Notes under the pieces: generated by a model
What the model was told of the DNA's origin: nothing
The model's database searches: none
The model's input: only the letters and a program-made list of their open reading frames with translations
Shown: positions 1-58,922 of the stretch, one piece after another
Layout: each line of letters starts with the position of its first letter
How positions within the stretch are numbered: the first letter of the stretch is position 1
Program-made: the position numbers and the translations under genes
NCBI GenBank assembly: GCA_025059745.1
Contig: JANXDH010000002.1
Span: 1-58,922, forward strand
DNA length: 58,922 bases
Direction: 5' to 3'
Source of the DNA: Aigarchaeota archaeon
GTDB lineage: Archaea; Thermoproteota; Nitrososphaeria_A; Caldarchaeales; Calditenuaceae

Positions 1-162
1 CACCGTGGTCATCACTGTCCTGGTCACCCTCTCCGTGATCGTAACTGTCTGTTGCGGTACAGATATCGAACCAACGGAGAAACCGGCGACCGCACCGACT
101 ACAAGTAAGACGATCATCAATATCGTCGTCATAGTGCTCGATATCCCTCTTCCTCGATTCAT
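1..162 (-). CDS. Solute-binding protein, N-terminal fragment (runs off left edge)
   Basis: This ORF reads from an ATG at 162 to the first base of the window without a stop, giving 54 residues. It has a short basic start (MNRGRG), a hydrophobic stretch at about residues 11-31 (TTILMIVLLVVGAVAGFSVG) and then a Thr/Val-rich linker. This is the usual layout of archaeal membrane-anchored substrate-binding proteins of ABC importers: a signal/anchor followed by a flexible tether. A TATA box at 184-198 on the same strand lies at leaderless distance. The ligand-binding domain lies outside the window, so the substrate is unknown. Another secreted or membrane-anchored protein remains possible. Confidence 0.6.
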   Translation of the reverse strand, partial: MNRGRGISSTMTTILMIVLLVVGAVAGFSVGSISVPQQTVTITERVTRTVMTTV

Positions 163-183
163 AACTCTCTAATACCGCATACT

Positions 184-198
184 TATTTATATATATTT
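184..198 (-). promoter_or_regulatory. TATA box for the solute-binding protein gene
   Basis: On the minus strand this reads as an AT-only core (ATATATAAATAAG). It lies about 25-35 bases before the ATG at 162, the standard archaeal TATA-to-start spacing for a leaderless or near-leaderless mRNA. Confidence 0.55.
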
Positions 199-223
199 TC
201 CAAAATAGGATATAAATTCCTTG

Positions 224-360
224 GTAGATCTCAGGTCTACTTAACGATCAGTTTTTGACCTCACTTAGTACCGTGTTCGAACTCTATCCATAGAGGGGTC
301 GCCGCCTGATAAGGAACCGCTCAGAATAGACTACTCGAACCCGTGATGTAGGAGCGGTCC
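224..360. other. Hairpin-rich intergenic region
   Basis: The 295 bases between the two minus-strand genes hold no gene I can support. They contain three inverted repeats. GTAGA/TCTAC lies at about 224-240. CTCTA/TAGAG lies at 282-286 and 291-295. The strongest is ACCGCTC (316-322) with GAGCGGT (352-358); nested in its loop, CTAC (331-334) pairs with GTAG (348-351), directly stacked on the outer stem. This could be a terminator or 3' UTR fold behind the dehydrogenase gene, or a small structured RNA on either strand. No known family is recognised. Confidence 0.35.
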
Positions 361-457
361 CGCAGAAGAGTTCATGGAGATAGATACCAGGTAATTTGAT
401 GAGTAACTGGCTCTGTCTATTAAGGTGTCTTCTCACCCTCTTCACTCCTCAATTGAT

Positions 458-1459
458 TCATCGGAAAGGTGATCTCTTTTTACTCAGTACCTCTGGGTTT
501 ATTATATTTGGAGGTACATCACCTCTGAAGAAACTAACGACGTTTTTAGCTACCTGTACCGAGGTCCTTATCTTGGCATCCCTTGTAGATGCACCGACGT
601 GGGGTGTGCAGACCACATTAGTCAATCCAAAGAGGGGCAGATCCGTTGGGGGAGGCTCCTTGCTGTACACATCCGTAGCGTACCCCCTCAATCTACCCGA
701 GGATAGAGACTCGTAGAGGGCCTTATCATCTACGATCTCGCCCCTCGACTGATTGATTATCATGGCCGACGGTTTAACCAATCCCAACGATTCCTTATTT
801 ATCAAAAGTTTAGTACGTTCAGTCAGGGGCAGGTGAATTGATATGACGTCTGCTGAGGATAGCACTTCTTCTAAGGGCATAAAGGTAAAGCCATGCGACT
901 CCTCGAGATCCCGCTTCCTTTCCACGTCGTAATAGACCACCCTCATGCCGATGCACTTCGCCTTTATAGCCACTCTCGACCCTATCCTACCCAACCCTAT
1001 CACGCCGAGCGTCTTACCATTCAGCTCAATGTTCTCCTCTGATATCCTCTTCCTGATCCCCCAATCTCCCCTCCTCACGGCAGCGTCGCCGAGCGGTATG
1101 TTCTTCGCCAACGAGAAGATCAAGGCAATAGTGTGTTCTGCAACGGACTCGGCCGTAACGTCCCCGACGTTAGTTACAGCTATGCCCAGTTCGGTTGCGG
1201 CTTTCAAGTCCACGTTGTCGAGCCCCACACCGGTCCTAGCGATTAATTTTAATGTCGGGGCCGAACTCAATAGATCTCTATTGATATGGAGTCTTGGACC
1301 AGCAATGACGACGTCTGAACCGCGGACGAGTTTGGGTACGTCTTGAACGTCAGAGTGGAGTATCGAGACTTCTTTGAACTCTCTCTCTATGACGTCTATG
1401 AAGTCTCGTGTTAGGTTAGACTCTTTATCTATGACGATAGTCACTCTATCTGGAACCAT
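458..1459 (-). CDS. D-isomer-specific 2-hydroxyacid dehydrogenase (phosphoglycerate dehydrogenase-like)
   Basis: An NAD-dependent 2-hydroxyacid dehydrogenase of 333 residues, the usual length for archaeal SerA without an ACT domain. An N-terminal catalytic half is interrupted by a Rossmann domain with the nucleotide motif GLGRIG (about residue 154). The three catalytic residues are visible: Arg in NQSRGEIVD, Glu in YSKEPP and His in TPHVGAST. In this family these carry out oxidation of 3-phosphoglycerate (serine synthesis) or reduction of glyoxylate or hydroxypyruvate; sequence alone does not separate these. A TATA element at about 1482-1492 supports the ATG at 1459. The gene stands alone and is divergent from the HyuA operon. 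Confidence 0.88.
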   Translation of the reverse strand: MVPDRVTIVIDKESNLTRDFIDVIEREFKEVSILHSDVQDVPKLVRGSDVVIAGPRLHINRDLLSSAPTLKLIARTGVGLDNVDLKAATELGIAVTNVGDVTAESVAEHTIALIFSLAKNIPLGDAAVRRGDWGIRKRISEENIELNGKTLGVIGLGRIGSRVAIKAKCIGMRVVYYDVERKRDLEESHGFTFMPLEEVLSSADVISIHLPLTERTKLLINKESLGLVKPSAMIINQSRGEIVDDKALYESLSSGRLRGYATDVYSKEPPPTDLPLFGLTNVVCTPHVGASTRDAKIRTSVQVAKNVVSFFRGDVPPNIINPEVLSKKRSPFR

Positions 1460-1588
1460 TCAGATACAACCTCCAATTCCCGCTATATATTGTTGGCCGT
1501 TCATGAGGTCGCTAGACTTTCCGCTTTCTAAGAACTTCTGATCAGGAGCGAGCAAAAGACAAATTAGTTACGACGCCTAACGAGGCTC

Positions 1589-3547
1589 ATGGGGTACATT
1601 ATCGGGGTCGATACCGGTGGAACGTTCACCGATGGGGTTCTGGTGGACACAGAAGGTGACATCATGATACGGGTCAAAGTCGTGACTACGCCCTACGATC
1701 TCACGGAGTGCTTCTTGGACCTTCTGGAGCGCATAGCTGATCGGTTAGGGATCGATCTACCAACCCTTCTCGTACGTTGTGAGAGCATAAGGTACTCGCA
1801 GACTATCGCTACGAACACGCTCATAACTAAAACGGGTACACGTTTAGGACTGATAGTCACGAAGGGATATGAGGGGGACTTATACAGCGGAGTGAACGAC
1901 CCCGCGCTCTTCAACTTCGTTGACAGGAGCCTAGTCATAGGAGTTGACGAAGATATAGACTCCAGCGGTAAAGTGGCGGTACCCCTCTCGAATGCTGACG
2001 GTCTGGCCGCGGTCGAGGAGCTTATAGATAGGGGCGCGAGGGAAATAGTGGTAGTCCTCAAAAACTCATACGTCAACCCCGTTCATGAGGAGATGATACT
2101 CCAACTTGTGAAAGAAGAATACCCGCCGCATTACTTAGGGAGGATGCCCGTGTACCTCTCAAAAGACATTGCACGCGCGAGAGACGACTACCTCAGGTGC
2201 TGCACCTCAGTCATAAATGCTTACGTCCATAGGAGGATGGCGACTTACCTTTACAAGGCTGAGGACTACGTGAGATCAAACGGTTATGCAAGGCCGTTAT
2301 TTCTGGTCACCTCCGATGGTACCTTGTCGACGGTCCCGTGGACCAAGGGAATATCTACTATAGGCTCGGGTCCAGCTGCTGGGGTGCTCGGGGCGTATTT
2401 CGTTGCCAGACGACTATACGATCATCAACGAGTAGTCACAGTGGATATGGGGGGTACGAGTTTGGACATAGGGTATGTGACCGAAGGATCACCAATTGTC
2501 AGGTACTACTCTTCACTCGAGGGAGTGAAAGTCTTTCAACCTATGATCAACGTCGAATCAATCGCGTTGGGAGGAGGCTCTATTATTACGGTTACTGATG
2601 GTGAGATAAGGGTGGGACCAAAGAGCGCGGGCTCGACCCCCGGACCTGCATGCTTTGACAGAGGTGGCGAGTATCCTACACCGACAGATGCAAACTTGTT
2701 GCTGGGATATCTGAACCCAAAGAATTTCATGGGAGGAGCCATACCTCTCAACGTAGAGAAGGCCGCTGAGGCGATTAAAAGAGTCGTATGTGATCACCTA
2801 GGTTTGTCCGTCGAGGAGGCGAGTATCCGCATTAGGACCCTTGTCAATCAGATTGCCGCTAGATCAGTCAAGTCATTCCTAGAGCGGCAAGGCCCCTCCT
2901 CCAAGATCGCGGTCTACATCTACGGCGGTGCGGGAGGATTACACGCATGTTCAATCATCTCAAATCTGGGACGCCATGCGGTAGGATACGTGTTCGGCTT
3001 CTCTTCAGCTTTCAGTGCCATGGGGTGCTGCACTTTGGACATCGGTCACCATTATTACGTGGAGCTCAGTAGGGACGCGGACATGAAGCTTTTACTGAAC
3101 GAGCTGCTTGATAGAGCTAGGAGAGATCTAGAAGGGGAGGGTTTCTTCATGAAGAATGCTGCATGTAAGGCGACGGTTTATAATATAGATAATGACTCGG
3201 TAACCGAGCTGCCTTTGAATCAAGGGTCGATGCCCAACAGAATGGACGTTGGTATATTGGTGATTAGGGCGATCATACCCTCACCCAAGCCCGCGTTCGT
3301 GAAGATGCCCGAGGAAACAAAAGACCCCCTCAAGGCCCTCAAAGGTAGGAGATCGGTCTACTGGGATGATCTAGGACCAATTGAGACGCCTGTATACGAG
3401 ATGTCCAAGCTTAGACCGGGCAACGTGGTCGAGGGTCCCGCCATAATAGAAGCGGAGGACACCACCGTCCCGGTGGAGGAGGGCTTCACGTATACCGTGG
3501 ACGTTTATAACAACGGCAGGATAGAAATACAGGATGAGACCTACTGA
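1589..3547 (+). CDS. HyuA-type hydantoinase/oxoprolinase family ATPase subunit
   Basis: A 652-residue protein of the N-methylhydantoinase A / oxoprolinase / acetone- and acetophenone-carboxylase beta family. The N-terminus GVDTGGTFTDGVLVD is the diagnostic phosphate-binding signature of this actin-like ATPase fold. The second half carries MGGTSLDIGYV and the glycine-rich IALGGGSI and YGGAGGLHA segments expected of the full-length subunit. Family members use ATP to activate a carbonyl or amide, usually with a HyuB partner. No HyuB gene is present in this window. The next gene begins inside the last codons here, so the pair is translationally coupled. Substrate unknown; the nearby UbiD cluster makes a carboxylase-like role possible but unproven. 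Confidence 0.82.
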   Translation: MGYIIGVDTGGTFTDGVLVDTEGDIMIRVKVVTTPYDLTECFLDLLERIADRLGIDLPTLLVRCESIRYSQTIATNTLITKTGTRLGLIVTKGYEGDLYSGVNDPALFNFVDRSLVIGVDEDIDSSGKVAVPLSNADGLAAVEELIDRGAREIVVVLKNSYVNPVHEEMILQLVKEEYPPHYLGRMPVYLSKDIARARDDYLRCCTSVINAYVHRRMATYLYKAEDYVRSNGYARPLFLVTSDGTLSTVPWTKGISTIGSGPAAGVLGAYFVARRLYDHQRVVTVDMGGTSLDIGYVTEGSPIVRYYSSLEGVKVFQPMINVESIALGGGSIITVTDGEIRVGPKSAGSTPGPACFDRGGEYPTPTDANLLLGYLNPKNFMGGAIPLNVEKAAEAIKRVVCDHLGLSVEEASIRIRTLVNQIAARSVKSFLERQGPSSKIAVYIYGGAGGLHACSIISNLGRHAVGYVFGFSSAFSAMGCCTLDIGHHYYVELSRDADMKLLLNELLDRARRDLEGEGFFMKNAACKATVYNIDNDSVTELPLNQGSMPNRMDVGILVIRAIIPSPKPAFVKMPEETKDPLKALKGRRSVYWDDLGPIETPVYEMSKLRPGNVVEGPAIIEAEDTTVPVEEGFTYTVDVYNNGRIEIQDETY

Positions 3548-4349
3548 ACGCGTACTCAGGGAGGGTAAAGGATCGGTATTCGTCCCAAAGATAGACCGCT
3601 ACTCCCTTCTCATATCCGGCATCCCCAAGGAGGAGTTTGACAGGGTCCAAGGACGAGCGCTCTCCATCTACAGGGCGTTTAAGTCGATAAACTGTGACGG
3701 AGTCTTTGTAAAAGCGGACGTTGTCCTATCATTCGTTGGCTCAGGTCAACTCGGAAAACACGCGGTCGATGAGGAGGACCTGTACAAACACGGGATGGTG
3801 AAGGCGACTGTAGAGGTTATAAAGCGTCTCTCCGCGATGGTCGGGCCAGGTCACGAGGTCTTATGTATCTTACACGGTCCGAGGCTACTCGAACGAGAGA
3901 TGAATGTAAGCGTTCATGATCTGATCGCAAGTATTGACAACCTCTCACTGCTTGAGCGTCTCTACTTAGAGGCCGGTTGCACGGCGATACTACTTATAGA
4001 AGACGTAACCTCCTATGAGGAGCTGGAAAACTTAGGGGTCCTAACGCGGGTCTCGAAGCATTACGACTCCCACATTCTGATCAAGTCCAAACGGGTCCTG
4101 GAAAGGGAGGCCTTTGAGACGGCCCACCGAGCAGGCTTCGATTTCATCGGTCCCGCGAGCGATAGACGCCATAAGGATGTTGGGCTTTTAGTGAGCCTAG
4201 ACCTAACTGATAGGAGTTTGAGCGAGGCGATATCTCAGATCAGGGAGTTGATGTGTGAGGTGCCTATCTTCGTAACTACCGAGTCCGAGGTCGCCGAGAC
4301 AACGAGACTTCAGGACCTTAAGAAAGTAGTTGAGGCACTCAAAAAGTAG
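3534..4349 (+). CDS. Unrecognised protein coupled to HyuA
   Basis: A 271-residue soluble protein with no membrane segment or signal peptide. Its ATG lies 14 bases inside the upstream HyuA gene, implying coupled translation and a shared role. I do not recognise the family with confidence. The alternation of predicted strands and helices, a segment VLCILHGPRLLERE followed by ERLYLEAGCTAILLIEDVT, and a later FDFIGPASDR recall TIM-barrel proteins of the uroporphyrinogen-decarboxylase type, but this is a weak impression. It may replace HyuB or provide the substrate for the ATPase. The gene ends six bases before the stop of the convergent microprotein gene. Confidence 0.7.
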   Translation: MRPTERVLREGKGSVFVPKIDRYSLLISGIPKEEFDRVQGRALSIYRAFKSINCDGVFVKADVVLSFVGSGQLGKHAVDEEDLYKHGMVKATVEVIKRLSAMVGPGHEVLCILHGPRLLEREMNVSVHDLIASIDNLSLLERLYLEAGCTAILLIEDVTSYEELENLGVLTRVSKHYDSHILIKSKRVLEREAFETAHRAGFDFIGPASDRRHKDVGLLVSLDLTDRSLSEAISQIRELMCEVPIFVTTESEVAETTRLQDLKKVVEALKK

Positions 4350-4355
4350 TATACC

Positions 4356-4460
4356 TTACTCCTTTTTCTTCATGGCTCCTCTAACGTTCCAATACACGTT
4401 AAAAGCTATTATCAATGATGAGATAAGGATCCACGCGATAACGAATAGCTCAATTACCAT
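4356..4460 (-). CDS. 34-residue single-pass membrane microprotein behind the SSS symporter
   Basis: A short ORF of 34 codons. Its ATG at 4460 overlaps the last codons of the symporter gene (stop at 4450-4452). The product is one hydrophobic helix (about residues 3-22, ELFVIAWILISSLIIAFNVY) followed by a basic tail ending KKKE, so the tail should face the cytoplasm. Overlapping start, same strand and a clean transmembrane helix argue that it is real and co-translated with the symporter. It looks like a small accessory subunit, in the way YjcH-like or YhdT-like proteins accompany SSS transporters. No family is recognised. Confidence 0.6.
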   Translation of the reverse strand: MVIELFVIAWILISSLIIAFNVYWNVRGAMKKKE

Positions 4461-6003
4461 CCTTTTTCTCACCTCTCTCATCATTGGTCTGGGGTGACAC
4501 TCCTATCAGTGTAGGCGGTATAATCTTTGGGACCCTCGCCCTGTAACCTATCTGCATGTATGTATCGATCACTTCCTTCGATGGAGGTTTCGTAAACCGG
4601 CTTACTATGAAGAACGTGGCCCAGCTGACGAGAAGACCAACGGTGAACGGCTGGAATCCGGGCGGCCAGAGCGGCGTTAAAACCGTATATCCGAGCAGTA
4701 TGAGGACTATGCCTACCAGGATGGAAGAGATTGCTCCCCATTTCGTCGCGCGCCTCCAATAAAAGGCGCACAAAGCTGCTGGTACTAGTACGCTGTATAG
4801 GCCCCATCCTGCGGTCACAAGAACGCCTATTACCTGACCAGGATTATAGGCGAACCAGAGGCTTCCTAGCCCCAATACACCTATAACTATCCTACCCACG
4901 TTAAGCAATGATTTTTCGCTCCAATTGACTTTTAATCCCTTCTTGAAGACGTCGACCACTACCACACTCGAACACGTCATGATGAAGGCCTCGATCGTCG
5001 ACATGGCTGCGGCCGGCAGTGCCAGTAACGCTAGCATCAAGAATACAACGGGTACCTCTATACGAGTCAGTCCCGCGTAGAATAACTGGTCAGGTCTTAC
5101 ACCTTGAGGAAGTTGGACATTGAAGAACGAGATCGCTGAGATACCCCCGATCAGTGAGGGGATGTAGACGAGGCTCATGGCTACTGGAAGAGTGACCGCC
5201 ATCACCTTGAATATGACGGGGTTCTTGGGAGCCAAAAACTTCGGCCAGAGGTGCGGAGCAACTATATCTGAACCCAGCGAGATTACCGTGGTAACCCAGA
5301 ATAGGACGGCAGCGCCCATTATGGTAAGGTGACGCGGAGAGAGGTTCTCAAGGTTGATGACCACCTTCTCCCATCCCCCAGCCCCCGAGATGAGGAAGAA
5401 CATACCCGCGATAAGGATACCGTAAAACCAAATTCCTTGAATGACGTTAGTCCAGACGTGGGCCCTGAAACCACCGATCAATAGATACGTGACGAGGATT
5501 ACCATGGTGGCGACTATGCCGAGCTGGTAAGGAAGGCCTGCGACCTCGAAGATGTACCCCATTCCTATCATCTGTATAGCGATATAGTAGAGACCTCCGA
5601 AGACTAGCACGAATATCGCCATGATCCATCTCAGTAACCTCGACTGGTACCTGTGCTCTAACATGTCTCCGGGTGTGATGTGCCCGAAAGCCCTACCGGC
5701 CAACCACATCCTATATGCAAGGTAGATGATCAGTAGGCCGGCCCATACGTTCATGACACCGTACATGTAACCGCCCACACCATAGAGGAAGACCAGTCCG
5801 AAGACTCCTGCTATGACGAAGACGCTGAAGATGGAGGCGATGTATCCCCAGAACATCACCACAGAACCGACGCTCCTAGATGCTAAGAAGTAGTCCTCTA
5901 TCGTTGGTTGTGCACGCCTCCTAGCGAGATTCGCTACTACCAGGAGAATCACGAAGTAAGAGATGAGTCCAATCAGAAACAGGTTAGTTATGTTACCGAT
6001 CAC
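4450..6003 (-). CDS. Sodium:solute symporter (SSS family)
   Basis: A 517-residue multi-pass membrane protein with about 13 hydrophobic segments, typical of the SSS family (PutP/PanF/ActP type). Early features fit: a first helix, then RRAQPTIEDYFLASRSVG, the conserved DY-FLASR loop after TM1, and MLEHRYQSRLLRW after TM3, matching the family 'E-R(Y/F)' region. The C-terminus is hydrophilic. Sodium-coupled uptake of a carboxylate, amino acid or vitamin is expected, but the substrate cannot be read. The start overlaps the 68-residue upstream gene by 4 bases (ATGA-type junction), and the stop overlaps the downstream microprotein. The three genes form one operon. Confidence 0.88.
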   Translation of the reverse strand: MIGNITNLFLIGLISYFVILLVVANLARRRAQPTIEDYFLASRSVGSVVMFWGYIASIFSVFVIAGVFGLVFLYGVGGYMYGVMNVWAGLLIIYLAYRMWLAGRAFGHITPGDMLEHRYQSRLLRWIMAIFVLVFGGLYYIAIQMIGMGYIFEVAGLPYQLGIVATMVILVTYLLIGGFRAHVWTNVIQGIWFYGILIAGMFFLISGAGGWEKVVINLENLSPRHLTIMGAAVLFWVTTVISLGSDIVAPHLWPKFLAPKNPVIFKVMAVTLPVAMSLVYIPSLIGGISAISFFNVQLPQGVRPDQLFYAGLTRIEVPVVFLMLALLALPAAAMSTIEAFIMTCSSVVVVDVFKKGLKVNWSEKSLLNVGRIVIGVLGLGSLWFAYNPGQVIGVLVTAGWGLYSVLVPAALCAFYWRRATKWGAISSILVGIVLILLGYTVLTPLWPPGFQPFTVGLLVSWATFFIVSRFTKPPSKEVIDTYMQIGYRARVPKIIPPTLIGVSPQTNDERGEKKDGN

Positions 6004-6206
6004 TCCTCCATCTCACCCCACTCTGCGTACCTCACGAGAAATACAAGTGTGAGGAACGCGACTAGGTTCATCACCAGCAGGTAGAAGATTAGGAATGGTA
6101 TCTGTCCGAAGATCAGCGGCCTCACCCATCCGTAGGGTAGGACGAAGTAAGTGAAGAGCACCTGGATGCCGATCAGAGTGAACAACACCTTCAAGGACTT
6201 TCGCAT
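6000..6206 (-). CDS. DUF3311-like small membrane protein, symporter partner
   Basis: A 68-residue protein with two hydrophobic helices, about residues 8-27 and 33-58, separated by a short GWVRPLIFGQIP turn that resembles DUF3311/YhdT-type proteins. Genes of this kind usually sit directly before SSS symporters and are thought to form part of the transporter. Here the stop overlaps the symporter start by 4 bases. The promoter is at about 6228-6240 on the minus strand. Family assignment is by layout and size more than by a strict motif. Confidence 0.65.
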   Translation of the reverse strand: MRKSLKVLFTLIGIQVLFTYFVLPYGWVRPLIFGQIPFLIFYLLVMNLVAFLTLVFLVRYAEWGEMEE

Positions 6207-6227
6207 GATTTAATAACATCCTCCAGT

Positions 6228-6284
6228 CATATTTAAACTTTAAATCAAATATACGTGTCGTCCATCAGACTAAGACTTATAATC
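6228..6284. promoter_or_regulatory. Divergent promoters, symporter operon / thiolase operon
   Basis: The minus-strand TATA (TTTAAATATG, about 6228-6238) lies some 25 bases before the ATG at 6206. The plus-strand TATA (ACTTATAATC, 6275-6284) predicts transcription from about 6303-6308. That places the mRNA 5' end at or just before the GTG at 6308 and beyond the GTG at 6290, which supports the later start for the thiolase-like gene. Confidence 0.5.
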
Positions 6285-6307
6285 TCACTGTGACCTTGAG
6301 CATTACC

Positions 6308-7456
6308 GTGAGATGGGTCGCCGTATTAGGCGTAGGCATCTCGAGGTTCGGTAAGAGGAGTGAAGGTTTAATCGACCTACTTTCTGAGTCAGCCGTCATG
6401 GCTTTGGATGACGCTGGAGTAGAGCAGGTAGATGAGCTGGTAGTGGCGAATATGGCCTCCGGAGAGTTCGAGGGCGTATCCGGTGTAGGGAGCATACTTG
6501 TAAGTAGGCTCGGGTTGGAACCCGCGAGGGCCTACAAGGTCGAGGCTACGAGCGGGAGCGGGGGGGCCGCTATCTACGTGGCTTCTAACTCAATATTATC
6601 GGGTATGTCAAAGGTGGCCTTGGTCGTTGGAGGGGAGAAGATGACGACCAAGGAGACACCCGAGGTCAGCGAGGTAATAGCGAGCATACTTGACGAGGAT
6701 GACAGAGCGCACGGACTCACGCTCCCATCGCTCGCCGCCTTCTCGGCCAGGAACTACATGAGGGAGTTCGGAGCCACCAGAGAGTCACTCGCATCGATAG
6801 CGGTGAAGAATCACTATAATGGGTCATTGAACCCTCACGCACACTTCAGGAAACGGATAACGATCGAGGAGGTCCTATCCTCCCCCATAGTCTGCGATCC
6901 CTTGAGGATCTACGATTACTGTCCCATCTCAGATGGGGCGGCCGCTGTCATACTGGCAGACATCAATGTGGCGAAGAAGTATCGCGACAAGTTCCCCGTC
7001 ATAAGGGGCATCGGTTACGCGAGTGACACCAACAGTCCTATTGAGAGGGACTTCCTGTTTGAGATGCCCGCGGTTAGGAGGGCCGCAGAGATGGCATACG
7101 CGGCATCCAAGAGGGGGCCGAGGGACATCGATATAGTAGAGCTACATGACATGGCCACCATCCTCGAGGTCATAATATCGGAGGAGCTCGGTCTCTTCGA
7201 GAGGGGTAGGGGATGGAAGGCCGCGGAGGAGGGAGTGACCTCGTTGGACGGTGAACTCCCAATAAACACCAGCGGTGGTCTCAAGGCCAAAGGTCATCCC
7301 ATTGGTGCCACGGGCGTCGCCCAACTCGTCGAGGTCTCTATGCAACTCCTAGGTGAGTGCGGAGAGAGGCAGGTACAAGATGCCAAGGTGGGCCTAACGT
7401 GCAACGTATCCGGCTTTGGGGCGGGTGTGACAGTGGCGGTAGTTGAGGTGATTTAG
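6308..7456 (+). CDS. Thiolase-superfamily (SCP2-thiolase-like) protein lacking the nucleophilic Cys
   Basis: A 382-residue thiolase-fold protein of the archaeal SCP2-thiolase group. Starting at GTG 6308 the N-terminus VRWVAVLGVGISRFG matches the family; an in-frame GTG at 6290 would add six residues. The fold motifs NTSGGLKAKGHPIGATG and TCNVSGFGAG are present. The loop that normally reads EAACASGG reads EATSGSGG, so residue 82, the acyl-accepting Cys, is Ser. The HDCF motif reads HDMA. It may be a degenerate thiolase or a thiolase-fold aldolase of the Ltp2 type, which also works with DUF35 partners. The next gene follows directly after the stop codon. Confidence 0.85.
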   Translation: MRWVAVLGVGISRFGKRSEGLIDLLSESAVMALDDAGVEQVDELVVANMASGEFEGVSGVGSILVSRLGLEPARAYKVEATSGSGGAAIYVASNSILSGMSKVALVVGGEKMTTKETPEVSEVIASILDEDDRAHGLTLPSLAAFSARNYMREFGATRESLASIAVKNHYNGSLNPHAHFRKRITIEEVLSSPIVCDPLRIYDYCPISDGAAAVILADINVAKKYRDKFPVIRGIGYASDTNSPIERDFLFEMPAVRRAAEMAYAASKRGPRDIDIVELHDMATILEVIISEELGLFERGRGWKAAEEGVTSLDGELPINTSGGLKAKGHPIGATGVAQLVEVSMQLLGECGERQVQDAKVGLTCNVSGFGAGVTVAVVEVI

Positions 7457-7759
7457 ATGGGCGTCCCTCTCTTCATATGCAGGAGGTGCGGACGCGCTTA
7501 TCCCAAGCAGAGGTACAGATGTAGAAGGTGTGGATCACCCGAGTTCAACGTACTAGAGGCCTCTCATGGCAAACTCGTCTCATTCACCGAGATACACGCT
7601 GTGAGGGTTGGATTCAAGAGGCCTCTACGGTTGGGAGTGGTGGAACTCGATAATGGCGGCAAGGTCGTTGGCATCCTAGACCTCGCCGACCCCAAGATGG
7701 GCGATAGGGTCGTGGTCACGAGGAACTCTAACCTCAATTTCATCAAGCCGGCAGACTAG
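7457..7759 (+). CDS. DUF35 OB-fold/zinc-ribbon partner of the thiolase-like protein
   Basis: A 100-residue protein with an N-terminal rubredoxin-like zinc ribbon (CRRCG and CRRCG, about residues 8-12 and 22-26) and a C-terminal OB-fold. This is the DUF35 (acyl-CoA-associated) architecture. DUF35 proteins bridge acetoacetyl-CoA thiolase and HMG-CoA synthase in archaea and bind steroid-type aldolases in actinobacteria. Here the ATG follows the thiolase stop with no spacing, so a complex with that protein is very likely. No HMG-CoA synthase gene is nearby. The stop overlaps the convergent transporter ATPase gene by 4 bases. Confidence 0.88.
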   Translation: MGVPLFICRRCGRAYPKQRYRCRRCGSPEFNVLEASHGKLVSFTEIHAVRVGFKRPLRLGVVELDNGGKVVGILDLADPKMGDRVVVTRNSNLNFIKPAD

Positions 7760-8439
7760 ACCCCCACGTACTTCGCATAGAGCTTATAGATATTTGTCCC
7801 CTCATATAACGACTCTGGTCTATCATCGATGGCGAAGGGGCCCGCGATCTTACCCTCTCTCATGAAGATGACCTCGTCTCCTATCTCAGCGGCCTCGAGC
7901 GGGTCGTGCGTGACGTACAGGAAGGGCACTCTTACCCTCTTTAGCTCGGCCCAGAAGAACTTCCTGTTGGGCCAGTCCAAGTGACTGGTTGGCTCATCGA
8001 GCAGCATCACGGACGGCTCCCTCATCAGACACACGTTCAAGAGTAGAACCTTATACTCACCACCGGAGAGGTGATCCTTGTTGAGAAGTCTGCTCATTAC
8101 AGGTGATTCCCTGAACCTCTCCCAGTCGAGACCCCACATCCTCGTGAAGGTCTTGACGATCTCCCTCGGTCTCATCCTTATCAGGGGAACCCTCTGGGGC
8201 ATGTACGCTATGGACCTCCGCTCTGGAGGCAGCCCAGTCACGTCCGACCCGTTCACCGTAATATTACCACGCAGAGGCTTTATGAGTCCTGCTATGCATC
8301 GAAGCAACGTCGTCTTTCCGGACCCGTTATGCCCCAGCAGAACCACCTTCCCATCGACTCTCACACCATCCACGTGGACCTCAAACCCCTTTAACCTCAC
8401 CACCAGGTCACTTACCTCCAGACTACCCATCTCGCTCAC
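7756..8439 (-). CDS. wtpC: Tungstate/molybdate ABC transporter, ATPase
   Basis: A 227-residue ABC ATPase with all motifs intact: Walker A GHNGSGKTT, Q-loop YMPQR, signature LSGGE, Walker B VMLLDEP and H-loop VTHD. It lacks the C-terminal TOBE domain of ModC-like proteins, so it is shorter than usual. It overlaps the permease gene by 17 bases and belongs to the same minus-strand operon as the permease and binding protein. The assignment to oxyanion uptake rests on the WtpA-like binding protein and the divergent ModE-like regulator. Confidence 0.82.
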   Translation of the reverse strand: MSEMGSLEVSDLVVRLKGFEVHVDGVRVDGKVVLLGHNGSGKTTLLRCIAGLIKPLRGNITVNGSDVTGLPPERRSIAYMPQRVPLIRMRPREIVKTFTRMWGLDWERFRESPVMSRLLNKDHLSGGEYKVLLLNVCLMREPSVMLLDEPTSHLDWPNRKFFWAELKRVRVPFLYVTHDPLEAAEIGDEVIFMREGKIAGPFAIDDRPESLYEGTNIYKLYAKYVGV

Positions 8440-9127
8440 CGATCAAGACGAGGAGCGTGGCGAATATCACTGCTATCCCCACCAGTAGCAGGGAGGCGCC
8501 GATGGTGTACGCGAGGCCGCCCATTAGGAACGACTCGTAAATGTATATCCCTGCGGTCACGGGTCTATGAGCGATAATGAGGAAAGCCCCAAGCTCGGAG
8601 AACGACCTCAGCCACGCCAGTAGCAGGCCAAGGACGTGGGACTGAAGGGAGGACCTCGTGTAGAACCAGTAGACCCAGTACTCCTTGACGCCCAGCGGTC
8701 TCAGGAACTCGTTCAACTCAGGCCCCATAGACTTTAGGGCACCCCTCACGGTAGCGAACGATAGTGGGGTAGATACGATCAACATCGCCAAGACTATCGC
8801 GATCCATGTATCGATTGCACCTAGGCCCCTTACCAGCGGTAGAAGTAAAACGCCTATCGCGGTATGGGGGATCGCAATGGGAAACATTATCAGGGGCGTG
8901 AGGAACCTCCTGGATCCGTTCATAGTGAAGTAGGCCAGCACCGAACCCACCGGAGTAGCAATCAGCGCTGCAACGGTTGATGTGAGCGCCGAGTTGACAA
9001 TGGCCGCGATGGCATCGTCTTGGAAGATCATCAACGGGGTATTGATTACTGGCAGGACAATCAACGCAGCCAAGTAGATCGATATTAAGGACAGGGATGC
9101 GAGCAGGATCGGCTGCAGCTTCATCAA
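8423..9127 (-). CDS. wtpB: Tungstate/molybdate ABC transporter, permease
   Basis: A 234-residue inner-membrane permease with five to six hydrophobic helices and the binding-protein-dependent transport signature region around FLRPLGVKEYWVYWF, the EAA-type loop that contacts the ATPase. Length and order (binding protein, permease, ATPase) match WtpABC/ModABC. It is separated from the binding-protein gene by one base and overlaps the ATPase gene. Confidence 0.82.
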   Translation of the reverse strand: MMKLQPILLASLSLISIYLAALIVLPVINTPLMIFQDDAIAAIVNSALTSTVAALIATPVGSVLAYFTMNGSRRFLTPLIMFPIAIPHTAIGVLLLPLVRGLGAIDTWIAIVLAMLIVSTPLSFATVRGALKSMGPELNEFLRPLGVKEYWVYWFYTRSSLQSHVLGLLLAWLRSFSELGAFLIIAHRPVTAGIYIYESFLMGGLAYTIGASLLLVGIAVIFATLLVLIGERDG

Positions 9128-9128
9128 G

Positions 9129-9998
9129 TCACGGGCCCACCCTCATGAGACCGTGTCTCTCTAGCTCCACCGTCCCCATCATCTCTAGTATCCTGTCACC
9201 GCGCTCTGTAAAGGAGACCGCGCTAGCCTCGAACTTTCTGACCTCCACATCACCCACCCTAAGCCTAGCGATGAACCTCATCGGCGGGTCCACAGTGAAC
9301 TCTATCTCAGGGGGGAGATCGATGACGTGATAACGGCCGATGAGACCCTTCCACATGGCGAAAGGTTCGTGGACAAAGATGCAATCTACCAGACCGGCCT
9401 CGAATATGGCGCTGACCTCCGAGAGGTCGTTACGTAATATGAATTGACGGGACGGGTTCAGACCTCTGAGATCGAGCAAGACGCCACCTTCGATGGGATT
9501 CACATTGATGCCCAACAAAACCTGCAACCTATCGGACATTGCAGGGTCTTGGACCTTGAGGAGATAATAAAGGGCCGCAACAGCTCTGTATCCGATGGGC
9601 GCAACGTTCGGGTCAGCGAGCGCAATCGTACGTTCAATTAGTTGATTTAAAGTGAGATTCTCCCTACAGAGGGCGATCAGCCTGTAGCTCCCCAGGCTAA
9701 CGCGATTCCTGTAATCGGGGAGGAACCTCTCGAGCTCGTTATCCGCCAATAAGAGGACGTCTGGTCTACGCCCCTCCCTGATCAATTGAACCGATATGAC
9801 GCTACCGATGACCCTGACGTCCGAATCTGCAGGGGCCCTCGAGAGCACTTCCCTGACGAGTCCGGTGAGCGTGGGTGCCACATAGATCACCGGCCCAGAA
9901 CGCTCCTGCTCACCTATCCGGCCCCATAGCGCGGAGATCGAAATTAGCGCCGCGAAGACTGCCAGTAGGACCGCTAGATTCCTGCGTCCTATATTCAT
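9129..9998 (-). CDS. wtpA: Tungstate/molybdate-binding lipoprotein or anchored protein
   Basis: A 289-residue extracellular binding protein with an N-terminal membrane anchor (residues 6-24, RNLAVLLAVFAALISISAL). The mature part follows the ModA/WtpA pattern: VIGSVISVQLIREGRRPDV, then a stretch ending GSYRLIALCREN, and a DPNVAPIGYRAVAALYYLL segment corresponding to the family's 'DP-x-x-PxGYR' metal-oxyanion site region. WtpA-type proteins prefer tungstate; ModA-type prefer molybdate; the sequence does not settle which. It is the first gene of the operon, with a TATA box at about 10024-10035. Confidence 0.78.
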   Translation of the reverse strand: MNIGRRNLAVLLAVFAALISISALWGRIGEQERSGPVIYVAPTLTGLVREVLSRAPADSDVRVIGSVISVQLIREGRRPDVLLLADNELERFLPDYRNRVSLGSYRLIALCRENLTLNQLIERTIALADPNVAPIGYRAVAALYYLLKVQDPAMSDRLQVLLGINVNPIEGGVLLDLRGLNPSRQFILRNDLSEVSAIFEAGLVDCIFVHEPFAMWKGLIGRYHVIDLPPEIEFTVDPPMRFIARLRVGDVEVRKFEASAVSFTERGDRILEMMGTVELERHGLMRVGP

Positions 9999-10023
9999 AC
10001 CGGATCCCCTGATACGTCCGCAG

Positions 10024-10035
10024 ATATATTAACTG
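10024..10035 (-). promoter_or_regulatory. TATA box of the wtp operon
   Basis: The minus strand reads GTTAATATATCT here, about 26-37 bases before the wtpA ATG at 9998. The element lies just beside the tandem repeats at 10047-10066, so a regulator bound there would be upstream of this promoter. Confidence 0.55.
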
Positions 10036-10046
10036 TTATCAAAAAA

Positions 10047-10066
10047 GTTCATATCGGTTCACATCA
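10047..10066 (+). promoter_or_regulatory. Tandem 10-bp repeat, candidate ModE-like operator
   Basis: Two 10-base direct repeats, GTTCATATCG and GTTCACATCA, agree at 8 of 10 positions and are set exactly one helical turn apart. They lie between the divergent wtpA and modE-like genes. Spacing and place fit an operator read by the ModE-like protein, but no archaeal ModE consensus could be compared here. Confidence 0.4.
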
Positions 10067-10077
10067 AATAAATTAAC

Positions 10078-10605
10078 GTGGTTTGGGGAGGGAAAGTATC
10101 GATCAACGTTGGGGGAACGAAAGTCACTCTTCTCAGGCGTCAACTTGAGTTCCTTAGCAGGGTCGATAAGTGGCAGTCCATCTCGAAGGCCTGTAGGGAG
10201 ATGGGCATCAGCTACAGGACCGGCCTGAAGTGGAGGGCGGATCTGGAGCGCGCGGTGGGTGGCAAACTGATCGATTCATCTAAAGGAGGTAGGGGTGGCG
10301 GGGTCTCAACAACAACACCCCTAGGGGTTGAGGTCCTCCAGTCATATTACATCGCCCTATCGCTCGATAAACCCGGTATGGTGAAGAGCCTGATCGGCTC
10401 GAGGATGAGCGCCCGTAACGTATTGAGGGGGATCGTGAGGGAGGTGACCTGTGACTCACTCATATGCAAGGTCTCCGTCGTGATACAGACACCTCAACCG
10501 TTGGTCGCGCTGATAACAGCGGACGCCGCGAGAGAACTGGATTTGAGGGAGGGCGACTCTGTCTCAGTGGTCCTGAAGGCGCTGGACACTATACTGATCA
10601 AGTGA
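10078..10605 (+). CDS. ModE-like molybdate/tungstate-responsive regulator
   Basis: A 175-residue protein with an N-terminal LysR/ModE-type winged helix (about residues 15-70; KACREMGISYRTGLKWRADL is the helix-turn-helix) and one C-terminal TOBE/Mop domain (about 107-172; MSARNVLRGIVREV and ALITADAARELDLREGD). ModE normally has two Mop domains; archaeal forms with one are known. In this family oxyanion binding to the TOBE domain alters DNA binding. It is divergent from wtpABC and likely controls it. The start is GTG at 10078; no better start is visible. Confidence 0.8.
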   Translation: MVWGGKVSINVGGTKVTLLRRQLEFLSRVDKWQSISKACREMGISYRTGLKWRADLERAVGGKLIDSSKGGRGGGVSTTTPLGVEVLQSYYIALSLDKPGMVKSLIGSRMSARNVLRGIVREVTCDSLICKVSVVIQTPQPLVALITADAARELDLREGDSVSVVLKALDTILIK

Positions 10606-10666
10606 TCTACGTGAAAGAACTCTCGGGAGAAGATACGCGCCATCACTTACTGAAGCGTTCATAAAC

Positions 10667-10679
10667 TATATAATCTATG
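10667..10679 (+). promoter_or_regulatory. TATA box of the zinc alcohol dehydrogenase gene
   Basis: ACTATATAATCTA is centred about 25 bases before the ATG at 10697, so transcription should start at or next to the start codon (leaderless). Confidence 0.55.
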
Positions 10680-10696
10680 AAAGACGATTATTCCTC

Positions 10697-11794
10697 ATGG
10701 TGAGCGTTAAAGCATCAGTGCTCTCAGATACGAACGGGAAGTTCTCATTAAAGGAGGTCGAGGTACCTCCCTTGGGCGAGAGATACATCCGCGTAAATGT
10801 CACTACCGCTACTACCTGCGGTACTGACGTGCACATCTGGAAGGGCGAGCTCCCAGCTCCGATGCCGATAATTCTCGGTCACGAGGCCGTAGGTAGGGTC
10901 GATGAGGCACCGGCGAATAGCAAGGATTACCTCGGCAAACCGCTCAAACACGGAGATAGGGTAATCTGGGGGTTCGTGGACCCCTGTAACAGGTGCTACG
11001 TCTGCACCATCGAGAACCTCCCCTCCTCATGTCCAAACCGGAGAGCCTACGGCATTACGGCGGGCTTCAACGATTACCCGCACCTGAACGGAGCCTACGC
11101 TGAGGCCATAATGCTCGGATTGAACACTCCTATATTCAAACTCGAGAACGATATCGACGACGAGATCGTATCGCCGGTCTCCTGCGCCCTATCATCCGTG
11201 ATAAAGGGGATATCGGTCCTAAACCCGCGTTTAATAGACAGGGCGCTCGTCATAGGCGCCGGGCCCTTGGGTATCTACGCGTGCGCATACCTCTCTGAGC
11301 TCGGGGTCTCGAAGATAGTCTCCGCTGATCTGGTGGACGAGAGGTTAAAGATGGCTTCACAGTTCGGCGCTGACTTCACAATAAACATGAAGGAGCATCA
11401 GAGCGTAGAGTCAATAAAGAGAGAACTTCAGAGGTTGTTGGGCGACGAGGGCCCTACTATGGTCGTGGAGGTCGCGGGAGATACCCGTGCTGTTGATCTG
11501 GGCATAGAGGTGCTGTCCAGAGGCGGACGTATCGCGACGGTCGGTGCGGTGGTTAAGGGCGAGGTCCGGTATGACTCACTGATGTTCATCAGGAGGCAGA
11601 TCTCTCTCAGAGGCTCATTGGCATATGAGCCTAGGCACATGCTAGAGGGTATAAGGTTCATAGAGCAGACAGTCGACAAGTACCCATATAGGAAGCTCAT
11701 CGGCGGGACTTACACACTCGCGGACCTCGAGAGGGTCCTGAACGAGATGAGGGAGAAGAGGATCATAAAGGGCGCTATAATGGTGACCCGTTAA
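10697..11794 (+). CDS. Zinc-dependent alcohol dehydrogenase (MDR superfamily)
   Basis: A 365-residue medium-chain dehydrogenase. The catalytic zinc site is visible as TCGTD (Cys) and GHEAVG (His-Glu). The structural zinc loop carries four cysteines in CNRCYVCTIENLPSSC. The NAD(P)-binding motif is IGAGPLGIYACAYL. It oxidises an alcohol or reduces a ketone or aldehyde; the substrate is not evident. The loop sequence resembles threonine/sorbitol-type branches rather than class I ADH. It opens the catabolic island and is convergent, with a 4-base gap, to the cupin gene. Confidence 0.85.
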   Translation: MVSVKASVLSDTNGKFSLKEVEVPPLGERYIRVNVTTATTCGTDVHIWKGELPAPMPIILGHEAVGRVDEAPANSKDYLGKPLKHGDRVIWGFVDPCNRCYVCTIENLPSSCPNRRAYGITAGFNDYPHLNGAYAEAIMLGLNTPIFKLENDIDDEIVSPVSCALSSVIKGISVLNPRLIDRALVIGAGPLGIYACAYLSELGVSKIVSADLVDERLKMASQFGADFTINMKEHQSVESIKRELQRLLGDEGPTMVVEVAGDTRAVDLGIEVLSRGGRIATVGAVVKGEVRYDSLMFIRRQISLRGSLAYEPRHMLEGIRFIEQTVDKYPYRKLIGGTYTLADLERVLNEMREKRIIKGAIMVTR

Positions 11795-11798
11795 CATT

Positions 11799-12317
11799 CT
11801 ACTTTTGATCTTGGCCGACATGAACCATCTTCATAGTCGGAGCCTTTATCTCGATAGCGACGTATTGCGGACTCTCCTCGGGCACCACCCTGTGGGCAAC
11901 ACCTCTAGGTATCAGTATCATCGTACCGGGCGTTAAGACGGCCTTACCCAACTCGGTCTCCCAAGTGACCTTTCCGTTCAAACAGATTATCAGCTCGTCG
12001 TTGTCCATGTTCCTGTGCCAGAACGGCATCGGCCTCCTCCTCTTGGAGACCTCTACTGAGAACCCGTTCACGTACTGGTTCCCCTCGGACGGGTTGGGTG
12101 GGGCTATCCCACCTTGTATGACCTTCCACGTCCCGGCTCCCGCATCTTGATAGTTCGGTGTAATGAACTCGGGTGAGAGCACTTCTAGCTTGAGCGCCGC
12201 GGGGTAGTCCACGTTCAGAGGAATCATCTTCCGCTTCAACCAGTAGTCGGAGCCATTGACTGTCACGCGCTCGTCGACCTCTATAACCTCTCCCTCCGTC
12301 TTGATTGCTTGTGTCAC
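11799..12317 (-). CDS. Cupin-domain protein
   Basis: A 172-residue single-domain cupin (residues about 85-165). The first cupin motif region reads FWHRNMDNDELIICLNGKVTWE and the second TPGTMILIPRGVAHRV. The metal ligands H, D/E and H are largely present. The layout resembles the homogentisate or 3-hydroxyanthranilate dioxygenase cupin, but it is much shorter than homogentisate dioxygenase. It may be a metal-dependent dioxygenase or isomerase acting on an aromatic or ketoacid. A TATA box at about 12337-12355 supports the ATG at 12317. It lies next to the UbiD gene, divergent from it. Confidence 0.75.
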   Translation of the reverse strand: MTQAIKTEGEVIEVDERVTVNGSDYWLKRKMIPLNVDYPAALKLEVLSPEFITPNYQDAGAGTWKVIQGGIAPPNPSEGNQYVNGFSVEVSKRRRPMPFWHRNMDNDELIICLNGKVTWETELGKAVLTPGTMILIPRGVAHRVVPEESPQYVAIEIKAPTMKMVHVGQDQK

Positions 12318-12457
12318 TTCAATCAGTACATCACGTTCTTACGTATATATATTTTCAACGTGGTACAGTTCCGTTGGCGAGAAGTTCCCACAGTAAACTC
12401 GCTCGAGTAATATGAGAATTTCCACTATCGATCTTCTAATTATTAAATATTACCATA

Positions 12458-12480
12458 TTCCATGGAAAAATGATTTATAT
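12458..12480 (+). promoter_or_regulatory. UbiD promoter with adjoining palindrome
   Basis: A perfect 10-base palindrome TTCCATGGAA (12458-12467) is followed by the TATA element GATTTATAT (12472-12480), about 25-30 bases before the ATG at 12505. A palindrome at the position of the BRE suits a repressor or activator site. No regulator can be assigned. Confidence 0.4.
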
Positions 12481-12504
12481 TGGTGAGTAGAGTACTATAT
12501 TGCT

Positions 12505-14043
12505 ATGTCTTTTCAACAATCGGATAAACATAATGACTTGAGGAGCTTCTTAGAGATCCTCGAGCGTGAAGGTCACCTGAGGAGAGTGAAGAACGAAGTC
12601 GATGACAAGCAAGAGATACACTGTATAATGTGGGAGCTTCATGAGAGGTATCACGCGGACGCCCCGACGGTACTCTTTGAGAGAGTCAAAGGCTTCAGGG
12701 TACCGGTGGTGAAAAACGTACTCGGAAGCTTCAAGAGGATGGCTCTCGCATGCAGGATGCCCAACTGGAAGAAGGCCACCAAGAAGGACGTCGTGAAACA
12801 TCTGGTCGCAACGTTCGATGCAAGGGATAAGTGGTTAAAGCCGCGTATCGTCGACAAAAAAGACGCGCCGTGCAAGGAGGTTATAAAGATCGGAGAGAAC
12901 GCAAGTCTACACGAATTGCCTATACTGAAGTGGCATGCGACGGACGGCGGGCCGTTCATACTAATGGGGAATGCAATAACTAAGGACCCGGAATGGGGAC
13001 ATAACGTAGGTACGTATAGGGTTCACATAAAGGGACCGAGAGCTTGTAACGTGGTCGCCAATCAAATGCAGGACATTGGGATCTTTCTCAACAGGGCGAG
13101 GAGGAGAGGAGAAAAGGAGATAGACATCGCTATCGCGATAGGAGGCGATCAAGCCCTCTACATTAGCGCCGGAGTCAAGAACCCGCAGATAGGTAGGGAC
13201 AACGAGTTCATGATAGCCGGCGCTCTGAGGGGTGAACCCCTCGAATTGGTCAAGGGAGAGACAGTTGACGTACTGGTGCCCGCTTCTGCAGAGATCATTA
13301 TAGAGGGCAAACTCAGTACGCAGACGGAGGACCTACAAGATGAGGGGCCGTTCGCAGAGTGGATGGGCTACTCCGGTGCTGTCACGAAACAACCGAGCAT
13401 AAGGGTGACCGCGATAACTCACAGAAAAGATCCGATATTCCAGTCATGCATCTCCGCTCATAGATACAGTGAGACGACCATGCTTTACTCAATACCGTTC
13501 ATAAGGTGGTACTCCCAGATGAGGGAGATCGTACCGGGCTTCAAAGACCTCAACATGCCTGAGGAGCTGAGGATGTACTATGCGGTCATCTCGATCACCA
13601 AGAGGTATCCTGGATGGGGCAAGAACGCCATCTACGCGGCGTTAGGTTCAGGTTACGGACAAGCGAATCTCGTGGGCGTGATAGTGGTAGATGACGACGT
13701 AGATCCATACGACATGGAGCAGGTCTTGACGGCAGTGTCTACGCGTGTAGACCCAGAGCTCGACATAGTGATCCTTCCGCCGAGCACGACACACGCCCTC
13801 AACCCTAGCGCGCGAGCAATACTGCCTGTAAGGGAACCGGGACTCGCTTTCGCCATGTGCTCGAGGATCGGCATAGACGCCACGAGAAAGATGGTCGATG
13901 AGTACGGCAGGAGCAGGGCTACGCCGCTATACGTCGAAAGGGCTCCGGATCAGGAGACGTTAAAGAAGGTAAGGGAGAAGTGGGCTCAATACGGATTAGA
14001 CGTCGACCTCAAGGCCGTTCAGATAGAGCAGCTAGCCAGTTAA
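12505..14043 (+). CDS. UbiD-family prenylated-FMN decarboxylase (first of two)
   Basis: A 512-residue UbiD-family enzyme, full length. It needs the prenylated FMN made by UbiX to remove or add CO2 on an unsaturated or aromatic acid. The N-terminus LRSFLEILEREGHLRRVKNEVD is typical of the family. The prFMN region NVGTYRVHIKGPRACNV is present. The Glu pair of the active site is seen in DEGPFAEWMGY (E-G-P-F-x-E), and PASAEIIIEG precedes it. The gene has its own promoter and is followed by the acyl-CoA-synthetase-like gene on the same strand, 25 bases on, with a ribosome-binding site between. Real substrate unknown. Confidence 0.9.
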   Translation: MSFQQSDKHNDLRSFLEILEREGHLRRVKNEVDDKQEIHCIMWELHERYHADAPTVLFERVKGFRVPVVKNVLGSFKRMALACRMPNWKKATKKDVVKHLVATFDARDKWLKPRIVDKKDAPCKEVIKIGENASLHELPILKWHATDGGPFILMGNAITKDPEWGHNVGTYRVHIKGPRACNVVANQMQDIGIFLNRARRRGEKEIDIAIAIGGDQALYISAGVKNPQIGRDNEFMIAGALRGEPLELVKGETVDVLVPASAEIIIEGKLSTQTEDLQDEGPFAEWMGYSGAVTKQPSIRVTAITHRKDPIFQSCISAHRYSETTMLYSIPFIRWYSQMREIVPGFKDLNMPEELRMYYAVISITKRYPGWGKNAIYAALGSGYGQANLVGVIVVDDDVDPYDMEQVLTAVSTRVDPELDIVILPPSTTHALNPSARAILPVREPGLAFAMCSRIGIDATRKMVDEYGRSRATPLYVERAPDQETLKKVREKWAQYGLDVDLKAVQIEQLAS

Positions 14044-14054
14044 TTTTTTGATTG

Positions 14055-14060
14055 GGTGAG
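14055..14060 (+). promoter_or_regulatory. Ribosome-binding site for the ACD-alpha-like gene
   Basis: GGTGAG lies 8 bases before the ATG at 14069. A Shine-Dalgarno site here, with no TATA box in the 25-base gap, indicates that this gene is translated from the UbiD mRNA. Confidence 0.5.
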
Positions 14061-14068
14061 GCATTTTT

Positions 14069-15466
14069 ATGTCATCCAATCCCCCAAAGCACCCTCTAAA
14101 GTCAGTAATCTATCCTCGTTCAATCGCTGTAATAGGCGCATCGGGCACTCCAGGTAAGATCGGATACCAGATACTCAAGAACGCTATCGACCAGGGATAT
14201 AAGGGTAAGATATTTCCCATAAACCCCTCAGAGAGCGAGATAATGGGCCTGAAGGCACACGCCAACGTGAACGACGTCCCAGAAGAGATCGATCTGGCGT
14301 GCATCATTGTACCCAATAACGTCGTCCCTCAGGTAGTGGAGGAGTGTGGAAAAAAGGGCGTGAAGGGCGTTATAATTTACGCGGGCGGGTTCGCAGAGAT
14401 AGGAGAGAAAGGCGCGGAGCTACAGAGGAAGATCGTTGAGGCAGCGAGCAAGTACGGTTTGAGGGTATTGGGCCCCAACATCAACGGCATGTTCAACGGT
14501 TCCATAAGCCTCAACGTCAGTTTCAACCAGTTCAAGACACTCGACGGTCCCGCGGCAATAGTCAGTCAGAGTGGGAGCTTCGCGAGTGGTGTGGTCTTCG
14601 AGTCGATAAGGTGCGGGTTCGGGTTCAACAAGTTCATAATTTTGGGTAACAGGGCTGACGTAAACGAGATAGAGGCCCTAGATTTCCTCTCATCTGAGCC
14701 GGACGTGAAGGGAATCGCGATGTATCTGGAGTCCATAAGTGACGAGAGGTCATTCATAGAGGTAGCGGCTAGGACCACTAAACAGAAGCCTATAGTCTGC
14801 GTTAAAGCAGGAGTTAGTGATGCAGGAGTACGTGCCATAAAGTACACGACCGCCTCCGAGGTCAAGGGCGACCCCTTCATGAGCTCGATCTTCAAAGAGA
14901 GCGGGGTCGTGATGGTCAAGGACGGTGAGGAACTCGTAGACGCACTCTTCGCTCTAATACACCAACCACTTCCGAGAGGGAATAGAGTGGGGATAGTAAC
15001 TAACTCGGGGGGGATAGCCGTGATATTGACGGACCGGTTGGGTGAGCTGGGGATGAAGGTCCCGCACCTCTCGGAGCCCGTCAGGCAGAAACTCTCCAAG
15101 ATCATGTTGCCCATAGGGAGCGCCCATAACCCAGTCGACCTCACAGGCAGCGTGACCAAGGAGAGCTTCAGGGACTCCCTGACAACCTTGATCGAGAGCG
15201 GAGAGGTCGATTTGGTCATTGCAACTGCGATAAGGTCCCTCTTCTTGCCCCTCGAGATCTTCGAGGGCGCTTATACGGAGGCGGCCGAGATAGCGAGGAG
15301 GAACAGCGTCCCGTTCTTGGTCTGCATGATGGGTGATGATAAGATGTTCGATCTCTTCTCTTCCCTGAGGAGTAAAGGTATACCCTGCTATCCTAGCCCT
15401 GAGAGGGCCGCGAAGAGTGCGTATCATCTTTACGAGTACTCCAAAGTAAGAGAGATAGCTGCGTAA
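14069..15466 (+). CDS. Acyl-CoA synthetase (NDP-forming) alpha-like protein without catalytic His
   Basis: A 465-residue protein with the two parts of the NDP-forming acyl-CoA synthetase alpha subunit. Residues 1-140 form a CoA-binding Rossmann domain (SIAVIGASGTPGKIGY, ending GLRVLGPNINGM). The rest is two flavodoxin-like ligase domains (AIVSQSGSFASG and GIVTNSGGIAVILTD). In active enzymes the segment after SEAGA(K/R)AA reads SHTG, with the phosphorylated His. Here it reads YTTA after SDAGVRAIK, so the His is Thr260 (14846-14848). No ATP-grasp beta subunit is seen in the window. It may bind CoA or acyl-CoA without making ATP, or act as a scaffold for the flanking UbiD enzymes. Confidence 0.85.
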   Translation: MSSNPPKHPLKSVIYPRSIAVIGASGTPGKIGYQILKNAIDQGYKGKIFPINPSESEIMGLKAHANVNDVPEEIDLACIIVPNNVVPQVVEECGKKGVKGVIIYAGGFAEIGEKGAELQRKIVEAASKYGLRVLGPNINGMFNGSISLNVSFNQFKTLDGPAAIVSQSGSFASGVVFESIRCGFGFNKFIILGNRADVNEIEALDFLSSEPDVKGIAMYLESISDERSFIEVAARTTKQKPIVCVKAGVSDAGVRAIKYTTASEVKGDPFMSSIFKESGVVMVKDGEELVDALFALIHQPLPRGNRVGIVTNSGGIAVILTDRLGELGMKVPHLSEPVRQKLSKIMLPIGSAHNPVDLTGSVTKESFRDSLTTLIESGEVDLVIATAIRSLFLPLEIFEGAYTEAAEIARRNSVPFLVCMMGDDKMFDLFSSLRSKGIPCYPSPERAAKSAYHLYEYSKVREIAA

Positions 15467-15489
15467 AAGGAGAGATCTAAAAAAAGTTG

Positions 15490-17118
15490 TTATTTATCCA
15501 TGTAAATCCTCTTCTTCTCTAGTCTCTCCCCGATCTTGTAGTGCTCTCCCTTCAGCAAGAGTTCCGCGTCCATTTCGTGATCCTTCGTCCAGTAACCTAA
15601 ATTATATCCGTACCACGGCGACTTTAGCTTTAGCTCTGGCAGTCCCAACTCCTTCCAGAGCTCTATCGCCCTCTCCATGAACTCCTTCTTTGGTAGGGAG
15701 GTCGGAGGATAGGGGTACTTGGTCGTCGCGTCAATCAATACAGCAGAGCTGCCTATTCTTCCGGGGTACTCCTTCTCCCTAGGCTCTGAATCCGGCCTGT
15801 ATGCTGACACGTCTAATCCAGGTATTCTGCCGTGTATCACCAGCATATCAGTATCGGGTTGCACCCTCCAGCTCAGTGCCCAGATGACCGAGTCGACGTC
15901 CCTGGCATCTATATCCTCGTCTACAACGATGTAGAACTTGCCCCACCTAGCGTCGTATCCCGCGGCGCAGTGGAGTACCTGCCACGGATGTGCGTTGTTG
16001 ACCTTCTTTATCCTTATCACGCACCATTGAGCCTGACTCATCTCATGCCATGCAACGTCGAGTATCCCTGGTAGCTTACAATCGTACTTCAGGTACTTGT
16101 AGTAGAGGTTCTCCGACGAGACGAGCCTGACCTTACTGCTCTCACTCGGCGGGAACTGACTCATGATGTGGACGTATATCGCGTCCCTCCTCATCGTGAC
16201 GGCCGTTACGTGGAAGACAGGCCTGTAAAGGACATCAGTGGCCATGTAACCTGTGTACTCACCGAAGGCGTTTCCGGGCTCCATATACTCGGTAGAGACC
16301 ATCCCCTCTACTATGATCTCCGCATGTGCCGGCACCTCAAGGTCGATCGTCTTACACTTCACTAGTTCGATGGGCTCGTTGGCGAACCCTCCACATACAG
16401 CCAACTCGTCGACGCCATAAGGTAATTTAGCAGACGCAACGTAAAAGAAGATAGGAGGACCACCGATCACTATCGCCGCTGGCATCGGTTTCTTTATCTC
16501 CTTCCACATGTTCCAGTGAATCCATCCGTGATTAGCCCTGCTGATCTCCCATAGTAGTTTTATCTTCCCGAAGACGTGGCCCGAATAATTCCCCATATTC
16601 CTCCACTTTCCATCAGGTGTCTTCGTTATTATGTGGGTCGATGTCCTTATCTGACCGCTGAAGCCGGGGACCTCCACTGGTATGGGCAAGGCCTCTATAC
16701 CCTTCCCGTCCTCCAGTAATTGATCTCCGGTGTAGACTACCTCCTGTACCGGACCTGAACTGACTATCTTCGGCTCTATCGGTTCCTTCACGGCCTTCTC
16801 CCATTTCCTCCCTATGCCCTCATTCGTTGGTTCAGCCATGACTCCCATCGCGTACATCTTTAGACTGGACGCGTAGACTCCAGTCGCTACCTTTGTGGTG
16901 TAACGACGCCCCTTTGCATCTATAACGTTCTCGAAGAGGAAACCTTTCCTCTGATCGTCTGGTAGTCCCCTGAACTGGAGCCTGACAAGAGGTGTGAGCT
17001 CGGTCTCCTTCCGAACGGGCATGGTGACCCTTACCAGCATATCATTCGCTTCTAGAACCCTCAGCCACTCCCTCAGATCCTTGTAGTACCTCTGGGTGAT
17101 CTCTTGAGAGATGACCAT
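15490..17118 (-). CDS. UbiD-family prenylated-FMN decarboxylase (second, divergent paralogue)
   Basis: A 542-residue UbiD-family protein, clearly different from the first (longer, and of the subgroup with SRANHGWIHWNMWKE). The N-terminus LREWLRVLEANDMLVRV, PVEVPGFSG and PAHAEIIVEGMVS are typical. The active-site segment reads EPGNAFGEYTGY. The final Glu (FGE) is kept, but the position five residues before it, Glu in most UbiD proteins, is Gly unless a small shift is allowed. The C-terminus is extended (LELKSPWYGYNL). It is convergent with the ACD-alpha-like gene, with 23 bases between. It could act on a substrate different from the first UbiD, or form a hetero-oligomer with it. Confidence 0.88.
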   Translation of the reverse strand: MVISQEITQRYYKDLREWLRVLEANDMLVRVTMPVRKETELTPLVRLQFRGLPDDQRKGFLFENVIDAKGRRYTTKVATGVYASSLKMYAMGVMAEPTNEGIGRKWEKAVKEPIEPKIVSSGPVQEVVYTGDQLLEDGKGIEALPIPVEVPGFSGQIRTSTHIITKTPDGKWRNMGNYSGHVFGKIKLLWEISRANHGWIHWNMWKEIKKPMPAAIVIGGPPIFFYVASAKLPYGVDELAVCGGFANEPIELVKCKTIDLEVPAHAEIIVEGMVSTEYMEPGNAFGEYTGYMATDVLYRPVFHVTAVTMRRDAIYVHIMSQFPPSESSKVRLVSSENLYYKYLKYDCKLPGILDVAWHEMSQAQWCVIRIKKVNNAHPWQVLHCAAGYDARWGKFYIVVDEDIDARDVDSVIWALSWRVQPDTDMLVIHGRIPGLDVSAYRPDSEPREKEYPGRIGSSAVLIDATTKYPYPPTSLPKKEFMERAIELWKELGLPELKLKSPWYGYNLGYWTKDHEMDAELLLKGEHYKIGERLEKKRIYMDK

Positions 17119-17140
17119 GTATTTTTTCTAAGCCCTGATT

Positions 17141-17152
17141 AATATAAACGTT
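17141..17152 (-). promoter_or_regulatory. TATA box of the second UbiD gene
   Basis: The minus strand reads TTTATATTAATC, about 24-34 bases before the ATG at 17118. This is standard archaeal promoter spacing. Confidence 0.5.
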
Positions 17153-17228
17153 TCTAACCTCACAACATCAGACGCAGTTGGTTGAAAACTCATAAATCTT
17201 ATTAACGCTCCTTCTATCTATATGATTG

Positions 17229-17684
17229 ATGGCGAGGATCATAGGAAAGGTGCTGCCCGAGAGACTGAAGACGTATCTCGAAGAGAACAGGAGGGCGGAC
17301 GAGGGGAGCGCAATATTACTCGCAACAATCGACGGTGAGGGGTTACCACACTTCGCGATGCTGAGCGCGTGGGAGGTGCTCCCGGAGGACGGTAGGTTGA
17401 GGATAGCGACGTATAAGTCGTCTACCACGACGAGGAACATGAAGGAGAGAGGCTCAGTGGCTCTCGCCTTTATTGATAGAGAGATGAGTTACTACGTGAA
17501 GGGCGTGGCTGAGTTCATCAGATTCGAGGAGACTATAAACCCGCCGGTGGCCGTATTCCGAGTGAACATCTCAGCCGTACTGGAGGAGGAGGTCAGCTCG
17601 GAGATCTCGCAAGGTATCAAGTACAGGAAAGACTCTCAGATAGAGCCTCACAAGGAGGTCTTCGAACTGCTCTCGAGGAGGTGA
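17229..17684 (+). CDS. Pyridoxamine-5'-phosphate-oxidase-like FMN-binding protein
   Basis: A 151-residue split-barrel protein of the PNPOx-like/FMN-binding type. The segments AILLATIDGEGLPHFAMLSAWEVL and LRIATYKSSTTTRNMKERGSVALAF are the usual FMN-contacting strands. ATG 17229 gives the N-terminus MARIIGKVLPERL; a TTG immediately before would add one residue. Such proteins are oxidoreductases or FMN reductases. Its place beside UbiX and UbiD suggests help with FMN or prFMN supply or redox state, but that is inference. The 3' end overlaps the convergent UbiX gene by 37 bases. Confidence 0.7.
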   Translation: MARIIGKVLPERLKTYLEENRRADEGSAILLATIDGEGLPHFAMLSAWEVLPEDGRLRIATYKSSTTTRNMKERGSVALAFIDREMSYYVKGVAEFIRFEETINPPVAVFRVNISAVLEEEVSSEISQGIKYRKDSQIEPHKEVFELLSRR

Positions 17685-18265
17685 ACGCCTCCCTTGGGTG
17701 GTCCTGTCCATCTGGTATAGAGATCGTGCTCTATGCCGAGCAAATCGAGTACCTTTCCAACTATGTGATCAACGATCTCCTTAATGGTCTTTGGCCTGTT
17801 GTAGAAGCCCGGCATAGCAGGTACCACTATTGCGCCGCTCTCCGCCGCCAGAAGCAGGTTCCTTATGTGTGGTATCGATAGTGGCGTCTCCCTGGGGACC
17901 AATATCAGCGTCCTCCTCTCCTTCAAGGTCACCAACGCGGCCCTTATCAGGAGGTTCTCCTCATAGCCGTGCGCGATCCCGGCGAGCGTCTTCATGCTAC
18001 AAGGTATCACGACCATGCCGTTGGTAACGAAAGTCCCGCTGGCTATCGCAGCGGATATGTCCATGTGTTTGTAAACTTGATGAGCGAGCGATTCGACGTA
18101 CTCGACCGTGTACTCAGTCTCGAGTACTACCGTCTTTCCTGCTGCGGGGGTCAGAACCAAGTGGACCTCTACCCCCCTCTCCTTGAGCACCTCCAACAAC
18201 CTTATCCCGTATATGACACCGCTACCACCTGACATGCCGACGACAACCCTCATCGTTGAACTCAC
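17648..18265 (-). CDS. ubiX: Flavin prenyltransferase UbiX
   Basis: A 205-residue UbiX-family protein that makes prenylated FMN from FMN and dimethylallyl (pyro)phosphate, the cofactor of UbiD enzymes. Seen: the phosphate loop VGMSGGSGVIYG at the N-terminus, VTNGMVVIPCSMKTLAGIAHG, and the conserved LVPRETPLSIPHIRNLL and VVPAMPGFYNRPKT. The last 20 residues extend past the usual end and lie in the overlap with the convergent FMN-binding gene. A start at the second Met would trim only four residues. With two UbiD genes close by, this is their likely cofactor source. Confidence 0.92.
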   Translation of the reverse strand: MSSTMRVVVGMSGGSGVIYGIRLLEVLKERGVEVHLVLTPAAGKTVVLETEYTVEYVESLAHQVYKHMDISAAIASGTFVTNGMVVIPCSMKTLAGIAHGYEENLLIRAALVTLKERRTLILVPRETPLSIPHIRNLLLAAESGAIVVPAMPGFYNRPKTIKEIVDHIVGKVLDLLGIEHDLYTRWTGPPKGGVHLLESSSKTSL

Positions 18266-18334
18266 GTAGTATAGGTCGACTTATCGGATTTAAGTCTTAA
18301 TGAACTATAGCGAAAACGGACTCAATCGAGTCAA

Positions 18335-19210
18335 TTAACCACTAAGAAGACTGTCTATGTCATGATAAGCCTTATAATTGATTATCTCGTAGAACTCGTC
18401 GCGCGTCGTCATCTTATCCAACAGTCTCGCCTGTGTCCCCTCCTCTCTTATCGTTCTGAGAGCCTCTATAGTGGACTTGACGCACGTCCTGAACGTTGTG
18501 ACGGGAAATATGACGAACCTATATCCCAACTCACCGAACCTCTTCACAGAGATATAGGGTGTTTTGCCGAACTCGGTCATGTTGGCTAGTAGGGGGGCGT
18601 CGACACTCGATGCGTAGACCTCGAATTCTTTCTCTGACTCTAGGGCCTCGGGGAAGATCACGTCCGCTCCGGCCCTCGCGTAAAGCCTCCCCCTCCTGAT
18701 CGCATCGTCTATCCCAAACACAGACCTAGAGTCGACCCGCGCAATTATGACAGTGTCCGTATGACCCCTCGCAATAAGAGCAGCTTTTATCTTCTTGACC
18801 ATCTGATCGGGGTCGATTACCTCCTTACCGTCAAGGTGACCGCACCTCTTGGGCATAACTTGGTCCTCGATCTGAATAGCAGAGGCGCCAGCGTCTATCA
18901 GTTCTCTAACGGCCCTCATGACGTTGATCGGCTCACCGAAACCGGTATCAGCGTCGACGATCAGAGGTATCTTCGTGACCGACGTGATCCTTCGCGTGAA
19001 GAAGACGAGCTCGTCAAGCGTTATGAGACCGATGTCGGGTAGACCTAAGCTCCCGCTCAGAGCAGCACCGCTTAGGTAAACGGCCTCGAACCCTAACCTA
19101 TCCGCCAACAACGCGCCGATGGGATTGTAGACCCCCGGTATCGGGTGTACGCCACCCCTCATCAATTCTCTGATCGGGTTACCAGTAGTTGACGGACCCC
19201 CCGAGTTCAT
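18335..19210 (-). CDS. Isocitrate lyase/PEP-mutase family enzyme (methylisocitrate-lyase-like)
   Basis: A 291-residue TIM-barrel lyase when started at the ATG at 19210, matching the family's usual 280-300 residues. The open frame runs 53 codons further upstream, but that part overlaps the zinc-finger gene on the other strand. It also lies upstream of a TATA box (19236-19247) positioned for the 19210 start. Catalytic features: DADTGFGEP, the general base loop KRCGH and ARVDSR. Family members cleave 2-methylisocitrate, dimethylmalate or oxaloacetate, or make phosphonates. The substrate is not clear. It lies at the end of the catabolic island. Confidence 0.85.
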   Translation of the reverse strand: MNSGGPSTTGNPIRELMRGGVHPIPGVYNPIGALLADRLGFEAVYLSGAALSGSLGLPDIGLITLDELVFFTRRITSVTKIPLIVDADTGFGEPINVMRAVRELIDAGASAIQIEDQVMPKRCGHLDGKEVIDPDQMVKKIKAALIARGHTDTVIIARVDSRSVFGIDDAIRRGRLYARAGADVIFPEALESEKEFEVYASSVDAPLLANMTEFGKTPYISVKRFGELGYRFVIFPVTTFRTCVKSTIEALRTIREEGTQARLLDKMTTRDEFYEIINYKAYHDIDSLLSG

Positions 19211-19235
19211 GGTCTCTCTCCACGAGGTATCGATA

Positions 19236-19268
19236 AGTTTTAAACTTTGTAACGTGGATAAACTTATA
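19236..19268. promoter_or_regulatory. Divergent promoters, lyase / mini zinc finger
   Basis: The minus-strand TATA TTTAAAACTT (19236-19247) serves the lyase ATG at 19210. The plus-strand element ACTTATA (19262-19268) serves the zinc-finger gene. This arrangement decides both start codons. Confidence 0.5.
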
Positions 19269-19297
19269 GAGTGGGCCTCCTCCATATGGGAGATGGT

Positions 19298-19426
19298 ATG
19301 TCTGAGAGCGGAGTCAAGTGCCCGTACTGCGGTGCGAATTATAAGACGAACGCCGAGCTCTCCAAACACATAGACCGCTTACATATAGGCAGCGGTCTCT
19401 TGGAGGGTGACAAGACGAAGTATTGA
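19298..19426 (+). CDS. Mini C2H2 zinc-finger protein (42 residues)
   Basis: A small ORF with ATG 19298 and stop 19424-19426; an in-frame ATG at 19286 would add four residues. The product has one C2H2 finger: CPYC, twelve residues, then H, four residues, H (CPYCGANYKTNAELSKHIDRLH), followed by a short polar tail. Archaeal single-finger proteins of this size are known but their roles are mostly not. DNA or RNA binding is plausible. The ORF has its own TATA box at the right distance. The neighbours give no functional clue. Confidence 0.65.
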   Translation: MSESGVKCPYCGANYKTNAELSKHIDRLHIGSGLLEGDKTKY

Positions 19427-19525
19427 CTTAAATCGTTCTCTACAACCACCGACCGTATCTCACAATCTACTCGATTTTTGGGGTCGTAAATCTTTAATGG
19501 GACTCGAGGGGTTATAAAGTTAGGC

Positions 19526-19789
19526 TTGGCGGATACGGTCCTGTTACAGGTCAGGGTCAGCGCAATGCTGGTCAAAAGGATCGACGAGCTATGTCGAGAC
19601 GGCATCTTCAGGAACAGGGGTGAGGTCGTGAGCGAGGCGTTGAGGAACCTGATCCTGAGGTACACTAGGGCGAGTAGCGAGGCCAGAATGACCGCGATGT
19701 ACCTGAGCGGGAGGCTCCATAAAGGGGTGAACCCCGAAACCCTCGTCTTTGACGTCAGCAGACCGTACAGTATGCCGGAGGAGGACTGA
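19526..19789 (+). CDS. Ribbon-helix-helix (CopG-like) antitoxin or regulator
   Basis: An 87-residue protein with a TTG start. The N-terminal 45 residues form a ribbon-helix-helix domain: strand VLLQVRVSAMLVKRIDELC, then FRNRGEVVSEALRNLILRY. The acidic tail ends MPEED. Such proteins bind DNA as dimers. The gene stops one base before the TTG of the PIN-domain gene, so the pair has the layout of a VapBC toxin-antitoxin module. Confidence 0.7.
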   Translation: MADTVLLQVRVSAMLVKRIDELCRDGIFRNRGEVVSEALRNLILRYTRASSEARMTAMYLSGRLHKGVNPETLVFDVSRPYSMPEED

Positions 19790-19790
19790 G

Positions 19791-20228
19791 TTGATAGTCC
19801 TTGATGCAGACGTACTGATTGTCCACCACGTTCCGACTAAGGACGAGAGGTACGGCCCCACTGAGATGATACTGAAGGCCCTGAGGGGTAAGACCAAGGG
19901 GATCACCATCTACAGCCTCTTAGACCTGGTGAGCAACATCGCATCCGTCATCGGAGAGGCTCAGTCGAGGGAGGTCTATACGAGTTATCTGAGGGGCAGT
20001 GAGTACCAGGTCCTGTTCCCTGAGTTCTCCGGCTCGTGGGAGGAACACGTCGATGAGGTCCTCCCGTACCTGATCCGTGGTCTATCGTACCGGGACTCTC
20101 TGACCGCTCTGACGCTCGATGCGCAATACGATATAGAGGCCTACCTGACCTGGAGGCCGAAGAGGTTTCTCAACAGAGTTAGATTCAGGGTGATGAACCC
20201 TGAAGAGTTCTTGAGGACAGTCGTGTGA
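19791..20228 (+). CDS. PIN-domain protein (VapC-like)
   Basis: A 145-residue PIN-fold nuclease candidate starting at TTG 19791. The open frame extends 14 codons further upstream inside the antitoxin gene and is not needed. The first acidic residue appears in IVLDADVLIVHH, right at the N-terminus as in VapC. A later acidic region (GLSYRDSLTALTLDAQYDIE) gives the remaining candidates for metal binding. VapC toxins cut tRNA or rRNA. The tight coupling with the ribbon-helix-helix gene supports this. The sequence is divergent, so activity is uncertain. Confidence 0.65.
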   Translation: MIVLDADVLIVHHVPTKDERYGPTEMILKALRGKTKGITIYSLLDLVSNIASVIGEAQSREVYTSYLRGSEYQVLFPEFSGSWEEHVDEVLPYLIRGLSYRDSLTALTLDAQYDIEAYLTWRPKRFLNRVRFRVMNPEEFLRTVV

Positions 20229-20288
20229 ACAGGTACCCCGATTCATATAGCCTTACTCGATAAGAACGAGGAAGATGGGTAACACTAA

Positions 20289-20296
20289 CTTATATA
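20289..20296 (+). promoter_or_regulatory. TATA box of the EF-2 gene
   Basis: CTTATATA is centred some 29 bases before the ATG at 20322, giving a very short or absent leader. Confidence 0.55.
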
Positions 20297-20321
20297 CGCG
20301 CTCCTAGATAGCAGTGTAAGA

Positions 20322-22511
20322 ATGGGCAAGATCAAAAGGATCTCGGAGGTAATGGACATCCTGAGGGTCAAGGATCAGGTGAGGAACGTCGGGATAATAG
20401 CGCATGTGGACCACGGCAAAACTACGACGACGGACTCCCTGCTGGCTGCTGCAGGTCTACTCTCTCCGCAGCTTGCTGGTAAAGCGCTGGCGCTAGACTA
20501 CCTCGAGGAGGAGCAACAGAGACAGATGACGATCAAGGCCGCAAACATCTCACTCTACTACGAGATGGACGGAAGGCCGTTCATAATCAACCTGATAGAC
20601 ACACCGGGACACGTCGACTTCTCGGGCAGGGTCACTCGCGCGTTGCGCGCTATCGATGGATGCATAATAGTGGTTGACGCGGTCGAGGGCGTGATGACAC
20701 AGACCGAGACAGTGATAAGACAGGCAATGGGTGAGAGGGTCAAACCTGTCCTTCACATCAACAAGATCGATCGACTGATAAAGGAGCTGAAGCTCTCACC
20801 CCAGATGATTCAGAATACGATAGGCAAGATAGTTCTGGAGGTGAACAGGTTGATAGAGATGTACGCTGAGCCTGAGTACGCCCAGAGGTGGAAGGTCAGC
20901 TTCCAAGACGGCAGTGTCTCGCTGGGTAGCGCTAAGGACAGGTGGGGGTTCACCCTACCACAGGCCCAGAAGAAGGGGTTGAAGTTCAGCGACGTAATCG
21001 ACGCATTCACAAGGAACGATCTCGATTGGCTGAGGGGTAACTTCCCACTACATGAGGCACTCCTTGAGATGGTCATAAGGCACCACCCTCCACCCCATGT
21101 GGCGCAACGCTACAGGATACCCAAGCTCTGGAAGGGGCCGATAGAGAGCGAGGTGGGACAGGCGATGCTGAACTGCGACGAGAAGGGTCCTACCGTCATG
21201 GTGATCACAGACGTCAAGGTGGACCCCCAGGCCGGAGTGGTCACAACTGGGAGGCTCTTCAGCGGCACGATCAGCGACGGAGACTCGGTACTGATAGTGG
21301 GACGTAACGTTGAGAGGAGGGTACAGCAGGTGGGCGTCTACATGGGTCCCAGCAGAGAGATAGTGGGCAGTCTTCCGGCTGGCAACATACCCGCGGTACT
21401 CGGTATAGAGGAGGCGCGTGCTGGAGATACCCTAGCATCAACGGATACGGTACCCTTCGAGTCCCTGAAGTACGTATCCGAACCTGTGGTCACGATCTCC
21501 ATCGAGCCTAAGCACAGTAGAGACTTGCCCAAGTTGGTGGACTACCTCAACAAGTTGACGATCGAGGACCCCACCCTCTTGACCGTAGTCAGGCCAGAGA
21601 CCGGTGAGTACCTGATAAGTGGCATGGGGACTTTGCACCTGGAGATAGCGCTCACGTGGATACAGAAGGCGGGGTTGGAGATAGTAGCTGGCAAGCCTAT
21701 AATCCTCTACCGCGAGGCCATTTCTTCAAAGGGCAGAACCTTCGAGGGCAAGTCGCCGAACCGCCACAACAGGATCCACTTCTACGTCGAGAAGTTGGAC
21801 GAGACCGTCATCGAACTCATACGTAAGGGCGAGATATTCGATGAGATGGACAGGAAGCAACTCTCCAAGACCCTTAGGGATCTGGGATTTGATGCCGACG
21901 AAGCGAGGAACGTCTGGACGATCGACCCCAACGGCAACGTCCTCATCGACATGACAAAGGGTGCCCAATACCTTCACGAGACAAAGTCCATGATAATAAG
22001 CGGATTCCAGAGAGTCGTCCAAGAGGGACCCCTAGCCGGCGAGCGCATGAGGGGGGTGAAGGCAGTCCTAGTCAACGTAGACCTTCACGAGGATCCGGTG
22101 CACAGGGGATTCGCCCAGATCGCACCCGCTACCTGGAGGTCCCTCTACGCGAGCATACTCAGCGCCTCGCCTACTATACTTGAGCCCGTTTTGAAGATCG
22201 AGGTGAAAGTACCTGCGGACCTGATAGGAGCTGTGACATCGATATTGAGCTCTAAGCGCGGCAGGATACACGACGTGAGACAGGGCGAGTTCATAACTAT
22301 AGTGACCGGTGAAATGCCGGCCTCTGAGACTGGCGATCTCTCCGAGGTGATGAGGAACGCCACTATGGGTAAGGCTTTCTGGGGTACAGAGTTCTACGCT
22401 TGGAGGCCGGTGCCGGCCTCTCTCTTCGAGAAGGTCGTCATGGACATCAGGAAGAGGAAGGGGATGCCTCTCGAGTGGCCGAAGATAGGCGATTACGTCG
22501 AGGAGGTTTAG
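20322..22511 (+). CDS. fusA: Translation elongation factor EF-2
   Basis: A 729-residue archaeal EF-2 (GTP-dependent translocase), full length. GTPase motifs: AHVDHGKTTTTD (G1), DTPGHVDF (G3) and INKIDR (G4). The domain IV tip reads EDPVHRGFAQIAPA; the His-Arg-Gly expected at the diphthamide site is kept, although the following residues differ from the common HRGPAQ. Domain V ends with the family's EFYAWRPVPASLFEKVV. The gene has its own promoter and stands alone, not in the str-type operon. Confidence 0.97.
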   Translation: MGKIKRISEVMDILRVKDQVRNVGIIAHVDHGKTTTTDSLLAAAGLLSPQLAGKALALDYLEEEQQRQMTIKAANISLYYEMDGRPFIINLIDTPGHVDFSGRVTRALRAIDGCIIVVDAVEGVMTQTETVIRQAMGERVKPVLHINKIDRLIKELKLSPQMIQNTIGKIVLEVNRLIEMYAEPEYAQRWKVSFQDGSVSLGSAKDRWGFTLPQAQKKGLKFSDVIDAFTRNDLDWLRGNFPLHEALLEMVIRHHPPPHVAQRYRIPKLWKGPIESEVGQAMLNCDEKGPTVMVITDVKVDPQAGVVTTGRLFSGTISDGDSVLIVGRNVERRVQQVGVYMGPSREIVGSLPAGNIPAVLGIEEARAGDTLASTDTVPFESLKYVSEPVVTISIEPKHSRDLPKLVDYLNKLTIEDPTLLTVVRPETGEYLISGMGTLHLEIALTWIQKAGLEIVAGKPIILYREAISSKGRTFEGKSPNRHNRIHFYVEKLDETVIELIRKGEIFDEMDRKQLSKTLRDLGFDADEARNVWTIDPNGNVLIDMTKGAQYLHETKSMIISGFQRVVQEGPLAGERMRGVKAVLVNVDLHEDPVHRGFAQIAPATWRSLYASILSASPTILEPVLKIEVKVPADLIGAVTSILSSKRGRIHDVRQGEFITIVTGEMPASETGDLSEVMRNATMGKAFWGTEFYAWRPVPASLFEKVVMDIRKRKGMPLEWPKIGDYVEEV

Positions 22512-22517
22512 AGCCGT

Positions 22518-22907
22518 TTACCTCTGGCCGTTTCTCTTGACCTCCTCTATGTACATCAACGGGTAGTTCACGTCCTTTATCCACCTCAATCTCGCGGTGA
22601 CCCTAGCTCGCTTATACTCCACCTCGACCGTAGCCTCGAGATTCTTTGGGTCCAGATGGTGGTAACCGTAGACTCCCGCCTCCCCCCTCACCTTGAGTAT
22701 GCGGACCTTGACTTTACGTCTGAAAGGTTGAGCCATTATCGATGATTCCATGGCGCGAGCTAACCTGATTAGATCAGTCTTCTTGCGCGGTAAGGGCATG
22801 CCCGTGAATTGGTGGAAGAGCGTTGCCAACGCTATGCCAGCCTCAAATGCAGCGCGCTCACTAGGAGTTGTGGTCCTCTCAAAGTACACCTCACATGGAT
22901 CACTCAA
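22518..22907 (-). CDS. mptD: Archaeal dihydroneopterin aldolase MptD-like
   Basis: A 129-residue protein of the DUF372/MptD family, which makes 6-hydroxymethyl-dihydropterin in archaeal pterin (methanopterin/folate) synthesis. The diagnostic N-terminus is TPSERAAFEAGIALATLFHQFTGMP, with the conserved Glu and the FHQF segment, followed by SSIMAQPF. It ends six bases past the convergent EF-2 gene and is divergent from the phosphomevalonate decarboxylase gene. Confidence 0.85.
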   Translation of the reverse strand: MSDPCEVYFERTTTPSERAAFEAGIALATLFHQFTGMPLPRKKTDLIRLARAMESSIMAQPFRRKVKVRILKVRGEAGVYGYHHLDPKNLEATVEVEYKRARVTARLRWIKDVNYPLMYIEEVKRNGQR

Positions 22908-22976
22908 TCCGTCTCCACATTAAAGCTATGGGTGACTGATATGTATGTTTCAGTGACCCAAGAAGTCCGGGAGACC

Positions 22977-22984
22977 TTTAATAA
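22977..22984 (+). promoter_or_regulatory. TATA box of the phosphomevalonate decarboxylase gene
   Basis: TTTAATAA, some 20 bases before the ATG at 23001. It rules out starts upstream of 22977 and supports the 23001 start, which also matches the N-terminus of homologues. Confidence 0.45.
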
Positions 22985-23000
22985 CCGGGTTGTGACTGAA

Positions 23001-23978
23001 ATGGTCGTGCAGGCGACCGCCAAGGGTCACACGATGCAGGCGCTCGTAAAGTACCACGGCCTCAGGGACTGGGACCTCAGGCTCCCTTATCACGATAGCA
23101 TGTCAGTCAATACCGACTGCCTGTACACGTTAGCGACCGTTGAGTTCGGCGACCTCGACCGCGACACAGTCTTCGTGGACGGTAAGGAGGCTGATAGGCG
23201 AACATACGAGAGAGTCGGGGCTGTGCTTAGTGCCATAAGGCGGTTGTCTGGATTGACCGAGGCCGCGATGGTCAGAACTCGCAACAACCTGCCCAAAGGG
23301 AGGGGGAAGGGACTTGGCTTCTCGGCCGCGGCCGGTGCGTCCATAGCGGCGGCTGCCTATGAGGCCTCGGGCCTCACGAGGAAGTTCGGGTGGGATACGA
23401 AACTACTATCCAGGATAGCTCGACTCTTCGCCGGCTCATCGTCTAGATCGGTGCCTGGGGAGTACGCCAGGTGGTACAGTGGTACCTCGGATGAGGATAG
23501 TTACGCGGTTAGGGTAGCGTCGCGGAAGGACCTCGATATAGCATTTGGCATAATCCCCATACCTCTCGAGATCAGCACCGAGGAGGTTCACAGGGAGGCT
23601 GAGTCATCTAGTTTCTTCGAGGCGAGGATAGCGTCGGCACAGAGGCGATGCGACGAGGTGGAGCGCGCGATAAAGGACGGTGATTACAAGAGATTCTTCG
23701 AGCTAGTCGAGCTGGACTCCTTGGAGCTCCACTCGGTGACCATGACCGGAAAGAGCAGGACGATCATAATGACCGAGGACACGGTCAGGATAATGAGGAA
23801 GGTCATCGACCTCCGTAAGAAAGGGACATTGGTCTACTACTCATTCCAGACGGGGCCGACAGTCTATCTGAACACACTCCCCGAGTACATCGATGAGGTC
23901 GCGGAGGTCTTCAGGAATCTAGGTTACGAGGTCATCACCTCTCGAGTAGGAGGAGGGGTCGAGTTGGTCCAAAAATAA
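23001..23978 (+). CDS. Phosphomevalonate decarboxylase (Haloferax-type)
   Basis: A 325-residue GHMP-fold enzyme of the mevalonate branch used by haloarchaea, which decarboxylates mevalonate 5-phosphate to isopentenyl phosphate. The classical diphosphomevalonate decarboxylase is its close relative. The start is set at 23001 because the N-terminus QATAKGHTMQALVKYHG matches the MKATAKAHPIQGLVKYHG start known in this family. The open frame runs further upstream into mptD. Other motifs: GLGFSAAAGASIAAA, AGSSSRSVPGEYARW and SFQTGPTVYLNT. It feeds archaeal lipid synthesis, together with egsA nearby. Confidence 0.85.
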   Translation: MVVQATAKGHTMQALVKYHGLRDWDLRLPYHDSMSVNTDCLYTLATVEFGDLDRDTVFVDGKEADRRTYERVGAVLSAIRRLSGLTEAAMVRTRNNLPKGRGKGLGFSAAAGASIAAAAYEASGLTRKFGWDTKLLSRIARLFAGSSSRSVPGEYARWYSGTSDEDSYAVRVASRKDLDIAFGIIPIPLEISTEEVHREAESSSFFEARIASAQRRCDEVERAIKDGDYKRFFELVELDSLELHSVTMTGKSRTIIMTEDTVRIMRKVIDLRKKGTLVYYSFQTGPTVYLNTLPEYIDEVAEVFRNLGYEVITSRVGGGVELVQK

Positions 23979-23993
23979 GTTAAAATAGGTTCG

Positions 23994-24003
23994 TCTATAA
24001 TAT
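23994..24003 (+). promoter_or_regulatory. TATA box of the AbrB-like gene
   Basis: TCTATAATAT, about 25 bases before ATG 24024. Confidence 0.45.
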
Positions 24004-24023
24004 GATGGGCCGCAGGTGGACTG

Positions 24024-24191
24024 ATGGGAGATAAGGCGATGGGCGAGGATGAGATTCCGTTCTTCGCGGAGGTGACTGCTGGCGGTCGCATAACGATACC
24101 CGAGGAGATTAGGAAGATCTTCGAGATAAAGGACGGAGACTACCTACTTTGCAGGATAAAGGTTGTGAAGCGCAAGTCCAAGGAGTCCTAA
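24024..24191 (+). CDS. AbrB/SpoVT-type small DNA-binding protein (55 residues)
   Basis: A short ORF of 55 codons whose product carries a swapped-hairpin AbrB domain: FFAEVTAGGRITIPEEIRKIFEIKDGDYLLC is the classic G-R-I-T-I-P-x-x-I-R pattern. The tail is basic (KVVKRKSKES). Such proteins act as transition-state regulators or antitoxins; no toxin partner is adjacent. The 3' end overlaps the convergent MazG gene by 4 bases. It has its own TATA box. Confidence 0.8.
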   Translation: MGDKAMGEDEIPFFAEVTAGGRITIPEEIRKIFEIKDGDYLLCRIKVVKRKSKES

Positions 24192-24493
24192 ATGTATGCG
24201 CACTCACAGACGGGTTTAGAACACTTGGGGCACCCCGAACCGTACCTGTTCATAAAGACCTCCTCCAAGTTGATTTTGAGGAGGTTGCAGAAGCTCAGCA
24301 TCCATGCCAGTAAGTCCCCCAGCTCTGCACCGAGCGAGTCTAGGTCGCCCTTTATGTAAGCGTCAACGACCTCTCCCACCTCTGAGCACATCCACAACAA
24401 AGTCCTTTCAGGTCCTCGTTTGAGGTCCCGGTCTCCGTAGGTCTTCATCATGGAGTCTTGAAGCTCTCTGAGAGTGACGTGACAGGGACTCAT
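24188..24493 (-). CDS. MazG-family nucleotide pyrophosphohydrolase
   Basis: A 101-residue protein. The MazG metal motif is seen as SEVGEVVDAYIKG and AELGDLLAWMLSFCN (E-x-x-E, then E-x-x-D). The last 16 residues are Cys-rich (GCPKCSKPVCECAYI) and may bind a metal. MazG enzymes hydrolyse NTPs to NMP and pyrophosphate, often for house-cleaning. Its start overlaps the stop of the glycerol-1-phosphate dehydrogenase gene by 4 bases, so the two are co-translated. Confidence 0.85.
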   Translation of the reverse strand: MSPCHVTLRELQDSMMKTYGDRDLKRGPERTLLWMCSEVGEVVDAYIKGDLDSLGAELGDLLAWMLSFCNLLKINLEEVFMNRYGSGCPKCSKPVCECAYI

Positions 24494-25620
24494 CCTACCG
24501 TCTCCCTGACAAGGGACTCCGCATCTCTCAGATTGAGAGGTCTCTTGTGGAGTATAGTGAACCGATCGGGTCGGAGGTCTCTTGCCGTCATCAGAGCGTT
24601 CACGATCGACTCGGTGCTAATTCCGAGTTCTTCTCTACTCGTGGGGACCTTCAGCCCTCTCAATATGGATAGGATGGACTCGTGACTGAGCTTGGCGTCC
24701 TCCCACCAGCCCTCGTTCTCGACCTCGTGGTACTTGGACATCATTATGGTACCCAGTCCTACCAGCTCACCGTGGAGCGCGTTTTTCTGCTTCGATGCTT
24801 CTAGTCTGTGCGCAATCAGGTGTTCAGACCCGGAGCACGGTCTGGAGGACCCCATGAGGGCCATAGCCACACCTGACAGAAGGATGGATCTACAAAGTAC
24901 CGCTATATCGAAATTTCCCATCCGTAGAGAGTCTACGAGTGAGTCTAGGGAAGTCTTTACCACCCTCGCTGTGAGCTCACAATAGCGTTCGTTGACCGCA
25001 TCTCTACCCAACTCCCAGTCCTTCAACGACGTCGCCTTAGCCAGAATGTCCGCGCAGCCCGCGGATATCATTCGCCGGGGCTGATTCTCCAGTATATCTG
25101 AGTCGAAGAGCACGCCGACGGGTGGGTTGCATAGGATCGAGCGCTTAACAGAATCCGTACCGATCAGGGACGCAGTTGGCGAGACCACACCGTCGTGAGA
25201 TAACGTGGTCGGCACCGCTACGTATGGTATATCAGCGATCTTAGAGGCCAACTTGCACACGTCTATGACCGAGCCCCCACCGACTGCTACAGCCAAATCG
25301 CGTCCCACTAACGCCTCGGAGAGCCTGTAGGACTCGTCGACGGTGGGCTCAGAGACTATGGACTCCTCTACGCGTGCACCGTTGGCCGATAAGGCCTCGA
25401 TCACCGACTCACCCGCGATCCTCTTGGTCGTAGGATCCGCGACGACCAGCACCCTCACGCCCAAGCCCTCTATCGTTCTCTGAACCTCATCTATAACACC
25501 TCTGCCGAAGAGTAAAGATCTTATCGGCACTCTATGTGTTAGTCCACAACCGCACCTGAAGGGCTCGGGGAGCCTCACTCCTAGGTCTCTGATCCAGTGA
25601 CTGATCTCCTTCAATACCAT
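24490..25620 (-). CDS. egsA: sn-Glycerol-1-phosphate dehydrogenase
   Basis: A 376-residue iron-alcohol-dehydrogenase-fold enzyme that reduces dihydroxyacetone phosphate to sn-glycerol-1-phosphate, the backbone of archaeal ether lipids. Seen: VAVGGGSVIDVCKLAS (NAD site), VPTTLSHDGVVSPTASL and the C-terminal HGELVGLGTIMM, with candidate zinc ligands Asp and two His in their expected places. Length is near the usual 350. A TATA element (GTATAAATTTTTAGG region, about 25636-25650) supports the ATG at 25620. First gene of a two-gene operon with MazG. Confidence 0.95.
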   Translation of the reverse strand: MVLKEISHWIRDLGVRLPEPFRCGCGLTHRVPIRSLLFGRGVIDEVQRTIEGLGVRVLVVADPTTKRIAGESVIEALSANGARVEESIVSEPTVDESYRLSEALVGRDLAVAVGGGSVIDVCKLASKIADIPYVAVPTTLSHDGVVSPTASLIGTDSVKRSILCNPPVGVLFDSDILENQPRRMISAGCADILAKATSLKDWELGRDAVNERYCELTARVVKTSLDSLVDSLRMGNFDIAVLCRSILLSGVAMALMGSSRPCSGSEHLIAHRLEASKQKNALHGELVGLGTIMMSKYHEVENEGWWEDAKLSHESILSILRGLKVPTSREELGISTESIVNALMTARDLRPDRFTILHKRPLNLRDAESLVRETVG

Positions 25621-25678
25621 TACACGATATGGTGAACGAGTATAAATTTTTAGGAAGTGAGAGAGCCGCAGTCCCTCA

Positions 25679-26134
25679 CTAAGGCGGAGTTATCTTTATC
25701 GCGAGCACAGGACAGGCCGATTCGCAGGCCATGCAGTATATGCAGTCAGATTCGCGGACAGGGTCTGACTTGTCGGTCCTGTACTTCTCCCAGAGGTCTT
25801 TGTCCTTCTCGGGCGATATCTCTCTATCCTTTCCAGAGCCGGAGAACCCTGGGTTCAGGGCCCACTCGAAGACGTTCACAGGACAGACGTCCATACAGGC
25901 ACCGTCTGCTATGCACGAGTCCCAGTCAACCGCGACGTTGGTGCCGTGGATTCCGAGTTTCGTCGGATACGGCTTCCCTTCTGCGTCCGTTCTCTGGACT
26001 CCCTCTCCCCACGTGGCATGCCCACTGTGATCAACAGACTTTGGGTACTTACTCTTAAAGTCAGGGTCTATAGGCGCTGACTTGTAATCTACCTGTCGAG
26101 GCACCTCTACATCACACGTAGTACTATGAAGCAT
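25679..26134 (-). CDS. Zinc-containing ferredoxin (7Fe/8Fe type)
   Basis: A 151-residue ferredoxin with the long N-terminal extension of Sulfolobus/Thermoplasma zinc ferredoxins. The extension carries the His residues (DHSGHATWGEG, GIHGT) that, with an Asp in the core, bind zinc. The core has two cluster motifs: CIADGACMDVCPV and CIYCMACESACPV. The first has Asp in place of one Cys, as in proteins with a 3Fe cluster. It serves as electron carrier for oxoacid oxidoreductases. Single gene with its own promoter (TTTAAATAC on the minus strand near 26140). Confidence 0.93.
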   Translation of the reverse strand: MLHSTTCDVEVPRQVDYKSAPIDPDFKSKYPKSVDHSGHATWGEGVQRTDAEGKPYPTKLGIHGTNVAVDWDSCIADGACMDVCPVNVFEWALNPGFSGSGKDREISPEKDKDLWEKYRTDKSDPVRESDCIYCMACESACPVLAIKITPP

Positions 26135-26240
26135 CTGTATTTAAAGTACTCGACATCACACAATAACTACGAGTTCTTCAATAATGAACGCTAACACTAA
26201 AGGCGAACATATATAATTCAGATGGCACCTGACATGATCG

Positions 26241-26459
26241 ATGATGGGAGCGTCAAGTAGGGGCACGCAGCTGAAACAAATCAACCCCCTAACATATCTG
26301 AAGTGCACCGGCTGTGGGACCGTGAGCTCCAGGGAGTTCAGAGAGGGCGATTACGTCTTCAAGGAGACCGAGGAGAAGTGTCCGAAGTGCGACTCAACAA
26401 AGATGATCGTCGAGGACATATACGTCGAGGAGAAACCGCACCAGGGTAAGTCTAGGTGA
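26241..26459 (+). CDS. Small zinc-ribbon protein, function unknown
   Basis: A 72-residue protein (71 if the second ATG at 26244 is used). Two Cys pairs, CTGC and CPKC, separated by 27 residues form one zinc ribbon; the rest is charged. Short zinc-ribbon proteins like this are common in Thermoproteota and are usually taken as nucleic-acid or protein-binding. No function can be assigned. The end overlaps the convergent methionine aminopeptidase gene by 8 bases. Confidence 0.75.
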   Translation: MMGASSRGTQLKQINPLTYLKCTGCGTVSSREFREGDYVFKETEEKCPKCDSTKMIVEDIYVEEKPHQGKSR

Positions 26460-27342
26460 GTACCTCACATCCTTCGTATCTAGCTATGACTGTGTGCTCC
26501 GACTGCGCGACCGGACAACCGGTCCTCTCTACCAGCACCGGGTAACCGATCACGACCCCCTTCTTATATAACCTAGAATGGACGTCAGCGTTGTCGTACC
26601 CGATCCACCTCAGAGTATAGGGTAGTCCCCTAGATATCTCCCTCAACCTCTCTAGCAGCCTCAGCTCATCGTCTTTGAGCCTCCTAGCGGAGACGTTGCG
26701 TGAGACTTGAAAGATGTTGACGGTGGCCGAGTTGATGACCTCACCAGCCGCCGCCTGTAAGGTCCCGAAGGGCTCCACAGCGTAAACTCCACCCTCCCTG
26801 AGCTCGCTTGTGGAACTCGTAGGTACGTTAGGTATTGAGACCCCGCAATGTAATAGAAACCTATCTATCTCGTGGCCGGTCAGGTTCCTTATGGGTTTGA
26901 AACCGTGCCTCGTTAAGGTATTGTGGACTACCGCACCGATCTCTACGACTCTAACGCCGGCCCTGATTGACTTTATGGCTAATCTGAGGGCCTCCTCAGT
27001 CGCAAGTATTAGTGACGCGTATTGATTGTTGAGGGGGATGGAGATGGCAGTATCAACTATGAACCCGTTGACCTCTACGCCGAAGTCGACCTTCACTATA
27101 GAGTAGTCACCGAGCAAGAAGTTATCTCTGTGAGTCGGAGTGTAGTGCGCGGCCACTGCGTCTACATCGACATTACACGGGAATGCCGGTCTCCCACCCC
27201 TCCTCGATATCTCGTCCTCGACGAGCGTGCACAGGGATAGAGCGTCCATGTTCGGCCTGACCCCGGAGAGGACTATCTGCTTCACCTCTCTCGCTATCCT
27301 ACCGGCCTGTAAGTAAGCATCGTAACTCTCCTCGTCGAGCAC
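26452..27342 (-). CDS. map: Methionine aminopeptidase, type II
   Basis: A 296-residue metallopeptidase that removes initiator Met. The five metal ligands appear in order: two Asp in VKVDFGVEVNGFIVDTAIS, His in LTGHEIDRF, Glu in YAVEPFGT and Glu in SEHTVI. The type II insert between His and the first Glu (including LRDE-type helical segment) is present. Length matches archaeal type II enzymes. Single gene, divergent from TrpRS. Confidence 0.95.
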   Translation of the reverse strand: MLDEESYDAYLQAGRIAREVKQIVLSGVRPNMDALSLCTLVEDEISRRGGRPAFPCNVDVDAVAAHYTPTHRDNFLLGDYSIVKVDFGVEVNGFIVDTAISIPLNNQYASLILATEEALRLAIKSIRAGVRVVEIGAVVHNTLTRHGFKPIRNLTGHEIDRFLLHCGVSIPNVPTSSTSELREGGVYAVEPFGTLQAAAGEVINSATVNIFQVSRNVSARRLKDDELRLLERLREISRGLPYTLRWIGYDNADVHSRLYKKGVVIGYPVLVERTGCPVAQSEHTVIARYEGCEVLT

Positions 27343-27381
27343 TCCTAATTACATGCAATTTCCGTTCAACTAAACCTATCT

Positions 27382-27450
27382 CTCGATCGCCGACGCGCTC
27401 CTGATCGAGAAAGACTTATAGACCGACAAAGATCGAGCAGTTTTTAAAAA
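27382..27450 (+). promoter_or_regulatory. GATCGAG repeats and TATA box before TrpRS
   Basis: CTCGATC (27382-27388) and GATCGAG (27403-27409) form an inverted repeat, and a second GATCGAG follows at 27431-27437. A TATA-like TTTTTAAAAA at about 27441-27450 is followed by the TrpRS ATG at 27477. A control role for the repeats is inference. Confidence 0.35.
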
Positions 27451-27476
27451 GCCTCATACTGGTCTACCATGAGAGC

Positions 27477-28625
27477 ATGAGAGGCGATGGCGGTCCCACG
27501 GTCACCCCCTGGGAGGTCGAGGGGGAGATAGACTATATGAGACTGATAAAGGAGTTCGGAACCGAACCCCTCACGGACGACCTTGTGAGGAGGTTTGAGT
27601 TACTGGCCGGGGAGAGCAACTTTATGATAAGACGCAGGGTCTTCTTCTCGCACAGGGATCTGGACAAGGTGATGGAGGACCTCGAGGGGAAGAGGGGTTT
27701 CTTCCTCTACACTGGAAGGGGACCGAGCGGGCCGATGCACATAGGTCACATAATCCCGTTCTACTTCACGAGATGGCTCCAGGATAGGTTCAAGGCAAAC
27801 GTATACATCGAGATAACGGACGACGAGAAGTTCCTGGAGGAGAGCAGGGGCCTCTCGTACGACGATGTGCAGAGGTGGAGCTACGAGAACATCCTCGATA
27901 TAGCTGCGGTGGGGTTCGATCCGGACAGGACGTTCATCTTCAAAGACACTGAGTTCATAGGCCAGATATACCCACTTGTCTTGAAGATCGCGAGAAAGGT
28001 GAACTTCAGCTGGGTCAGGGCGGTATTCGGGTTCACGCCCCAGACGAACATCGGCATGATCTTCTACCCCGCCATACAGATGGTGCCGACCATGTTCGAG
28101 AGGAGGCGGTGTCTCATACCGGCTGCCATAGACCAGGACCCCTACTGGAGGATTCAGAGGGACATAGCGGAGGGGATGGGGTACTACAAGACCGCCGCTA
28201 TTCACAGCAAGTTTCTCGTGCCCCTCTCCGGTCCGGCCGGAAAGATGAGCTCATCAAAACCGGAGAGTATGATCTCTCTGAATGAGGATAGGGCGTCCAT
28301 AAGGAGGAAGATATGGCAGGCGTACTCTGGCGGTCAGCCCACAGTAGAGCTCCACCGGATGTACGGAGGAGATCCGAACGTGGACGTAGCCTTTCAATGG
28401 TTGAACTTCTTCTTCGAACCCGACGACAAGGTGATGAGAGAGATCGAGGAAGGGTACAGGTCCGGGTCCCTACTGAGCGGGGAGCTGAAGGAGATGCTGA
28501 TCGAGAAGGTCACTAAGTTCGTAGAGGAGCACGTCGCGAGACGCGAGGAAGTCAAGGACCTGATCAATCACTACCTAAGGGACGGAGAGCTCGCGAGACT
28601 CATGTGGAGCAAGAAGTTCGAGTGA
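27477..28625 (+). CDS. trpS: Tryptophanyl-tRNA synthetase
   Basis: A 382-residue class I aminoacyl-tRNA synthetase, archaeal/eukaryal length. Signature sequences: GPSGPMHIGHIIPFYF (HIGH) and GPAGKMSSSKPESM (KMSKS). The N-terminus TPWEVEGEIDY is the typical archaeal TrpRS start. It is followed by the SRP RNA gene on the same strand, but the RNA has its own promoter. Confidence 0.97.
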   Translation: MRGDGGPTVTPWEVEGEIDYMRLIKEFGTEPLTDDLVRRFELLAGESNFMIRRRVFFSHRDLDKVMEDLEGKRGFFLYTGRGPSGPMHIGHIIPFYFTRWLQDRFKANVYIEITDDEKFLEESRGLSYDDVQRWSYENILDIAAVGFDPDRTFIFKDTEFIGQIYPLVLKIARKVNFSWVRAVFGFTPQTNIGMIFYPAIQMVPTMFERRRCLIPAAIDQDPYWRIQRDIAEGMGYYKTAAIHSKFLVPLSGPAGKMSSSKPESMISLNEDRASIRRKIWQAYSGGQPTVELHRMYGGDPNVDVAFQWLNFFFEPDDKVMREIEEGYRSGSLLSGELKEMLIEKVTKFVEEHVARREEVKDLINHYLRDGELARLMWSKKFE

Positions 28626-28650
28626 CACCCCATTAGTTTTGAACGAACAG

Positions 28651-28658
28651 GTTAAAAG
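28651..28658 (+). promoter_or_regulatory. Promoter of the SRP RNA gene
   Basis: GTTAAAAG lies about 26 bases before the predicted 5' end at 28680, the distance expected for a TATA box. Confidence 0.45.
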
Positions 28659-28679
28659 CGAGCGACTGATCTTTACTCT

Positions 28680-29000
28680 CTGGCGGCGGGTAGGGCCGGG
28701 GGGCTAGCCCTCCCCTGTGACCTGAAACGGGCTAACGCAGGGGCCAGTAACCCATGGGGAGCGAGTAGCGCTACTGAACTAAGAGCGCGTCCAGGGATGA
28801 ACGTGCGACGGTGCGGAACTCGGTAGGACTCGCCTCCCTCGTAGGAGGGACTCAGCCAAGTCCTCACGCGCCGAACCGTGTCAGGCCCGGGAGGGAGCAG
28901 CACTAAGGCGCGGCTGGGTTGCTGCATCGAACCGTACGTGACATTGGGTGCACTCCGAAGTCAGTAGCCCGCGCCCGCGACTCGTGGGGGCCGCCGCCCT
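28680..29000 (+). ncRNA. ffs: Signal recognition particle RNA (7S)
   Basis: A 320-base GC-rich region with no ORF. The 5' end GGCGGCGG (28682-28689) pairs with CCGCCGCC (28991-28998), giving the archaeal helix 1 that closes the molecule. The helix 8 hallmark is seen at about 28880-28902: GTCAGGCCCGGG, then AGGGAGCAGCA, with the SRP54-binding internal loop AGCAG. The RNA forms SRP with SRP19 and SRP54 for co-translational membrane targeting. Confidence 0.93.
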
Positions 29001-29044
29001 AGATTCATGTTTTTATCATGGGGCTCTCCTTTGATCCAGCAGAG

Positions 29045-29209
29045 ATGGGTAAGCTGAAGCCACCTAAGCAGCGAAAGTTCGGTAAGGGGGCGGCTTCGTG
29101 CAAGAGGTGCGGTACCTCGGTGGGGGTAATCAGAAAATACAAGCTCTACATTTGTAGGAGGTGCATAAACGAGATCGCACCGGCCCTCGGGTTCAGGGCC
29201 TACAACTGA
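29045..29209 (+). CDS. rps14: Ribosomal protein uS14 (type Z, zinc-binding)
   Basis: A 54-residue protein from ATG 29045, with the four zinc Cys in CKRCG and CRRC and the ending ALGFRAYN. The start at MGKLKPPKQRKFG matches archaeal S14, which is 50-56 residues long; an upstream ATG at 29018 would add nine unlikely residues. S14 is usually inside the spc-type operon between L5 and S8. Here it is alone between SRP RNA and an unrelated gene. Confidence 0.95.
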   Translation: MGKLKPPKQRKFGKGAASCKRCGTSVGVIRKYKLYICRRCINEIAPALGFRAYN

Positions 29210-29213
29210 CCCA

Positions 29214-29636
29214 CTAGGGCTTTCTGAGCTCTATCTGATGCCTCTCCTGATGGCTGTGCTGGACCGCCCTCAATATCTCCTCTGTGGTGGATAGCAGCAG
29301 CGCCTTATCGGCTTTTCTCACCAAGATGGCCGCCCTCTCTGGGGTCGTCCTCAAGAATTTAGCCAGGCCGACAGTGTCAACCCCTGACGGTGTAAAGTAT
29401 TTGACGGTCTCTGGGGATAGGGGGGCCGGCCTGTGGTCTCTCAGCTTGAAGAAGAACGCGAGCCAAGCTCTGATCTCGTTAGTGGTCGCCTCATGCCGCC
29501 TAAGCAAGGACGTGTAATGCGCTTCGTTCTCCGGTATCAGTTCAACCGCCTTCTCTATCACCGCCTTCCAGACGGCCTCGTACCTGGTCTTCGATAGAGA
29601 AGTCCCCTCGGTGACGCACTGGATGTATCTGGGCAA
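29214..29636 (-). CDS. Unrecognised 140-residue protein
   Basis: A mainly helical, charged protein without signal peptide, membrane helix or clear motif. Segments include NEAHYTSLLRRHEATTNEIRAWLAFFFKL and GLAKFLRTTPERAAILVRKADKALLL, the latter resembling a small helix-turn-helix-like unit. I do not recognise a family. It ends four bases from the convergent S14 stop and is followed upstream on the same strand by the CBS-domain gene (17-base gap), so the two may share an mRNA. Confidence 0.65.
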   Translation of the reverse strand: MPRYIQCVTEGTSLSKTRYEAVWKAVIEKAVELIPENEAHYTSLLRRHEATTNEIRAWLAFFFKLRDHRPAPLSPETVKYFTPSGVDTVGLAKFLRTTPERAAILVRKADKALLLSTTEEILRAVQHSHQERHQIELRKP

Positions 29637-29653
29637 AGGTCACCCACTGAGCT

Positions 29654-30130
29654 CTAACCGTACATAGGCAACCTCTCCTCGTCCACCTTGGCGCTATCGA
29701 CGAGTATCCTCAGAAGTTCCTCACAGACCTTATACCCGGCAGACATGATGTGTACCGCCTCGCTCATGGTCACCATACCCAGGAGTCTCCCCTCATCATC
29801 TACGACGGGTAACCTCCTGAAACCGTTCGTTCTCATTATATGGAGAGCGTCATCCAATAAAACGCTGGACTTGACCACGACCAAAGGATAAGACATTACG
29901 TCCCTGACCCTGATCTTTGAGTGGTCGAGGCCGGTAGCGATCACCCTTCTGACCAGATCCTTCTCTGTCAGTATGCCGACTATCTTCCCGCCCTCCTCAA
30001 CCATTACGCTCCCCAATCCCATCCTGTCCATCAGAATCGCGGCCTCCCTGACCGTGGACCCCGCGCTTATAGTGTTCTTTATCGGTAACATGGCATCTGC
30101 GACGACCGGTCTAGATGATCTATCCGACAT
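29654..30130 (-). CDS. CBS-domain pair protein
   Basis: A 158-residue protein of two CBS domains (about residues 8-64 and 74-128), each with the typical turn: SVMVEEGGKIVGILTEKDLVRR and LPVVDDEGRLLGMVTMSEAV. Pairs of CBS domains bind adenine nucleotides and act as energy or ionic sensors. No effector domain is attached, so it probably works on a partner. The neighbouring unrecognised gene downstream is a candidate. Confidence 0.9.
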   Translation of the reverse strand: MSDRSSRPVVADAMLPIKNTISAGSTVREAAILMDRMGLGSVMVEEGGKIVGILTEKDLVRRVIATGLDHSKIRVRDVMSYPLVVVKSSVLLDDALHIMRTNGFRRLPVVDDEGRLLGMVTMSEAVHIMSAGYKVCEELLRILVDSAKVDEERLPMYG

Positions 30131-30235
30131 GCTTGACCTATTGAGTGCTCGAGCGGTTGTTAAGTGTTTCTCGATTGTAAAGACCGCAGTTTAATGAGTT
30201 AGTTATATATATCACGGTCGTCTGGGGTTTGTAAG

Positions 30236-30397
30236 ATGCCGATAGCAGACGCAACCCTCATCCAGCTCGCTCAGAGGAGAAGGCTCTACTACAAGATATG
30301 CAGGCAGTGCGGGGGGCGAAACTCTGCCAGCGCGGTGAAGTGCAGGAAGTGTAAGAGTTACAACCTCAGGTGGAAGAAGCGGGAGATAAAGAGGTAG
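30236..30397 (+). CDS. rpl40e: Ribosomal protein eL40
   Basis: A 53-residue zinc-binding ribosomal protein. ATG 30236 gives MPIADATLIQLAQRRRLYYK and the four Cys in CRQCGG and CRKC. Too short for many gene finders but highly specific. A TATA-like stretch (TTATATATATC, about 30203-30213) precedes it at leaderless distance. Single gene. Confidence 0.95.
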   Translation: MPIADATLIQLAQRRRLYYKICRQCGGRNSASAVKCRKCKSYNLRWKKREIKR

Positions 30398-30406
30398 TCG
30401 TATCGA

Positions 30407-31819
30407 TCAACCGTCACCTCTATGCACCTCCCTCTTCTCAGCCTCTAGTAAATTGGGGAACCTTACCAAGAAAGTCATAGCGATTATGAGCACCGCGGCC
30501 AAACCTCCTACGCCGAACGAGGACAGGAACGGGAAGTTATCAACGCCCATTACAGTGCCATCTAGTACGACGCCCGAGACGGAGACCCACATGATCTGAG
30601 TCCCCACCGCGGCACCCATCATCCTGACGAACGAGAGGAAAGAGGTTATTATCCCGAGCTCCTCCCTCCTCGCTAGGGTCTGGACCGCTATAACTGAGAC
30701 CGGGACTGTGAACCCCATCCCAGCACCCAGTAGGATCAGGGAGGTGAGAATCAGGGTCAGGTTCTCTACAGGGAGCTGAGTGATGGCAATCATTGTCATC
30801 GATATCGCGAGCAGCACTCCGCCCACCCTCATAAGAGATGCCGGATCATACCTCACCACAAGTCTGCTGCCTACTATATTGGCAAAGACCCACGATATGG
30901 TGATGGCTGTCAAGGCCATCCCCGTCATCATGGGCGATAGTCCGACGACCCATTGAAGAATGGGAGGAGTAACTGAGATAGAACCGAAGAATATGAAGCC
31001 CGCGAGCACGTTGATGGCCATGGAATAGGTGTTGTAACCGTTCCTATAGACGTGTAAGGGTATGAAGGGCTCTCGTGATCTCAACTCGTTGTATAGGAAG
31101 AACGCGAACGAGAGCACCGACACCGGTAGAATTAGGTAGATCAGCAACTCAGAGCTGAGGCCCCCGTCTATCAGTATGAAGGCTGAGCACACCATAGTAG
31201 CGAACAGACTAACACTGACCAGATTTATCCCCCTCCCCACGGCGCTACTGTTCGGGCCGTCGAGCCTCAGATACCGATAAATCAGGTAAATACAGAGCAG
31301 TCCGGGGGGCACGTTTATCAGGTAGACCCACCGCCACCCCACCGTCTCAACGATGAAGCCACCTATAATGGGACCTATGACGCTGCTGATACCCCATACA
31401 GAGGACGTGTACCCAGTTACCCTCCCCCTCTCCTCGAGCCTGAAGATCGCTCCTATAACCGTGAAGGTCAGAACGAATAACGCTCCTCCCCCGATACCCT
31501 GTATGACCCTGAAGAGTGTGAGGCTCACCATGTCGACGGAGATCCCGGCCAAAAGCGATCCCACTACGAAGGTCACGATACCTGCGAGGTAACTCGACCT
31601 CCTCCCCCTCAGATCTGAGAGCCTCCCCCATATAGGACCGGATATGGTGGAGGCGAGGATGTAACCGGTGATGGGCCAGATGTACAACTCCTCCCCCATT
31701 AACTCGCTCACCGCAACCGGCATCGCGACCGACGCTATGGTCGACTCTAGCGAGGCCATGAATAGAGCGGTCATTACGGCCGCTATGATAGGCCGTTTAC
31801 TCGAATCTATCACCTGCAA
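30407..31819 (-). CDS. MFS transporter, DHA2 (14-TMS drug/H+ antiporter) type
   Basis: A 470-residue membrane protein with 13-14 hydrophobic helices. Family motif A appears as GRLSDLRGRRSSYLAG after TM2, and motif C-like GIGGGALFVLTFTVIGAIF and GYTSSVWGISSVIGPIIGGF in TM5 are characteristic of EmrB/QacA exporters. Exports hydrophobic compounds by proton antiport. Start TTG 31819; a GTG at 31813 is a possible alternative. The gene is not in an operon. Confidence 0.88.
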   Translation of the reverse strand: MQVIDSSKRPIIAAVMTALFMASLESTIASVAMPVAVSELMGEELYIWPITGYILASTISGPIWGRLSDLRGRRSSYLAGIVTFVVGSLLAGISVDMVSLTLFRVIQGIGGGALFVLTFTVIGAIFRLEERGRVTGYTSSVWGISSVIGPIIGGFIVETVGWRWVYLINVPPGLLCIYLIYRYLRLDGPNSSAVGRGINLVSVSLFATMVCSAFILIDGGLSSELLIYLILPVSVLSFAFFLYNELRSREPFIPLHVYRNGYNTYSMAINVLAGFIFFGSISVTPPILQWVVGLSPMMTGMALTAITISWVFANIVGSRLVVRYDPASLMRVGGVLLAISMTMIAITQLPVENLTLILTSLILLGAGMGFTVPVSVIAVQTLARREELGIITSFLSFVRMMGAAVGTQIMWVSVSGVVLDGTVMGVDNFPFLSSFGVGGLAAVLIIAMTFLVRFPNLLEAEKREVHRGDG

Positions 31820-31856
31820 TTCACTGTAGCTCTGAGGTCCAGATTGGCGACCGCAA

Positions 31857-31864
31857 ATTTATAA
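31857..31864. promoter_or_regulatory. Palindromic TATA element between MFS gene and candidate RNA
   Basis: ATTTATAA contains the symmetrical TTATAA and could serve both directions: the MFS gene (start 31819) on the minus strand, and on the plus strand a transcript beginning near 31885, exactly where the stem of the candidate RNA starts. Confidence 0.4.
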
Positions 31865-31884
31865 CCCTATCACTGGCGAATCGA

Positions 31885-31962
31885 GAGGTGGGTCGAGTAA
31901 ATCCCCTAGGGGACTGATTTCAGGTGTGCGCGTGCTCGACCGACTAGCAGATCCCACACCTC
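31885..31962 (+). ncRNA. Candidate structured RNA of unknown type
   Basis: A 78-base stretch whose ends pair. GAGGTG (31885-31890) pairs with CACCTC (31957-31962), and GGTCGAG (31891-31897) pairs with CTCGACC (31935-31941). On the 5' side the two stems are contiguous; on the 3' side they are separated by 15 bases (GACTAGCAGATCCCA). The inner part can fold as AAATC/GATTT around CCC/GGG. A TATA box lies at the correct distance. It is not a tRNA (no T-arm) and shows no clear C/D or H/ACA boxes. A 6-bp hairpin ATGTGA/TCACAT (31967-31982) right after it could end the transcript. Confidence 0.4.
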
Positions 31963-31966
31963 GCTG

Positions 31967-31982
31967 ATGTGACCGATCACAT
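31967..31982 (+). terminator. Hairpin after the candidate RNA
   Basis: ATGTGA, four-base loop CCGA, TCACAT is a perfect short stem-loop. No T-run follows, so a terminator role is uncertain; it may be an RNA or protein-binding element. Confidence 0.3.
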
Positions 31983-32039
31983 GGTGACGTGATGGGGATG
32001 ACCTCATGGTAATATACCGAGCGTGATGACGCTCTTAAT

Positions 32040-32112
32040 GGGGCCGTGGTCTAGTGGTCATGACGTGGCCCTTACGAGGCCAAGGTCGTGGGTTCGATTC
32101 CCACCGGCCCCA
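32040..32112 (+). tRNA. tRNA-Val (anticodon TAC)
   Basis: Acceptor stem GGGGCCG (32040-32046) pairs with CGGCCCC (32105-32111). The anticodon arm is TGGCC, loop CTTACGA, GGCCA, giving anticodon TAC (Val, GTA codons). The T-arm is GTGGG TTCGATT CCCAC. No intron. CCA is not encoded; the discriminator is A at 32112. A TATA-like TAATATA lies about 28 bases before. Confidence 0.96.
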
Positions 32113-32182
32113 GTGGGTTGAAATTTAGTAGCGATCCACCCTTAGTGAACTTCTAGATCTGCGTATGCGATCAATAGGCCAT

Positions 32183-32728
32183 TTAGTGCGTATCGTGCCT
32201 GACCACGAGCTTCCCCCTCGGACTGGGTAGGACGAAGATACGGGCGTTCTGGAATGACCTCGATAGCTCCCTCCCCTCAAACAACCAGTCGATGGCCAGA
32301 GCGACCGCCGCCACCTCGCTGTGGGGTTGATTGGTGACCGCGACGTTGAGGTCCGCCAACTCATAGACCCTAGGCGGCGTCTTTTGAGAAGAGACAACCA
32401 ATACCAGATCCCTCTCCCTGAGTTTTCTGCGGAGGTCCTCTACGACATCGGGTAGATTTACCCCGTACATTGTCAGGTGAACCGCGAACCCTCCGCCCCT
32501 CTTGAAATCAAGGAGGAACTTCTCCCAGCTCTTAGTATACTCCACCTTGAAGTCTCCCCCCCAGTTCTCGGTCACCCTCTCAACGGACTTGATGACCACC
32601 TCATCGTAGTCACCGGAGAAGGTCATCGAGGACGCTCCCAGGGCTCTAGCCGTAAGGGCCACGTGAGTCGTCACGCGCTGGTCTCTCTTCACGCGATGCC
32701 CCAGCCTGAGGACAATTACCCTGCCCAA
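32183..32728 (-). CDS. trm56: tRNA (cytidine(56)-2'-O)-methyltransferase
   Basis: A 181-residue SPOUT-class methyltransferase of the archaeal Trm56 family, which methylates C56 in the tRNA T-loop. The N-terminus VIVLRLGHRVKRDQRVTTHVALTARALGA is diagnostic. The SAM-binding knot region includes HLTMYGVNL and VVVSSQKTP-like segments (LVVSSQKTPPRVYELAD) and VTNQPHSEVAAVALAIDWL. The ATG lies two bases after the TFE stop, so TFE and Trm56 are one operon. Confidence 0.93.
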   Translation of the reverse strand: MGRVIVLRLGHRVKRDQRVTTHVALTARALGASSMTFSGDYDEVVIKSVERVTENWGGDFKVEYTKSWEKFLLDFKRGGGFAVHLTMYGVNLPDVVEDLRRKLRERDLVLVVSSQKTPPRVYELADLNVAVTNQPHSEVAAVALAIDWLFEGRELSRSFQNARIFVLPSPRGKLVVRHDTH

Positions 32729-32730
32729 CT

Positions 32731-33237
32731 CTACTTCAGTATCTCCTCGAGCTCACGTATCTTCTTCTCGATGGCATCCCTCAGCTCTGAGTGGTCGTGA
32801 TAATTGAGTTGACCGCCACATGAGGGACACGTGAAGAACTTGTCGAAAGATTCTTCGAAGGTGTACTTCCTGCACCTCTCGTTACCGCACCAGTAGAACT
32901 GACTTGATGTGATCTGCTCCCTGATCAACCTCAGCCTCTCGAGTATCCGCTGGATCTGGCTCTTAGCCACGCCTATGACCTGCTCAGGCTGCAACCTCCA
33001 CCTGAATACCCTCTTGTTCTCCTTCTTATCGAACGTCTGCTCATAGGTCACCAAGGAGAGCTCGCTCAACTGGTGTAAAATCTTCCTCACCTGTTTGACA
33101 TCGATCTCCAGAGCCGCGGCCACCTCCTCGTCCGATAGACCGGGCTTCTTCAGGAGCTTCTGGGCTATCTGTGCCGCCTGCTCACCGCCGATGACCCTCA
33201 CAATAGCGAGCACCTCCTCGTTCGTGATGACCATCAT
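32731..33237 (-). CDS. tfe: Transcription factor E (TFIIE-alpha homologue)
   Basis: A 168-residue TFE that assists promoter melting by archaeal RNA polymerase. The winged helix spans residues 5-90 (GLSDEEVAAALEIDVKQVRKILHQL). A zinc ribbon follows with CGNERC and CPSCGG. The C-terminal coiled segment ends ELEEILK. A second ATG directly after the first is equally possible as start. Co-transcribed with trm56. Confidence 0.95.
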   Translation of the reverse strand: MMVITNEEVLAIVRVIGGEQAAQIAQKLLKKPGLSDEEVAAALEIDVKQVRKILHQLSELSLVTYEQTFDKKENKRVFRWRLQPEQVIGVAKSQIQRILERLRLIREQITSSQFYWCGNERCRKYTFEESFDKFFTCPSCGGQLNYHDHSELRDAIEKKIRELEEILK

Positions 33238-33342
33238 GGTTGACTACTGGATATAATACGTGGGCGGGAGAATATAACCTAAACCAAGCATACCGGAAGT
33301 GGATCAAGTTTAACTGATGGTTACAGCCATAAGTTACGAGGG

Positions 33343-34278
33343 TTGATTGCGGCTAGCCTTAGGGGCTTGAGTTACTACGAGAGACAACGGGGCGTACTCT
33401 CAGATATTAACCTGGACTTCTTCGAGGAAGAGGTATCTTGTATAGTGAGCGAGGGTGAGGAGGGGGCCGTCTTGTTGCGCCTGCTAGCCGGCATACTGAA
33501 ACCATCATCAGGTAGCGTGTACTTGTTCGGCAAACCTCCGGATCCCGAAGTCTTGAGGACCGGTAGGCTGGTCTTCTTACCGAGGGGGGCCACAACGCCC
33601 TTTAACGTAAATGTGAGGCAGTACCTCACGAGAAGACTCAGCGAGAGGGGCGTGGATAAGAACAAATCAGATGAGATAGTCCAGCGCCTCCTCGGCGAGC
33701 TCGGTATTACCCACTTAATAGATGCGAAAACATCAGTCCTCTCTGAGGGCGAGCGGAGAGTCCTCACAATCGTGACCGAGCTCCTGCACCTCCCCAAACT
33801 CGTTCTGATAGAGGAGCCAACGCATCAGTTGCCCTTCAGGTACCGTTGGTTCGTCATGGAGAAATTGCGTCGATTCAGCAAGACGGTAGGCTCCGTTATA
33901 GTGAGCTCAACGGATCTCGGAGTGATAGGGTGGTCCGATCGAATCTCGCTGCTCAAAGACGGTCAAGTGGTGGCGTCCGGGAATGTCAATGAGTTGATAA
34001 AGAGGCTCGGTGGAGGAGCTCACGTCGTCATCAGTACAACTGATAAGAAGAGGTCGGTAGACCTCCTCGGTAGGCTCGGCTACGTGAAGAGGATAGGTAT
34101 AGACAAGGACGGGTCTATTCACGTGTGGTTGGAGGACTTCGATAAGAACCTGACAGACCTCCTCCAGGTGATATACCTCTACCCTCTACCTGTCGAGAGG
34201 ATATCGATAGCAGGGACGGACACCTCGAAGGAGCTCGAGAGGATCTTAACCAAATTATTTTCGGGAGCCCCTCCTTAG
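33343..34278 (+). CDS. Degenerate stand-alone ABC-type ATPase
   Basis: A 311-residue protein with the full outline of an ABC ATPase but eroded catalytic motifs. Walker A, normally GxxGxGKT before LLRLLAG, reads SEGEEGAV (residues 36-43), so the Lys is lost. The signature is LSEGE (133-137). Walker B reads LVLIEEP with Glu for Asp but the catalytic Glu kept. The H-loop His is Thr (SSTD, 190). Residues 220-311 form an extra C-terminal part. TTG start. No permease gene is adjacent. It probably cannot hydrolyse ATP normally and may be a regulator or pair with an active subunit. Confidence 0.8.
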   Translation: MIAASLRGLSYYERQRGVLSDINLDFFEEEVSCIVSEGEEGAVLLRLLAGILKPSSGSVYLFGKPPDPEVLRTGRLVFLPRGATTPFNVNVRQYLTRRLSERGVDKNKSDEIVQRLLGELGITHLIDAKTSVLSEGERRVLTIVTELLHLPKLVLIEEPTHQLPFRYRWFVMEKLRRFSKTVGSVIVSSTDLGVIGWSDRISLLKDGQVVASGNVNELIKRLGGGAHVVISTTDKKRSVDLLGRLGYVKRIGIDKDGSIHVWLEDFDKNLTDLLQVIYLYPLPVERISIAGTDTSKELERILTKLFSGAPP

Positions 34279-34962
34279 TTCGTACTCTCTCCTATCGTAG
34301 ACTTCGCGAGCGGGGACACCCATCACCACCTTCCACTCGTTCACGTTCTCCGTTACCACTGATCCCGCCGCTACGACGGCACCGCGTCCGATTCTGATGC
34401 CTGGTAAGAGGACTGAACGCGCACCTATTACAGCGCCCTCGCCTATACTCACACCGGCCAAATTCTCGCTGGGCGGATACCTGTCGTTAGTGACCGTGAC
34501 TCCTGGTCCTATAAACACGTTGTCAGCCACCTCGGTAAGGTGAGGCAAGTACGCCAGGGACTGTATTGAGCACCCCTCACCAATCTTAACGCTCCCGTCG
34601 AGTTGAGCTCCGCTCCCAATTCTGCTCTCCCTGCCTATTTTAGAACCACTCCTCACCAGGACGTCGTGACCGAACTCAACACCGTCCCCTATTTGAACCC
34701 CCTCATATATCACGCAATTGGATCGGATGATACACGAATCTCCTATCATCGACCCATCACTTACCTCGTCAATGGACTCCAACGTGAGGGGTCTCTTGAG
34801 GCCCTTGAGCTTAGATCTGGTAGGGTACCCCAAGATGACGAAGTTGTCTATGAATGAGTCGCCTCCCACGGAACTCTCCCCAAGCACTATCGAGAACGGC
34901 ATGACGTGACCCTTTATACGCGCCCTCTTGCTGAGGTAGGAGACTGAGTACATCCGGATCAT
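34255..34962 (-). CDS. Left-handed beta-helix (hexapeptide-repeat) acyltransferase
   Basis: A 235-residue protein made of hexapeptide repeats: IGDGVEFGHDVLVRSGSKIG, then IGSGAQLDGSVKIGEG and a late IGEGAVIGARSVLLPGIRIGRGAVVAAGSVV, followed by the typical VVMGVPAREVYD end of sugar O- or N-acyltransferases. It likely acetylates a nucleotide sugar or glycan. A mid-protein DNVFIGPGVTVTND carries the loop region near the active site. The 3' end overlaps the degenerate ABC gene by 24 bases. Confidence 0.85.
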   Translation of the reverse strand: MIRMYSVSYLSKRARIKGHVMPFSIVLGESSVGGDSFIDNFVILGYPTRSKLKGLKRPLTLESIDEVSDGSMIGDSCIIRSNCVIYEGVQIGDGVEFGHDVLVRSGSKIGRESRIGSGAQLDGSVKIGEGCSIQSLAYLPHLTEVADNVFIGPGVTVTNDRYPPSENLAGVSIGEGAVIGARSVLLPGIRIGRGAVVAAGSVVTENVNEWKVVMGVPAREVYDRREYELRRGSRK

Positions 34963-35081
34963 CTGAATCGACCGTACCTAAATATCTTCACACACCTTGC
35001 TCCACAGGGGTAAACTCATCTGAGTTATAATCAAACTTGACCGCATTGGTTAAATTCTGGGTGCAGGGTTAATAGTTGACA

Positions 35082-36032
35082 ATGCGTATTTCTCTCGAGC
35101 TTGCTCCGACGAAACCCCTGAGGAGGCTTATGGGGTATGCCGCATTAGCGGAGAAGCTGGGTTATAACGCCGTCTGGGTCAGCGAGCATTACTTCAACAG
35201 GAACTCGACCGTGCTGTTGACGATGATCGCCACGTCCACGGAGAGGATCCAGTTCGGTCACGGGGTGTTGAACCCCTATCTCACGCACCCAGCGGTAATG
35301 GCGCAGCTTGCTGCCACATTCTGCGAGCTGTTCGGAGACCGCGTGCTGCTGGGTATAGGTGCGGGTGACGCCCTGACCCTCGAGACGCTGGGTGTAAAGA
35401 GGGAGGCCCCACTGAGGAGGGTGGCAGAGGCTGTCAGGACCGTGAGGGACATGGTGAGGGGTGAGAAGGTGAACGAGTTCATGAGGCTGGGTTTCAGCTC
35501 TGAGACCGTGCCTAGGATATACATAGGCGCACAGTCACCGAAGATGCTGGAGCTCGCTGGTTCTATAGCCGATGGTGTACTCATCAATACAACCGAATTA
35601 GATCTTCTGGGCGAGTCGATAAAGTCCGTTATAAAAGGCTTAACCTCCTCCGGTCGTAGGAGGGAGGACGTTGCCATCGAGGCTGCTTTGACCGTGGCCA
35701 TCGGTGACGAGAAGGCTAAGAAGATAGTGGTACCATATGCGGCAACTATCGCGTCTAGCCTCTCAGACTCCGTGCTGGAGAGGGCCGGTCTGAATGAGGT
35801 TGAGAGAGCGAGACTCAGGTCACTAGTCAAGATGGGTTTATGGTTCAAGTTATTTGAGGAGAGTTTCATAGACAGGCTCGTAGAGAACTTCACGATCTCG
35901 GGTGATGAGAGTCACGTCTTCAATTCCATCGAGTCAATCATGAGTTATGGCCTTGATGGGGTGGTCTTCGGCGGACCACTCGGGATCGATCAGAGAGCGG
36001 CCATAGAGCTGATTGCGAGGCGTTACTTGTAG
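35082..36032 (+). CDS. F420-dependent/luciferase-like oxidoreductase (Mer family)
   Basis: A 316-residue TIM-barrel oxidoreductase of the luciferase-like/F420-dependent methylene-tetrahydromethanopterin reductase family. The start is placed at ATG 35082 (MRISLELAP); a TTG two codons upstream is the alternative. Motifs: AEKLGYNAVWVSEHYFNRN, GHGVLNPYLTHPAVMAQLAATF and LLGIGAGDALTLETLG. It may use F420 or FMN; the substrate is unknown. The stop abuts the stop of the HAD gene on the other strand with no gap. Confidence 0.82.
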   Translation: MRISLELAPTKPLRRLMGYAALAEKLGYNAVWVSEHYFNRNSTVLLTMIATSTERIQFGHGVLNPYLTHPAVMAQLAATFCELFGDRVLLGIGAGDALTLETLGVKREAPLRRVAEAVRTVRDMVRGEKVNEFMRLGFSSETVPRIYIGAQSPKMLELAGSIADGVLINTTELDLLGESIKSVIKGLTSSGRRREDVAIEAALTVAIGDEKAKKIVVPYAATIASSLSDSVLERAGLNEVERARLRSLVKMGLWFKLFEESFIDRLVENFTISGDESHVFNSIESIMSYGLDGVVFGGPLGIDQRAAIELIARRYL

Positions 36033-36722
36033 TCATTCATTCGTTAAGAACAGGTCCTCCAGCTCGTCCAGCCGCTCAATTATCATGTGCGGCTTAACGG
36101 AGACCAACTTCTCAAGTGATGAGACCCCCCCGGTTAGTGCAACGGCCATCATCCCGCATTTCTTCGCGGCTAATATGTCGTTGTGAGAGTCACCGACGTA
36201 GACTATCATGTTCATGGGAACCCTAAGTAGCCTCGAGGCCAAGATCAAATTCGTCGGGTCAGGTTTGAGGGTATTCGTATCGGTTCTAGTCACGAGCACA
36301 TCGATCAGATTATACAGGTTGACCCTCATGAGAGAGTCAGAGGCCGCGTGCCGACTGTTGTTGGTGACCACCCCGATCTTGATCCTGCGCTCAGCGAGCT
36401 TTTTAAGGAGTCTCTCCACACCGTCTCGCGGTTCGCTCTCCTTTGCCGCTTCGACCTCGTACCTCTCCATTATCGTAAAAAACATGAATTTCGCCAGATT
36501 GAGGAACCCGTTTTCCCTTTTAGATATATGATCGAAGATCTCACTCACGGTCATCTTATCGTTGATCCCTGGAACCTCGATACCGGCCGATCGAAGGGTC
36601 TCAATGAACTCCTTCTTGGCGTCGTCGACCCTGAGCTTAAATCTTACCAGTGTCCCATCAAGATCGAATATGACCGCCGGTTTGGTCAACCCGGTCTTTG
36701 GAACACGCATGGCATCGATCAC
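36033..36722 (-). CDS. HAD-superfamily phosphatase (PGP/PpaX-like)
   Basis: A 229-residue HAD hydrolase. Motif I is VIFDLDGTLVRF, motif II TNNS, Lys motif LKPDPTN, and motif IV YVGDSHNDILAAKKCG. The helical cap (about residues 35-105) is of the phosphoglycolate phosphatase/pyrophosphatase type. It removes phosphate from a small metabolite. The start at 36722 or at the Met five codons on both fit. 22 bases separate it from the downstream end of the ATPase subunit gene, and both are on the same strand. Confidence 0.87.
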   Translation of the reverse strand: MIDAMRVPKTGLTKPAVIFDLDGTLVRFKLRVDDAKKEFIETLRSAGIEVPGINDKMTVSEIFDHISKRENGFLNLAKFMFFTIMERYEVEAAKESEPRDGVERLLKKLAERRIKIGVVTNNSRHAASDSLMRVNLYNLIDVLVTRTDTNTLKPDPTNLILASRLLRVPMNMIVYVGDSHNDILAAKKCGMMAVALTGGVSSLEKLVSVKPHMIIERLDELEDLFLTNE

Positions 36723-36744
36723 AACAGAGAGGCGGACTACCTCC

Positions 36745-38802
36745 TCATCTACTCTGGGGTAGGGGGCCTATTAAAACGTTCACGAACCTCGATCTTATCA
36801 AAAGTGGCTGAAACGGAGTCCCGGCGCCCTCATAGAACTTGGTGAAGAACTCGTAGACGTGAAGCCTCAACGCTTGTAGGAAAGCCACCATCCCTTCGAG
36901 TGCTATGACCCCCATGTTGCCGATGACCAGTATGGGAATCCCAGCGATACCTATCCCTAGAGCGGAGTTGACGAGTAACATCAGTACTATGTGAACGAGC
37001 AGGAGTATCACCAACCTCAAGTAGCTCAGGGTGTTGGATATGAACGACAAGATGTTCTCCATCAGCTCCATACCACTTGCACCTATCACCGAACCTATCT
37101 TCTCCCTGTGACCGATGCCTGAGTACATCAATATCGGTTTGGAGATCAGGAGTAAGATAATGCACGCTATCAATGCTGGGACCGCGATGCTACCGATCTG
37201 TCCCGCGGGTACTCCAAGCAACGGCGCGGGGTTGTTACTCGTAAGGATCTCGTCGAACCCTCCGGCACCGACAAAGGCTATTCCGAACAGCAGCCCGAAG
37301 AAGTACATCACGGTCGAGATGCCCTTGGTAATGCCCTCTGCAAACTCCCTCTTCTTGAGGTACGTGTAGGTACTCAGTATCAAACCGATTGTCACATGCG
37401 TAAACCCGAGAAGGAGAGCGAATTGAAACATCAGCAGGACAGCGCCGACGTTGAATGACGCAGAGCCATGTCCCTGTGAGTGATCCAGTAATTTTATAAC
37501 CGGAGGGAAGGGAAACATACCAGATAGACTGAACCCGAACGCCTCCTGTATTAAGAGGCCACCTATGGTCGCGGATGAACCCAATAAGACCAACAGCATT
37601 CCCCATGTCTTCAGGAGGTCTCTCGCCCTCCGCCATATGATAAGTCCCCCTAAGAGTATTACCAGTCCCTGCCCGAAGTCAGCGAACATGATGCCGTAAA
37701 AGATGCTGAAAAAGATCGCGACTAGAGGGGTAGGGTCTATCTCCCCGTATCCCGGGATACCCTGCAACTTTGTTACGTTCGTATATGGTCTGATGAACCT
37801 GCTCTGTTTCAGAAAAGAGGGTACTTTGTGACCGTTGTGCGGGTGCCCCGTCCTGACCTCTCCTAGTTCAACGTAGGCGTCGTCTCCTAAGACCCTCACA
37901 AATTGATCCTTTAAGGTCACGGGCACGTAACCCTCTATGACGGCCGCACGCTTGAGAGGCTCGCTTAGGAATCGATCTAGTGAGTCTTTCAGGATCCTCG
38001 CCGCATCCCTCATGGCAAGCAATTTGTCGCCCAGATTTGCCTTTATATCGGTTACCTTGGCCTCTAACTCCTCTAACCTCTTCTCGAGCTCACCTATCTT
38101 AGTGTTGAGCCTGGCGTAGGCCTCGGGGAGCGGTCCCAGTAACCACTCCGGCACTATCAACTTCTTAAGACCGAGACTCTCCGCGACCCTCTCGACTCTG
38201 GCCCTCTCGGTTGGTTTCGCTATTAGCAGTACGATACACTCCCTATCTGACGTGGCCTCGGATAACACATAACACCCCTCAAGGGACCTCGTGAGTTCAG
38301 GTACCGCCTTGATCGGGGCGATGAAGAGATCTAGGTAGAACCTCTTGACTTCCTTTAACTCCTTTAGATTCACCTTCAATCTGATCGTTGACGAGAGACC
38401 CGTGGCGACCGACCTCAACTCGTTCAACTCCTCTCTCAACTTTTCACGCTCCTCCAGCAGTAGCCTTACGCGCGGCAATATCTCCGAGGACTCGGTCTCT
38501 AGCTTTGACAGGAGGCTGCTCAGCCCGTTCACGTTCAGCGTGAGCTGTTCGGTATCGTCACCGCGTAAGAGGACATCTATGACTCCCGGTCCCTCGCTCA
38601 ACTCGAGCTGTTTAGTCACGTTCTCTATATCTATCGAGAGCGTCCTCGCCTTTACGTAAACACGATATATTTCGTCGAGTCTCCTCCCACCCTCGCGCTC
38701 CTCAGGATGAAAGTAACCGAAGGAGTAGAGCTTGTCGAGTACTTGCTCAGCTTTTGTTCGGGTCGTTACCACCCTCGCTCTCAAAAGCTGCTCTACAGGC
38801 AT
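36745..38802 (-). CDS. atpI: A-type ATP synthase subunit I (a)
   Basis: A 685-residue subunit of the archaeal rotary ATPase. The N-terminal half (to about residue 330) is soluble with long coiled coils such as KIGELEKRLEELEAK, forming the peripheral-stalk collar. The second half has eight hydrophobic helices, including GIMFADFGQGLVILLGG and the ion-channel helix SFISNTLSYLRLVILLL with the essential Arg in the segment. No other ATPase subunits are in the window, so it is separate from the main atp operon. Confidence 0.93.
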   Translation of the reverse strand: MPVEQLLRARVVTTRTKAEQVLDKLYSFGYFHPEEREGGRRLDEIYRVYVKARTLSIDIENVTKQLELSEGPGVIDVLLRGDDTEQLTLNVNGLSSLLSKLETESSEILPRVRLLLEEREKLREELNELRSVATGLSSTIRLKVNLKELKEVKRFYLDLFIAPIKAVPELTRSLEGCYVLSEATSDRECIVLLIAKPTERARVERVAESLGLKKLIVPEWLLGPLPEAYARLNTKIGELEKRLEELEAKVTDIKANLGDKLLAMRDAARILKDSLDRFLSEPLKRAAVIEGYVPVTLKDQFVRVLGDDAYVELGEVRTGHPHNGHKVPSFLKQSRFIRPYTNVTKLQGIPGYGEIDPTPLVAIFFSIFYGIMFADFGQGLVILLGGLIIWRRARDLLKTWGMLLVLLGSSATIGGLLIQEAFGFSLSGMFPFPPVIKLLDHSQGHGSASFNVGAVLLMFQFALLLGFTHVTIGLILSTYTYLKKREFAEGITKGISTVMYFFGLLFGIAFVGAGGFDEILTSNNPAPLLGVPAGQIGSIAVPALIACIILLLISKPILMYSGIGHREKIGSVIGASGMELMENILSFISNTLSYLRLVILLLVHIVLMLLVNSALGIGIAGIPILVIGNMGVIALEGMVAFLQALRLHVYEFFTKFYEGAGTPFQPLLIRSRFVNVLIGPLPQSR

Positions 38803-38936
38803 TAATGCGATCGTTGATAGGTTCTAGTCACTACAATATAATCCTAATCTGATTGATGGGTATTGGCGACTTTGAGACAGACTTACCACGGGACAATGAT
38901 AGAGGCACCGTTTTATAGAGAACTGAACATTAATGA

Positions 38937-40538
38937 GTGGATCTGAGCGTGGGGCGAGTGCGGGGGGAACTAAACGACCGTAGGATACCGAAGACCATGG
39001 CCTCACAACATCCTGACAACGCGAAGCTCCCTGAATGGGTGAGGGGCGAGGTGATAGCGGCTGGAGACGACGAAGTCTACGAGGCCTACGTAGCCTACAG
39101 CGTATACGGATGCGAGGAGGTCATGTGGGACAGTGAGGGGAAGGACGTGGATCCCCACGTGGTACGAAAATTGATCTCAGGTTACCCAGAGTTCTTCGGT
39201 AAGAGGTTATTGGGGAGAGACATCTTCTTGACCCTCAGAGGCCCTAATCCATCAGTGGAGGTAACTGAGAGGAAATTGCTTTTAGAGACTTTGGAGATGA
39301 TACCCCGCCACAATGACGTCGCGGCGGCTTTCTACAATGACGAGGGCTACGTAGCGGTTTTTGAGTTCATACTCCCGTTTACCAGCAGTCACGTCGAGAT
39401 GATTAGGGTGAAGGAGGCGTACCGGAGTATAACCACCGAGGCCCTTTCTAGACCGATAGATCGATCAGGTTTCCTCCTCAAGGAGTGGGTCGGTGAGGCC
39501 GTGCCAGCCGACGTAGAGGTCATCCCACTCTTTGAAGACCTGAGTTCTATCAACAACATCGAGTACACGGTCAGCAAGTACGTCGAGATTGTCAAGCCTC
39601 GGTACCTGAGGGTATTCATCGCGAGGTCTGACCCGTCGATGCACTACGGCAACATAGTGGCCACACTCTTAGCAAAGTGGGCGCTTGATAAATGCAAGAG
39701 ATTGGAGGATCGACTGGACATCCCCATACACCCAATAATAGGTACGGGGTCGTTACCCTTCAGAGGCCACAACTCACCACTCAATGTGGACAACTTCATA
39801 GACGAGTACAGAGGTGTCGAGACCGTCACGATTCAACCGAGCTTCAGGTATGATTATCCCAGAGAGACCGTCGTCAGTGCAATCAGACGCCTCAACGAAT
39901 CACTACCGTACGGGACCCCAGAACGTTTTGATGACTCGACCCTCCTCAGTGTCCTTGAGAAGTTGATCAAAGGTTATCAGTCGACGGTCACAGACGCAAT
40001 AGACGCGGTGAACTCCTTGGTGGCATACGTTCCCAGCAGGAGGAGCAGAAAGCTCCACATAGGACCTTTCGGTTACGCCCGGCAACTCCTCGGGAAGAAG
40101 CTACCGAGGGCCATCCCGTTCTGCGCCGCCTTCTACACGCTCGGAATCCCCCCTGAGTTCATCGGCGTCGATCAGCTCTTCCAGCTATCTGATCGTGAGA
40201 TGGACGTGGTCGTGAACGGGTACAAGCATCTACGGGACGACCTGATTGAGGCCGGGAGGAGGGTATCGTGGGAAAACATCGAGTTGATGAGGCAGCGGGT
40301 CGAGGAAGTCAGGAAGTTGTTCGGTCAGAGGTTCCTCGACAACTTCTTGGAGAAGTACGTGAAAGGCCTCAGGTTACTCGAGGAGAACTTCTCGATAAGT
40401 ACCGGACCCAAGTCGTTCTCGGATAGGAGATACCTGAACTTGGTCGAGAACGTACTCTTAGGGATATTCGAGGGCGACACAGTTTCCATCCGCGATGACG
40501 TAGTCAGAGCGGCCGTCATGAGGGGGTCGATAGGTTGA
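38937..40538 (+). CDS. ppcA: Archaeal-type phosphoenolpyruvate carboxylase
   Basis: A 533-residue archaeal PEPC (atPEPC), which makes oxaloacetate from PEP and bicarbonate. The signature PKTMASQHPDNAKLPEW is close to the N-terminus. Later IGTGSLPFRGHNSP, TVTIQPSFRYDYP and IPRAIPFCAAFYTLGIPPEFIG are typical of the family. Length is near the usual 490-530. The GTG at 38937 is given; GTGs at 38949 and 38958 are equally possible. A TATA box (TTTTATAGAG, about 38911-38920) supports a start here. It replenishes the C4 pool or supports CO2 fixation. Confidence 0.95.
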   Translation: MDLSVGRVRGELNDRRIPKTMASQHPDNAKLPEWVRGEVIAAGDDEVYEAYVAYSVYGCEEVMWDSEGKDVDPHVVRKLISGYPEFFGKRLLGRDIFLTLRGPNPSVEVTERKLLLETLEMIPRHNDVAAAFYNDEGYVAVFEFILPFTSSHVEMIRVKEAYRSITTEALSRPIDRSGFLLKEWVGEAVPADVEVIPLFEDLSSINNIEYTVSKYVEIVKPRYLRVFIARSDPSMHYGNIVATLLAKWALDKCKRLEDRLDIPIHPIIGTGSLPFRGHNSPLNVDNFIDEYRGVETVTIQPSFRYDYPRETVVSAIRRLNESLPYGTPERFDDSTLLSVLEKLIKGYQSTVTDAIDAVNSLVAYVPSRRSRKLHIGPFGYARQLLGKKLPRAIPFCAAFYTLGIPPEFIGVDQLFQLSDREMDVVVNGYKHLRDDLIEAGRRVSWENIELMRQRVEEVRKLFGQRFLDNFLEKYVKGLRLLEENFSISTGPKSFSDRRYLNLVENVLLGIFEGDTVSIRDDVVRAAVMRGSIG

Positions 40539-40583
40539 GGTTTACGAACATACTTTTAAATCTCCCGCTCTCCCAAGATACTC

Positions 40584-40976
40584 GTGACACGCAAGGAGTT
40601 AATTTTCACGAACAACGCACCGAGACCAATAGGGCCTTACTCTCAGGCTGTTAGGGTGGGTGACCTCCTCTTCCTCGCAGGACAGGTGCCGATAGATCCC
40701 GCGACCGGTCAGGTGGTAAAGGGGGACATCAAGACCCAGACCAAAAGGGTCTTAGAGAACATCAAGGGCATATTAGATACCGCTGGACTGTCCTTCGACG
40801 ACGTGATAAAAGTCACCGTATACTTGGCGAGGCGCGAGGATTACCCGGGGATGAACGAGGTATACAGAGAGTACTTCCAGCGGGACCCTCCCGCGAGAAC
40901 CACGATAGTGGCTCACATGGTCTCTGATGACTTCCTGGTAGAGATTGACGTCATAGCCTCATATCAAAAGAGATAG
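40584..40976 (+). CDS. ridA: RidA/YjgF family enamine/imine deaminase
   Basis: A 130-residue Rid protein. Seen: NAPRPIGPYSQAVRVGDLLFLAGQVPIDP, and the C-terminal segment PPARTTIVAHMVSDDFLVEIDVIA with the Arg (R in PPARTT) that marks the RidA subgroup able to hydrolyse 2-aminoacrylate. Start GTG 40584, with TATA (CTTTTAAAT) about 26 bases upstream, so leaderless. It removes damaging imines formed by PLP enzymes such as the IlvE in this window. Its stop abuts the convergent coaBC stop. Confidence 0.93.
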   Translation: MTRKELIFTNNAPRPIGPYSQAVRVGDLLFLAGQVPIDPATGQVVKGDIKTQTKRVLENIKGILDTAGLSFDDVIKVTVYLARREDYPGMNEVYREYFQRDPPARTTIVAHMVSDDFLVEIDVIASYQKR

Positions 40977-42212
40977 TCACCTGCCTCTCTCGGCGAGGTA
41001 GCTGTCCACCACTATCTTCGCCAACTTGTCCTTTCTTATCAGCCCGGGGTTGATCACCTTCCCGCTCCGCGAGACTATCAGGCTCTCGTTCAGTTCGGAA
41101 CCGAATCCCGCATCATTCCTCCCGACGTTGTTGATGACCGTCAACAAGGGGTCCACGTCACGTCTATACCGTTCCATCTCTCTCTTCGGATCGACTGGCC
41201 AGTCCGTAACTGCCCGGAACAGGACTATGTCGATCGATGGCTTCAGGGCCCTCACCCTCTTGACGATCTTCTCCGTGGTGATCAATTCCAAGGTGTAACT
41301 GGGGTGCTCTATTGTGTCGACCTTCCCCCTCACCCTGACCTTAGGCGTATAGTCAGAGACCGCCGCGACCGAGAAGAATGCGTCAGGCTCTGAGTCACTC
41401 AGCACTCTTGTGCAGGCCTCTAGCATGTCTCCCGCCGAGAGTCCTATGACCTGGTCGATCCATCTCGGCACAGGGACTTCAACGTGTCCCCTGATAAGCC
41501 TCACAGTCCCCCCCCTCGTCCAGATCTCTCTTGCCACGTAAATTCCCATCTTACCGCTGCTTGGATTCGAGACGAACCTCACGTTATCTATGTGCTCCCT
41601 CGTTGAGCCCGTTGTCACTAAGCAATTCACACCGGTCAAGTCCTTCTCGGTAACTGCATAGAGCACGAAATCCAATATGTCCTCATGAGGGGGTAACTTT
41701 GCTCTACCCTCCTCCAATAAGGGTGGTATTACCACGACGCCCTCGTTCCTCAACTCATTAAGCGACCTCTTGACTAACGCGTTGCTGTACATCGAGTCAT
41801 GCATAGCGGGTGCTACTATCACCGGTATGCTCTCACCTAATGCACAGGACACTAGGAGCGTCACGGGGTTGTCAGAGATGCCCTTCGCCACCTTCGATAT
41901 CGTCGACTCGGTCGCTGGTGCGATGAGTACCGCATCGACCCTTCCCTCCCCTTTCGTCAACTCAACGTGCTCTAACTCCCCAGTTATCTCCACTACGGGG
42001 TCCACTCCCGTGGCCCAGTACAGTACCTCCGGGCTCAGTAACTTAGAGGCCTCTTCACTCATCAGGGGTATTACCTCTGCGCCGTGCCTGATCAAGAACC
42101 TCGCTATATCTGGAGCCTTATAGCACGAGATGCTACCCGTCACACAGAGGGCGATTCTCTTCCCCGAGAGCTCATCGCCTAGGGAACCTCGGATCTTCAG
42201 ATGATCTCTCAC
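40977..42212 (-). CDS. coaBC: Phosphopantothenoylcysteine decarboxylase / phosphopantothenate-cysteine ligase (CoaBC)
   Basis: A 411-residue bifunctional enzyme of CoA synthesis. The N-terminal flavoprotein part, CoaC, has VTGSISCYKAPDIARFLI and the catalytic-region segments APATESTISKVA and PAMHDSMYSN. The C-terminal CoaB part has TTGSTREHIDNVRFVSNPSSGKMG and AAVSDYTP, the nucleotide and cysteine ligase sites. Length matches archaeal CoaBC. It is monocistronic with a TATA element at about 42230-42240. Confidence 0.95.
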   Translation of the reverse strand: MRDHLKIRGSLGDELSGKRIALCVTGSISCYKAPDIARFLIRHGAEVIPLMSEEASKLLSPEVLYWATGVDPVVEITGELEHVELTKGEGRVDAVLIAPATESTISKVAKGISDNPVTLLVSCALGESIPVIVAPAMHDSMYSNALVKRSLNELRNEGVVVIPPLLEEGRAKLPPHEDILDFVLYAVTEKDLTGVNCLVTTGSTREHIDNVRFVSNPSSGKMGIYVAREIWTRGGTVRLIRGHVEVPVPRWIDQVIGLSAGDMLEACTRVLSDSEPDAFFSVAAVSDYTPKVRVRGKVDTIEHPSYTLELITTEKIVKRVRALKPSIDIVLFRAVTDWPVDPKREMERYRRDVDPLLTVINNVGRNDAGFGSELNESLIVSRSGKVINPGLIRKDKLAKIVVDSYLAERGR

Positions 42213-42271
42213 GCAAGGAAGATGGACGTCTCGATATAAAAGAGTGTACTTCGGCCGTCTATCAGGTAATC

Positions 42272-43069
42272 TTATCTTGGGGACCTGACGCGCTCCTCTC
42301 CTATATGGGCGAACATAGAATCCACTAGCTCGCAGGTCAGCTTCTCGTACTTGTCAAGCGAGCCGACATCATACCACTGCTCTTTGGTCACGTAACCCCG
42401 AACGTTCAGACCGGACCTTATGAGGAGGGGTATGAAGTCTCCCATCAAATCAAAGCGTCTACCAGCCTGAGTGAGTAATTTAAGTGCATTGGCTGAGAAC
42501 GTGACAACACCGATGCCGACATGCAGAGGGATGGTTGGTTTCTCTATGAACTCAACGACCTTGCCCTCCTTTATCTTCGCTACACCGACAGGGACCTCGT
42601 ATCCCTCGGATACCACCAGTACCGCATCAGCACCCGTATCGCGGTGCCTCTTTAGGAGCTCCGTGACGTTGAGGTTGGTGAGTATATCCCCGTAGTGAAC
42701 CAAGATCAATTCATCGTCCCTGAAGATGCCCATCTCATACGCGTTCAATAAGCACCCGCCAGTCCCGGAGTAACCCTCCCTGTCGAGGACGAAGGAGACC
42801 CTCCACCCGAACTTACGACCATCCCCGAGGTAGTTCATTATCTGCTCCCATTTGTGACCGACCAACACAACGAACTCTTTGATCCCGTGGAATGAGATGT
42901 TATTCATGATGTAGTGGATCAGAGGGTACTGGGACCTCCCTATGGGTACCATCGACTTCTGGATATAGTAGGAGAGCGGCCGCATACGAGCCCCGAGCCC
43001 TCCCGCCATCACGACTGCCTTGACCATCGCCGGTTCTGATTGATGGGTGGCATACATAACTGTTTCCAT
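42272..43069 (-). CDS. Sugar-phosphate nucleotidyltransferase (GDP-/dTDP-sugar type)
   Basis: A 265-residue NTP-transferase: KAVVMAGGLGARMRPLSYYIQKSMVPIG is the canonical N-terminal nucleotide loop with G-G-x-G-x-R-x-x-P and the substrate Lys. Further on, LVHYGDIL holds the metal-binding Asp and VEFIEKP the conserved Glu-Lys-Pro. It activates a sugar-1-phosphate for glycosylation, possibly together with the hexapeptide acyltransferase at 34 kb. There is no C-terminal left-handed beta-helix, so it is a short single-domain form. The neighbour is tRNA-Arg on the same strand. Confidence 0.88.
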   Translation of the reverse strand: METVMYATHQSEPAMVKAVVMAGGLGARMRPLSYYIQKSMVPIGRSQYPLIHYIMNNISFHGIKEFVVLVGHKWEQIMNYLGDGRKFGWRVSFVLDREGYSGTGGCLLNAYEMGIFRDDELILVHYGDILTNLNVTELLKRHRDTGADAVLVVSEGYEVPVGVAKIKEGKVVEFIEKPTIPLHVGIGVVTFSANALKLLTQAGRRFDLMGDFIPLLIRSGLNVRGYVTKEQWYDVGSLDKYEKLTCELVDSMFAHIGEERVRSPR

Positions 43070-43098
43070 TGGCCTAGTATAGACACTAACTTAATGCT

Positions 43099-43173
43099 CG
43101 GGCCCGGCGGGACTCGAACCCGCGACCTCTGGCTCCGCAGGCCAGCGCCCTATCCATGCTAGGCCACGGGCCC
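43099..43173 (-). tRNA. tRNA-Arg (anticodon GCG)
   Basis: On the minus strand the acceptor GGGCCCG pairs with CGGGCCC. The anticodon arm is CTGGC, loop CTGCGGA, GCCAG, giving anticodon GCG (Arg, CGC/CGT codons). The T-arm is CGCGGG TTCGAGT CCCGC. The discriminator is G. No intron. CCA is not encoded. A TATA element (TTTAAATAAAC) lies about 28 bases upstream of the 5' end. Confidence 0.95.
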
Positions 43174-43342
43174 CTTCGGATCTCTTGCGCCTGTTTATTT
43201 AAAGTAACGCACATCCCCAGAACCTATAATCTCGATGTGAAGGAGCTCGTCATCATCTTAAAAGATCTACTCTCACTCGTACGAATCGAAGTGGACGCCT
43301 GATGAGAATAATAGTTACGCCCTTATTCAAAATCTGTCCCAC

Positions 43343-43885
43343 TTAGAGTTCGAGGTCCGCCCAGCGATGACCCACCTGATAGTTGAAGTACTTCGCCTCG
43401 ATGTACATAACGTATTGGTTCAGCATCTCTGCCGTCAGCCCCAACACGGCCCTCTTCAGGACCTCTATTTTTTATGCCCCGCTAATCTCATCGACTCAAC
43501 GATCGTGTTTCATGCGTGGGATGTAGTCCCGGGCGCGGTCAACTCTTCGTTCTCCTTAGAACTCTCTGGAAGGCCGTGTTTAGGTGCGGAGTCCCTGTGC
43601 TCGGGTCGCCAGTGTTTCGTGTCAGATCGAACTAAGTTTCCTTCTCTAGGTATCACGGTTCTAAGTACACGCACGGTACTCACCCTCTTACTCCTTTGGC
43701 TGATAGCGCTGATTAGAGAGTCGTACAGTCTGAGGAGGAGAATCGGGCCTCCTCTCCTACCGTGCCCGGCGAACCTATCGCACGTATCTTGGAGACTGAT
43801 GTGCCTAAACCGCTCGCATATTTCACTATCATCCCGAATTCATACGCAAAGTCTGGTATGTGGTCAAGGCTGTCCTGAACGCCAT
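43343..43885 (-). pseudogene. Possible decayed Nudix-hydrolase-like gene
   Basis: The span between tRNA-Arg and the exchanger gene holds no intact gene. On the minus strand, from an ATG at 43885 near a TATA element, frames with short similarity to Nudix/CoA-diphosphatase proteins can be followed with several stops and frameshifts: FRTALTTY at the start, GPILLLRLYDSLI in the middle, and VLKRAVLGLTAEMLNQY at the end (43343-43471). The total length (about 180 codons) suits a Nudix enzyme. An intact-looking plus-strand ORF over the same bases (43367-43906) has no family features and unusual composition and is taken as a shadow. Confidence 0.35.
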
Positions 43886-43943
43886 CGCCCTCAGAGGAAA
43901 AATTAAAGTATTAAGGTGGCACACCACCTCTACTACACACATC

Positions 43944-44876
43944 TTGAGTCAACTCTTGGAGGTCTCCGCCCTCTTCGCCCTCTCGGGCCTATGCGTCTCG
44001 GTCTTCGGTTACGTGGTAGTTAGGTGGGCAGAGAGGCTCGCGGACGAGTTCAGGTTAGACAGGTTCGTGGTCGGGTTTTTACTCCTCTCGGTCGTCACGT
44101 CTGTCCCGGAGCTCACGGTAGCAGTAGTGTCAGGTCTGACGGAGGCAGTCGAGATCTCGATCGGAGACCTATTGGGGTCTAGCGTAGTCAACATAACCTT
44201 CGTCACGGGTCTCTCAGTGTTCATCGCAAGGAGTGGCGTCACCGTGGGAGCGAGGCTCAAGGTGAACCTCACGAGGCTGTTGTTGTTATCTTCGGTGATC
44301 CCCGTAACGCTTCTACTCTTGCCCATCGTATCGCCTGTGATAGGCGTCCCTTTGCTCCTTACCTTCGTTTTTTACGGTCTCTATGCCTCTAGGAGAGATT
44401 TTTTACCACTACGTGCACACCTTGTTTCATATGACTCAAAGAGATGGCGAGTCGTGATATTCATCATAATCGGAATATTCGGGCTAATTCTCTCAGCCAC
44501 CTCGTTAGTGCAGAACACTAAGTTGCTCTCAGAGCTCCTAGGAATCGGACAGCTCGAGATTGGCGCAAAGACAGTCTCGCTAATGACGTCGATGCCTGAG
44601 ATAGTGACCGTCGCGGCATCAATGAGGCGTGGAGAGTACGAGATGGCCTTCGGGAACGCGGTGGGCTCGAATTTCACCAATATGTCCCTTATTCTGGGAG
44701 CGCTCCTAATTTTGTCCGGCGTTGAGGTCAGTCTCTCAACTCACTACCTTATGGTCTTCTTCGTGGTAGCTGTCTCCGCGACCTTTTGGTATTTCTCCTC
44801 AAGAGGAAAAATAGTCAGGAGCGTCGCCGCTCTCTTATTCATTGAGTACTTCACGTTCTTGATCTTTAGCAGTTAA
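43944..44876 (+). CDS. Sodium/calcium exchanger-like cation antiporter
   Basis: A 310-residue membrane protein of the CaCA family, close to the length of archaeal NCX_Mj. Two alpha-repeat regions bear the acidic transport residues: FLLLSVVTSVPELTVAVVSG with IGDLLGSSVVNITF, and TVSLMTSMPEIVTVAAS with AFGNAVGSNFTNMSL. About ten helices. The start at TTG 43944 is chosen because a TATA-like AAAGTATTAAGG lies upstream. The open frame extends to 43860, but the added 28 residues are basic and overlap the decayed gene's start. Confidence 0.88.
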   Translation: MSQLLEVSALFALSGLCVSVFGYVVVRWAERLADEFRLDRFVVGFLLLSVVTSVPELTVAVVSGLTEAVEISIGDLLGSSVVNITFVTGLSVFIARSGVTVGARLKVNLTRLLLLSSVIPVTLLLLPIVSPVIGVPLLLTFVFYGLYASRRDFLPLRAHLVSYDSKRWRVVIFIIIGIFGLILSATSLVQNTKLLSELLGIGQLEIGAKTVSLMTSMPEIVTVAASMRRGEYEMAFGNAVGSNFTNMSLILGALLILSGVEVSLSTHYLMVFFVVAVSATFWYFSSRGKIVRSVAALLFIEYFTFLIFSS

Positions 44877-44933
44877 ACATTCATTTATCGCGGGTTATAT
44901 CCACTTATCTAGATCTTCCAAACGTTATTAAGG

Positions 44934-44951
44934 GATGATGAGAAGATCATC
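44934..44951 (+). repeat. Inverted repeat before the DNA methyltransferase
   Basis: GATGAT and ATCATC, with a six-base spacer, form a perfect inverted repeat between a TATA-like ATTAAGG and the ATG at 44961. It could be an operator or the methyltransferase's own binding site; there is no further evidence. Confidence 0.35.
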
Positions 44952-44960
44952 ACAGCGGAG

Positions 44961-45896
44961 ATGGTGTGGGGAAGAGTGATAATAGGGGATTCCAGGAGTC
45001 TAAGGGAGATCCCAGACAAGAGCGTACACCTCGTCGTCACCTCCCCACCTTATCCGATGATAGAGATGTGGGACGAGCAGTTCAGGTCGCTCGATGAGAG
45101 GATAGGTGCGCTCTGGACGGAGATGGAGGAATCGGTCGATGACAAGGTAAACTTGGCCAGGAGGATATACGACCTAATGCATGAGAACCTCCGCTTGACA
45201 TGGATCGAGGTCTACAGGGTCTTGGTAAATGGAGGCATCGCGTGCATCAACATAGGAGACGCGACCAGGAAGATCGGAAATTTGTTCAGAACCTTTCCCA
45301 ATCACGCTAGGACGATCGAGATCTGCGAGGACATCGGGTTCGTGACGTTGCCCTACGTCCTCTGGAAGAAGCCATCGACGAAACCCAAGTACAAAGGTAA
45401 GGGGGCCTTCTTGGGGTCCGGGTTCCTTCCGCCGAACGCCTACGTCACCTTGGACTGTGAGTACATCCTGATATTCCGAAAAGGAGGCTTGCGGAAGTTC
45501 AGGCCCGACGACAGACGTAGACGCGCGAGCAAATACACGAAGGAGGAGCGCGACTCTTGGTTCACCCAGATATGGAGCCTACCTGGAGTGAGGCAAGAGC
45601 TATCGAATTCAGAGAGACGTGCGGCCGCTTTCAACGAGCAGGTACCTAGGCGTCTGATACGCATGTTCTCAGTTATAGGTGACACGGTCCTGGACCCCTT
45701 CCTCGGTACAGGGACTACTATGAAGGTGGCGATGGAACTCGGGAGGAACTGTATCGGGTACGAGGTAGACGAGAGTCTAAAGGAGATCATAAGGGAAAAG
45801 GTTAGCAGCGTTAAACGCGATCAGCGTAACGCCGGTATCCAACTGAGCATCACTCAAAGGCGCGGTAAGGTCAAGCTCAACGAACTCTCCAATTGA
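44961..45896 (+). CDS. Orphan DNA methyltransferase, TSPPY (likely N4-cytosine) type
   Basis: A 311-residue amino-methyltransferase of the beta class order: catalytic motif TSPPY (residues 27-31) comes before the SAM motif DPFLGTGTTMKVA near the C-terminus. TSPPY favours N4-cytosine methylation over N6-adenine (DPPY). A DxG-like first motif (IGDSRSLREI) is at the N-terminus. No restriction endonuclease gene is adjacent, so it is either an orphan regulator-type methylase or the remaining part of a lost system. Recognition site unknown. Confidence 0.88.
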   Translation: MVWGRVIIGDSRSLREIPDKSVHLVVTSPPYPMIEMWDEQFRSLDERIGALWTEMEESVDDKVNLARRIYDLMHENLRLTWIEVYRVLVNGGIACINIGDATRKIGNLFRTFPNHARTIEICEDIGFVTLPYVLWKKPSTKPKYKGKGAFLGSGFLPPNAYVTLDCEYILIFRKGGLRKFRPDDRRRRASKYTKEERDSWFTQIWSLPGVRQELSNSERRAAAFNEQVPRRLIRMFSVIGDTVLDPFLGTGTTMKVAMELGRNCIGYEVDESLKEIIREKVSSVKRDQRNAGIQLSITQRRGKVKLNELSN

Positions 45897-45984
45897 TTGA
45901 CAGCGTACTGAATGACAGAGTCTGAGATGGTAAACGGTTGTAAAACACTTTTTTATTATCGGCTACAAGTCATCAGCCCAGGGC

Positions 45985-46911
45985 ATGAATGAGATAATCG
46001 TCGTAGATAAGCTCACGAAGAAGTACGGTGATTTCTTAGCGGTCAACAACGTATCCTTCATTGTCAAGCAGGGCGAGGTCTTCTCCCTACTCGGACCTAA
46101 CGGTGCAGGTAAGACCACCATAGTGGAGATTTTGGAGTGTCTGAGGACCCCAACCTCAGGTGTCGCTCTAATAAAGGGCATGAACGTAAAGGATCCCTCT
46201 GAAGTTAAGCGGATCAAGAGATTGATCGGGGTCCTCCCTCAGGAGTTCAACGCCATCGATAACCTGACCGTATACGAGAACGTGGAGCTGGCGGCATCGG
46301 CGAAGGGCTCTCGCAACGTGAAAGACATATTGGAGGCGCTGGGGCTTTGGGAGATGAGGAAGAGTGCCTTCTCCAAGCTCTCGGGTGGGTTGAAGAGGAG
46401 GGTTGGTATCGCCATGGCCCTGGTCGGTGACCCCGAGATAGTTTTTCTCGACGAGCCCACGACAGGGCTGGACCCAGAGGCGAGGAGGGAGACTTGGTCA
46501 TACATAAGAAAGCTGAAGAAATCTGGGGTGACGATCTTCTTGACCACGCACTACATGGAGGAGGCGGAGAGGCTGAGCGATAGAGTCGCTATCATTGTGA
46601 GGGGCAGGATAGCCGCAGAGGGAGACGTCAGGAGACTTGTCTCAGAGCAAGGGGGGAAGACGAGGCTAATCTTTGAGGACCTCGGCGAGCGGGCGGCAGA
46701 GGCGTTGAGGGGCAAGGGGTACGAGGTCGAACCAATCACGGACGATCGTACGGTCGTAAAGGTATCCGATAAGTCGGAAGTATTCGAGGTGCTCTCGATC
46801 CTGAGAGGGCTCTCAATTGATGCCTACCCTGAGATACACCACCCTGGACTCGAGGACGTCTTCCTGAGGATAGTTGGGTCGAAGATATCCGAGAGGGGTG
46901 AACTGATCTGA
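45985..46911 (+). CDS. ABC-2 type exporter, ATPase subunit
   Basis: A 308-residue ATPase of the drug/lipid exporter class. Motifs: Walker A GPNGAGKTT, Q-loop LPQE, signature LSGGLKRR, Walker B VFLDEPTTGLD and H-loop TTHYMEEAERLSD. The C-terminal part (from about residue 215) is the usual accessory domain of CcmA/NatA-type ATPases. The stop codon overlaps the presumed start of the permease gene, and both form an exporter. Confidence 0.92.
   Translation: MNEIIVVDKLTKKYGDFLAVNNVSFIVKQGEVFSLLGPNGAGKTTIVEILECLRTPTSGVALIKGMNVKDPSEVKRIKRLIGVLPQEFNAIDNLTVYENVELAASAKGSRNVKDILEALGLWEMRKSAFSKLSGGLKRRVGIAMALVGDPEIVFLDEPTTGLDPEARRETWSYIRKLKKSGVTIFLTTHYMEEAERLSDRVAIIVRGRIAAEGDVRRLVSEQGGKTRLIFEDLGERAAEALRGKGYEVEPITDDRTVVKVSDKSEVFEVLSILRGLSIDAYPEIHHPGLEDVFLRIVGSKISERGELI
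46895..46901 (+). promoter_or_regulatory. Shine-Dalgarno site for the ABC-2 permease
   Basis: GGGGTGA, inside the end of the ATPase gene, is complementary to the 16S rRNA tail and ends 6 bases before CTG 46908. It is the best evidence for the location of the permease start. Confidence 0.5.
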
Positions 46912-48149
46912 GACAAGTCATTTCTCTAGTAAAGCTGCTCTTCAAGTCTTGGATCAGGAGCAAGGTCAGCGTCTTCTTCGGTATACTCTTCCCAGTCATG
47001 TTGCTACTCGTCTTCGGTAGCATCTTCGGCGGCCCTACGCCACCGAACTACACGCTATACGTTAAAAATCTTGATGTGGATCACGAGGGGAGGCCGGGCG
47101 TACTCTCGGAGGCGTTCATCAGAGCATTGAACGAGAGCGTCTTCGAGGTCCAACTACTGAAGCCTGGAGATCCATACCCGAGGAGTACGGGATTCGCGGC
47201 GATAAGAGTCCTCACGATCCCAATGGGCTTCACGAGTAACCTGATAAACGCCACAATAGTCAACCGGGTCGACATCACAGTCGAGACCATAATGATGATG
47301 GTCGAGATGGCGGGTGATCAGATACCTCCCGAGGCGAGGGCCAGTATCTCCTCGTCGATGGAGGGGATCAATGCATTCAGAGGATCGATGCCGGCCGGCG
47401 TGATGACGTTGACTCTCGAGGGTAGCCGGGACGACCGGGTGTTGCAACCCATCGAGGGGATAATAAACACGATAGCCTCGAGGTTTGAGCTGGCCCTACT
47501 GAACGCGTCGTCGACTATCGACGTTAAGACTAGATTTAATGACACAAGACAGCTACGCTCGGTAGATTACTATCTACCCGGCTATGTAGCTGCCTTCATA
47601 ATGACGAATGGGCTGATCGGTGTATCCTCTTTGGTATCTGATATGAGGAGGCGCGGTATCATCAAGCTCCTCGCGTCGACGCCCGTATCGAGGACCACTT
47701 GGACAATGTCGATAGTAATCGTACAGACCGTCGCGTCCCTCATACTCTTATCGGTCATGATAGCGGTAGGGTGGTTGGTGTTCAGGATCGCGGCAATTCC
47801 AGACATCTACAGTATTATAGTGATCATCTTAGGTACCCTCGCGTTTACTGGGTTCGGAATGGTCATCGGTGTTTCACTCAAGGAGGTGGAGGCGGTGACC
47901 GCGCTGGGGAACTCCTTGTCTTTCCCCATGATGTTCCTGTCCGGTGCTCTATGGCCGCTCGAGCTCATGCCGCCATATCTCCAAGATGTGGCCAGGTTAA
48001 TGCCTCTCTATTATTTCCACTCGGCCCTGAGAGAGACTCTGATAGTGGGCTCGGTTATGACCGCGACCTTCCCTTCGCTCATCGTTGGAGTTATGGCAAC
48101 AGCCGGGATATTGCTCGCTATATCACTTACCAAATGGCGTGACTTCTAA
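46908..48149 (+). CDS. ABC-2 type exporter, permease subunit (probable CTG start)
   Basis: A 413-residue membrane protein, the partner of the preceding ATPase. One helix at the N-terminus (SKVSVFFGILFPVMLLLVFGSIFG), a large extracellular domain of about 170 residues, and five C-terminal helices (YVAAFIMTNGLIGVSSLVSDM through MATAGILLAIS). The first ATG (46998) would cut the N-terminal helix in two. In this frame there is no ATG/GTG/TTG between the preceding stop and 46998. CTG 46908 gives RQVISLVKLLFKSWIRSK, a normal ABC-2 start, with a well-placed Shine-Dalgarno. The 3' end overlaps the convergent oxidoreductase gene by 4 bases. Confidence 0.85.
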   Translation: MRQVISLVKLLFKSWIRSKVSVFFGILFPVMLLLVFGSIFGGPTPPNYTLYVKNLDVDHEGRPGVLSEAFIRALNESVFEVQLLKPGDPYPRSTGFAAIRVLTIPMGFTSNLINATIVNRVDITVETIMMMVEMAGDQIPPEARASISSSMEGINAFRGSMPAGVMTLTLEGSRDDRVLQPIEGIINTIASRFELALLNASSTIDVKTRFNDTRQLRSVDYYLPGYVAAFIMTNGLIGVSSLVSDMRRRGIIKLLASTPVSRTTWTMSIVIVQTVASLILLSVMIAVGWLVFRIAAIPDIYSIIVIILGTLAFTGFGMVIGVSLKEVEAVTALGNSLSFPMMFLSGALWPLELMPPYLQDVARLMPLYYFHSALRETLIVGSVMTATFPSLIVGVMATAGILLAISLTKWRDF

Positions 48150-49033
48150 TCGCTGAACTGCTCGCGTAGACTAGGCACCACTTTCTCGCAGATTGTCCTC
48201 ACACCATCTATGAAGTTCGGTCCTATGGGGTGACCGAAAGAGATGTGAGTAGCACCGGCTCTCAATAGTTTCTCTACCTTGTCCACCACGTCGTCAACGG
48301 TCCCACAGACCGAGAAGTTCTCTAAAACCCTTTCCTTTACGATTTCGTCCAAGTTCAGGAGGTCCTCTGATCGAATCCCGGCCGCGTTCAACATGGGCGA
48401 GCCGTCTACGAGATCGATCACGTACCTCACTAGGACCTGCAGGAAATCGTCCAGGTCATCATCTGTCGTGATGTAGGTGAAGGGTCGCGCTATCAGCTCC
48501 TTAACCCTACCACCAGCCTCGTCTATCCATCTCCTCATCTCTCCCACGTACGTCGGATTCGCTAAGTTATCGACTACTATCCCCCTCACCTGAGGGAGAG
48601 AAGAGGCGAGGCGAGTCAGTAGCGGTCCGCTCGTACCTACATATATCAAAGGTTCAAATGAGGGGGCCCACGTTATCCTCTTCACCTCTTGATATACGCC
48701 CTCGACTGCCCCTATCACCTGCTGAGCCGTTGCACTCTTGGTGTAGGCGCCCCGTGAGATGCCAAGCACCCCCCCGGGACCGATTGTCTGTAAGTAAGCC
48801 AGAAGACGTGCGTTGGTCACGTGGTCGTAGAGGTTAGCTGGCACCGTCACAGGACCGACCAAGAGGTCCTTGACGTGGCTAGCTACCGATATCGCGAGAC
48901 CCCAAGCGGGACGATACAGGACGTGATCGTAGAACTGCATCGAGTAAAACTTGTGTTCATCCAATATCTTGGCTACGAGCAGGTACGTCTCCAAGTCCTT
49001 ATCGCCCTCCACGGCTATGCTGAACCTGACCAA
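48146..49033 (-). CDS. F420-dependent/luciferase-like oxidoreductase, second paralogue
   Basis: A 295-residue luciferase-fold oxidoreductase. Segments typical of the family: AKILDEHKFYSMQFYDHVLYRP, LLVGPVTVPANLYDHVTNARLLAYLQTIGPGGVLGISRG, and FSVCGTVDDVVDKVEKLLRAGATHISFGHPIGPN near the end, the usual C-terminal F420/FMN-phosphate region. It is quite different from the paralogue at 35 kb. Cofactor (F420 or FMN) and substrate are not determined. Single gene. Confidence 0.82.
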   Translation of the reverse strand: MVRFSIAVEGDKDLETYLLVAKILDEHKFYSMQFYDHVLYRPAWGLAISVASHVKDLLVGPVTVPANLYDHVTNARLLAYLQTIGPGGVLGISRGAYTKSATAQQVIGAVEGVYQEVKRITWAPSFEPLIYVGTSGPLLTRLASSLPQVRGIVVDNLANPTYVGEMRRWIDEAGGRVKELIARPFTYITTDDDLDDFLQVLVRYVIDLVDGSPMLNAAGIRSEDLLNLDEIVKERVLENFSVCGTVDDVVDKVEKLLRAGATHISFGHPIGPNFIDGVRTICEKVVPSLREQFSD

Positions 49034-49120
49034 TCTACGACATCCCTATGTTCAGAATATTAAAAAAAGATTTCTCTAAATGAAGCTTCTGAGATCGAGC
49101 GGACTAATTTTTAGATCAAC

Positions 49121-49678
49121 TCATGTGGCTATCATCGTTTTTATCTCTCGGTATAATTTCCTGTAGTAGAGGAAGTACGCAGCCACGAAAACAGCGATCC
49201 ACGTGAAGACCAGCGTTAGCATATGTGGACCGTAGGGAAAGAACCCAGTCCTCGCCGATTCGAGTATGAAATACGTTATGGGATAGTAGATCGTCCAGAT
49301 CAACAAGAACGGTGTAAGAGAGACAACTAGAAAAATTCTGTCAACGTACTCCCTTCTAACGTCCTCTGGCAGTCTACCCAACAGTAGCGAGAATGCGGGG
49401 AGGTTGATGAGGTAAGGGTACCTCTCAACTATAATGTGTCTCTTCAGGGAGATTACCGTGATCAATAGCGTCACTCCAAAAGTCACGCCGATTAAGACGC
49501 CTATACTAAATAAGAGCTCCGACTTGGGACCGACCTCGACAGGCATCCCAGAGCTGTCGAAGTCTATGGCGACCGTTGGAGGTAGCGAGAGGTAATATAG
49601 GTACGTCAACGTCACAAGGGTGATCAATGACGCAAACGACGCTATCGCGAAGAAATTCGTCAAATCACCTGGTCTCAC
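49121..49678 (-). CDS. DUF1648-type membrane protein
   Basis: A 185-residue membrane protein with four helices (about residues 8-31, 55-77, 118-139, 147-170). The N-terminal loop LPPTVAIDFDSSGMPVEVG matches the DUF1648 signature (P-x-x-V-x-x-H/D-F-D-x-x-G-x-P). Family proteins such as SdpI confer immunity or signal in bacteria; the archaeal role is unknown. Downstream is tRNA-Met on the same strand but with its own promoter. Confidence 0.75.
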   Translation of the reverse strand: MRPGDLTNFFAIASFASLITLVTLTYLYYLSLPPTVAIDFDSSGMPVEVGPKSELLFSIGVLIGVTFGVTLLITVISLKRHIIVERYPYLINLPAFSLLLGRLPEDVRREYVDRIFLVVSLTPFLLIWTIYYPITYFILESARTGFFPYGPHMLTLVFTWIAVFVAAYFLYYRKLYREIKTMIAT

Positions 49679-49764
49679 GGTCCTCCCTCCTTAACGGTCG
49701 CTCTATTTAATAATTAATTATAAAAAGGGTGCCGGGGGAGGGATTCGAACCCTCGACAACCGCG

Positions 49765-49781
49765 TATCCGATCCTGCGTGA
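49765..49781 (-). other. Canonical (37/38) intron of tRNA-Met
   Basis: Seventeen bases between the anticodon loop and the CGCGG 3' stem. Removing them makes a seven-base loop CTCATAA. Position is the standard archaeal intron site. Confidence 0.8.
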
Positions 49782-49795
49782 TTATGAGCGCGGCC

Positions 49796-49810
49796 CTGTG
49801 ACCGACCAGT
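49796..49810 (-). other. Non-canonical D-arm intron of tRNA-Met
   Basis: Fifteen bases (ACTGGTCGGTCACAG) that must be removed to give a four-pair D-stem CCTC/GAGG and a single base at position 26. Exact borders cannot be fixed because GAG and AG are repeated across the junctions; all options give the same spliced product. Confidence 0.7.
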
Positions 49811-49882
49811 CTCTAGCCAGGCTGAGGTACCCCGGCACAATGGTAAACTATTAGCAAGTCGTATTAATCGTTATCGTAAGGG

Positions 49883-50476
49883 ATGAGCTGCAGGACGCTG
49901 ATAGGACTGGTGAACGCCGGCCTCTGGAGGGCGGAGGAGAGGGACAGGTTACTCTCATCGATCAGAGGATTGCTGTCCGAGATGTGTGTGGTCATAGACG
50001 TCAGGGTCGGGTCCAGAAGGTTGGAGGTTGACGCTTTCGTCGATAGAGAAAGACTGCCTCAGGTCATCAGCAAGTTGAGGAGCCTATCCGAGGTAGAGTA
50101 TGTGAGAGAGTTGAGCGCCGATTCGCTGGACGAGGAGGACCCTCTCAGGGTTGGGGTCGAGTTCTTCAACGACGAGAGGTATTGGGAGGCCCACGAGACG
50201 TGGGAGGGTGTATGGAGGAACAGCACAGGTGGAGAGAAGGAGGCGGTGAGCGCCCTGATACTCGTAGCAGCGGCATACGTCCACCTACAGAGGGGGAGAG
50301 CGGAGAGGTACTTCTCAGTACTGAGGAGGGCCATGGAGAAGTTAGAGCGGCTCAGTGTACAGCGAATCGGGCATATAGATCTCGGTCCGCTCAGGAGGGA
50401 GGTCCAGGAGAGACTCTCCAATCGGTGCGTAAGGGCCGTCAGGATTGGGTCACGTGAAAAATTAAAAAGTTACTAG
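49883..50476 (+). CDS. DUF309-domain protein
   Basis: A 197-residue protein. Residues 1-90 are an unrecognised N-terminal domain with strand-rich pattern (CVVIDVRVGSRRLEVDAFVDRERL). The C-terminal half has the DUF309 signature FFNDERYWEAHETWEGVWR, followed by LILVAAAYVHLQRGRAERY. DUF309 proteins are helical and are thought to bind a ligand or metal through the H-E pair. Function unknown. The ilvE gene follows closely on the same strand but has a TATA box of its own. Confidence 0.85.
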   Translation: MSCRTLIGLVNAGLWRAEERDRLLSSIRGLLSEMCVVIDVRVGSRRLEVDAFVDRERLPQVISKLRSLSEVEYVRELSADSLDEEDPLRVGVEFFNDERYWEAHETWEGVWRNSTGGEKEAVSALILVAAAYVHLQRGRAERYFSVLRRAMEKLERLSVQRIGHIDLGPLRREVQERLSNRCVRAVRIGSREKLKSY

Positions 50477-50494
50477 TCACGAGGATAGTGAGAA

Positions 50495-51388
50495 TTGACG
50501 TCACAGGAGACTCTGGTCTACATAGACGGCGAGTTCTATCCTAGGTCCAACGCGAAGATATCGGTCTTCGATCACGGTGTCCTCTACGGCGACGGGGTCT
50601 TCGAAGGAATCCGTTGCTACAACGGGGTGGTGTTCAAGTTGATTGAGCACTTGGAGAGGCTCTACGCTTCGGCCAAGGCCATACGCCTCAATATACCGTT
50701 AACAATCGATGAGCTGAAGGACGCCGTCATAAAGACCCTTAGGGTGAATGGGCTCAGGGACGCGTACATAAGACTTGTGGTTACCCGCGGCGTCGGTGAC
50801 CTCGGTCTGGATCCGAGGAAGTGTGGGAGGCCGACCGTATTCATAATTGCGGAGAGAATGGACCCGATCCTAGGTAGCGTCGCTAAAGAGAGGGGGGTGA
50901 GGGTCATTATAAGCTCTATCAGGAGGGACTCCATAGCCTCCACCTCTCACGAGATAAAAAGCCTCAACTACCTGAATAGCATACTGGCGAAGCTGGAGGC
51001 GATTAACGCGAACTCGGACGACGCGATAATGCTTGACGCTAACGGTTTTGTGTCTGAGGCCACTGGCGCGAATGTGTTCATAGTCAAGAACCGCGCGCTG
51101 CATACCCCTCCTGTGACCGCCGCTATTCTCCCGGGCATAACGAGGAGGTTCGTCATGGAGTTGGCGTCTTCAAAGGGCATAAAAACTTACGAGCGCGACA
51201 TCACCCCGACGGAGCTGGTGTTGGCAGATGAGGTCTTTTTGACTGGCACGGGTGCAGAGATAGTTCCGGTGGTGAACGTCAACGGAGTCTCCATAGGTGA
51301 GGGCCGGCCCGGGGAGGTAACGAAGACGATCATGGAGGAGTTCGATAGGAGAAAGGTACTCCCCTCTGAGGGGACACCTATAGATTAG
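50495..51388 (+). CDS. ilvE: Branched-chain amino acid aminotransferase
   Basis: A 297-residue fold-type IV PLP aminotransferase that interconverts valine, leucine and isoleucine with their 2-oxo acids. Markers: FDHGVLYGDGVFEGIRCY, the PLP Lys in HEIKSLNYLNSILAK (Lys155), DANGFVSEATGANVFIV and FLTGTGAEIVPV. Length is normal. TTG start with a TATA element (TTAAAAAG) about 27 bases upstream. The end overlaps the convergent NuoM-like gene by 11 bases. Confidence 0.93.
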   Translation: MTSQETLVYIDGEFYPRSNAKISVFDHGVLYGDGVFEGIRCYNGVVFKLIEHLERLYASAKAIRLNIPLTIDELKDAVIKTLRVNGLRDAYIRLVVTRGVGDLGLDPRKCGRPTVFIIAERMDPILGSVAKERGVRVIISSIRRDSIASTSHEIKSLNYLNSILAKLEAINANSDDAIMLDANGFVSEATGANVFIVKNRALHTPPVTAAILPGITRRFVMELASSKGIKTYERDITPTELVLADEVFLTGTGAEIVPVVNVNGVSIGEGRPGEVTKTIMEEFDRRKVLPSEGTPID

Positions 51389-52832
51389 GTGGCACCGCGC
51401 CGTTTATCACGGATAGTACCGGTGAGTTTAAGACCCCTATCAAGATCACCAACAACACGAGTGTCACGGTCGAGACGGTCATCTCCACGGGAGGCTCAGA
51501 TACCGATAACCTTTGACTCCCAAGGAACGCCCTCGTGAACGCCCTCAGGAAGTAGCTTAGGGTGAGGGCCGTGGCAGCCACTGCAACGATAGTGTAAAGG
51601 GTGTACCCTGAAGCAAAACCTCCCGAGAACATCAACCACTCACTGAAAAAGCCAGCGAGGGGGGGCGTACCGGCTATAGATAGGGCGCCTACTAGGAAGG
51701 TTATAGAGGTTATCGGCATGCTCCTGGTCAGTCCCCCAAGCCTGTTCACGTCCCGCTCCTTGGTCGAGTAGATGATCGAGCCTGCGGCTAAGAAGAGCAT
51801 CGCCTTGGCGAGTCCGTGCGTGACCGCGTGGAAGACCGCACCAGAGAACCCGAGTGCGTGCAAGACGGAGAAACCGAAGACCACGTACCCCATCTGACTG
51901 ACTGAACTGTAGGCGATGACCCTCTTTATGTCAGTCTGCACCAGCGCCATAGCTCCTCCCCAGTATATGGCTATCAGCCCGAGGATTATCGGGATCGGCA
52001 ATATCACCGCGAACGCATCGGATAGGGACCCAACTAATATGCGTGCGAAGGCGTAAATCCCCGTGTTCACCATGACGCCGCCCATGACCGCGCTGATCGG
52101 TGAGGGGGCCTCAGCGTAAGCGTCAGGTAACCAGCTGTGAAACGGGACCACCGCCATCTTCACCGCGACACCTATGAATATGAGGCCGGCCGCGAGGACC
52201 AGTTCAGGCCTGCTCTGTCCCGAAGCAGTGAGGAGGACGTCGTAACTCACGCTCCCAAGGAGAGCGTTGAGCCATATTATGCCTGCGAGCAGCGAGAGGG
52301 CGCCGACGTGAGTCAACGCGAAGTACTTGAAGCTGATCACGCGCGCGTCCCCCGTACCCCATATGAGTAGGAGGAAGTAGCTCGGGATCAGCATCAGCTC
52401 CCAGAATATGTAGAAGATGAAGAGGTTGGTAGCTAGGAAGACGCCCGTTATGCCGCTGACGAACATCATGTAGAGAGAGTAGTAAACCTCTAACCTCTGG
52501 TGACCCCTCATGTACCTCAACGAGTAGACGCCCGCCACGAGTCCAATTATCGACGTGACAAGCACGAAGGGGTAACTCAGCTGGTCTAGCTTGAAACTGA
52601 AGGTCAACCCGAGTTCGGGTATCCAAGGAAATGAGTCGGTCACGGCCCCCCCACTGGAGATCCGTGGCCACGATACGGCCAGTAAGATCAGTTGCGATCC
52701 CACGGTACCGTTTGCGAAGAGGGCGCTCAATCTTGGAGATACGAGGCGGCCGATTAGGAAGGCAATTGGTGACATGAGCAGAGGGATCCCGATCAATGCA
52801 AGCGTGATACCGGGGATCGATGACTCGACCAA
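51378..52832 (-). CDS. NuoM/Mrp-type proton antiporter subunit, isolated
   Basis: A 484-residue, 14-helix protein of the ND4/NuoM family, the proton-translocating antiporter subunit of complex I. The key TM5 Glu is in FWELMLIPSYFLLLIWG, the TM7 Lys in FIGVAVKMAVVPFHSWLPDAYAEAPSPISAVMGG. TTG 52832 is taken as start because a TATA box (52867-52878, minus strand) would place transcription near 52845. The open frame extends 42 codons upstream over that promoter. No other complex I or Mrp genes are in the window. It could be an unlinked NuoM or a membrane hydrogenase/oxidoreductase subunit. Confidence 0.85.
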   Translation of the reverse strand: MVESSIPGITLALIGIPLLMSPIAFLIGRLVSPRLSALFANGTVGSQLILLAVSWPRISSGGAVTDSFPWIPELGLTFSFKLDQLSYPFVLVTSIIGLVAGVYSLRYMRGHQRLEVYYSLYMMFVSGITGVFLATNLFIFYIFWELMLIPSYFLLLIWGTGDARVISFKYFALTHVGALSLLAGIIWLNALLGSVSYDVLLTASGQSRPELVLAAGLIFIGVAVKMAVVPFHSWLPDAYAEAPSPISAVMGGVMVNTGIYAFARILVGSLSDAFAVILPIPIILGLIAIYWGGAMALVQTDIKRVIAYSSVSQMGYVVFGFSVLHALGFSGAVFHAVTHGLAKAMLFLAAGSIIYSTKERDVNRLGGLTRSMPITSITFLVGALSIAGTPPLAGFFSEWLMFSGGFASGYTLYTIVAVAATALTLSYFLRAFTRAFLGSQRLSVSEPPVEMTVSTVTLVLLVILIGVLNSPVLSVINGAVPPNL

Positions 52833-52866
52833 ATCGTTTCTCAGGTCTGCTCCTCGCCCCCTCTTT

Positions 52867-52947
52867 TTATATTTATATCGACACTGCGACCAGTGATTGT
52901 TCGACTTGGATGCATTCGCGTTCAAGTAACAAATACTAAATATAATA
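52867..52947. promoter_or_regulatory. Divergent promoters, NuoM-like gene / aIF1A
   Basis: Minus-strand TATA (ATATAAATATAA, 52867-52878) for the antiporter subunit, and plus-strand TATA (TAAATATAATA, 52937-52947) for aIF1A, about 30 bases before TTG 52971. Both decide start codons of these genes. Confidence 0.5.
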
Positions 52948-52970
52948 CGTATGAGCATCAGATAGCGGAA

Positions 52971-53309
52971 TTGGGTAAGCGGAAGGTAATAGCGGAGCCG
53001 AAGGAGCTGGAGGAGGTCCCGAGGCCGGGGCCGGGGGACGTCTACGGCGTGGTATCGAGGATGTACGGGTTCGACAGGGTACTCGTGGACTGCTCAGACG
53101 GTAAGCAGCGCATATGCAGGATAAGAGGACAGCTGAAGAGGAGGATCTGGATCAAGGAGGGTGACTTGGTTCTAGTGAGCCCGTGGGAGTTCCAGAGCGA
53201 TAGCAGAGGCGATATATGGTGGCGGTTCACGAGAAACCAGGCCTTGGAGCTGTCCGCACAGGGAGCCCTGCCCACCTTCCTTAAGGCTAAACTGGAAGGC
53301 GTCACCTGA
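52971..53309 (+). CDS. eif1a: Translation initiation factor aIF1A
   Basis: A 112-residue OB-fold factor that helps bind initiator tRNA and scan the 30S A-site. Start TTG 52971 gives LGKRKVIAE, in keeping with archaeal aIF1A; the longer frame to 52893 adds 26 unlikely residues. The core GDVYGVVSRMYGFDRVLVDCSDGKQRICRIRGQLKRRIWIKEGDLVLV is diagnostic, including the basic GKxKKR-type loop. Single gene. Confidence 0.94.
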   Translation: MGKRKVIAEPKELEEVPRPGPGDVYGVVSRMYGFDRVLVDCSDGKQRICRIRGQLKRRIWIKEGDLVLVSPWEFQSDSRGDIWWRFTRNQALELSAQGALPTFLKAKLEGVT

Positions 53310-53368
53310 TGAGTCACGGATTCCGTTATAAATAATGGCTGTACCACCGTCTCTCGGGTGAGTTACAT

Positions 53369-54760
53369 TTGAAGCGTCCCTCTTGGGCCCTCCAAGAACC
53401 GGGGTGGTTAACCTCGATTAGAGAGGGATCTCTTAACCGCGCGAGTACCCTTCCTGACGAGTCCAACCTGCTCTACGTCAAGCACAGCATACCGTTAGAG
53501 CTCAATATCGACGAACTCCTCGATAAGATAGAGCCGCCAGGAGATCCACGTCTGTCGGCGAACTACAGGAGGATGGTTGAGGAGAGCGAGGACCCAGTCA
53601 TCATACACGTTGACGCTGGTGCAGCGGCCTGTAAGGTACCGAAGGACCTCTCATCGATGGGTCTGGTAGTGCTCCCGATTCCCGCGGCTCTCTCGCATTA
53701 CGGTGACATCATCAGGGAGGCGATCCAGAGGTCCGGGATAACGGAGTCCACCTCTAAGCACCTTCACTTGACGCTCTCTCTATTGAACTCAGGAATCTTC
53801 ATTTACGCCCCCAAGGAGATGAAGGAGCCCGCGGCTATCAGATCGATATGGATATCCGAGTCCAGCGAGCATGTCACCTCCTCGATCTCAATAATCGTTG
53901 CCGACTCCAAGGCGCCCGTATCAGTCATAGAGGAGTACGACAGTCCTGAGGGTAACTCAAAGGGGAGGAGGTTCTTCGGCCACCTGATACTTGCTCTAGT
54001 GAACGAGGAGGCGAACCTCAAGCACGCACTCTTCAACAACTTCGGCGGGTCCGTTGAGACAGCGGTCTTCAAGCGCTCCACGGTCGGGAGGTACGCCAGA
54101 CAGGAGTGGATAGGGGGAATTCTGGGGGGAGGCGTAAACAAGTACGTCGTCGACAACTACCTCGTCGGTGAGGGGGCGAGGGGCGACACGTTGGAGGTGG
54201 TGATGGGGAATGGTGGACAGAAGTTCGACGCCACAGTAAACCTCCATCACATAGCGAGCCACACCACCGGCCGTGCGATCGCTAAGTCCATATGTATGGA
54301 CCGAGCGGTGACCTACTTCAAGGGTATAATAGGGATAGAGAAGCAGGCGAAAAACACGAGCGCGTACCTCGCGGAGCACGCGATGCTCCTTAGTTCAGAG
54401 GCGAGGGCAAGCGCGATACCAGGACTTGAGGTGAAGAGCGATAACGTCAAGGCGACCCACTCTGCCAGTGTCTCACAGATCGATGAGGACCACATATGGT
54501 ACCTGATGTGCAGGGGCATCCCGCGCAACGATGCCATTAAGATGGTAGCTCTCGGTTTCTTCGAGCCCGTGATCTCGGAGATCGATATAACACAGGTCCG
54601 GTGGAATATGAGGTACCAGTTAGAGAGGAAGTGGCTGGGACCGAGAGGCGAGGAGTTGAGCCCCGAGCAACTGATGGACGTCTACATAGAGCCAGAGGAC
54701 GTGGGGAAGAGTGTCGAGGACATATTCGGTACCCACTACAAGTACGTCTACAAGAGGTAG
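53369..54760 (+). CDS. SufB/SufD-family Fe-S assembly protein
   Basis: A 463-residue protein of the SufBD scaffold family. The C-terminal right-handed beta-helix carries LEVKSDNVKATHSASVSQIDEDHIWYLMCRGIPRNDAIKMVALGFFEPV, matching the family's conserved end (DV-x-A-x-H-x-A-x-x-x-x-x-D, then RG-I). The His in KATHSA corresponds to the SufD His; a neighbouring Cys (LMCRG) is a candidate cluster ligand. No SufC or SufS is in the window. It may pair with a SufB elsewhere. Start TTG 53369 lies close after a TATA-like stretch. Confidence 0.8.
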   Translation: MKRPSWALQEPGWLTSIREGSLNRASTLPDESNLLYVKHSIPLELNIDELLDKIEPPGDPRLSANYRRMVEESEDPVIIHVDAGAAACKVPKDLSSMGLVVLPIPAALSHYGDIIREAIQRSGITESTSKHLHLTLSLLNSGIFIYAPKEMKEPAAIRSIWISESSEHVTSSISIIVADSKAPVSVIEEYDSPEGNSKGRRFFGHLILALVNEEANLKHALFNNFGGSVETAVFKRSTVGRYARQEWIGGILGGGVNKYVVDNYLVGEGARGDTLEVVMGNGGQKFDATVNLHHIASHTTGRAIAKSICMDRAVTYFKGIIGIEKQAKNTSAYLAEHAMLLSSEARASAIPGLEVKSDNVKATHSASVSQIDEDHIWYLMCRGIPRNDAIKMVALGFFEPVISEIDITQVRWNMRYQLERKWLGPRGEELSPEQLMDVYIEPEDVGKSVEDIFGTHYKYVYKR

Positions 54761-54765
54761 CGCAG

Positions 54766-55302
54766 TCATCTGGGTCCTATGAGACGCTCTACCACTCCGT
54801 CCAAAGAGATTGACGGTCTCCTCATGAGGTCGACTGTTAAGGTCGCTCTGGAATCGATCAACGTGACGAGTTCGTGCCTCATGTGGTAGTGTCTCGTTAT
54901 TATTAGCCTCTCCTTTGAGTAGACAGACCTTTTGACCGCGTCAACGAACCTACTACTGAGAACCTCCATGGGGCCGACCTCGTCTATGAAGAGAACGGTC
55001 TTATCTTGTAAGTGAGCCTCTATCGCGGAGACGCCCACCCTCTCGAGGTTGTCGATGTAGACGAGGTAGCTCCCCACTCGCGGACCAGATCCACCCCCTT
55101 TTCTAGCCAACGGAGCACTCACACCGGTCGAGACGTCCATCACGTCGAAACCCCTCCTCTCTCCACTCTCTCTGACCTCGACCGTGATCATGCCGGCAAA
55201 CGATTCGCCTAGAGACCTGAGGCGTTCTATCAGCCGCGTGATAAACGTGGTCTTGCCCGACCTAGGGGGTCCAGTCACCACAATCAGTTCACGGGCCAAC
55301 AC
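54766..55302 (-). CDS. THEP1-family nucleoside-triphosphatase
   Basis: A 178-residue NTPase of the THEP1/DUF265 family. Walker A is TGPPRSGKTTFITRLIERL, Walker B is VLFIDEVGPME, and GMITVEVRESGERRGFDVMDV is the family's conserved beta segment. The enzyme hydrolyses NTPs; physiological role unclear. It is convergent with the SufB/D-like gene and ends five bases from it. Confidence 0.9.
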   Translation of the reverse strand: MLARELIVVTGPPRSGKTTFITRLIERLRSLGESFAGMITVEVRESGERRGFDVMDVSTGVSAPLARKGGGSGPRVGSYLVYIDNLERVGVSAIEAHLQDKTVLFIDEVGPMEVLSSRFVDAVKRSVYSKERLIITRHYHMRHELVTLIDSRATLTVDLMRRPSISLDGVVERLIGPR

Positions 55303-55376
55303 CTCTCAACTCCCTCTAGGTCACTTAAGTGTTTGCGCGGCTGGAAATACCTAAAAAGCGGAGCTCGACTGGTGGG

Positions 55377-56153
55377 GTGGTGATCAAGGGAGTAATACTA
55401 GACCTTGACGGCACAGTCTACATCGGATCCAAGCTCCTACCGTACGCGAGAGAGACAGTAAGGGAGTTGCGTGAGAGAGGTTACGTCATACTCTTCCTGA
55501 CCAACAACTCGACTCTCTCTAGGACGTTGGCGGTCAGGAAGCTCTCGACGCTCGGGATTGAGGCGGACGCTCGAGAGGTCATGACGTCCTCTTTTGCGGT
55601 CTCACAATACGTCTCTGATAACTGGGGACCCAGTCGAGTACTCCCGATTGGTGAGAGAGGTCTCATCGAGGAGTTAGAACTGGCAGGTCACAAGATCGTT
55701 AAAGACTCAGAGAGCGCAGAGGTCGTGGTCGTGGGGCTGGACAGGGAGGTGACGTACTCAAAGCTCGCGGAGGCTCACACAGCACTGATCAGGAGCGCAA
55801 AGTTCGTCGCCACCAACAAGGACACCACGCTACCTACGGAGTCGGGTACCGTACCGGGGGCCGGCTCGATAGTGGCTTTCTTGGAGGTCTCGACGGGGTT
55901 GAAAGCCACGCCCGTAGGCAAACCCGAGAGGTACATCATGGATCTAGCGCTGAGGAGGATGGGACTTGAGAGGGAGGAGGTCATATTGGTGGGAGACAGA
56001 GTAGACACAGATATCGAGGCCGCCAGGAGGGCGGGAATTAAGGCCTTACTTCTTGTGAGGGGTCATAGTGGACCAACGCGCCTTCCCGAGGTCACCGTTA
56101 TAGAGAGTCTCTCCGGCCTGCTAGACTTCTTAAAGAGAGAAGACGATGGATGA
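55377..56153 (+). CDS. HAD-superfamily IIA phosphatase (NagD-like)
   Basis: A 258-residue HAD hydrolase with the C2B cap of NagD/4-nitrophenylphosphatase enzymes. Motif I KGVILDLDGTVYIG, motif II TNNSTL, motif III VGKPERY and motif IV VGDRVDTDIEAARRAG. Start GTG 55377 (GTG 55380 is equal) is chosen because a TATA element (AAATACCTAAAAAG) lies at 55345-55358. The open frame runs 16 codons further, into that TATA. It dephosphorylates a sugar- or nucleotide-like substrate. Confidence 0.88.
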   Translation: MVIKGVILDLDGTVYIGSKLLPYARETVRELRERGYVILFLTNNSTLSRTLAVRKLSTLGIEADAREVMTSSFAVSQYVSDNWGPSRVLPIGERGLIEELELAGHKIVKDSESAEVVVVGLDREVTYSKLAEAHTALIRSAKFVATNKDTTLPTESGTVPGAGSIVAFLEVSTGLKATPVGKPERYIMDLALRRMGLEREEVILVGDRVDTDIEAARRAGIKALLLVRGHSGPTRLPEVTVIESLSGLLDFLKREDDG

Positions 56154-56156
56154 AGC

Positions 56157-58049
56157 TTACATCTCGTTGAGTAGGGTTATGCCCATAACTGACGCGACGT
56201 TGCTGAGGACCTGCGTAAAGGCCTTCGTCAATTCTAACCTAAAATCCCTCACCTCAGCCTCCGCGGTTAACACGGGGCAGTACTCGTAGAACTCATTAAA
56301 CGCTGCACATAGCGAGTGCGCGTATGTGGTGAGCCTCTTGAGGAGCATTAAATTCAAGACCTCCTCGAAGACCGCTGGCGCGTACGACACGACCCTCAGG
56401 AGGTCCCGCTCCTGCTTCACGAGTTCGGGAACACCAACCCTCTCCCCCCTCTCCCTTACCGGAGACTTCTCTAGGATCCTACATGCCCTCGCGTATGTGT
56501 ACTGTAGGTAGGGTCCAGTATCCCCCACGAGCCTGCTGGCCTCTGAACTATCGAAGACGATCATCTTGTCCGTGTCTTGCTTCAGCATAGAGTACCTTAA
56601 GGCCGCTACCGCTATCTTCTCCGCGACCTCCTCCAGCTTATCGTTGTCCCAGTCACTATGTCTCCTGGACGCCTCTTGGAGGGCCTTAGACTTTAAGAGG
56701 TCTAACACTGCATCAACAGTCAAGTAGAGACCGGCCCTGCCACTCATGTGGACGAACTCTCCCTCTCCCTCATTGAATCCAAGCTTCCGCGCGTCCTCAA
56801 TACTCAACGCCACCACCTCGTAACCGAAGTGGACGTAACCTGAGCTGGTCCCAGTCAACTTGGACAGGGCGTGTCTGACGACCTCCTGAGGCCTTCGCTG
56901 CCTAACGTCTACCACCGTCATCACGATCTCAGGCCTACCCCTATCGAAACGTACCTCTCCTCTCAGATCTGTCTCCAGGATCTCGGTCCCATCGGGGTTC
57001 TTCCCCCAAACTCTGTACGTGAAGTCCTTCTCGAGTAACCCTGTCTTCCAAGCTGCATAAGCTACGTCCCTCGCTACGTAAGTTAGGGTACCGTCGCTCC
57101 TGATCAGTACCTCATCGTCCTCCTTACTCAAGACGGGGTGATCTCTGAGATTTATCATCCAGCACCCTGCGTCCTTCCCCTCAGTCGCCTTATAGACCGC
57201 ACCAGATCGCACGAGCATCGTAAATGTCTCGTCCCATAGTTTGAAGGACACTATGTCGCTCTCTCGGTTGAGTATATCATACCTCGCTCCCAACCTCCAA
57301 CAGGTACGCATCTGGAAGCTCAGAACCCGATCCGTGATCAGTTTATTTAGTTCACTACTGGCTGAGGTGGGGTCCTCTAATTCTCCCAATATCCTCCTCT
57401 TCAGTGAGAGTAGGTCCTGGGACTCCTCGATCGCTCTACTAACCTCCGCGTATACCCTCCCACAGTACTCGTCGTACCTCTCGCCGCTAGGGGGGTCTAC
57501 TTTGTAACCCAGGCGCTTAAACGCAACGTGAATGTCAGCCATCTGATTGCCGCTATCATCGATATAGTTCACCACCACTGTCCTGTAGCCCATCGCCCTG
57601 AAGAGCCTGTAGAGAGTATCTCCTATTATGACATTACGGCCGTGCCCCAAGTGGAGAGGCTTGTTCGGGTTCACGCTCGTGTGTTCTATCAGTACGGTAG
57701 CCCCTCTCCCGTGATCGGAGAGGCCGTATCTCTCGCCCTCCTCTCTTATCTCGTCCAATATCACCCTCGCGTACTTTAGCCAGTTCACAGTGAAATTTAT
57801 GAATCCTGGTTTGGCCGCCATCGCATCAGCTATTATGAGGTCTCCAGCCTTGGTTATCTCCCTGATCTTTCCCGCCACGTCCTCAGCGATCTCGATAGGC
57901 TTGCGCGAGGTTTTTCTCGCGAGCTCAAATGGCGAGGTCGACGTTACCTCACCAAATGCGGGGTCCTTCGATATCTCGATCCTCGGGTCTCGTACGCCCA
58001 CCCTCTCCATTAACTCCTTAGCCTCGTGTATGAGTCTCTTGACCGACAT
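56157..58049 (-). CDS. argS: Arginyl-tRNA synthetase
   Basis: A 630-residue class I synthetase. HIGH region VNPNKPLHLGHGRNVIIG and the ArgRS KMSK-like segment FVHMSGRAGLYLTVDAV are seen; the N-terminal add-1 domain (residues 1-110) recognises the tRNA D-loop, and the C-terminal helical anticodon domain starts at about 490 (YTYARACRILEKS). Length normal. Its stop lies three bases from the convergent HAD gene. Confidence 0.97.
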   Translation of the reverse strand: MSVKRLIHEAKELMERVGVRDPRIEISKDPAFGEVTSTSPFELARKTSRKPIEIAEDVAGKIREITKAGDLIIADAMAAKPGFINFTVNWLKYARVILDEIREEGERYGLSDHGRGATVLIEHTSVNPNKPLHLGHGRNVIIGDTLYRLFRAMGYRTVVVNYIDDSGNQMADIHVAFKRLGYKVDPPSGERYDEYCGRVYAEVSRAIEESQDLLSLKRRILGELEDPTSASSELNKLITDRVLSFQMRTCWRLGARYDILNRESDIVSFKLWDETFTMLVRSGAVYKATEGKDAGCWMINLRDHPVLSKEDDEVLIRSDGTLTYVARDVAYAAWKTGLLEKDFTYRVWGKNPDGTEILETDLRGEVRFDRGRPEIVMTVVDVRQRRPQEVVRHALSKLTGTSSGYVHFGYEVVALSIEDARKLGFNEGEGEFVHMSGRAGLYLTVDAVLDLLKSKALQEASRRHSDWDNDKLEEVAEKIAVAALRYSMLKQDTDKMIVFDSSEASRLVGDTGPYLQYTYARACRILEKSPVRERGERVGVPELVKQERDLLRVVSYAPAVFEEVLNLMLLKRLTTYAHSLCAAFNEFYEYCPVLTAEAEVRDFRLELTKAFTQVLSNVASVMGITLLNEM

Positions 58050-58180
58050 TCAAGAGAGCTTTGGGAGATCGATCCAATAACCTTTAACCTACGTGGAGTA
58101 GGCTAGGTCTAGTACACTCTTAATTAACTCGATGACTCTCGCTAACTTTAGCAGCCAATTACGTTACCTCAACGGCGAGC

Positions 58181-58922
58181 TCATCTAATCTCCCCCATCA
58201 CGACCCTTATCCGGTCCGTAAACTTGTTGAGTTCCTCATCAGTCAAGATCTTTCCCAGTTGTACCTTGTAGTTAGGCGGTATCGACTTCACCAACGTGTG
58301 AGTTGGGTAGTTCGGATTAATCACGGCAGGTATCTCTCCGACCTCCTGAAGAACCCGCCCACCCTCGTTTACTAAATAGGTGATGAATAGTCTAGCCGCG
58401 TTCGGGTTCTGTGCCCTCGATGCCATAGAGACCGGTGTAGAGAACCCAAACATGGGGTTTATCCAGACCCAGGCTATGGGCGCGTTCCTTGAGATAGGTG
58501 GTGGTAAGTTCGAGGAGACGACTAACCCGACGGCCGCCTCTCCGACCTCTACCGCACTCATCACAGGTACAGGTTCAGACCTCCACGTTGGCCTGTTAGC
58601 GAGCACGCCCCTCATCCAATCCCAGAACTTCTGTTCGCCCCACATTTGGTTCAGGGGTATCAGAAGGTACATGACCACAGGCCAGTAGGTTATGAAGTCT
58701 GTCAGTACGAGCCTCCCCCTCCACTCCGGTCTAGCTAGGTCCTCTAAAGAGGTCGGCGCCCGATCAGGCGGTACTAAGCGCGTGTTGTATGATATCAACC
58801 AGACGACGTTCCTCACCGCGTATCCTATGTCGAGTATTAGTTCCCTCGGGAAGTCATCAGGCATGGATACTGTTGGCGGTCTCGATAAGATGATTCCCTC
58901 GCGGAGGAACAAAGCCATGGTC
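58181..58922 (-). CDS. Extracellular solute-binding protein, C-terminal part (runs off right edge)
   Basis: 247 codons of an open frame that reaches the right edge. The sequence follows type II (thiamine/iron/polyamine-type) binding proteins: VVWLISYNTRLVPPDRAPTSLEDLARPEWRGRLVLTD is the diagnostic segment with PxSxxDLxxPxWxGK-like spacing, and RAQNPNAARLFITYLVNEGGRVLQ the C-terminal conserved region. The N-terminus and signal peptide lie outside. It may supply an importer whose other genes lie beyond the window. The ligand is unknown. Confidence 0.85.
   Translation of the reverse strand, partial: TMALFLREGIILSRPPTVSMPDDFPRELILDIGYAVRNVVWLISYNTRLVPPDRAPTSLEDLARPEWRGRLVLTDFITYWPVVMYLLIPLNQMWGEQKFWDWMRGVLANRPTWRSEPVPVMSAVEVGEAAVGLVVSSNLPPPISRNAPIAWVWINPMFGFSTPVSMASRAQNPNAARLFITYLVNEGGRVLQEVGEIPAVINPNYPTHTLVKSIPPNYKVQLGKILTDEELNKFTDRIRVVMGEIR

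Follow-up and report, generated by a model that had tools for sequence, protein, structure and literature searches.

Two UbiD genes enclose a gene for a CoA-binding protein, with a UbiX gene nearby, in the 58,922-nucleotide stretch of an Aigarchaeota genome analysed here (the window; assembly GCA_025059745.1, contig JANXDH010000002.1). Do these genes encode parts of one (de)carboxylase system, as the original prediction had it, or proteins with distinct roles? The best explanation, to which we give an even chance, combines a prFMN hub, a CoA-linked UbiD1 and a UbiD2 that belongs to a separate, Arg-less class.

Layout of the island

All eight genes named in the original prediction were found at or near their predicted positions, each with Pfam matches, downstream of a transporter locus:

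7756–10605, transporter on the − strand and regulator on the + strand: ABC transporter genes and a ModE/Mop-type regulator (profiles and by eye)
10697–11794, + strand: zinc alcohol dehydrogenase family protein (PF00107 and PF08240 above cut-off)
11799–12317, − strand: small cupin (PF07883, weak: 27.8 against a cut-off of 27.2 bits)
12505–14043, + strand: UbiD1, a canonical UbiD-type (de)carboxylase (PF01977, PF20695, PF20696)
14069–15466, + strand: ACD-alpha-like CoA-binding protein (PF13380, PF13607, PF19045)
15490–17118, − strand: UbiD2, a variant UbiD of the S-G-E type (PF01977, PF20696)
17226–17684, + strand: PNPOx-like FMN-binding protein, a candidate PhdC-type prFMN maturase (PF01243)
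17648–18265, − strand: UbiX flavin prenyltransferase (NF004685 and TIGR00421 above cut-off)
18335–19369, − strand: methylisocitrate-lyase (PrpB) family protein (TIGR02317, 381.8 bits against a cut-off of 354.4)

The UbiD1 and ACD-alpha-like genes run in the same direction, 25 bp apart, and the UbiD2, UbiX and PrpB genes lie on the opposite strand; the PNPOx-like gene is convergent with UbiX, the two overlapping by 37 bp. The alcohol dehydrogenase reached no NCBIfam equivalog cut-off in the profile search. Among PDB structures, the small cupin weakly matched 3d82, another cupin, and homogentisate dioxygenase. Homology of the PrpB/PEP-mutase protein begins only at residue 67, so its true start codon may be internal to the called frame. 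Upstream, profile searches returned TOBE, Mop and ModE matches at 10078–10605 and a weak binding-protein match at 9129–9998, while the transporter ATPase and permease were assigned by eye; this set probably serves tungstate or molybdate. The start of the window also matches contig C1 exactly over 125 bp, which is not an end overlap and does not join the contigs.

UbiX and a candidate prFMN maturase

The island's UbiX, whose best PDB match is 1sbz, is the only one in the genome; a second PF02441 protein carries a DFP domain and is read, for that reason, as being of the CoaBC type. The sole UbiX would have to supply all five UbiDs of the genome, so that the island does contain a UbiX, as predicted, though hardly one of its own.

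The PNPOx-like protein has as its best PDB match PhdC (9srg), at a weak E of 0.0045; its homologue in G328, an archaeon of another order, matches the same structure at 3.5e-7, and the convergent order with UbiX recurs there, that is, in two archaea. The position of PhdC Glu47 holds Glu in the window protein and Gln in the G328 homologue, and the counterpart of PhdC Glu136 was placed by spacing only, by eye. This resemblance to a prFMN maturase, like the missing catalytic residues of UbiD2, had been overlooked in the original prediction. As far as the excerpt of PMC13040415 goes, the published PhdC-like set comes entirely from Actinomycetota, and YclD of Priestia, a distant homologue, activates UbiD as well. 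The island offers a candidate archaeal member of this functional group.

UbiD1 and its probable link to CoA

All three UbiD domains of UbiD1 (N, Rift and C) score above their Pfam cut-offs, as does the whole protein against the NCBIfam UbiD model (321.8 against 244.85), and the catalytic Arg-Glu-Glu is intact, with the motif EGPFAEWMGY. Its nearest relatives are bacterial: the tree places it in a clade with four bacterial CoA-ligase-linked UbiDs (support 100/99), and a CoA-ligase-type gene adjoins the UbiD1-clade UbiD in each of these four loci. Across 398 genomes of the phylum, the best-scoring match to UbiD1 was 38% identical and the highest identity was 41%, over 313 residues. Within the same genome, another UbiD gene lies one gene away from an ACD alpha–beta pair whose alpha subunit has the catalytic His. 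A CoA link is supported because it appears in all four UbiD1-clade loci and again beside this second UbiD. The cluster is probably prFMN-dependent and catabolic, a role suggested by its neighbours, and the repertoire for aromatic or unsaturated acids was probably acquired.

A biosynthetic role of the UbiDs and UbiX, in an archaeal mevalonate or quinone route, is highly improbable. Family f3 of the same order does have a short UbiD beside UbiX in 6 of the 15 loci checked with 1.5-kb flanks, and at locus L148 a UbiD adjoins a UbiA-like gene (by eye); yet none of the five UbiDs of the window genome groups with these in the tree, the neighbours of its other UbiDs include XDH, BKACE, isochorismatase, amidohydrolase and TPP enzymes, and the 11 other members of the archaeal family all lack a match to UbiX or UbiD. 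A literature search for DipD found no papers.

An ACD-alpha-like protein without the catalytic histidine

The ACD-alpha-like protein has the CoA-binding and ligase-CoA domains and the ACD fold; its AF2 model has a pLDDT of 90.9, with 4ybz as the top Foldseek match (TMq 0.93). It falls below the NCBIfam cut-off (437 against 567), and in alignments with 2csu and 4xyl the catalytic His corresponds to Thr. The other 31 homologues all have the His, which makes this protein the only one of 32 without it; the original description of an inactive-looking CoA-ligase subunit was right. A beta subunit is not adjacent: the three PF13549 (ATP-grasp_5) matches of the genome lie on other contigs, one on C3 next to the genome's other ACD alpha (265.5 bits) and two on C2 (46.8 and 25.3 bits). 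Pat is likewise not known to have the His in its ACD-like domain. The island provides a natural His-less ACD alpha protein that adjoins a UbiD.

Loss of key catalytic residues, here and in UbiD2, might signal genes in decay, and the His-less ACD alpha is seen in one genome only; of the 13 conserved positions that it has lost, 4 lie in the His loop. Such decay, perhaps extending to UbiD2, is nonetheless unlikely. Both reading frames are intact, and the ACD-alpha-like model is well ordered and keeps 60 of 73 conserved columns, whereas the His-containing ACD alpha of the same genome has lost 16; the altered residues of UbiD2, moreover, are conserved elsewhere, as described below.

UbiD2 and the Arg-less UbiD types

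UbiD2 has the UbiD Rift and C domains, with no UbiD_N match among the Pfam results, and scores below the NCBIfam UbiD cut-off (227.2 against 244.85). Its AF2 model (pLDDT 83.9) adopts the UbiD fold, with a Foldseek match to 5m1d at E 8.1e-43 and low confidence in the active-site loop 287–295. Alignments revealed that the active-site Arg is replaced by Ser and the first Glu by Gly, with the last Glu kept, giving Ser-Gly-Glu in place of the conserved Arg-Glu-Glu/Asp. On another contig, a paralogue carries Ser and Gln at these two positions (S-Q-E type). The Arg is retained in 89 of 94 UbiDs compared, the bacterial ones being those of the compared loci only, and the five exceptions are the S-G-E and S-Q-E types. 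The order search with all UbiD types covered 44 genomes, with typing only through the census.

Both altered types recur in G328, at 63% (S-G-E) and 67% (S-Q-E) identity; the former value holds over 533 residues between UbiD2 and its orthologue, which carries the same altered residues, as does the orthologue in G533, a congener of G328. Between the G328 and G533 orthologues pN is 0.081 and pS 0.80. Because dS was undefined through saturation in four of five pairs, pN and pS alone were relied on; UbiD2 against G328 gave a ratio of 0.147 at a dS of 2.05, itself near saturation. The Ser is encoded by TCG, TCC and TCA in the S-G-E type and by TCA and AGC in the S-Q-E type. Since both altered types recur in G328 and the S-G-E type also in G533, UbiD2 looks like a selected variant rather than a product of decay, and on these comparisons it appears to belong to a separate, conserved, Arg-less class. 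Conservation in two other archaea is also the reason why the altered UbiD may have a function new to UbiD enzymes.

A new catalytic prFMN class, formed by the S-G-E and S-Q-E types, possibly as a pair, and acting on a ligand that has no free carboxylate where one normally sits, is a tentative possibility. A thioester, an aldehyde, a ketone or an unsubstituted ring would be examples of such ligands. In the available portions of PMC5818171 and PMC8379154, the Fdc1 variants R173A and E277Q retain hardly any activity (PMC5818171) and the ERE motif is termed conserved in UbiD (PMC8379154), so that the Arg-Glu-Glu/Asp network is described as both conserved and required for activity. With two selected archaeal orthologue groups that lack the Arg and the first Glu, prFMN chemistry without this network becomes directly testable.

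By analogy with naphthalene or phenylphosphate carboxylases, the two altered types could instead be non-catalytic or regulatory subunits of a complex with a canonical R-E-E UbiD, which is doubtful. They occur together in two of three genomes, each with at least one R-E-E UbiD (in G533, 87% complete, the S-G-E type alone was found), and complexes of several UbiD-like subunits are described in the parts of PMC10570749 and PMC12016498 at hand. On the other side, both UbiD subunits of phenylphosphate carboxylase, used as a control, keep R-E-E; the last Glu is retained, as is the UbiD fold; and the S-G-E and S-Q-E genes of the window genome are on separate contigs. Scores against the phenylphosphate carboxylase beta and alpha profiles were far below the cut-offs of 468.95 and 564.6 (157.5 and 127.9 bits for UbiD1; 101.3 and 104.8 bits for UbiD2).

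One system or separate roles

A single (de)carboxylase system formed or served by UbiD1, the ACD-alpha-like protein and UbiD2 is quite unlikely. The genes for these proteins lie within 4.6 kb, and three bacterial loci (L114–L116) hold a UbiD1-like gene, a CoA-ligase-type gene and a second UbiD in that order; this second UbiD, however, is not UbiD2-like in the tree. UbiD1 and UbiD2 themselves belong to different clades and opposite strands, the ACD-alpha-like protein lacks the ligase His, and G328 has a UbiD2 orthologue yet no UbiD1 match at E ≤ 1e-50 (G533 lay outside the UbiD1 search). The original prediction had staked itself on conserved UbiD/ACD-alpha-like/UbiD synteny; none was found in relatives as far as searched, and to that extent it fails. 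What stands of it is a probable cluster for prFMN-dependent catabolism that is linked to CoA, and not the three proteins as one unit.

Two candidate connections were set aside. In genus g30 (L147–L149), a UbiD near an ACD alpha, at first sight suggestive of conserved synteny, was read as a coincidence in a quinone context, because the neighbour of the UbiD is a UbiA-like prenyltransferase gene and the ACD alpha is separated from the UbiD by a channel-like gene (both assigned by eye). The tree gave no backing to the idea that the second UbiD of L114–L116 and the UbiD on contig C3 are linked.

The gene content and the residue losses, with their conservation and distribution, are observed directly. 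In the preferred reading, for which we infer acquisition, cofactor loading, substrates and partner roles, the island would be the prFMN hub of the probably acquired acid repertoire. UbiX would make prFMNH2, and the PNPOx-like protein would help its oxidation to the active form. UbiD1 would act as a normal prFMN (de)carboxylase, with the acid that it consumes or releases handled in the form of a CoA thioester. The ACD-alpha-like protein would probably bind either this thioester or CoA itself and, with no ligase chemistry, serve as a carrier, sensor or partner. UbiD2, devoid of the carboxylate-holding Arg, would most likely act on a differently bound ligand by means of its prFMN pocket and the Glu that remains, a role other than that of a standard decarboxylase.

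Comparison with known systems

UbiD1 shares its domains and R-E-E with its best PDB matches, HmfF (6h6v) and the phenolic acid decarboxylase 7ae4, which we take to be VdcC-type, and differs in its placement, in a separate clade shared with CoA-ligase-linked UbiDs of bacteria. The ACD-alpha-like protein has the fold and most conserved positions of Ca. Korarchaeum ACD1 alpha (4xyl, 4ybz) and PatZ (9it0), without the catalytic His and without an adjacent beta subunit. The PNPOx-like protein resembles PhdC as a small PNPOx-type protein encoded next to UbiX; at the Glu47 position it has Glu, its G328 homologue Gln. It is archaeal, and the similarity is weak.

Like the organisms with phenylphosphate and naphthalene carboxylases, the window genome encodes several UbiD proteins; Ppc alpha and beta, however, are both R-E-E, and UbiD2 is S-G-E. 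The nearest bacterial relatives found for UbiD2 (37–41%) are plasmid UbiDs of Rhizobiaceae, Phyllobacterium and Paraburkholderia, which differ in that all three full-length ones checked keep R-E-E. XDH, UbiX and a TPP enzyme are encoded near the relative in Neorhizobium and UbiX near that in Paraburkholderia, and neither an XDH nor a TPP gene is annotated in the Phyllobacterium stretch. With A. niger Fdc1 and E. coli UbiD, the UbiD2 model shares the fold (Foldseek) and the last catalytic Glu, but it has Ser at the position of Arg173 and Gly at that of Glu277 (Fdc1 numbering).

An arginine-less UbiD type and its relatives

The original prediction of a two-UbiD catabolic island named eight genes, all of which were found, each with a family match, in this 1.17 Mb genome (six contigs, 88.8% complete), where the window covers bases 1–58922 of contig C6. 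The ACD-alpha-like gene (ACD, NDP-forming acyl-CoA synthetase) lies 25 bp from UbiD1 in the same direction; UbiD2, UbiX and PrpB occupy the minus strand. UbiX faces a convergent PNPOx-like gene, and the two overlap by 37 bp. Ahead of the island come genes for an ABC transporter and a ModE/Mop-type regulator. An exact 125-bp repeat in the same orientation is found near the starts of the window's contig and contig C1 (window 1–125; C1 locus L075, 105–229), and binding-protein-like genes towards the right-hand end of the window (58181–58918) and in L075 (5992–9516) share about 68% DNA identity.

UbiD1 retains the catalytic Arg-Glu-Glu (R-E-E, or ERE). UbiD2 carries Ser for Arg and Gly for the first Glu, the last Glu being kept (S-G-E); its paralogues on C1 and contig C2 read Ser-Gln-Glu (S-Q-E) and Arg-Glu-Glu. 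In the tree, UbiD2 and the C1 paralogue are sisters (support 99/97), nested in a clade with the C2 paralogue and Rhizobiaceae and Paraburkholderia proteins, likewise R-E-E. Among 94 distinct UbiD frames (at least 350 aa between stops, E≤1e-30, duplicates and shorter frames removed), a set leaning to this phylum, 89 keep Arg, one of them with Asp at the first Glu; the five without Arg are all S-G-E or S-Q-E. The ERE motif is described as UbiD-conserved (PMC8379154), and a literature search of partial coverage found no report of a natural UbiD without it. In the A. niger reference Fdc1, the apparent kcat reported for E277Q does not exceed 0.3 per min, against 9.4 per s, and R173A shows only low residual activity (PMC5818171). 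The UbiD2 model (pLDDT 83.9, active-site loop 287–295 uncertain) matches UbiD folds in Foldseek.

A profile search at E≤1e-75 placed UbiD2-clade members in 2 of 398 phylum genomes, this one and G328, an archaeon of another order; at E≤1e-60, the 214 genomes of that order yielded G328 and its congener G533. Within the own order, the phylum and order searches combined showed no member in any of the 43 other genomes: those included in the former gave no match, and the only hits listed above 550 bits in the latter, run with a general UbiD profile, came from the own genome. The S-G-E and S-Q-E genes of G328 lie 3.4 kb apart and their products are 63% identical to UbiD2 and 67.5% to the C1 paralogue, respectively, with GNAFGEYTGYM and PQPPFGEYTGYM unchanged. 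The codons for Ser at the lost-Arg position differ. In G533 the S-G-E type occurs on two contigs (89% and 87% identity to G328), and the G328/G533 pair gives pN 0.081 versus pS 0.80 (375 codons). The G328 island also has a Rieske oxygenase, a CoA ligase, an MFS transporter, TPP enzymes and an orthologue of the contig C3 UbiD (63% identity), a gene set pointing to aromatic catabolism.

UbiD1 and the ACD-alpha-like protein

A single-protein contig scan with UbiD1, which may omit records closely related to this genome, returned five loci. Four are MAGs of Dehalococcoidales, Desulfovibrio, Bacillota and Dethiobacter, whose UbiDs (39–41% identity) share the EGPFAEWMGY motif with UbiD1 and form one clade with it (support 100/99). 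A PaaK-like CoA ligase adjoins UbiD in all four (L113–L116; PF00501 and PF14535 profiled in L113 and L114, called from sequence likeness in L115 and L116). A second UbiD comes next in three, followed by a binding protein and TRAP-type transporter (profiled in L115; by eye in L116 and the cut-off L114). The fifth UbiD (L117, 27% identity) falls in a different clade, and no CoA ligase was seen by eye in its 11 kb. Across the 398 phylum genomes, the best-scoring UbiD1 match has 38% identity and the highest identity is 41% over 313 residues (G244).

The ACD-alpha-like protein aligns Thr at the catalytic His position, which holds His in 31 of 32 distinct homologues (at least 300 aa, E≤1e-20; mostly from the 30 best-match loci of a search matching 321 of 398 genomes). 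Of the 73 columns conserved across the other homologues, 60 are intact in this protein, and 4 of the 13 lost positions lie in the His loop. Because the His-containing ACD alpha on C3 loses 16 conserved columns, the count of lost columns alone would not mark decay. The model (pLDDT 90.9) is nearest to 4ybz (TMq 0.93). The C3 alpha adjoins a beta subunit, with a UbiD beyond an intervening DUF169 gene. In the same C3 locus (L077, 1801–11502), a lactate-racemase-type gene (PF09861/PF21113) whose neighbours look lar-like by eye lies near the ACD alpha/beta pair, DUF169 gene, canonical UbiD and a cyclase.

Other UbiD loci

On C2 (L076, 6917–18575), BKACE, isochorismatase, an R-E-E UbiD and an XDH large subunit occur together, with LLM-type, nitrilase-like and second XDH genes by eye; the set may serve heteroaromatic catabolism. 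On C1 (L075, 1654–5987), an amidohydrolase_2 and a TPP enzyme, the latter with a 42% homologue in the G328 island, adjoin the S-Q-E UbiD. G029, of the same order, has eight UbiD matches (L078, L079), three on one 10-kb contig. In G138, of the same phylum (L152, 2246–10451), a UbiD sharing 51% identity with the beta subunit of phenylphosphate carboxylase overlaps an AMP-forming CoA ligase, and a flavin reductase precedes UbiX.

prFMN supply and comparison with known systems

UbiX is single-copy in the assembly (of two PF02441 matches, the other has a DFP domain) alongside five UbiDs. Because none of the 11 other genomes of the family (57–95% complete) has a UbiX match or a UbiD match (E≤1e-3 for UbiD), we infer that this set was acquired. 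The best PDB match of the PNPOx-like protein, weak at E 0.0045, is PhdC (9srg, 9srj), a prenyl-FMN maturase (PMC13040415). Its 31% identical G328 homologue, also convergent with UbiX, matches PhdC at E 3.5e-7; at the PhdC Glu47 position the alignment has Glu in the window protein and Gln in the homologue. In phenylphosphate carboxylase, the alpha and beta subunits each retain R-E-E, and a PNPOx gene of its locus is only 20% identical to the PNPOx-like protein here. The PhdC-like set as published is entirely from Actinomycetota; a distant homologue that is also functional, YclD, comes from Priestia (PMC13040415).

Follow-up and report, generated by a model that had tools for sequence, protein, structure and literature searches.

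What remains of the function of an acyl-CoA synthetase alpha subunit when the histidine that carries the phosphate is gone? The question is raised by a gene encoding an NDP-forming acyl-CoA synthetase (ACD) alpha-like protein, placed among UbiD- and UbiX-family genes in the window (the whole stretch of DNA analysed, 58,922 nucleotides). It corresponds to contig C6 in a single-genome sample whose assembly totals 1.17 Mb and is rated 88.8% complete. The features of the locus are collected in Table 1.

Table 1. Position of the alpha-like gene, of its sites of interest and of the neighbouring genes in the window
Feature	Position	Strand	Remarks
Cupin-domain protein, divergent neighbour	11799..12317	-	
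UbiD-family decarboxylase 1 (UbiD1)	12505..14043	+	RXnEX4E motif present; 25 bp upstream of the alpha-like gene, same strand
NDP-forming acyl-CoA synthetase alpha-like protein without phospho-His	14069..15466	+	465 aa
QSG, phosphate-site motif, kept	14567..14575	+	residues 167-169; role by homology to ACD structures
Glu221, kept	14729..14731	+	invariant across all aligned relatives
Phospho-His (swinging) loop, remodelled	14843..14866	+	residues 259-266, YTTASEVK vs SHTGSLAG in relatives; T260 (ACG) at 14846-14848
UbiD-family protein 2 (UbiD2)	15490..17118	-	RXnEX4E Arg replaced by S, first Glu by G
UbiX-family flavin prenyltransferase	17648..18265	-	
PrpB/PEP-mutase family lyase	18335..19369	-	above the methylisocitrate lyase cut-off

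The phospho-histidine and its loop

The open reading frame of the alpha-like gene starts with ATG and contains no internal stops. The Pfam domains CoA_binding, Succ_CoA_lig, and Ligase_CoA follow each other in this order in the protein, all above the cut-off, and the protein misses the TIGR02717 equivalog cut-off (437.4 vs 567.15 bits). The earlier note had read YTTA (residues 259 to 262) in place of SHTG, and every alignment to canonical members bears this out. Indeed, in the comparison with characterised ACD alphas, which had been proposed as a check, Thr260 pairs gap-free with the phospho-His column of 2csu, 4xyl (ckcACD1 alpha), 8wzu, and 9y43 (phmmer against the PDB), with no alternative His at the site. 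The pairing is also gap-free in MAFFT alignments with 39-72 relatives. Each of the 61 non-redundant relatives has a His in this column. Among the 173 tblastn matches scored (all loci fetched), 169 have it; the remaining four are two copies of the window gene, a gap-shifted SHTG (L101), and a bacterial fragment (L177). The phospho-His in an SHTG swinging loop, by which ACD alphas are recognised, is absent from the protein. A substitute His is ruled out, as residues 65 to 297 include none. The other reading frames hit stops and never restore SHTG, which excludes a frameshift or assembly slip, and a sequencing slip is also ruled out by the joint change of five conserved loop positions.

The change extends beyond a single codon. 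Taking as conserved the columns at 85% or more in the alignment of relatives (80 columns, six of them within loop residues 259-266), the alpha-like protein is altered at 5/6 in the loop vs 11/74 elsewhere (Fisher p = 0.001). In addition to this count, L264, an 80% column, is Glu; T261 is kept. Outside the loop, the protein retains the CoA-domain motifs, the Rossmann motif GAS, the residues G23/A24/S25/G32 and P50/N52/P53, the phosphate-site motifs G135-P136-N137 (GPN) and Q167-S168-G169 (QSG), and, further, E221, G314-G315, D322, and N354-P355-D357. The description of the domains as otherwise intact, given in the earlier note, holds for the CoA-binding and ligase-like domains, which are preserved, but not for the phospho-His loop, which is remodelled in its entirety. 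Apart from the remodelled loop, the protein is still recognisable.

The AlphaFold2 model of the alpha-like protein (49 aligned sequences) has a mean pLDDT of 93.5, the region of the phospho-His loop being less certain (76-84 per 10-residue block), and the closest structures found by Foldseek are, in order, ckcACD1 alpha (TM 0.93), PH0766, Nmar_0206, PatZ (TM 0.89), and DddX. Homology to ACD alphas spans the full length (ckcACD1 alpha, 4xyl, E 5e-90; PH0766, 2csu, E 1e-98), with domains, fold, and CoA- and phosphate-site motifs in common; unlike them, the window protein has the phospho-His and the surrounding loop replaced, scores below the TIGR02717 cut-off, and has no linked beta subunit. DddX and Nmar_0206/3HP-CoA synthetases share superfamily and fold with it but carry a fused ATP-grasp domain and are His-dependent.

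Relatives and the second alpha subunit of the genome

No ortholog of the alpha-like gene was found, and it is a singleton in one genome; of two ortholog pattern scans, the first was empty and the second gave distant relatives only. Conservation of the loop state and of the pairing with UbiD is therefore not demonstrated, and we keep our claim modest. The sole true His-less match besides the window gene is a partial ACD-like open reading frame (L177 3-974) on a contig assigned to Thermodesulfobacteriales. In it QSG is missing as well, and the gene next to it, in divergent orientation, encodes a complete fused ACD; it represents an independent loss of the His. In the tree, the alpha-like protein groups with a His-bearing alpha from a Bathyarchaeota genome (SH-aLRT 98), the gene of which precedes an open reading frame resembling, by eye, the alpha chain of indolepyruvate:ferredoxin oxidoreductase.

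The host genome encodes another full-length alpha, on contig C3 (C3:627990-629339, minus strand), which bears the His in a THTG motif; the two alphas are 34% identical and are not sisters in the tree. Convergent with the C3 alpha gene, and overlapping it, is the one ATP-grasp beta of the genome, unlinked to the alpha-like gene (ATP-grasp_5, PF13549 match at C3:627257-627916, ORF L042:9225-9932; catalytic His motif HKSDVGGV). The genome search for a beta subunit, also suggested beforehand, was thus positive, and the claim that no ATP-grasp partner is present is true of the window but does not extend to the genome. As an argument, the missing partner weighs little, because a beta is encoded elsewhere in the genome and because in Pyrococcus furiosus two betas are common to five alpha subunits (PMC3942289).

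One gene beyond the C3 alpha/beta pair lies a UbiD gene (C3:630188-631615), so that both full-length alphas of the genome adjoin UbiD genes. By a rough inference, such a coincidence in so small a genome is unlikely by chance, on the order of 1 in 1000, and points to a link between CoA and the substrates or products of UbiD in this organism.

The UbiD/UbiX neighbourhood

Five UbiD genes are present in the host genome, and a UbiD1 query detected no UbiD in 11 other genomes of the same family. Some UbiD enzymes have CoA thioesters as substrates, as phthaloyl-CoA decarboxylase does (PMC12016498), and the structures 8pmk and 8oz5 are among the matches of UbiD1 and UbiD2. It would therefore make chemical sense, though it is unproven, for UbiD1 to be served by a carrier of CoA thioesters.

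A conserved UbiD-ACD operon was considered and rejected: the UbiD loci of relatives are without ACD genes, with the exception of one genus, in which an ACD gene, a potassium-channel-like gene, UbiD, and a UbiA-like gene adjoin in a quinone-type setting. A genome of the same order (G029, L060-L065) has eight UbiD matches, several of them adjoining ABC ATPase genes and none with an ACD alpha beside it.

The alpha-like gene and UbiD2 are two adjacent genes of the window, each without catalytic residues. A UbiD2 paralogue of the same genome (C1:2554-4239, L059) has Ser for the Arg and Gln for the Glu, and L058 retains both residues.

Possible functions of the alpha-like protein

The His of characterised members shuttles phosphate from one site to the other, between CoA site and ATP-grasp domain: the ACD of P. 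furiosus works by a four-step, two-His phosphate relay (PMC4500148), the swing of the His-bearing loop bridges ~30 Å (PMC11494057), and the H292A change abolishes the activity of DddX (PMC8163506). By analogy, the alpha-like protein should neither make ATP nor be driven by it. As the phospho-acceptor is lost and the CoA-binding and ligase-like domains are preserved, the suggestion of the earlier note that the protein binds or handles CoA without ATP appears reasonable. The explanation that we favour, with chances that we would put at about even, is that this paralogue of the ADP-forming acyl-CoA synthetase alpha no longer relays phosphate and serves the UbiD/UbiX cluster as a CoA-thioester-binding protein. 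The relay to ATP would have been lost, whereas the fold is retained together with the motifs of the CoA and phosphate sites; CoA thioesters would be bound in the service of the adjoining (de)carboxylation genes, and the acyl-CoA may be held, passed, or sensed, uncoupled from ATP or ADP. Binding of CoA is predicted by homology, and we infer both the loss of ATP coupling and a functional link to UbiD.

His-less relatives are already known, namely the PatZ-type domain and FdrA/AllF. The ACD-like domain of Pat-type acetyltransferases is inactive and His-less, and it binds acetyl-CoA (PMC8556138), a fate that favours a carrier or sensor. The ACD-like domain of PatZ/Pat (9it0, 9isq) is similar to the window protein in fold and in the missing phospho-His, and the PatZ loop, NTTAG-MDP, locally resembles YTTASEVKGDP; however, PatZ/Pat have a fused GNAT domain, which the window protein lacks. 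The resemblance of the loops looks convergent, since PatZ is more distant in sequence from the window protein than the canonical archaeal alphas are. A split PatZ was also rejected, as there is no GNAT on contig C6.

FdrA/AllF of Escherichia coli, which is distantly homologous to the CoA-ligase alpha fold and likewise without the phospho-His loop (TM 0.47 to the alpha-like model), points elsewhere. It is a subunit of oxamic transcarbamylase and works with carbamoyl phosphate (PMC11326118), which favours a protein that has kept the first ACD step (acyl-CoA + Pi = acyl phosphate + CoA) and either behaves as a phosphotransacylase would or consumes acyl phosphates. The retained GPN and QSG motifs and Glu221 are consistent with this, as is the P. 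furiosus scheme, which needs the His from step 2 only (PMC4500148). We nevertheless consider this reading unlikely: remodelling has affected the loop itself, the neighbourhood showed no conserved enzyme of acyl phosphates, and the reading is weakened because acetate kinase and phosphotransacetylase families are not detectable in the genome to use the acyl phosphate, which also excludes a phosphotransacetylase stand-in paired with acetate kinase. FdrA is not a close full-length relative (the ACD family profile gives it a partial match of ~16 bits) and works with AllG/AllH.

A redundant gene on its way to being lost, with the His loop as the first part to go, seems quite improbable. The gene is a singleton with a long end branch (1.32 vs a median of 0.6), but that of the His-bearing paralogue is equally long (1.36); moreover, the reading frame is unbroken, the protein retains most of the invariant motifs, and its fold prediction is confident. 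It is very doubtful that the protein is an active ACD alpha pairing with the C3 beta, the phosphate being moved directly or by another residue: the beta has its own His motif and P. furiosus alphas share unlinked betas (PMC3942289), but a domain without the His would need its loop to bridge the ~30 Å, and all the characterised members cited use the His to carry the phosphate. Equally doubtful is an ACD alpha turned into an ATP-independent transacylase or carrier coupled to UbiD, perhaps with the degenerate UbiD2.

It is rare for a stand-alone ACD alpha to lack the phospho-His: the ~170 relatives examined include one other, the bacterial fragment. If active, the window protein would test whether the acyl-CoA/phosphate half-reaction can proceed independently of ATP, and would connect a His-less ACD alpha with prenylated-flavin (UbiD) chemistry. 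Such genes should not be annotated as acetate-CoA ligases.

Elsewhere in the window, positions 7756-10605 hold a probable ABC transporter (ATPase, permease, and binding protein) adjoining a TOBE/HTH regulator, an arrangement that resembles molybdate or tungstate uptake loci. On C3, beside the alpha/beta/UbiD cluster (L042 4802-9089, G000), open reading frames resemble by eye LarA, LarC, LarB, and LarE of the nickel-pincer cofactor.
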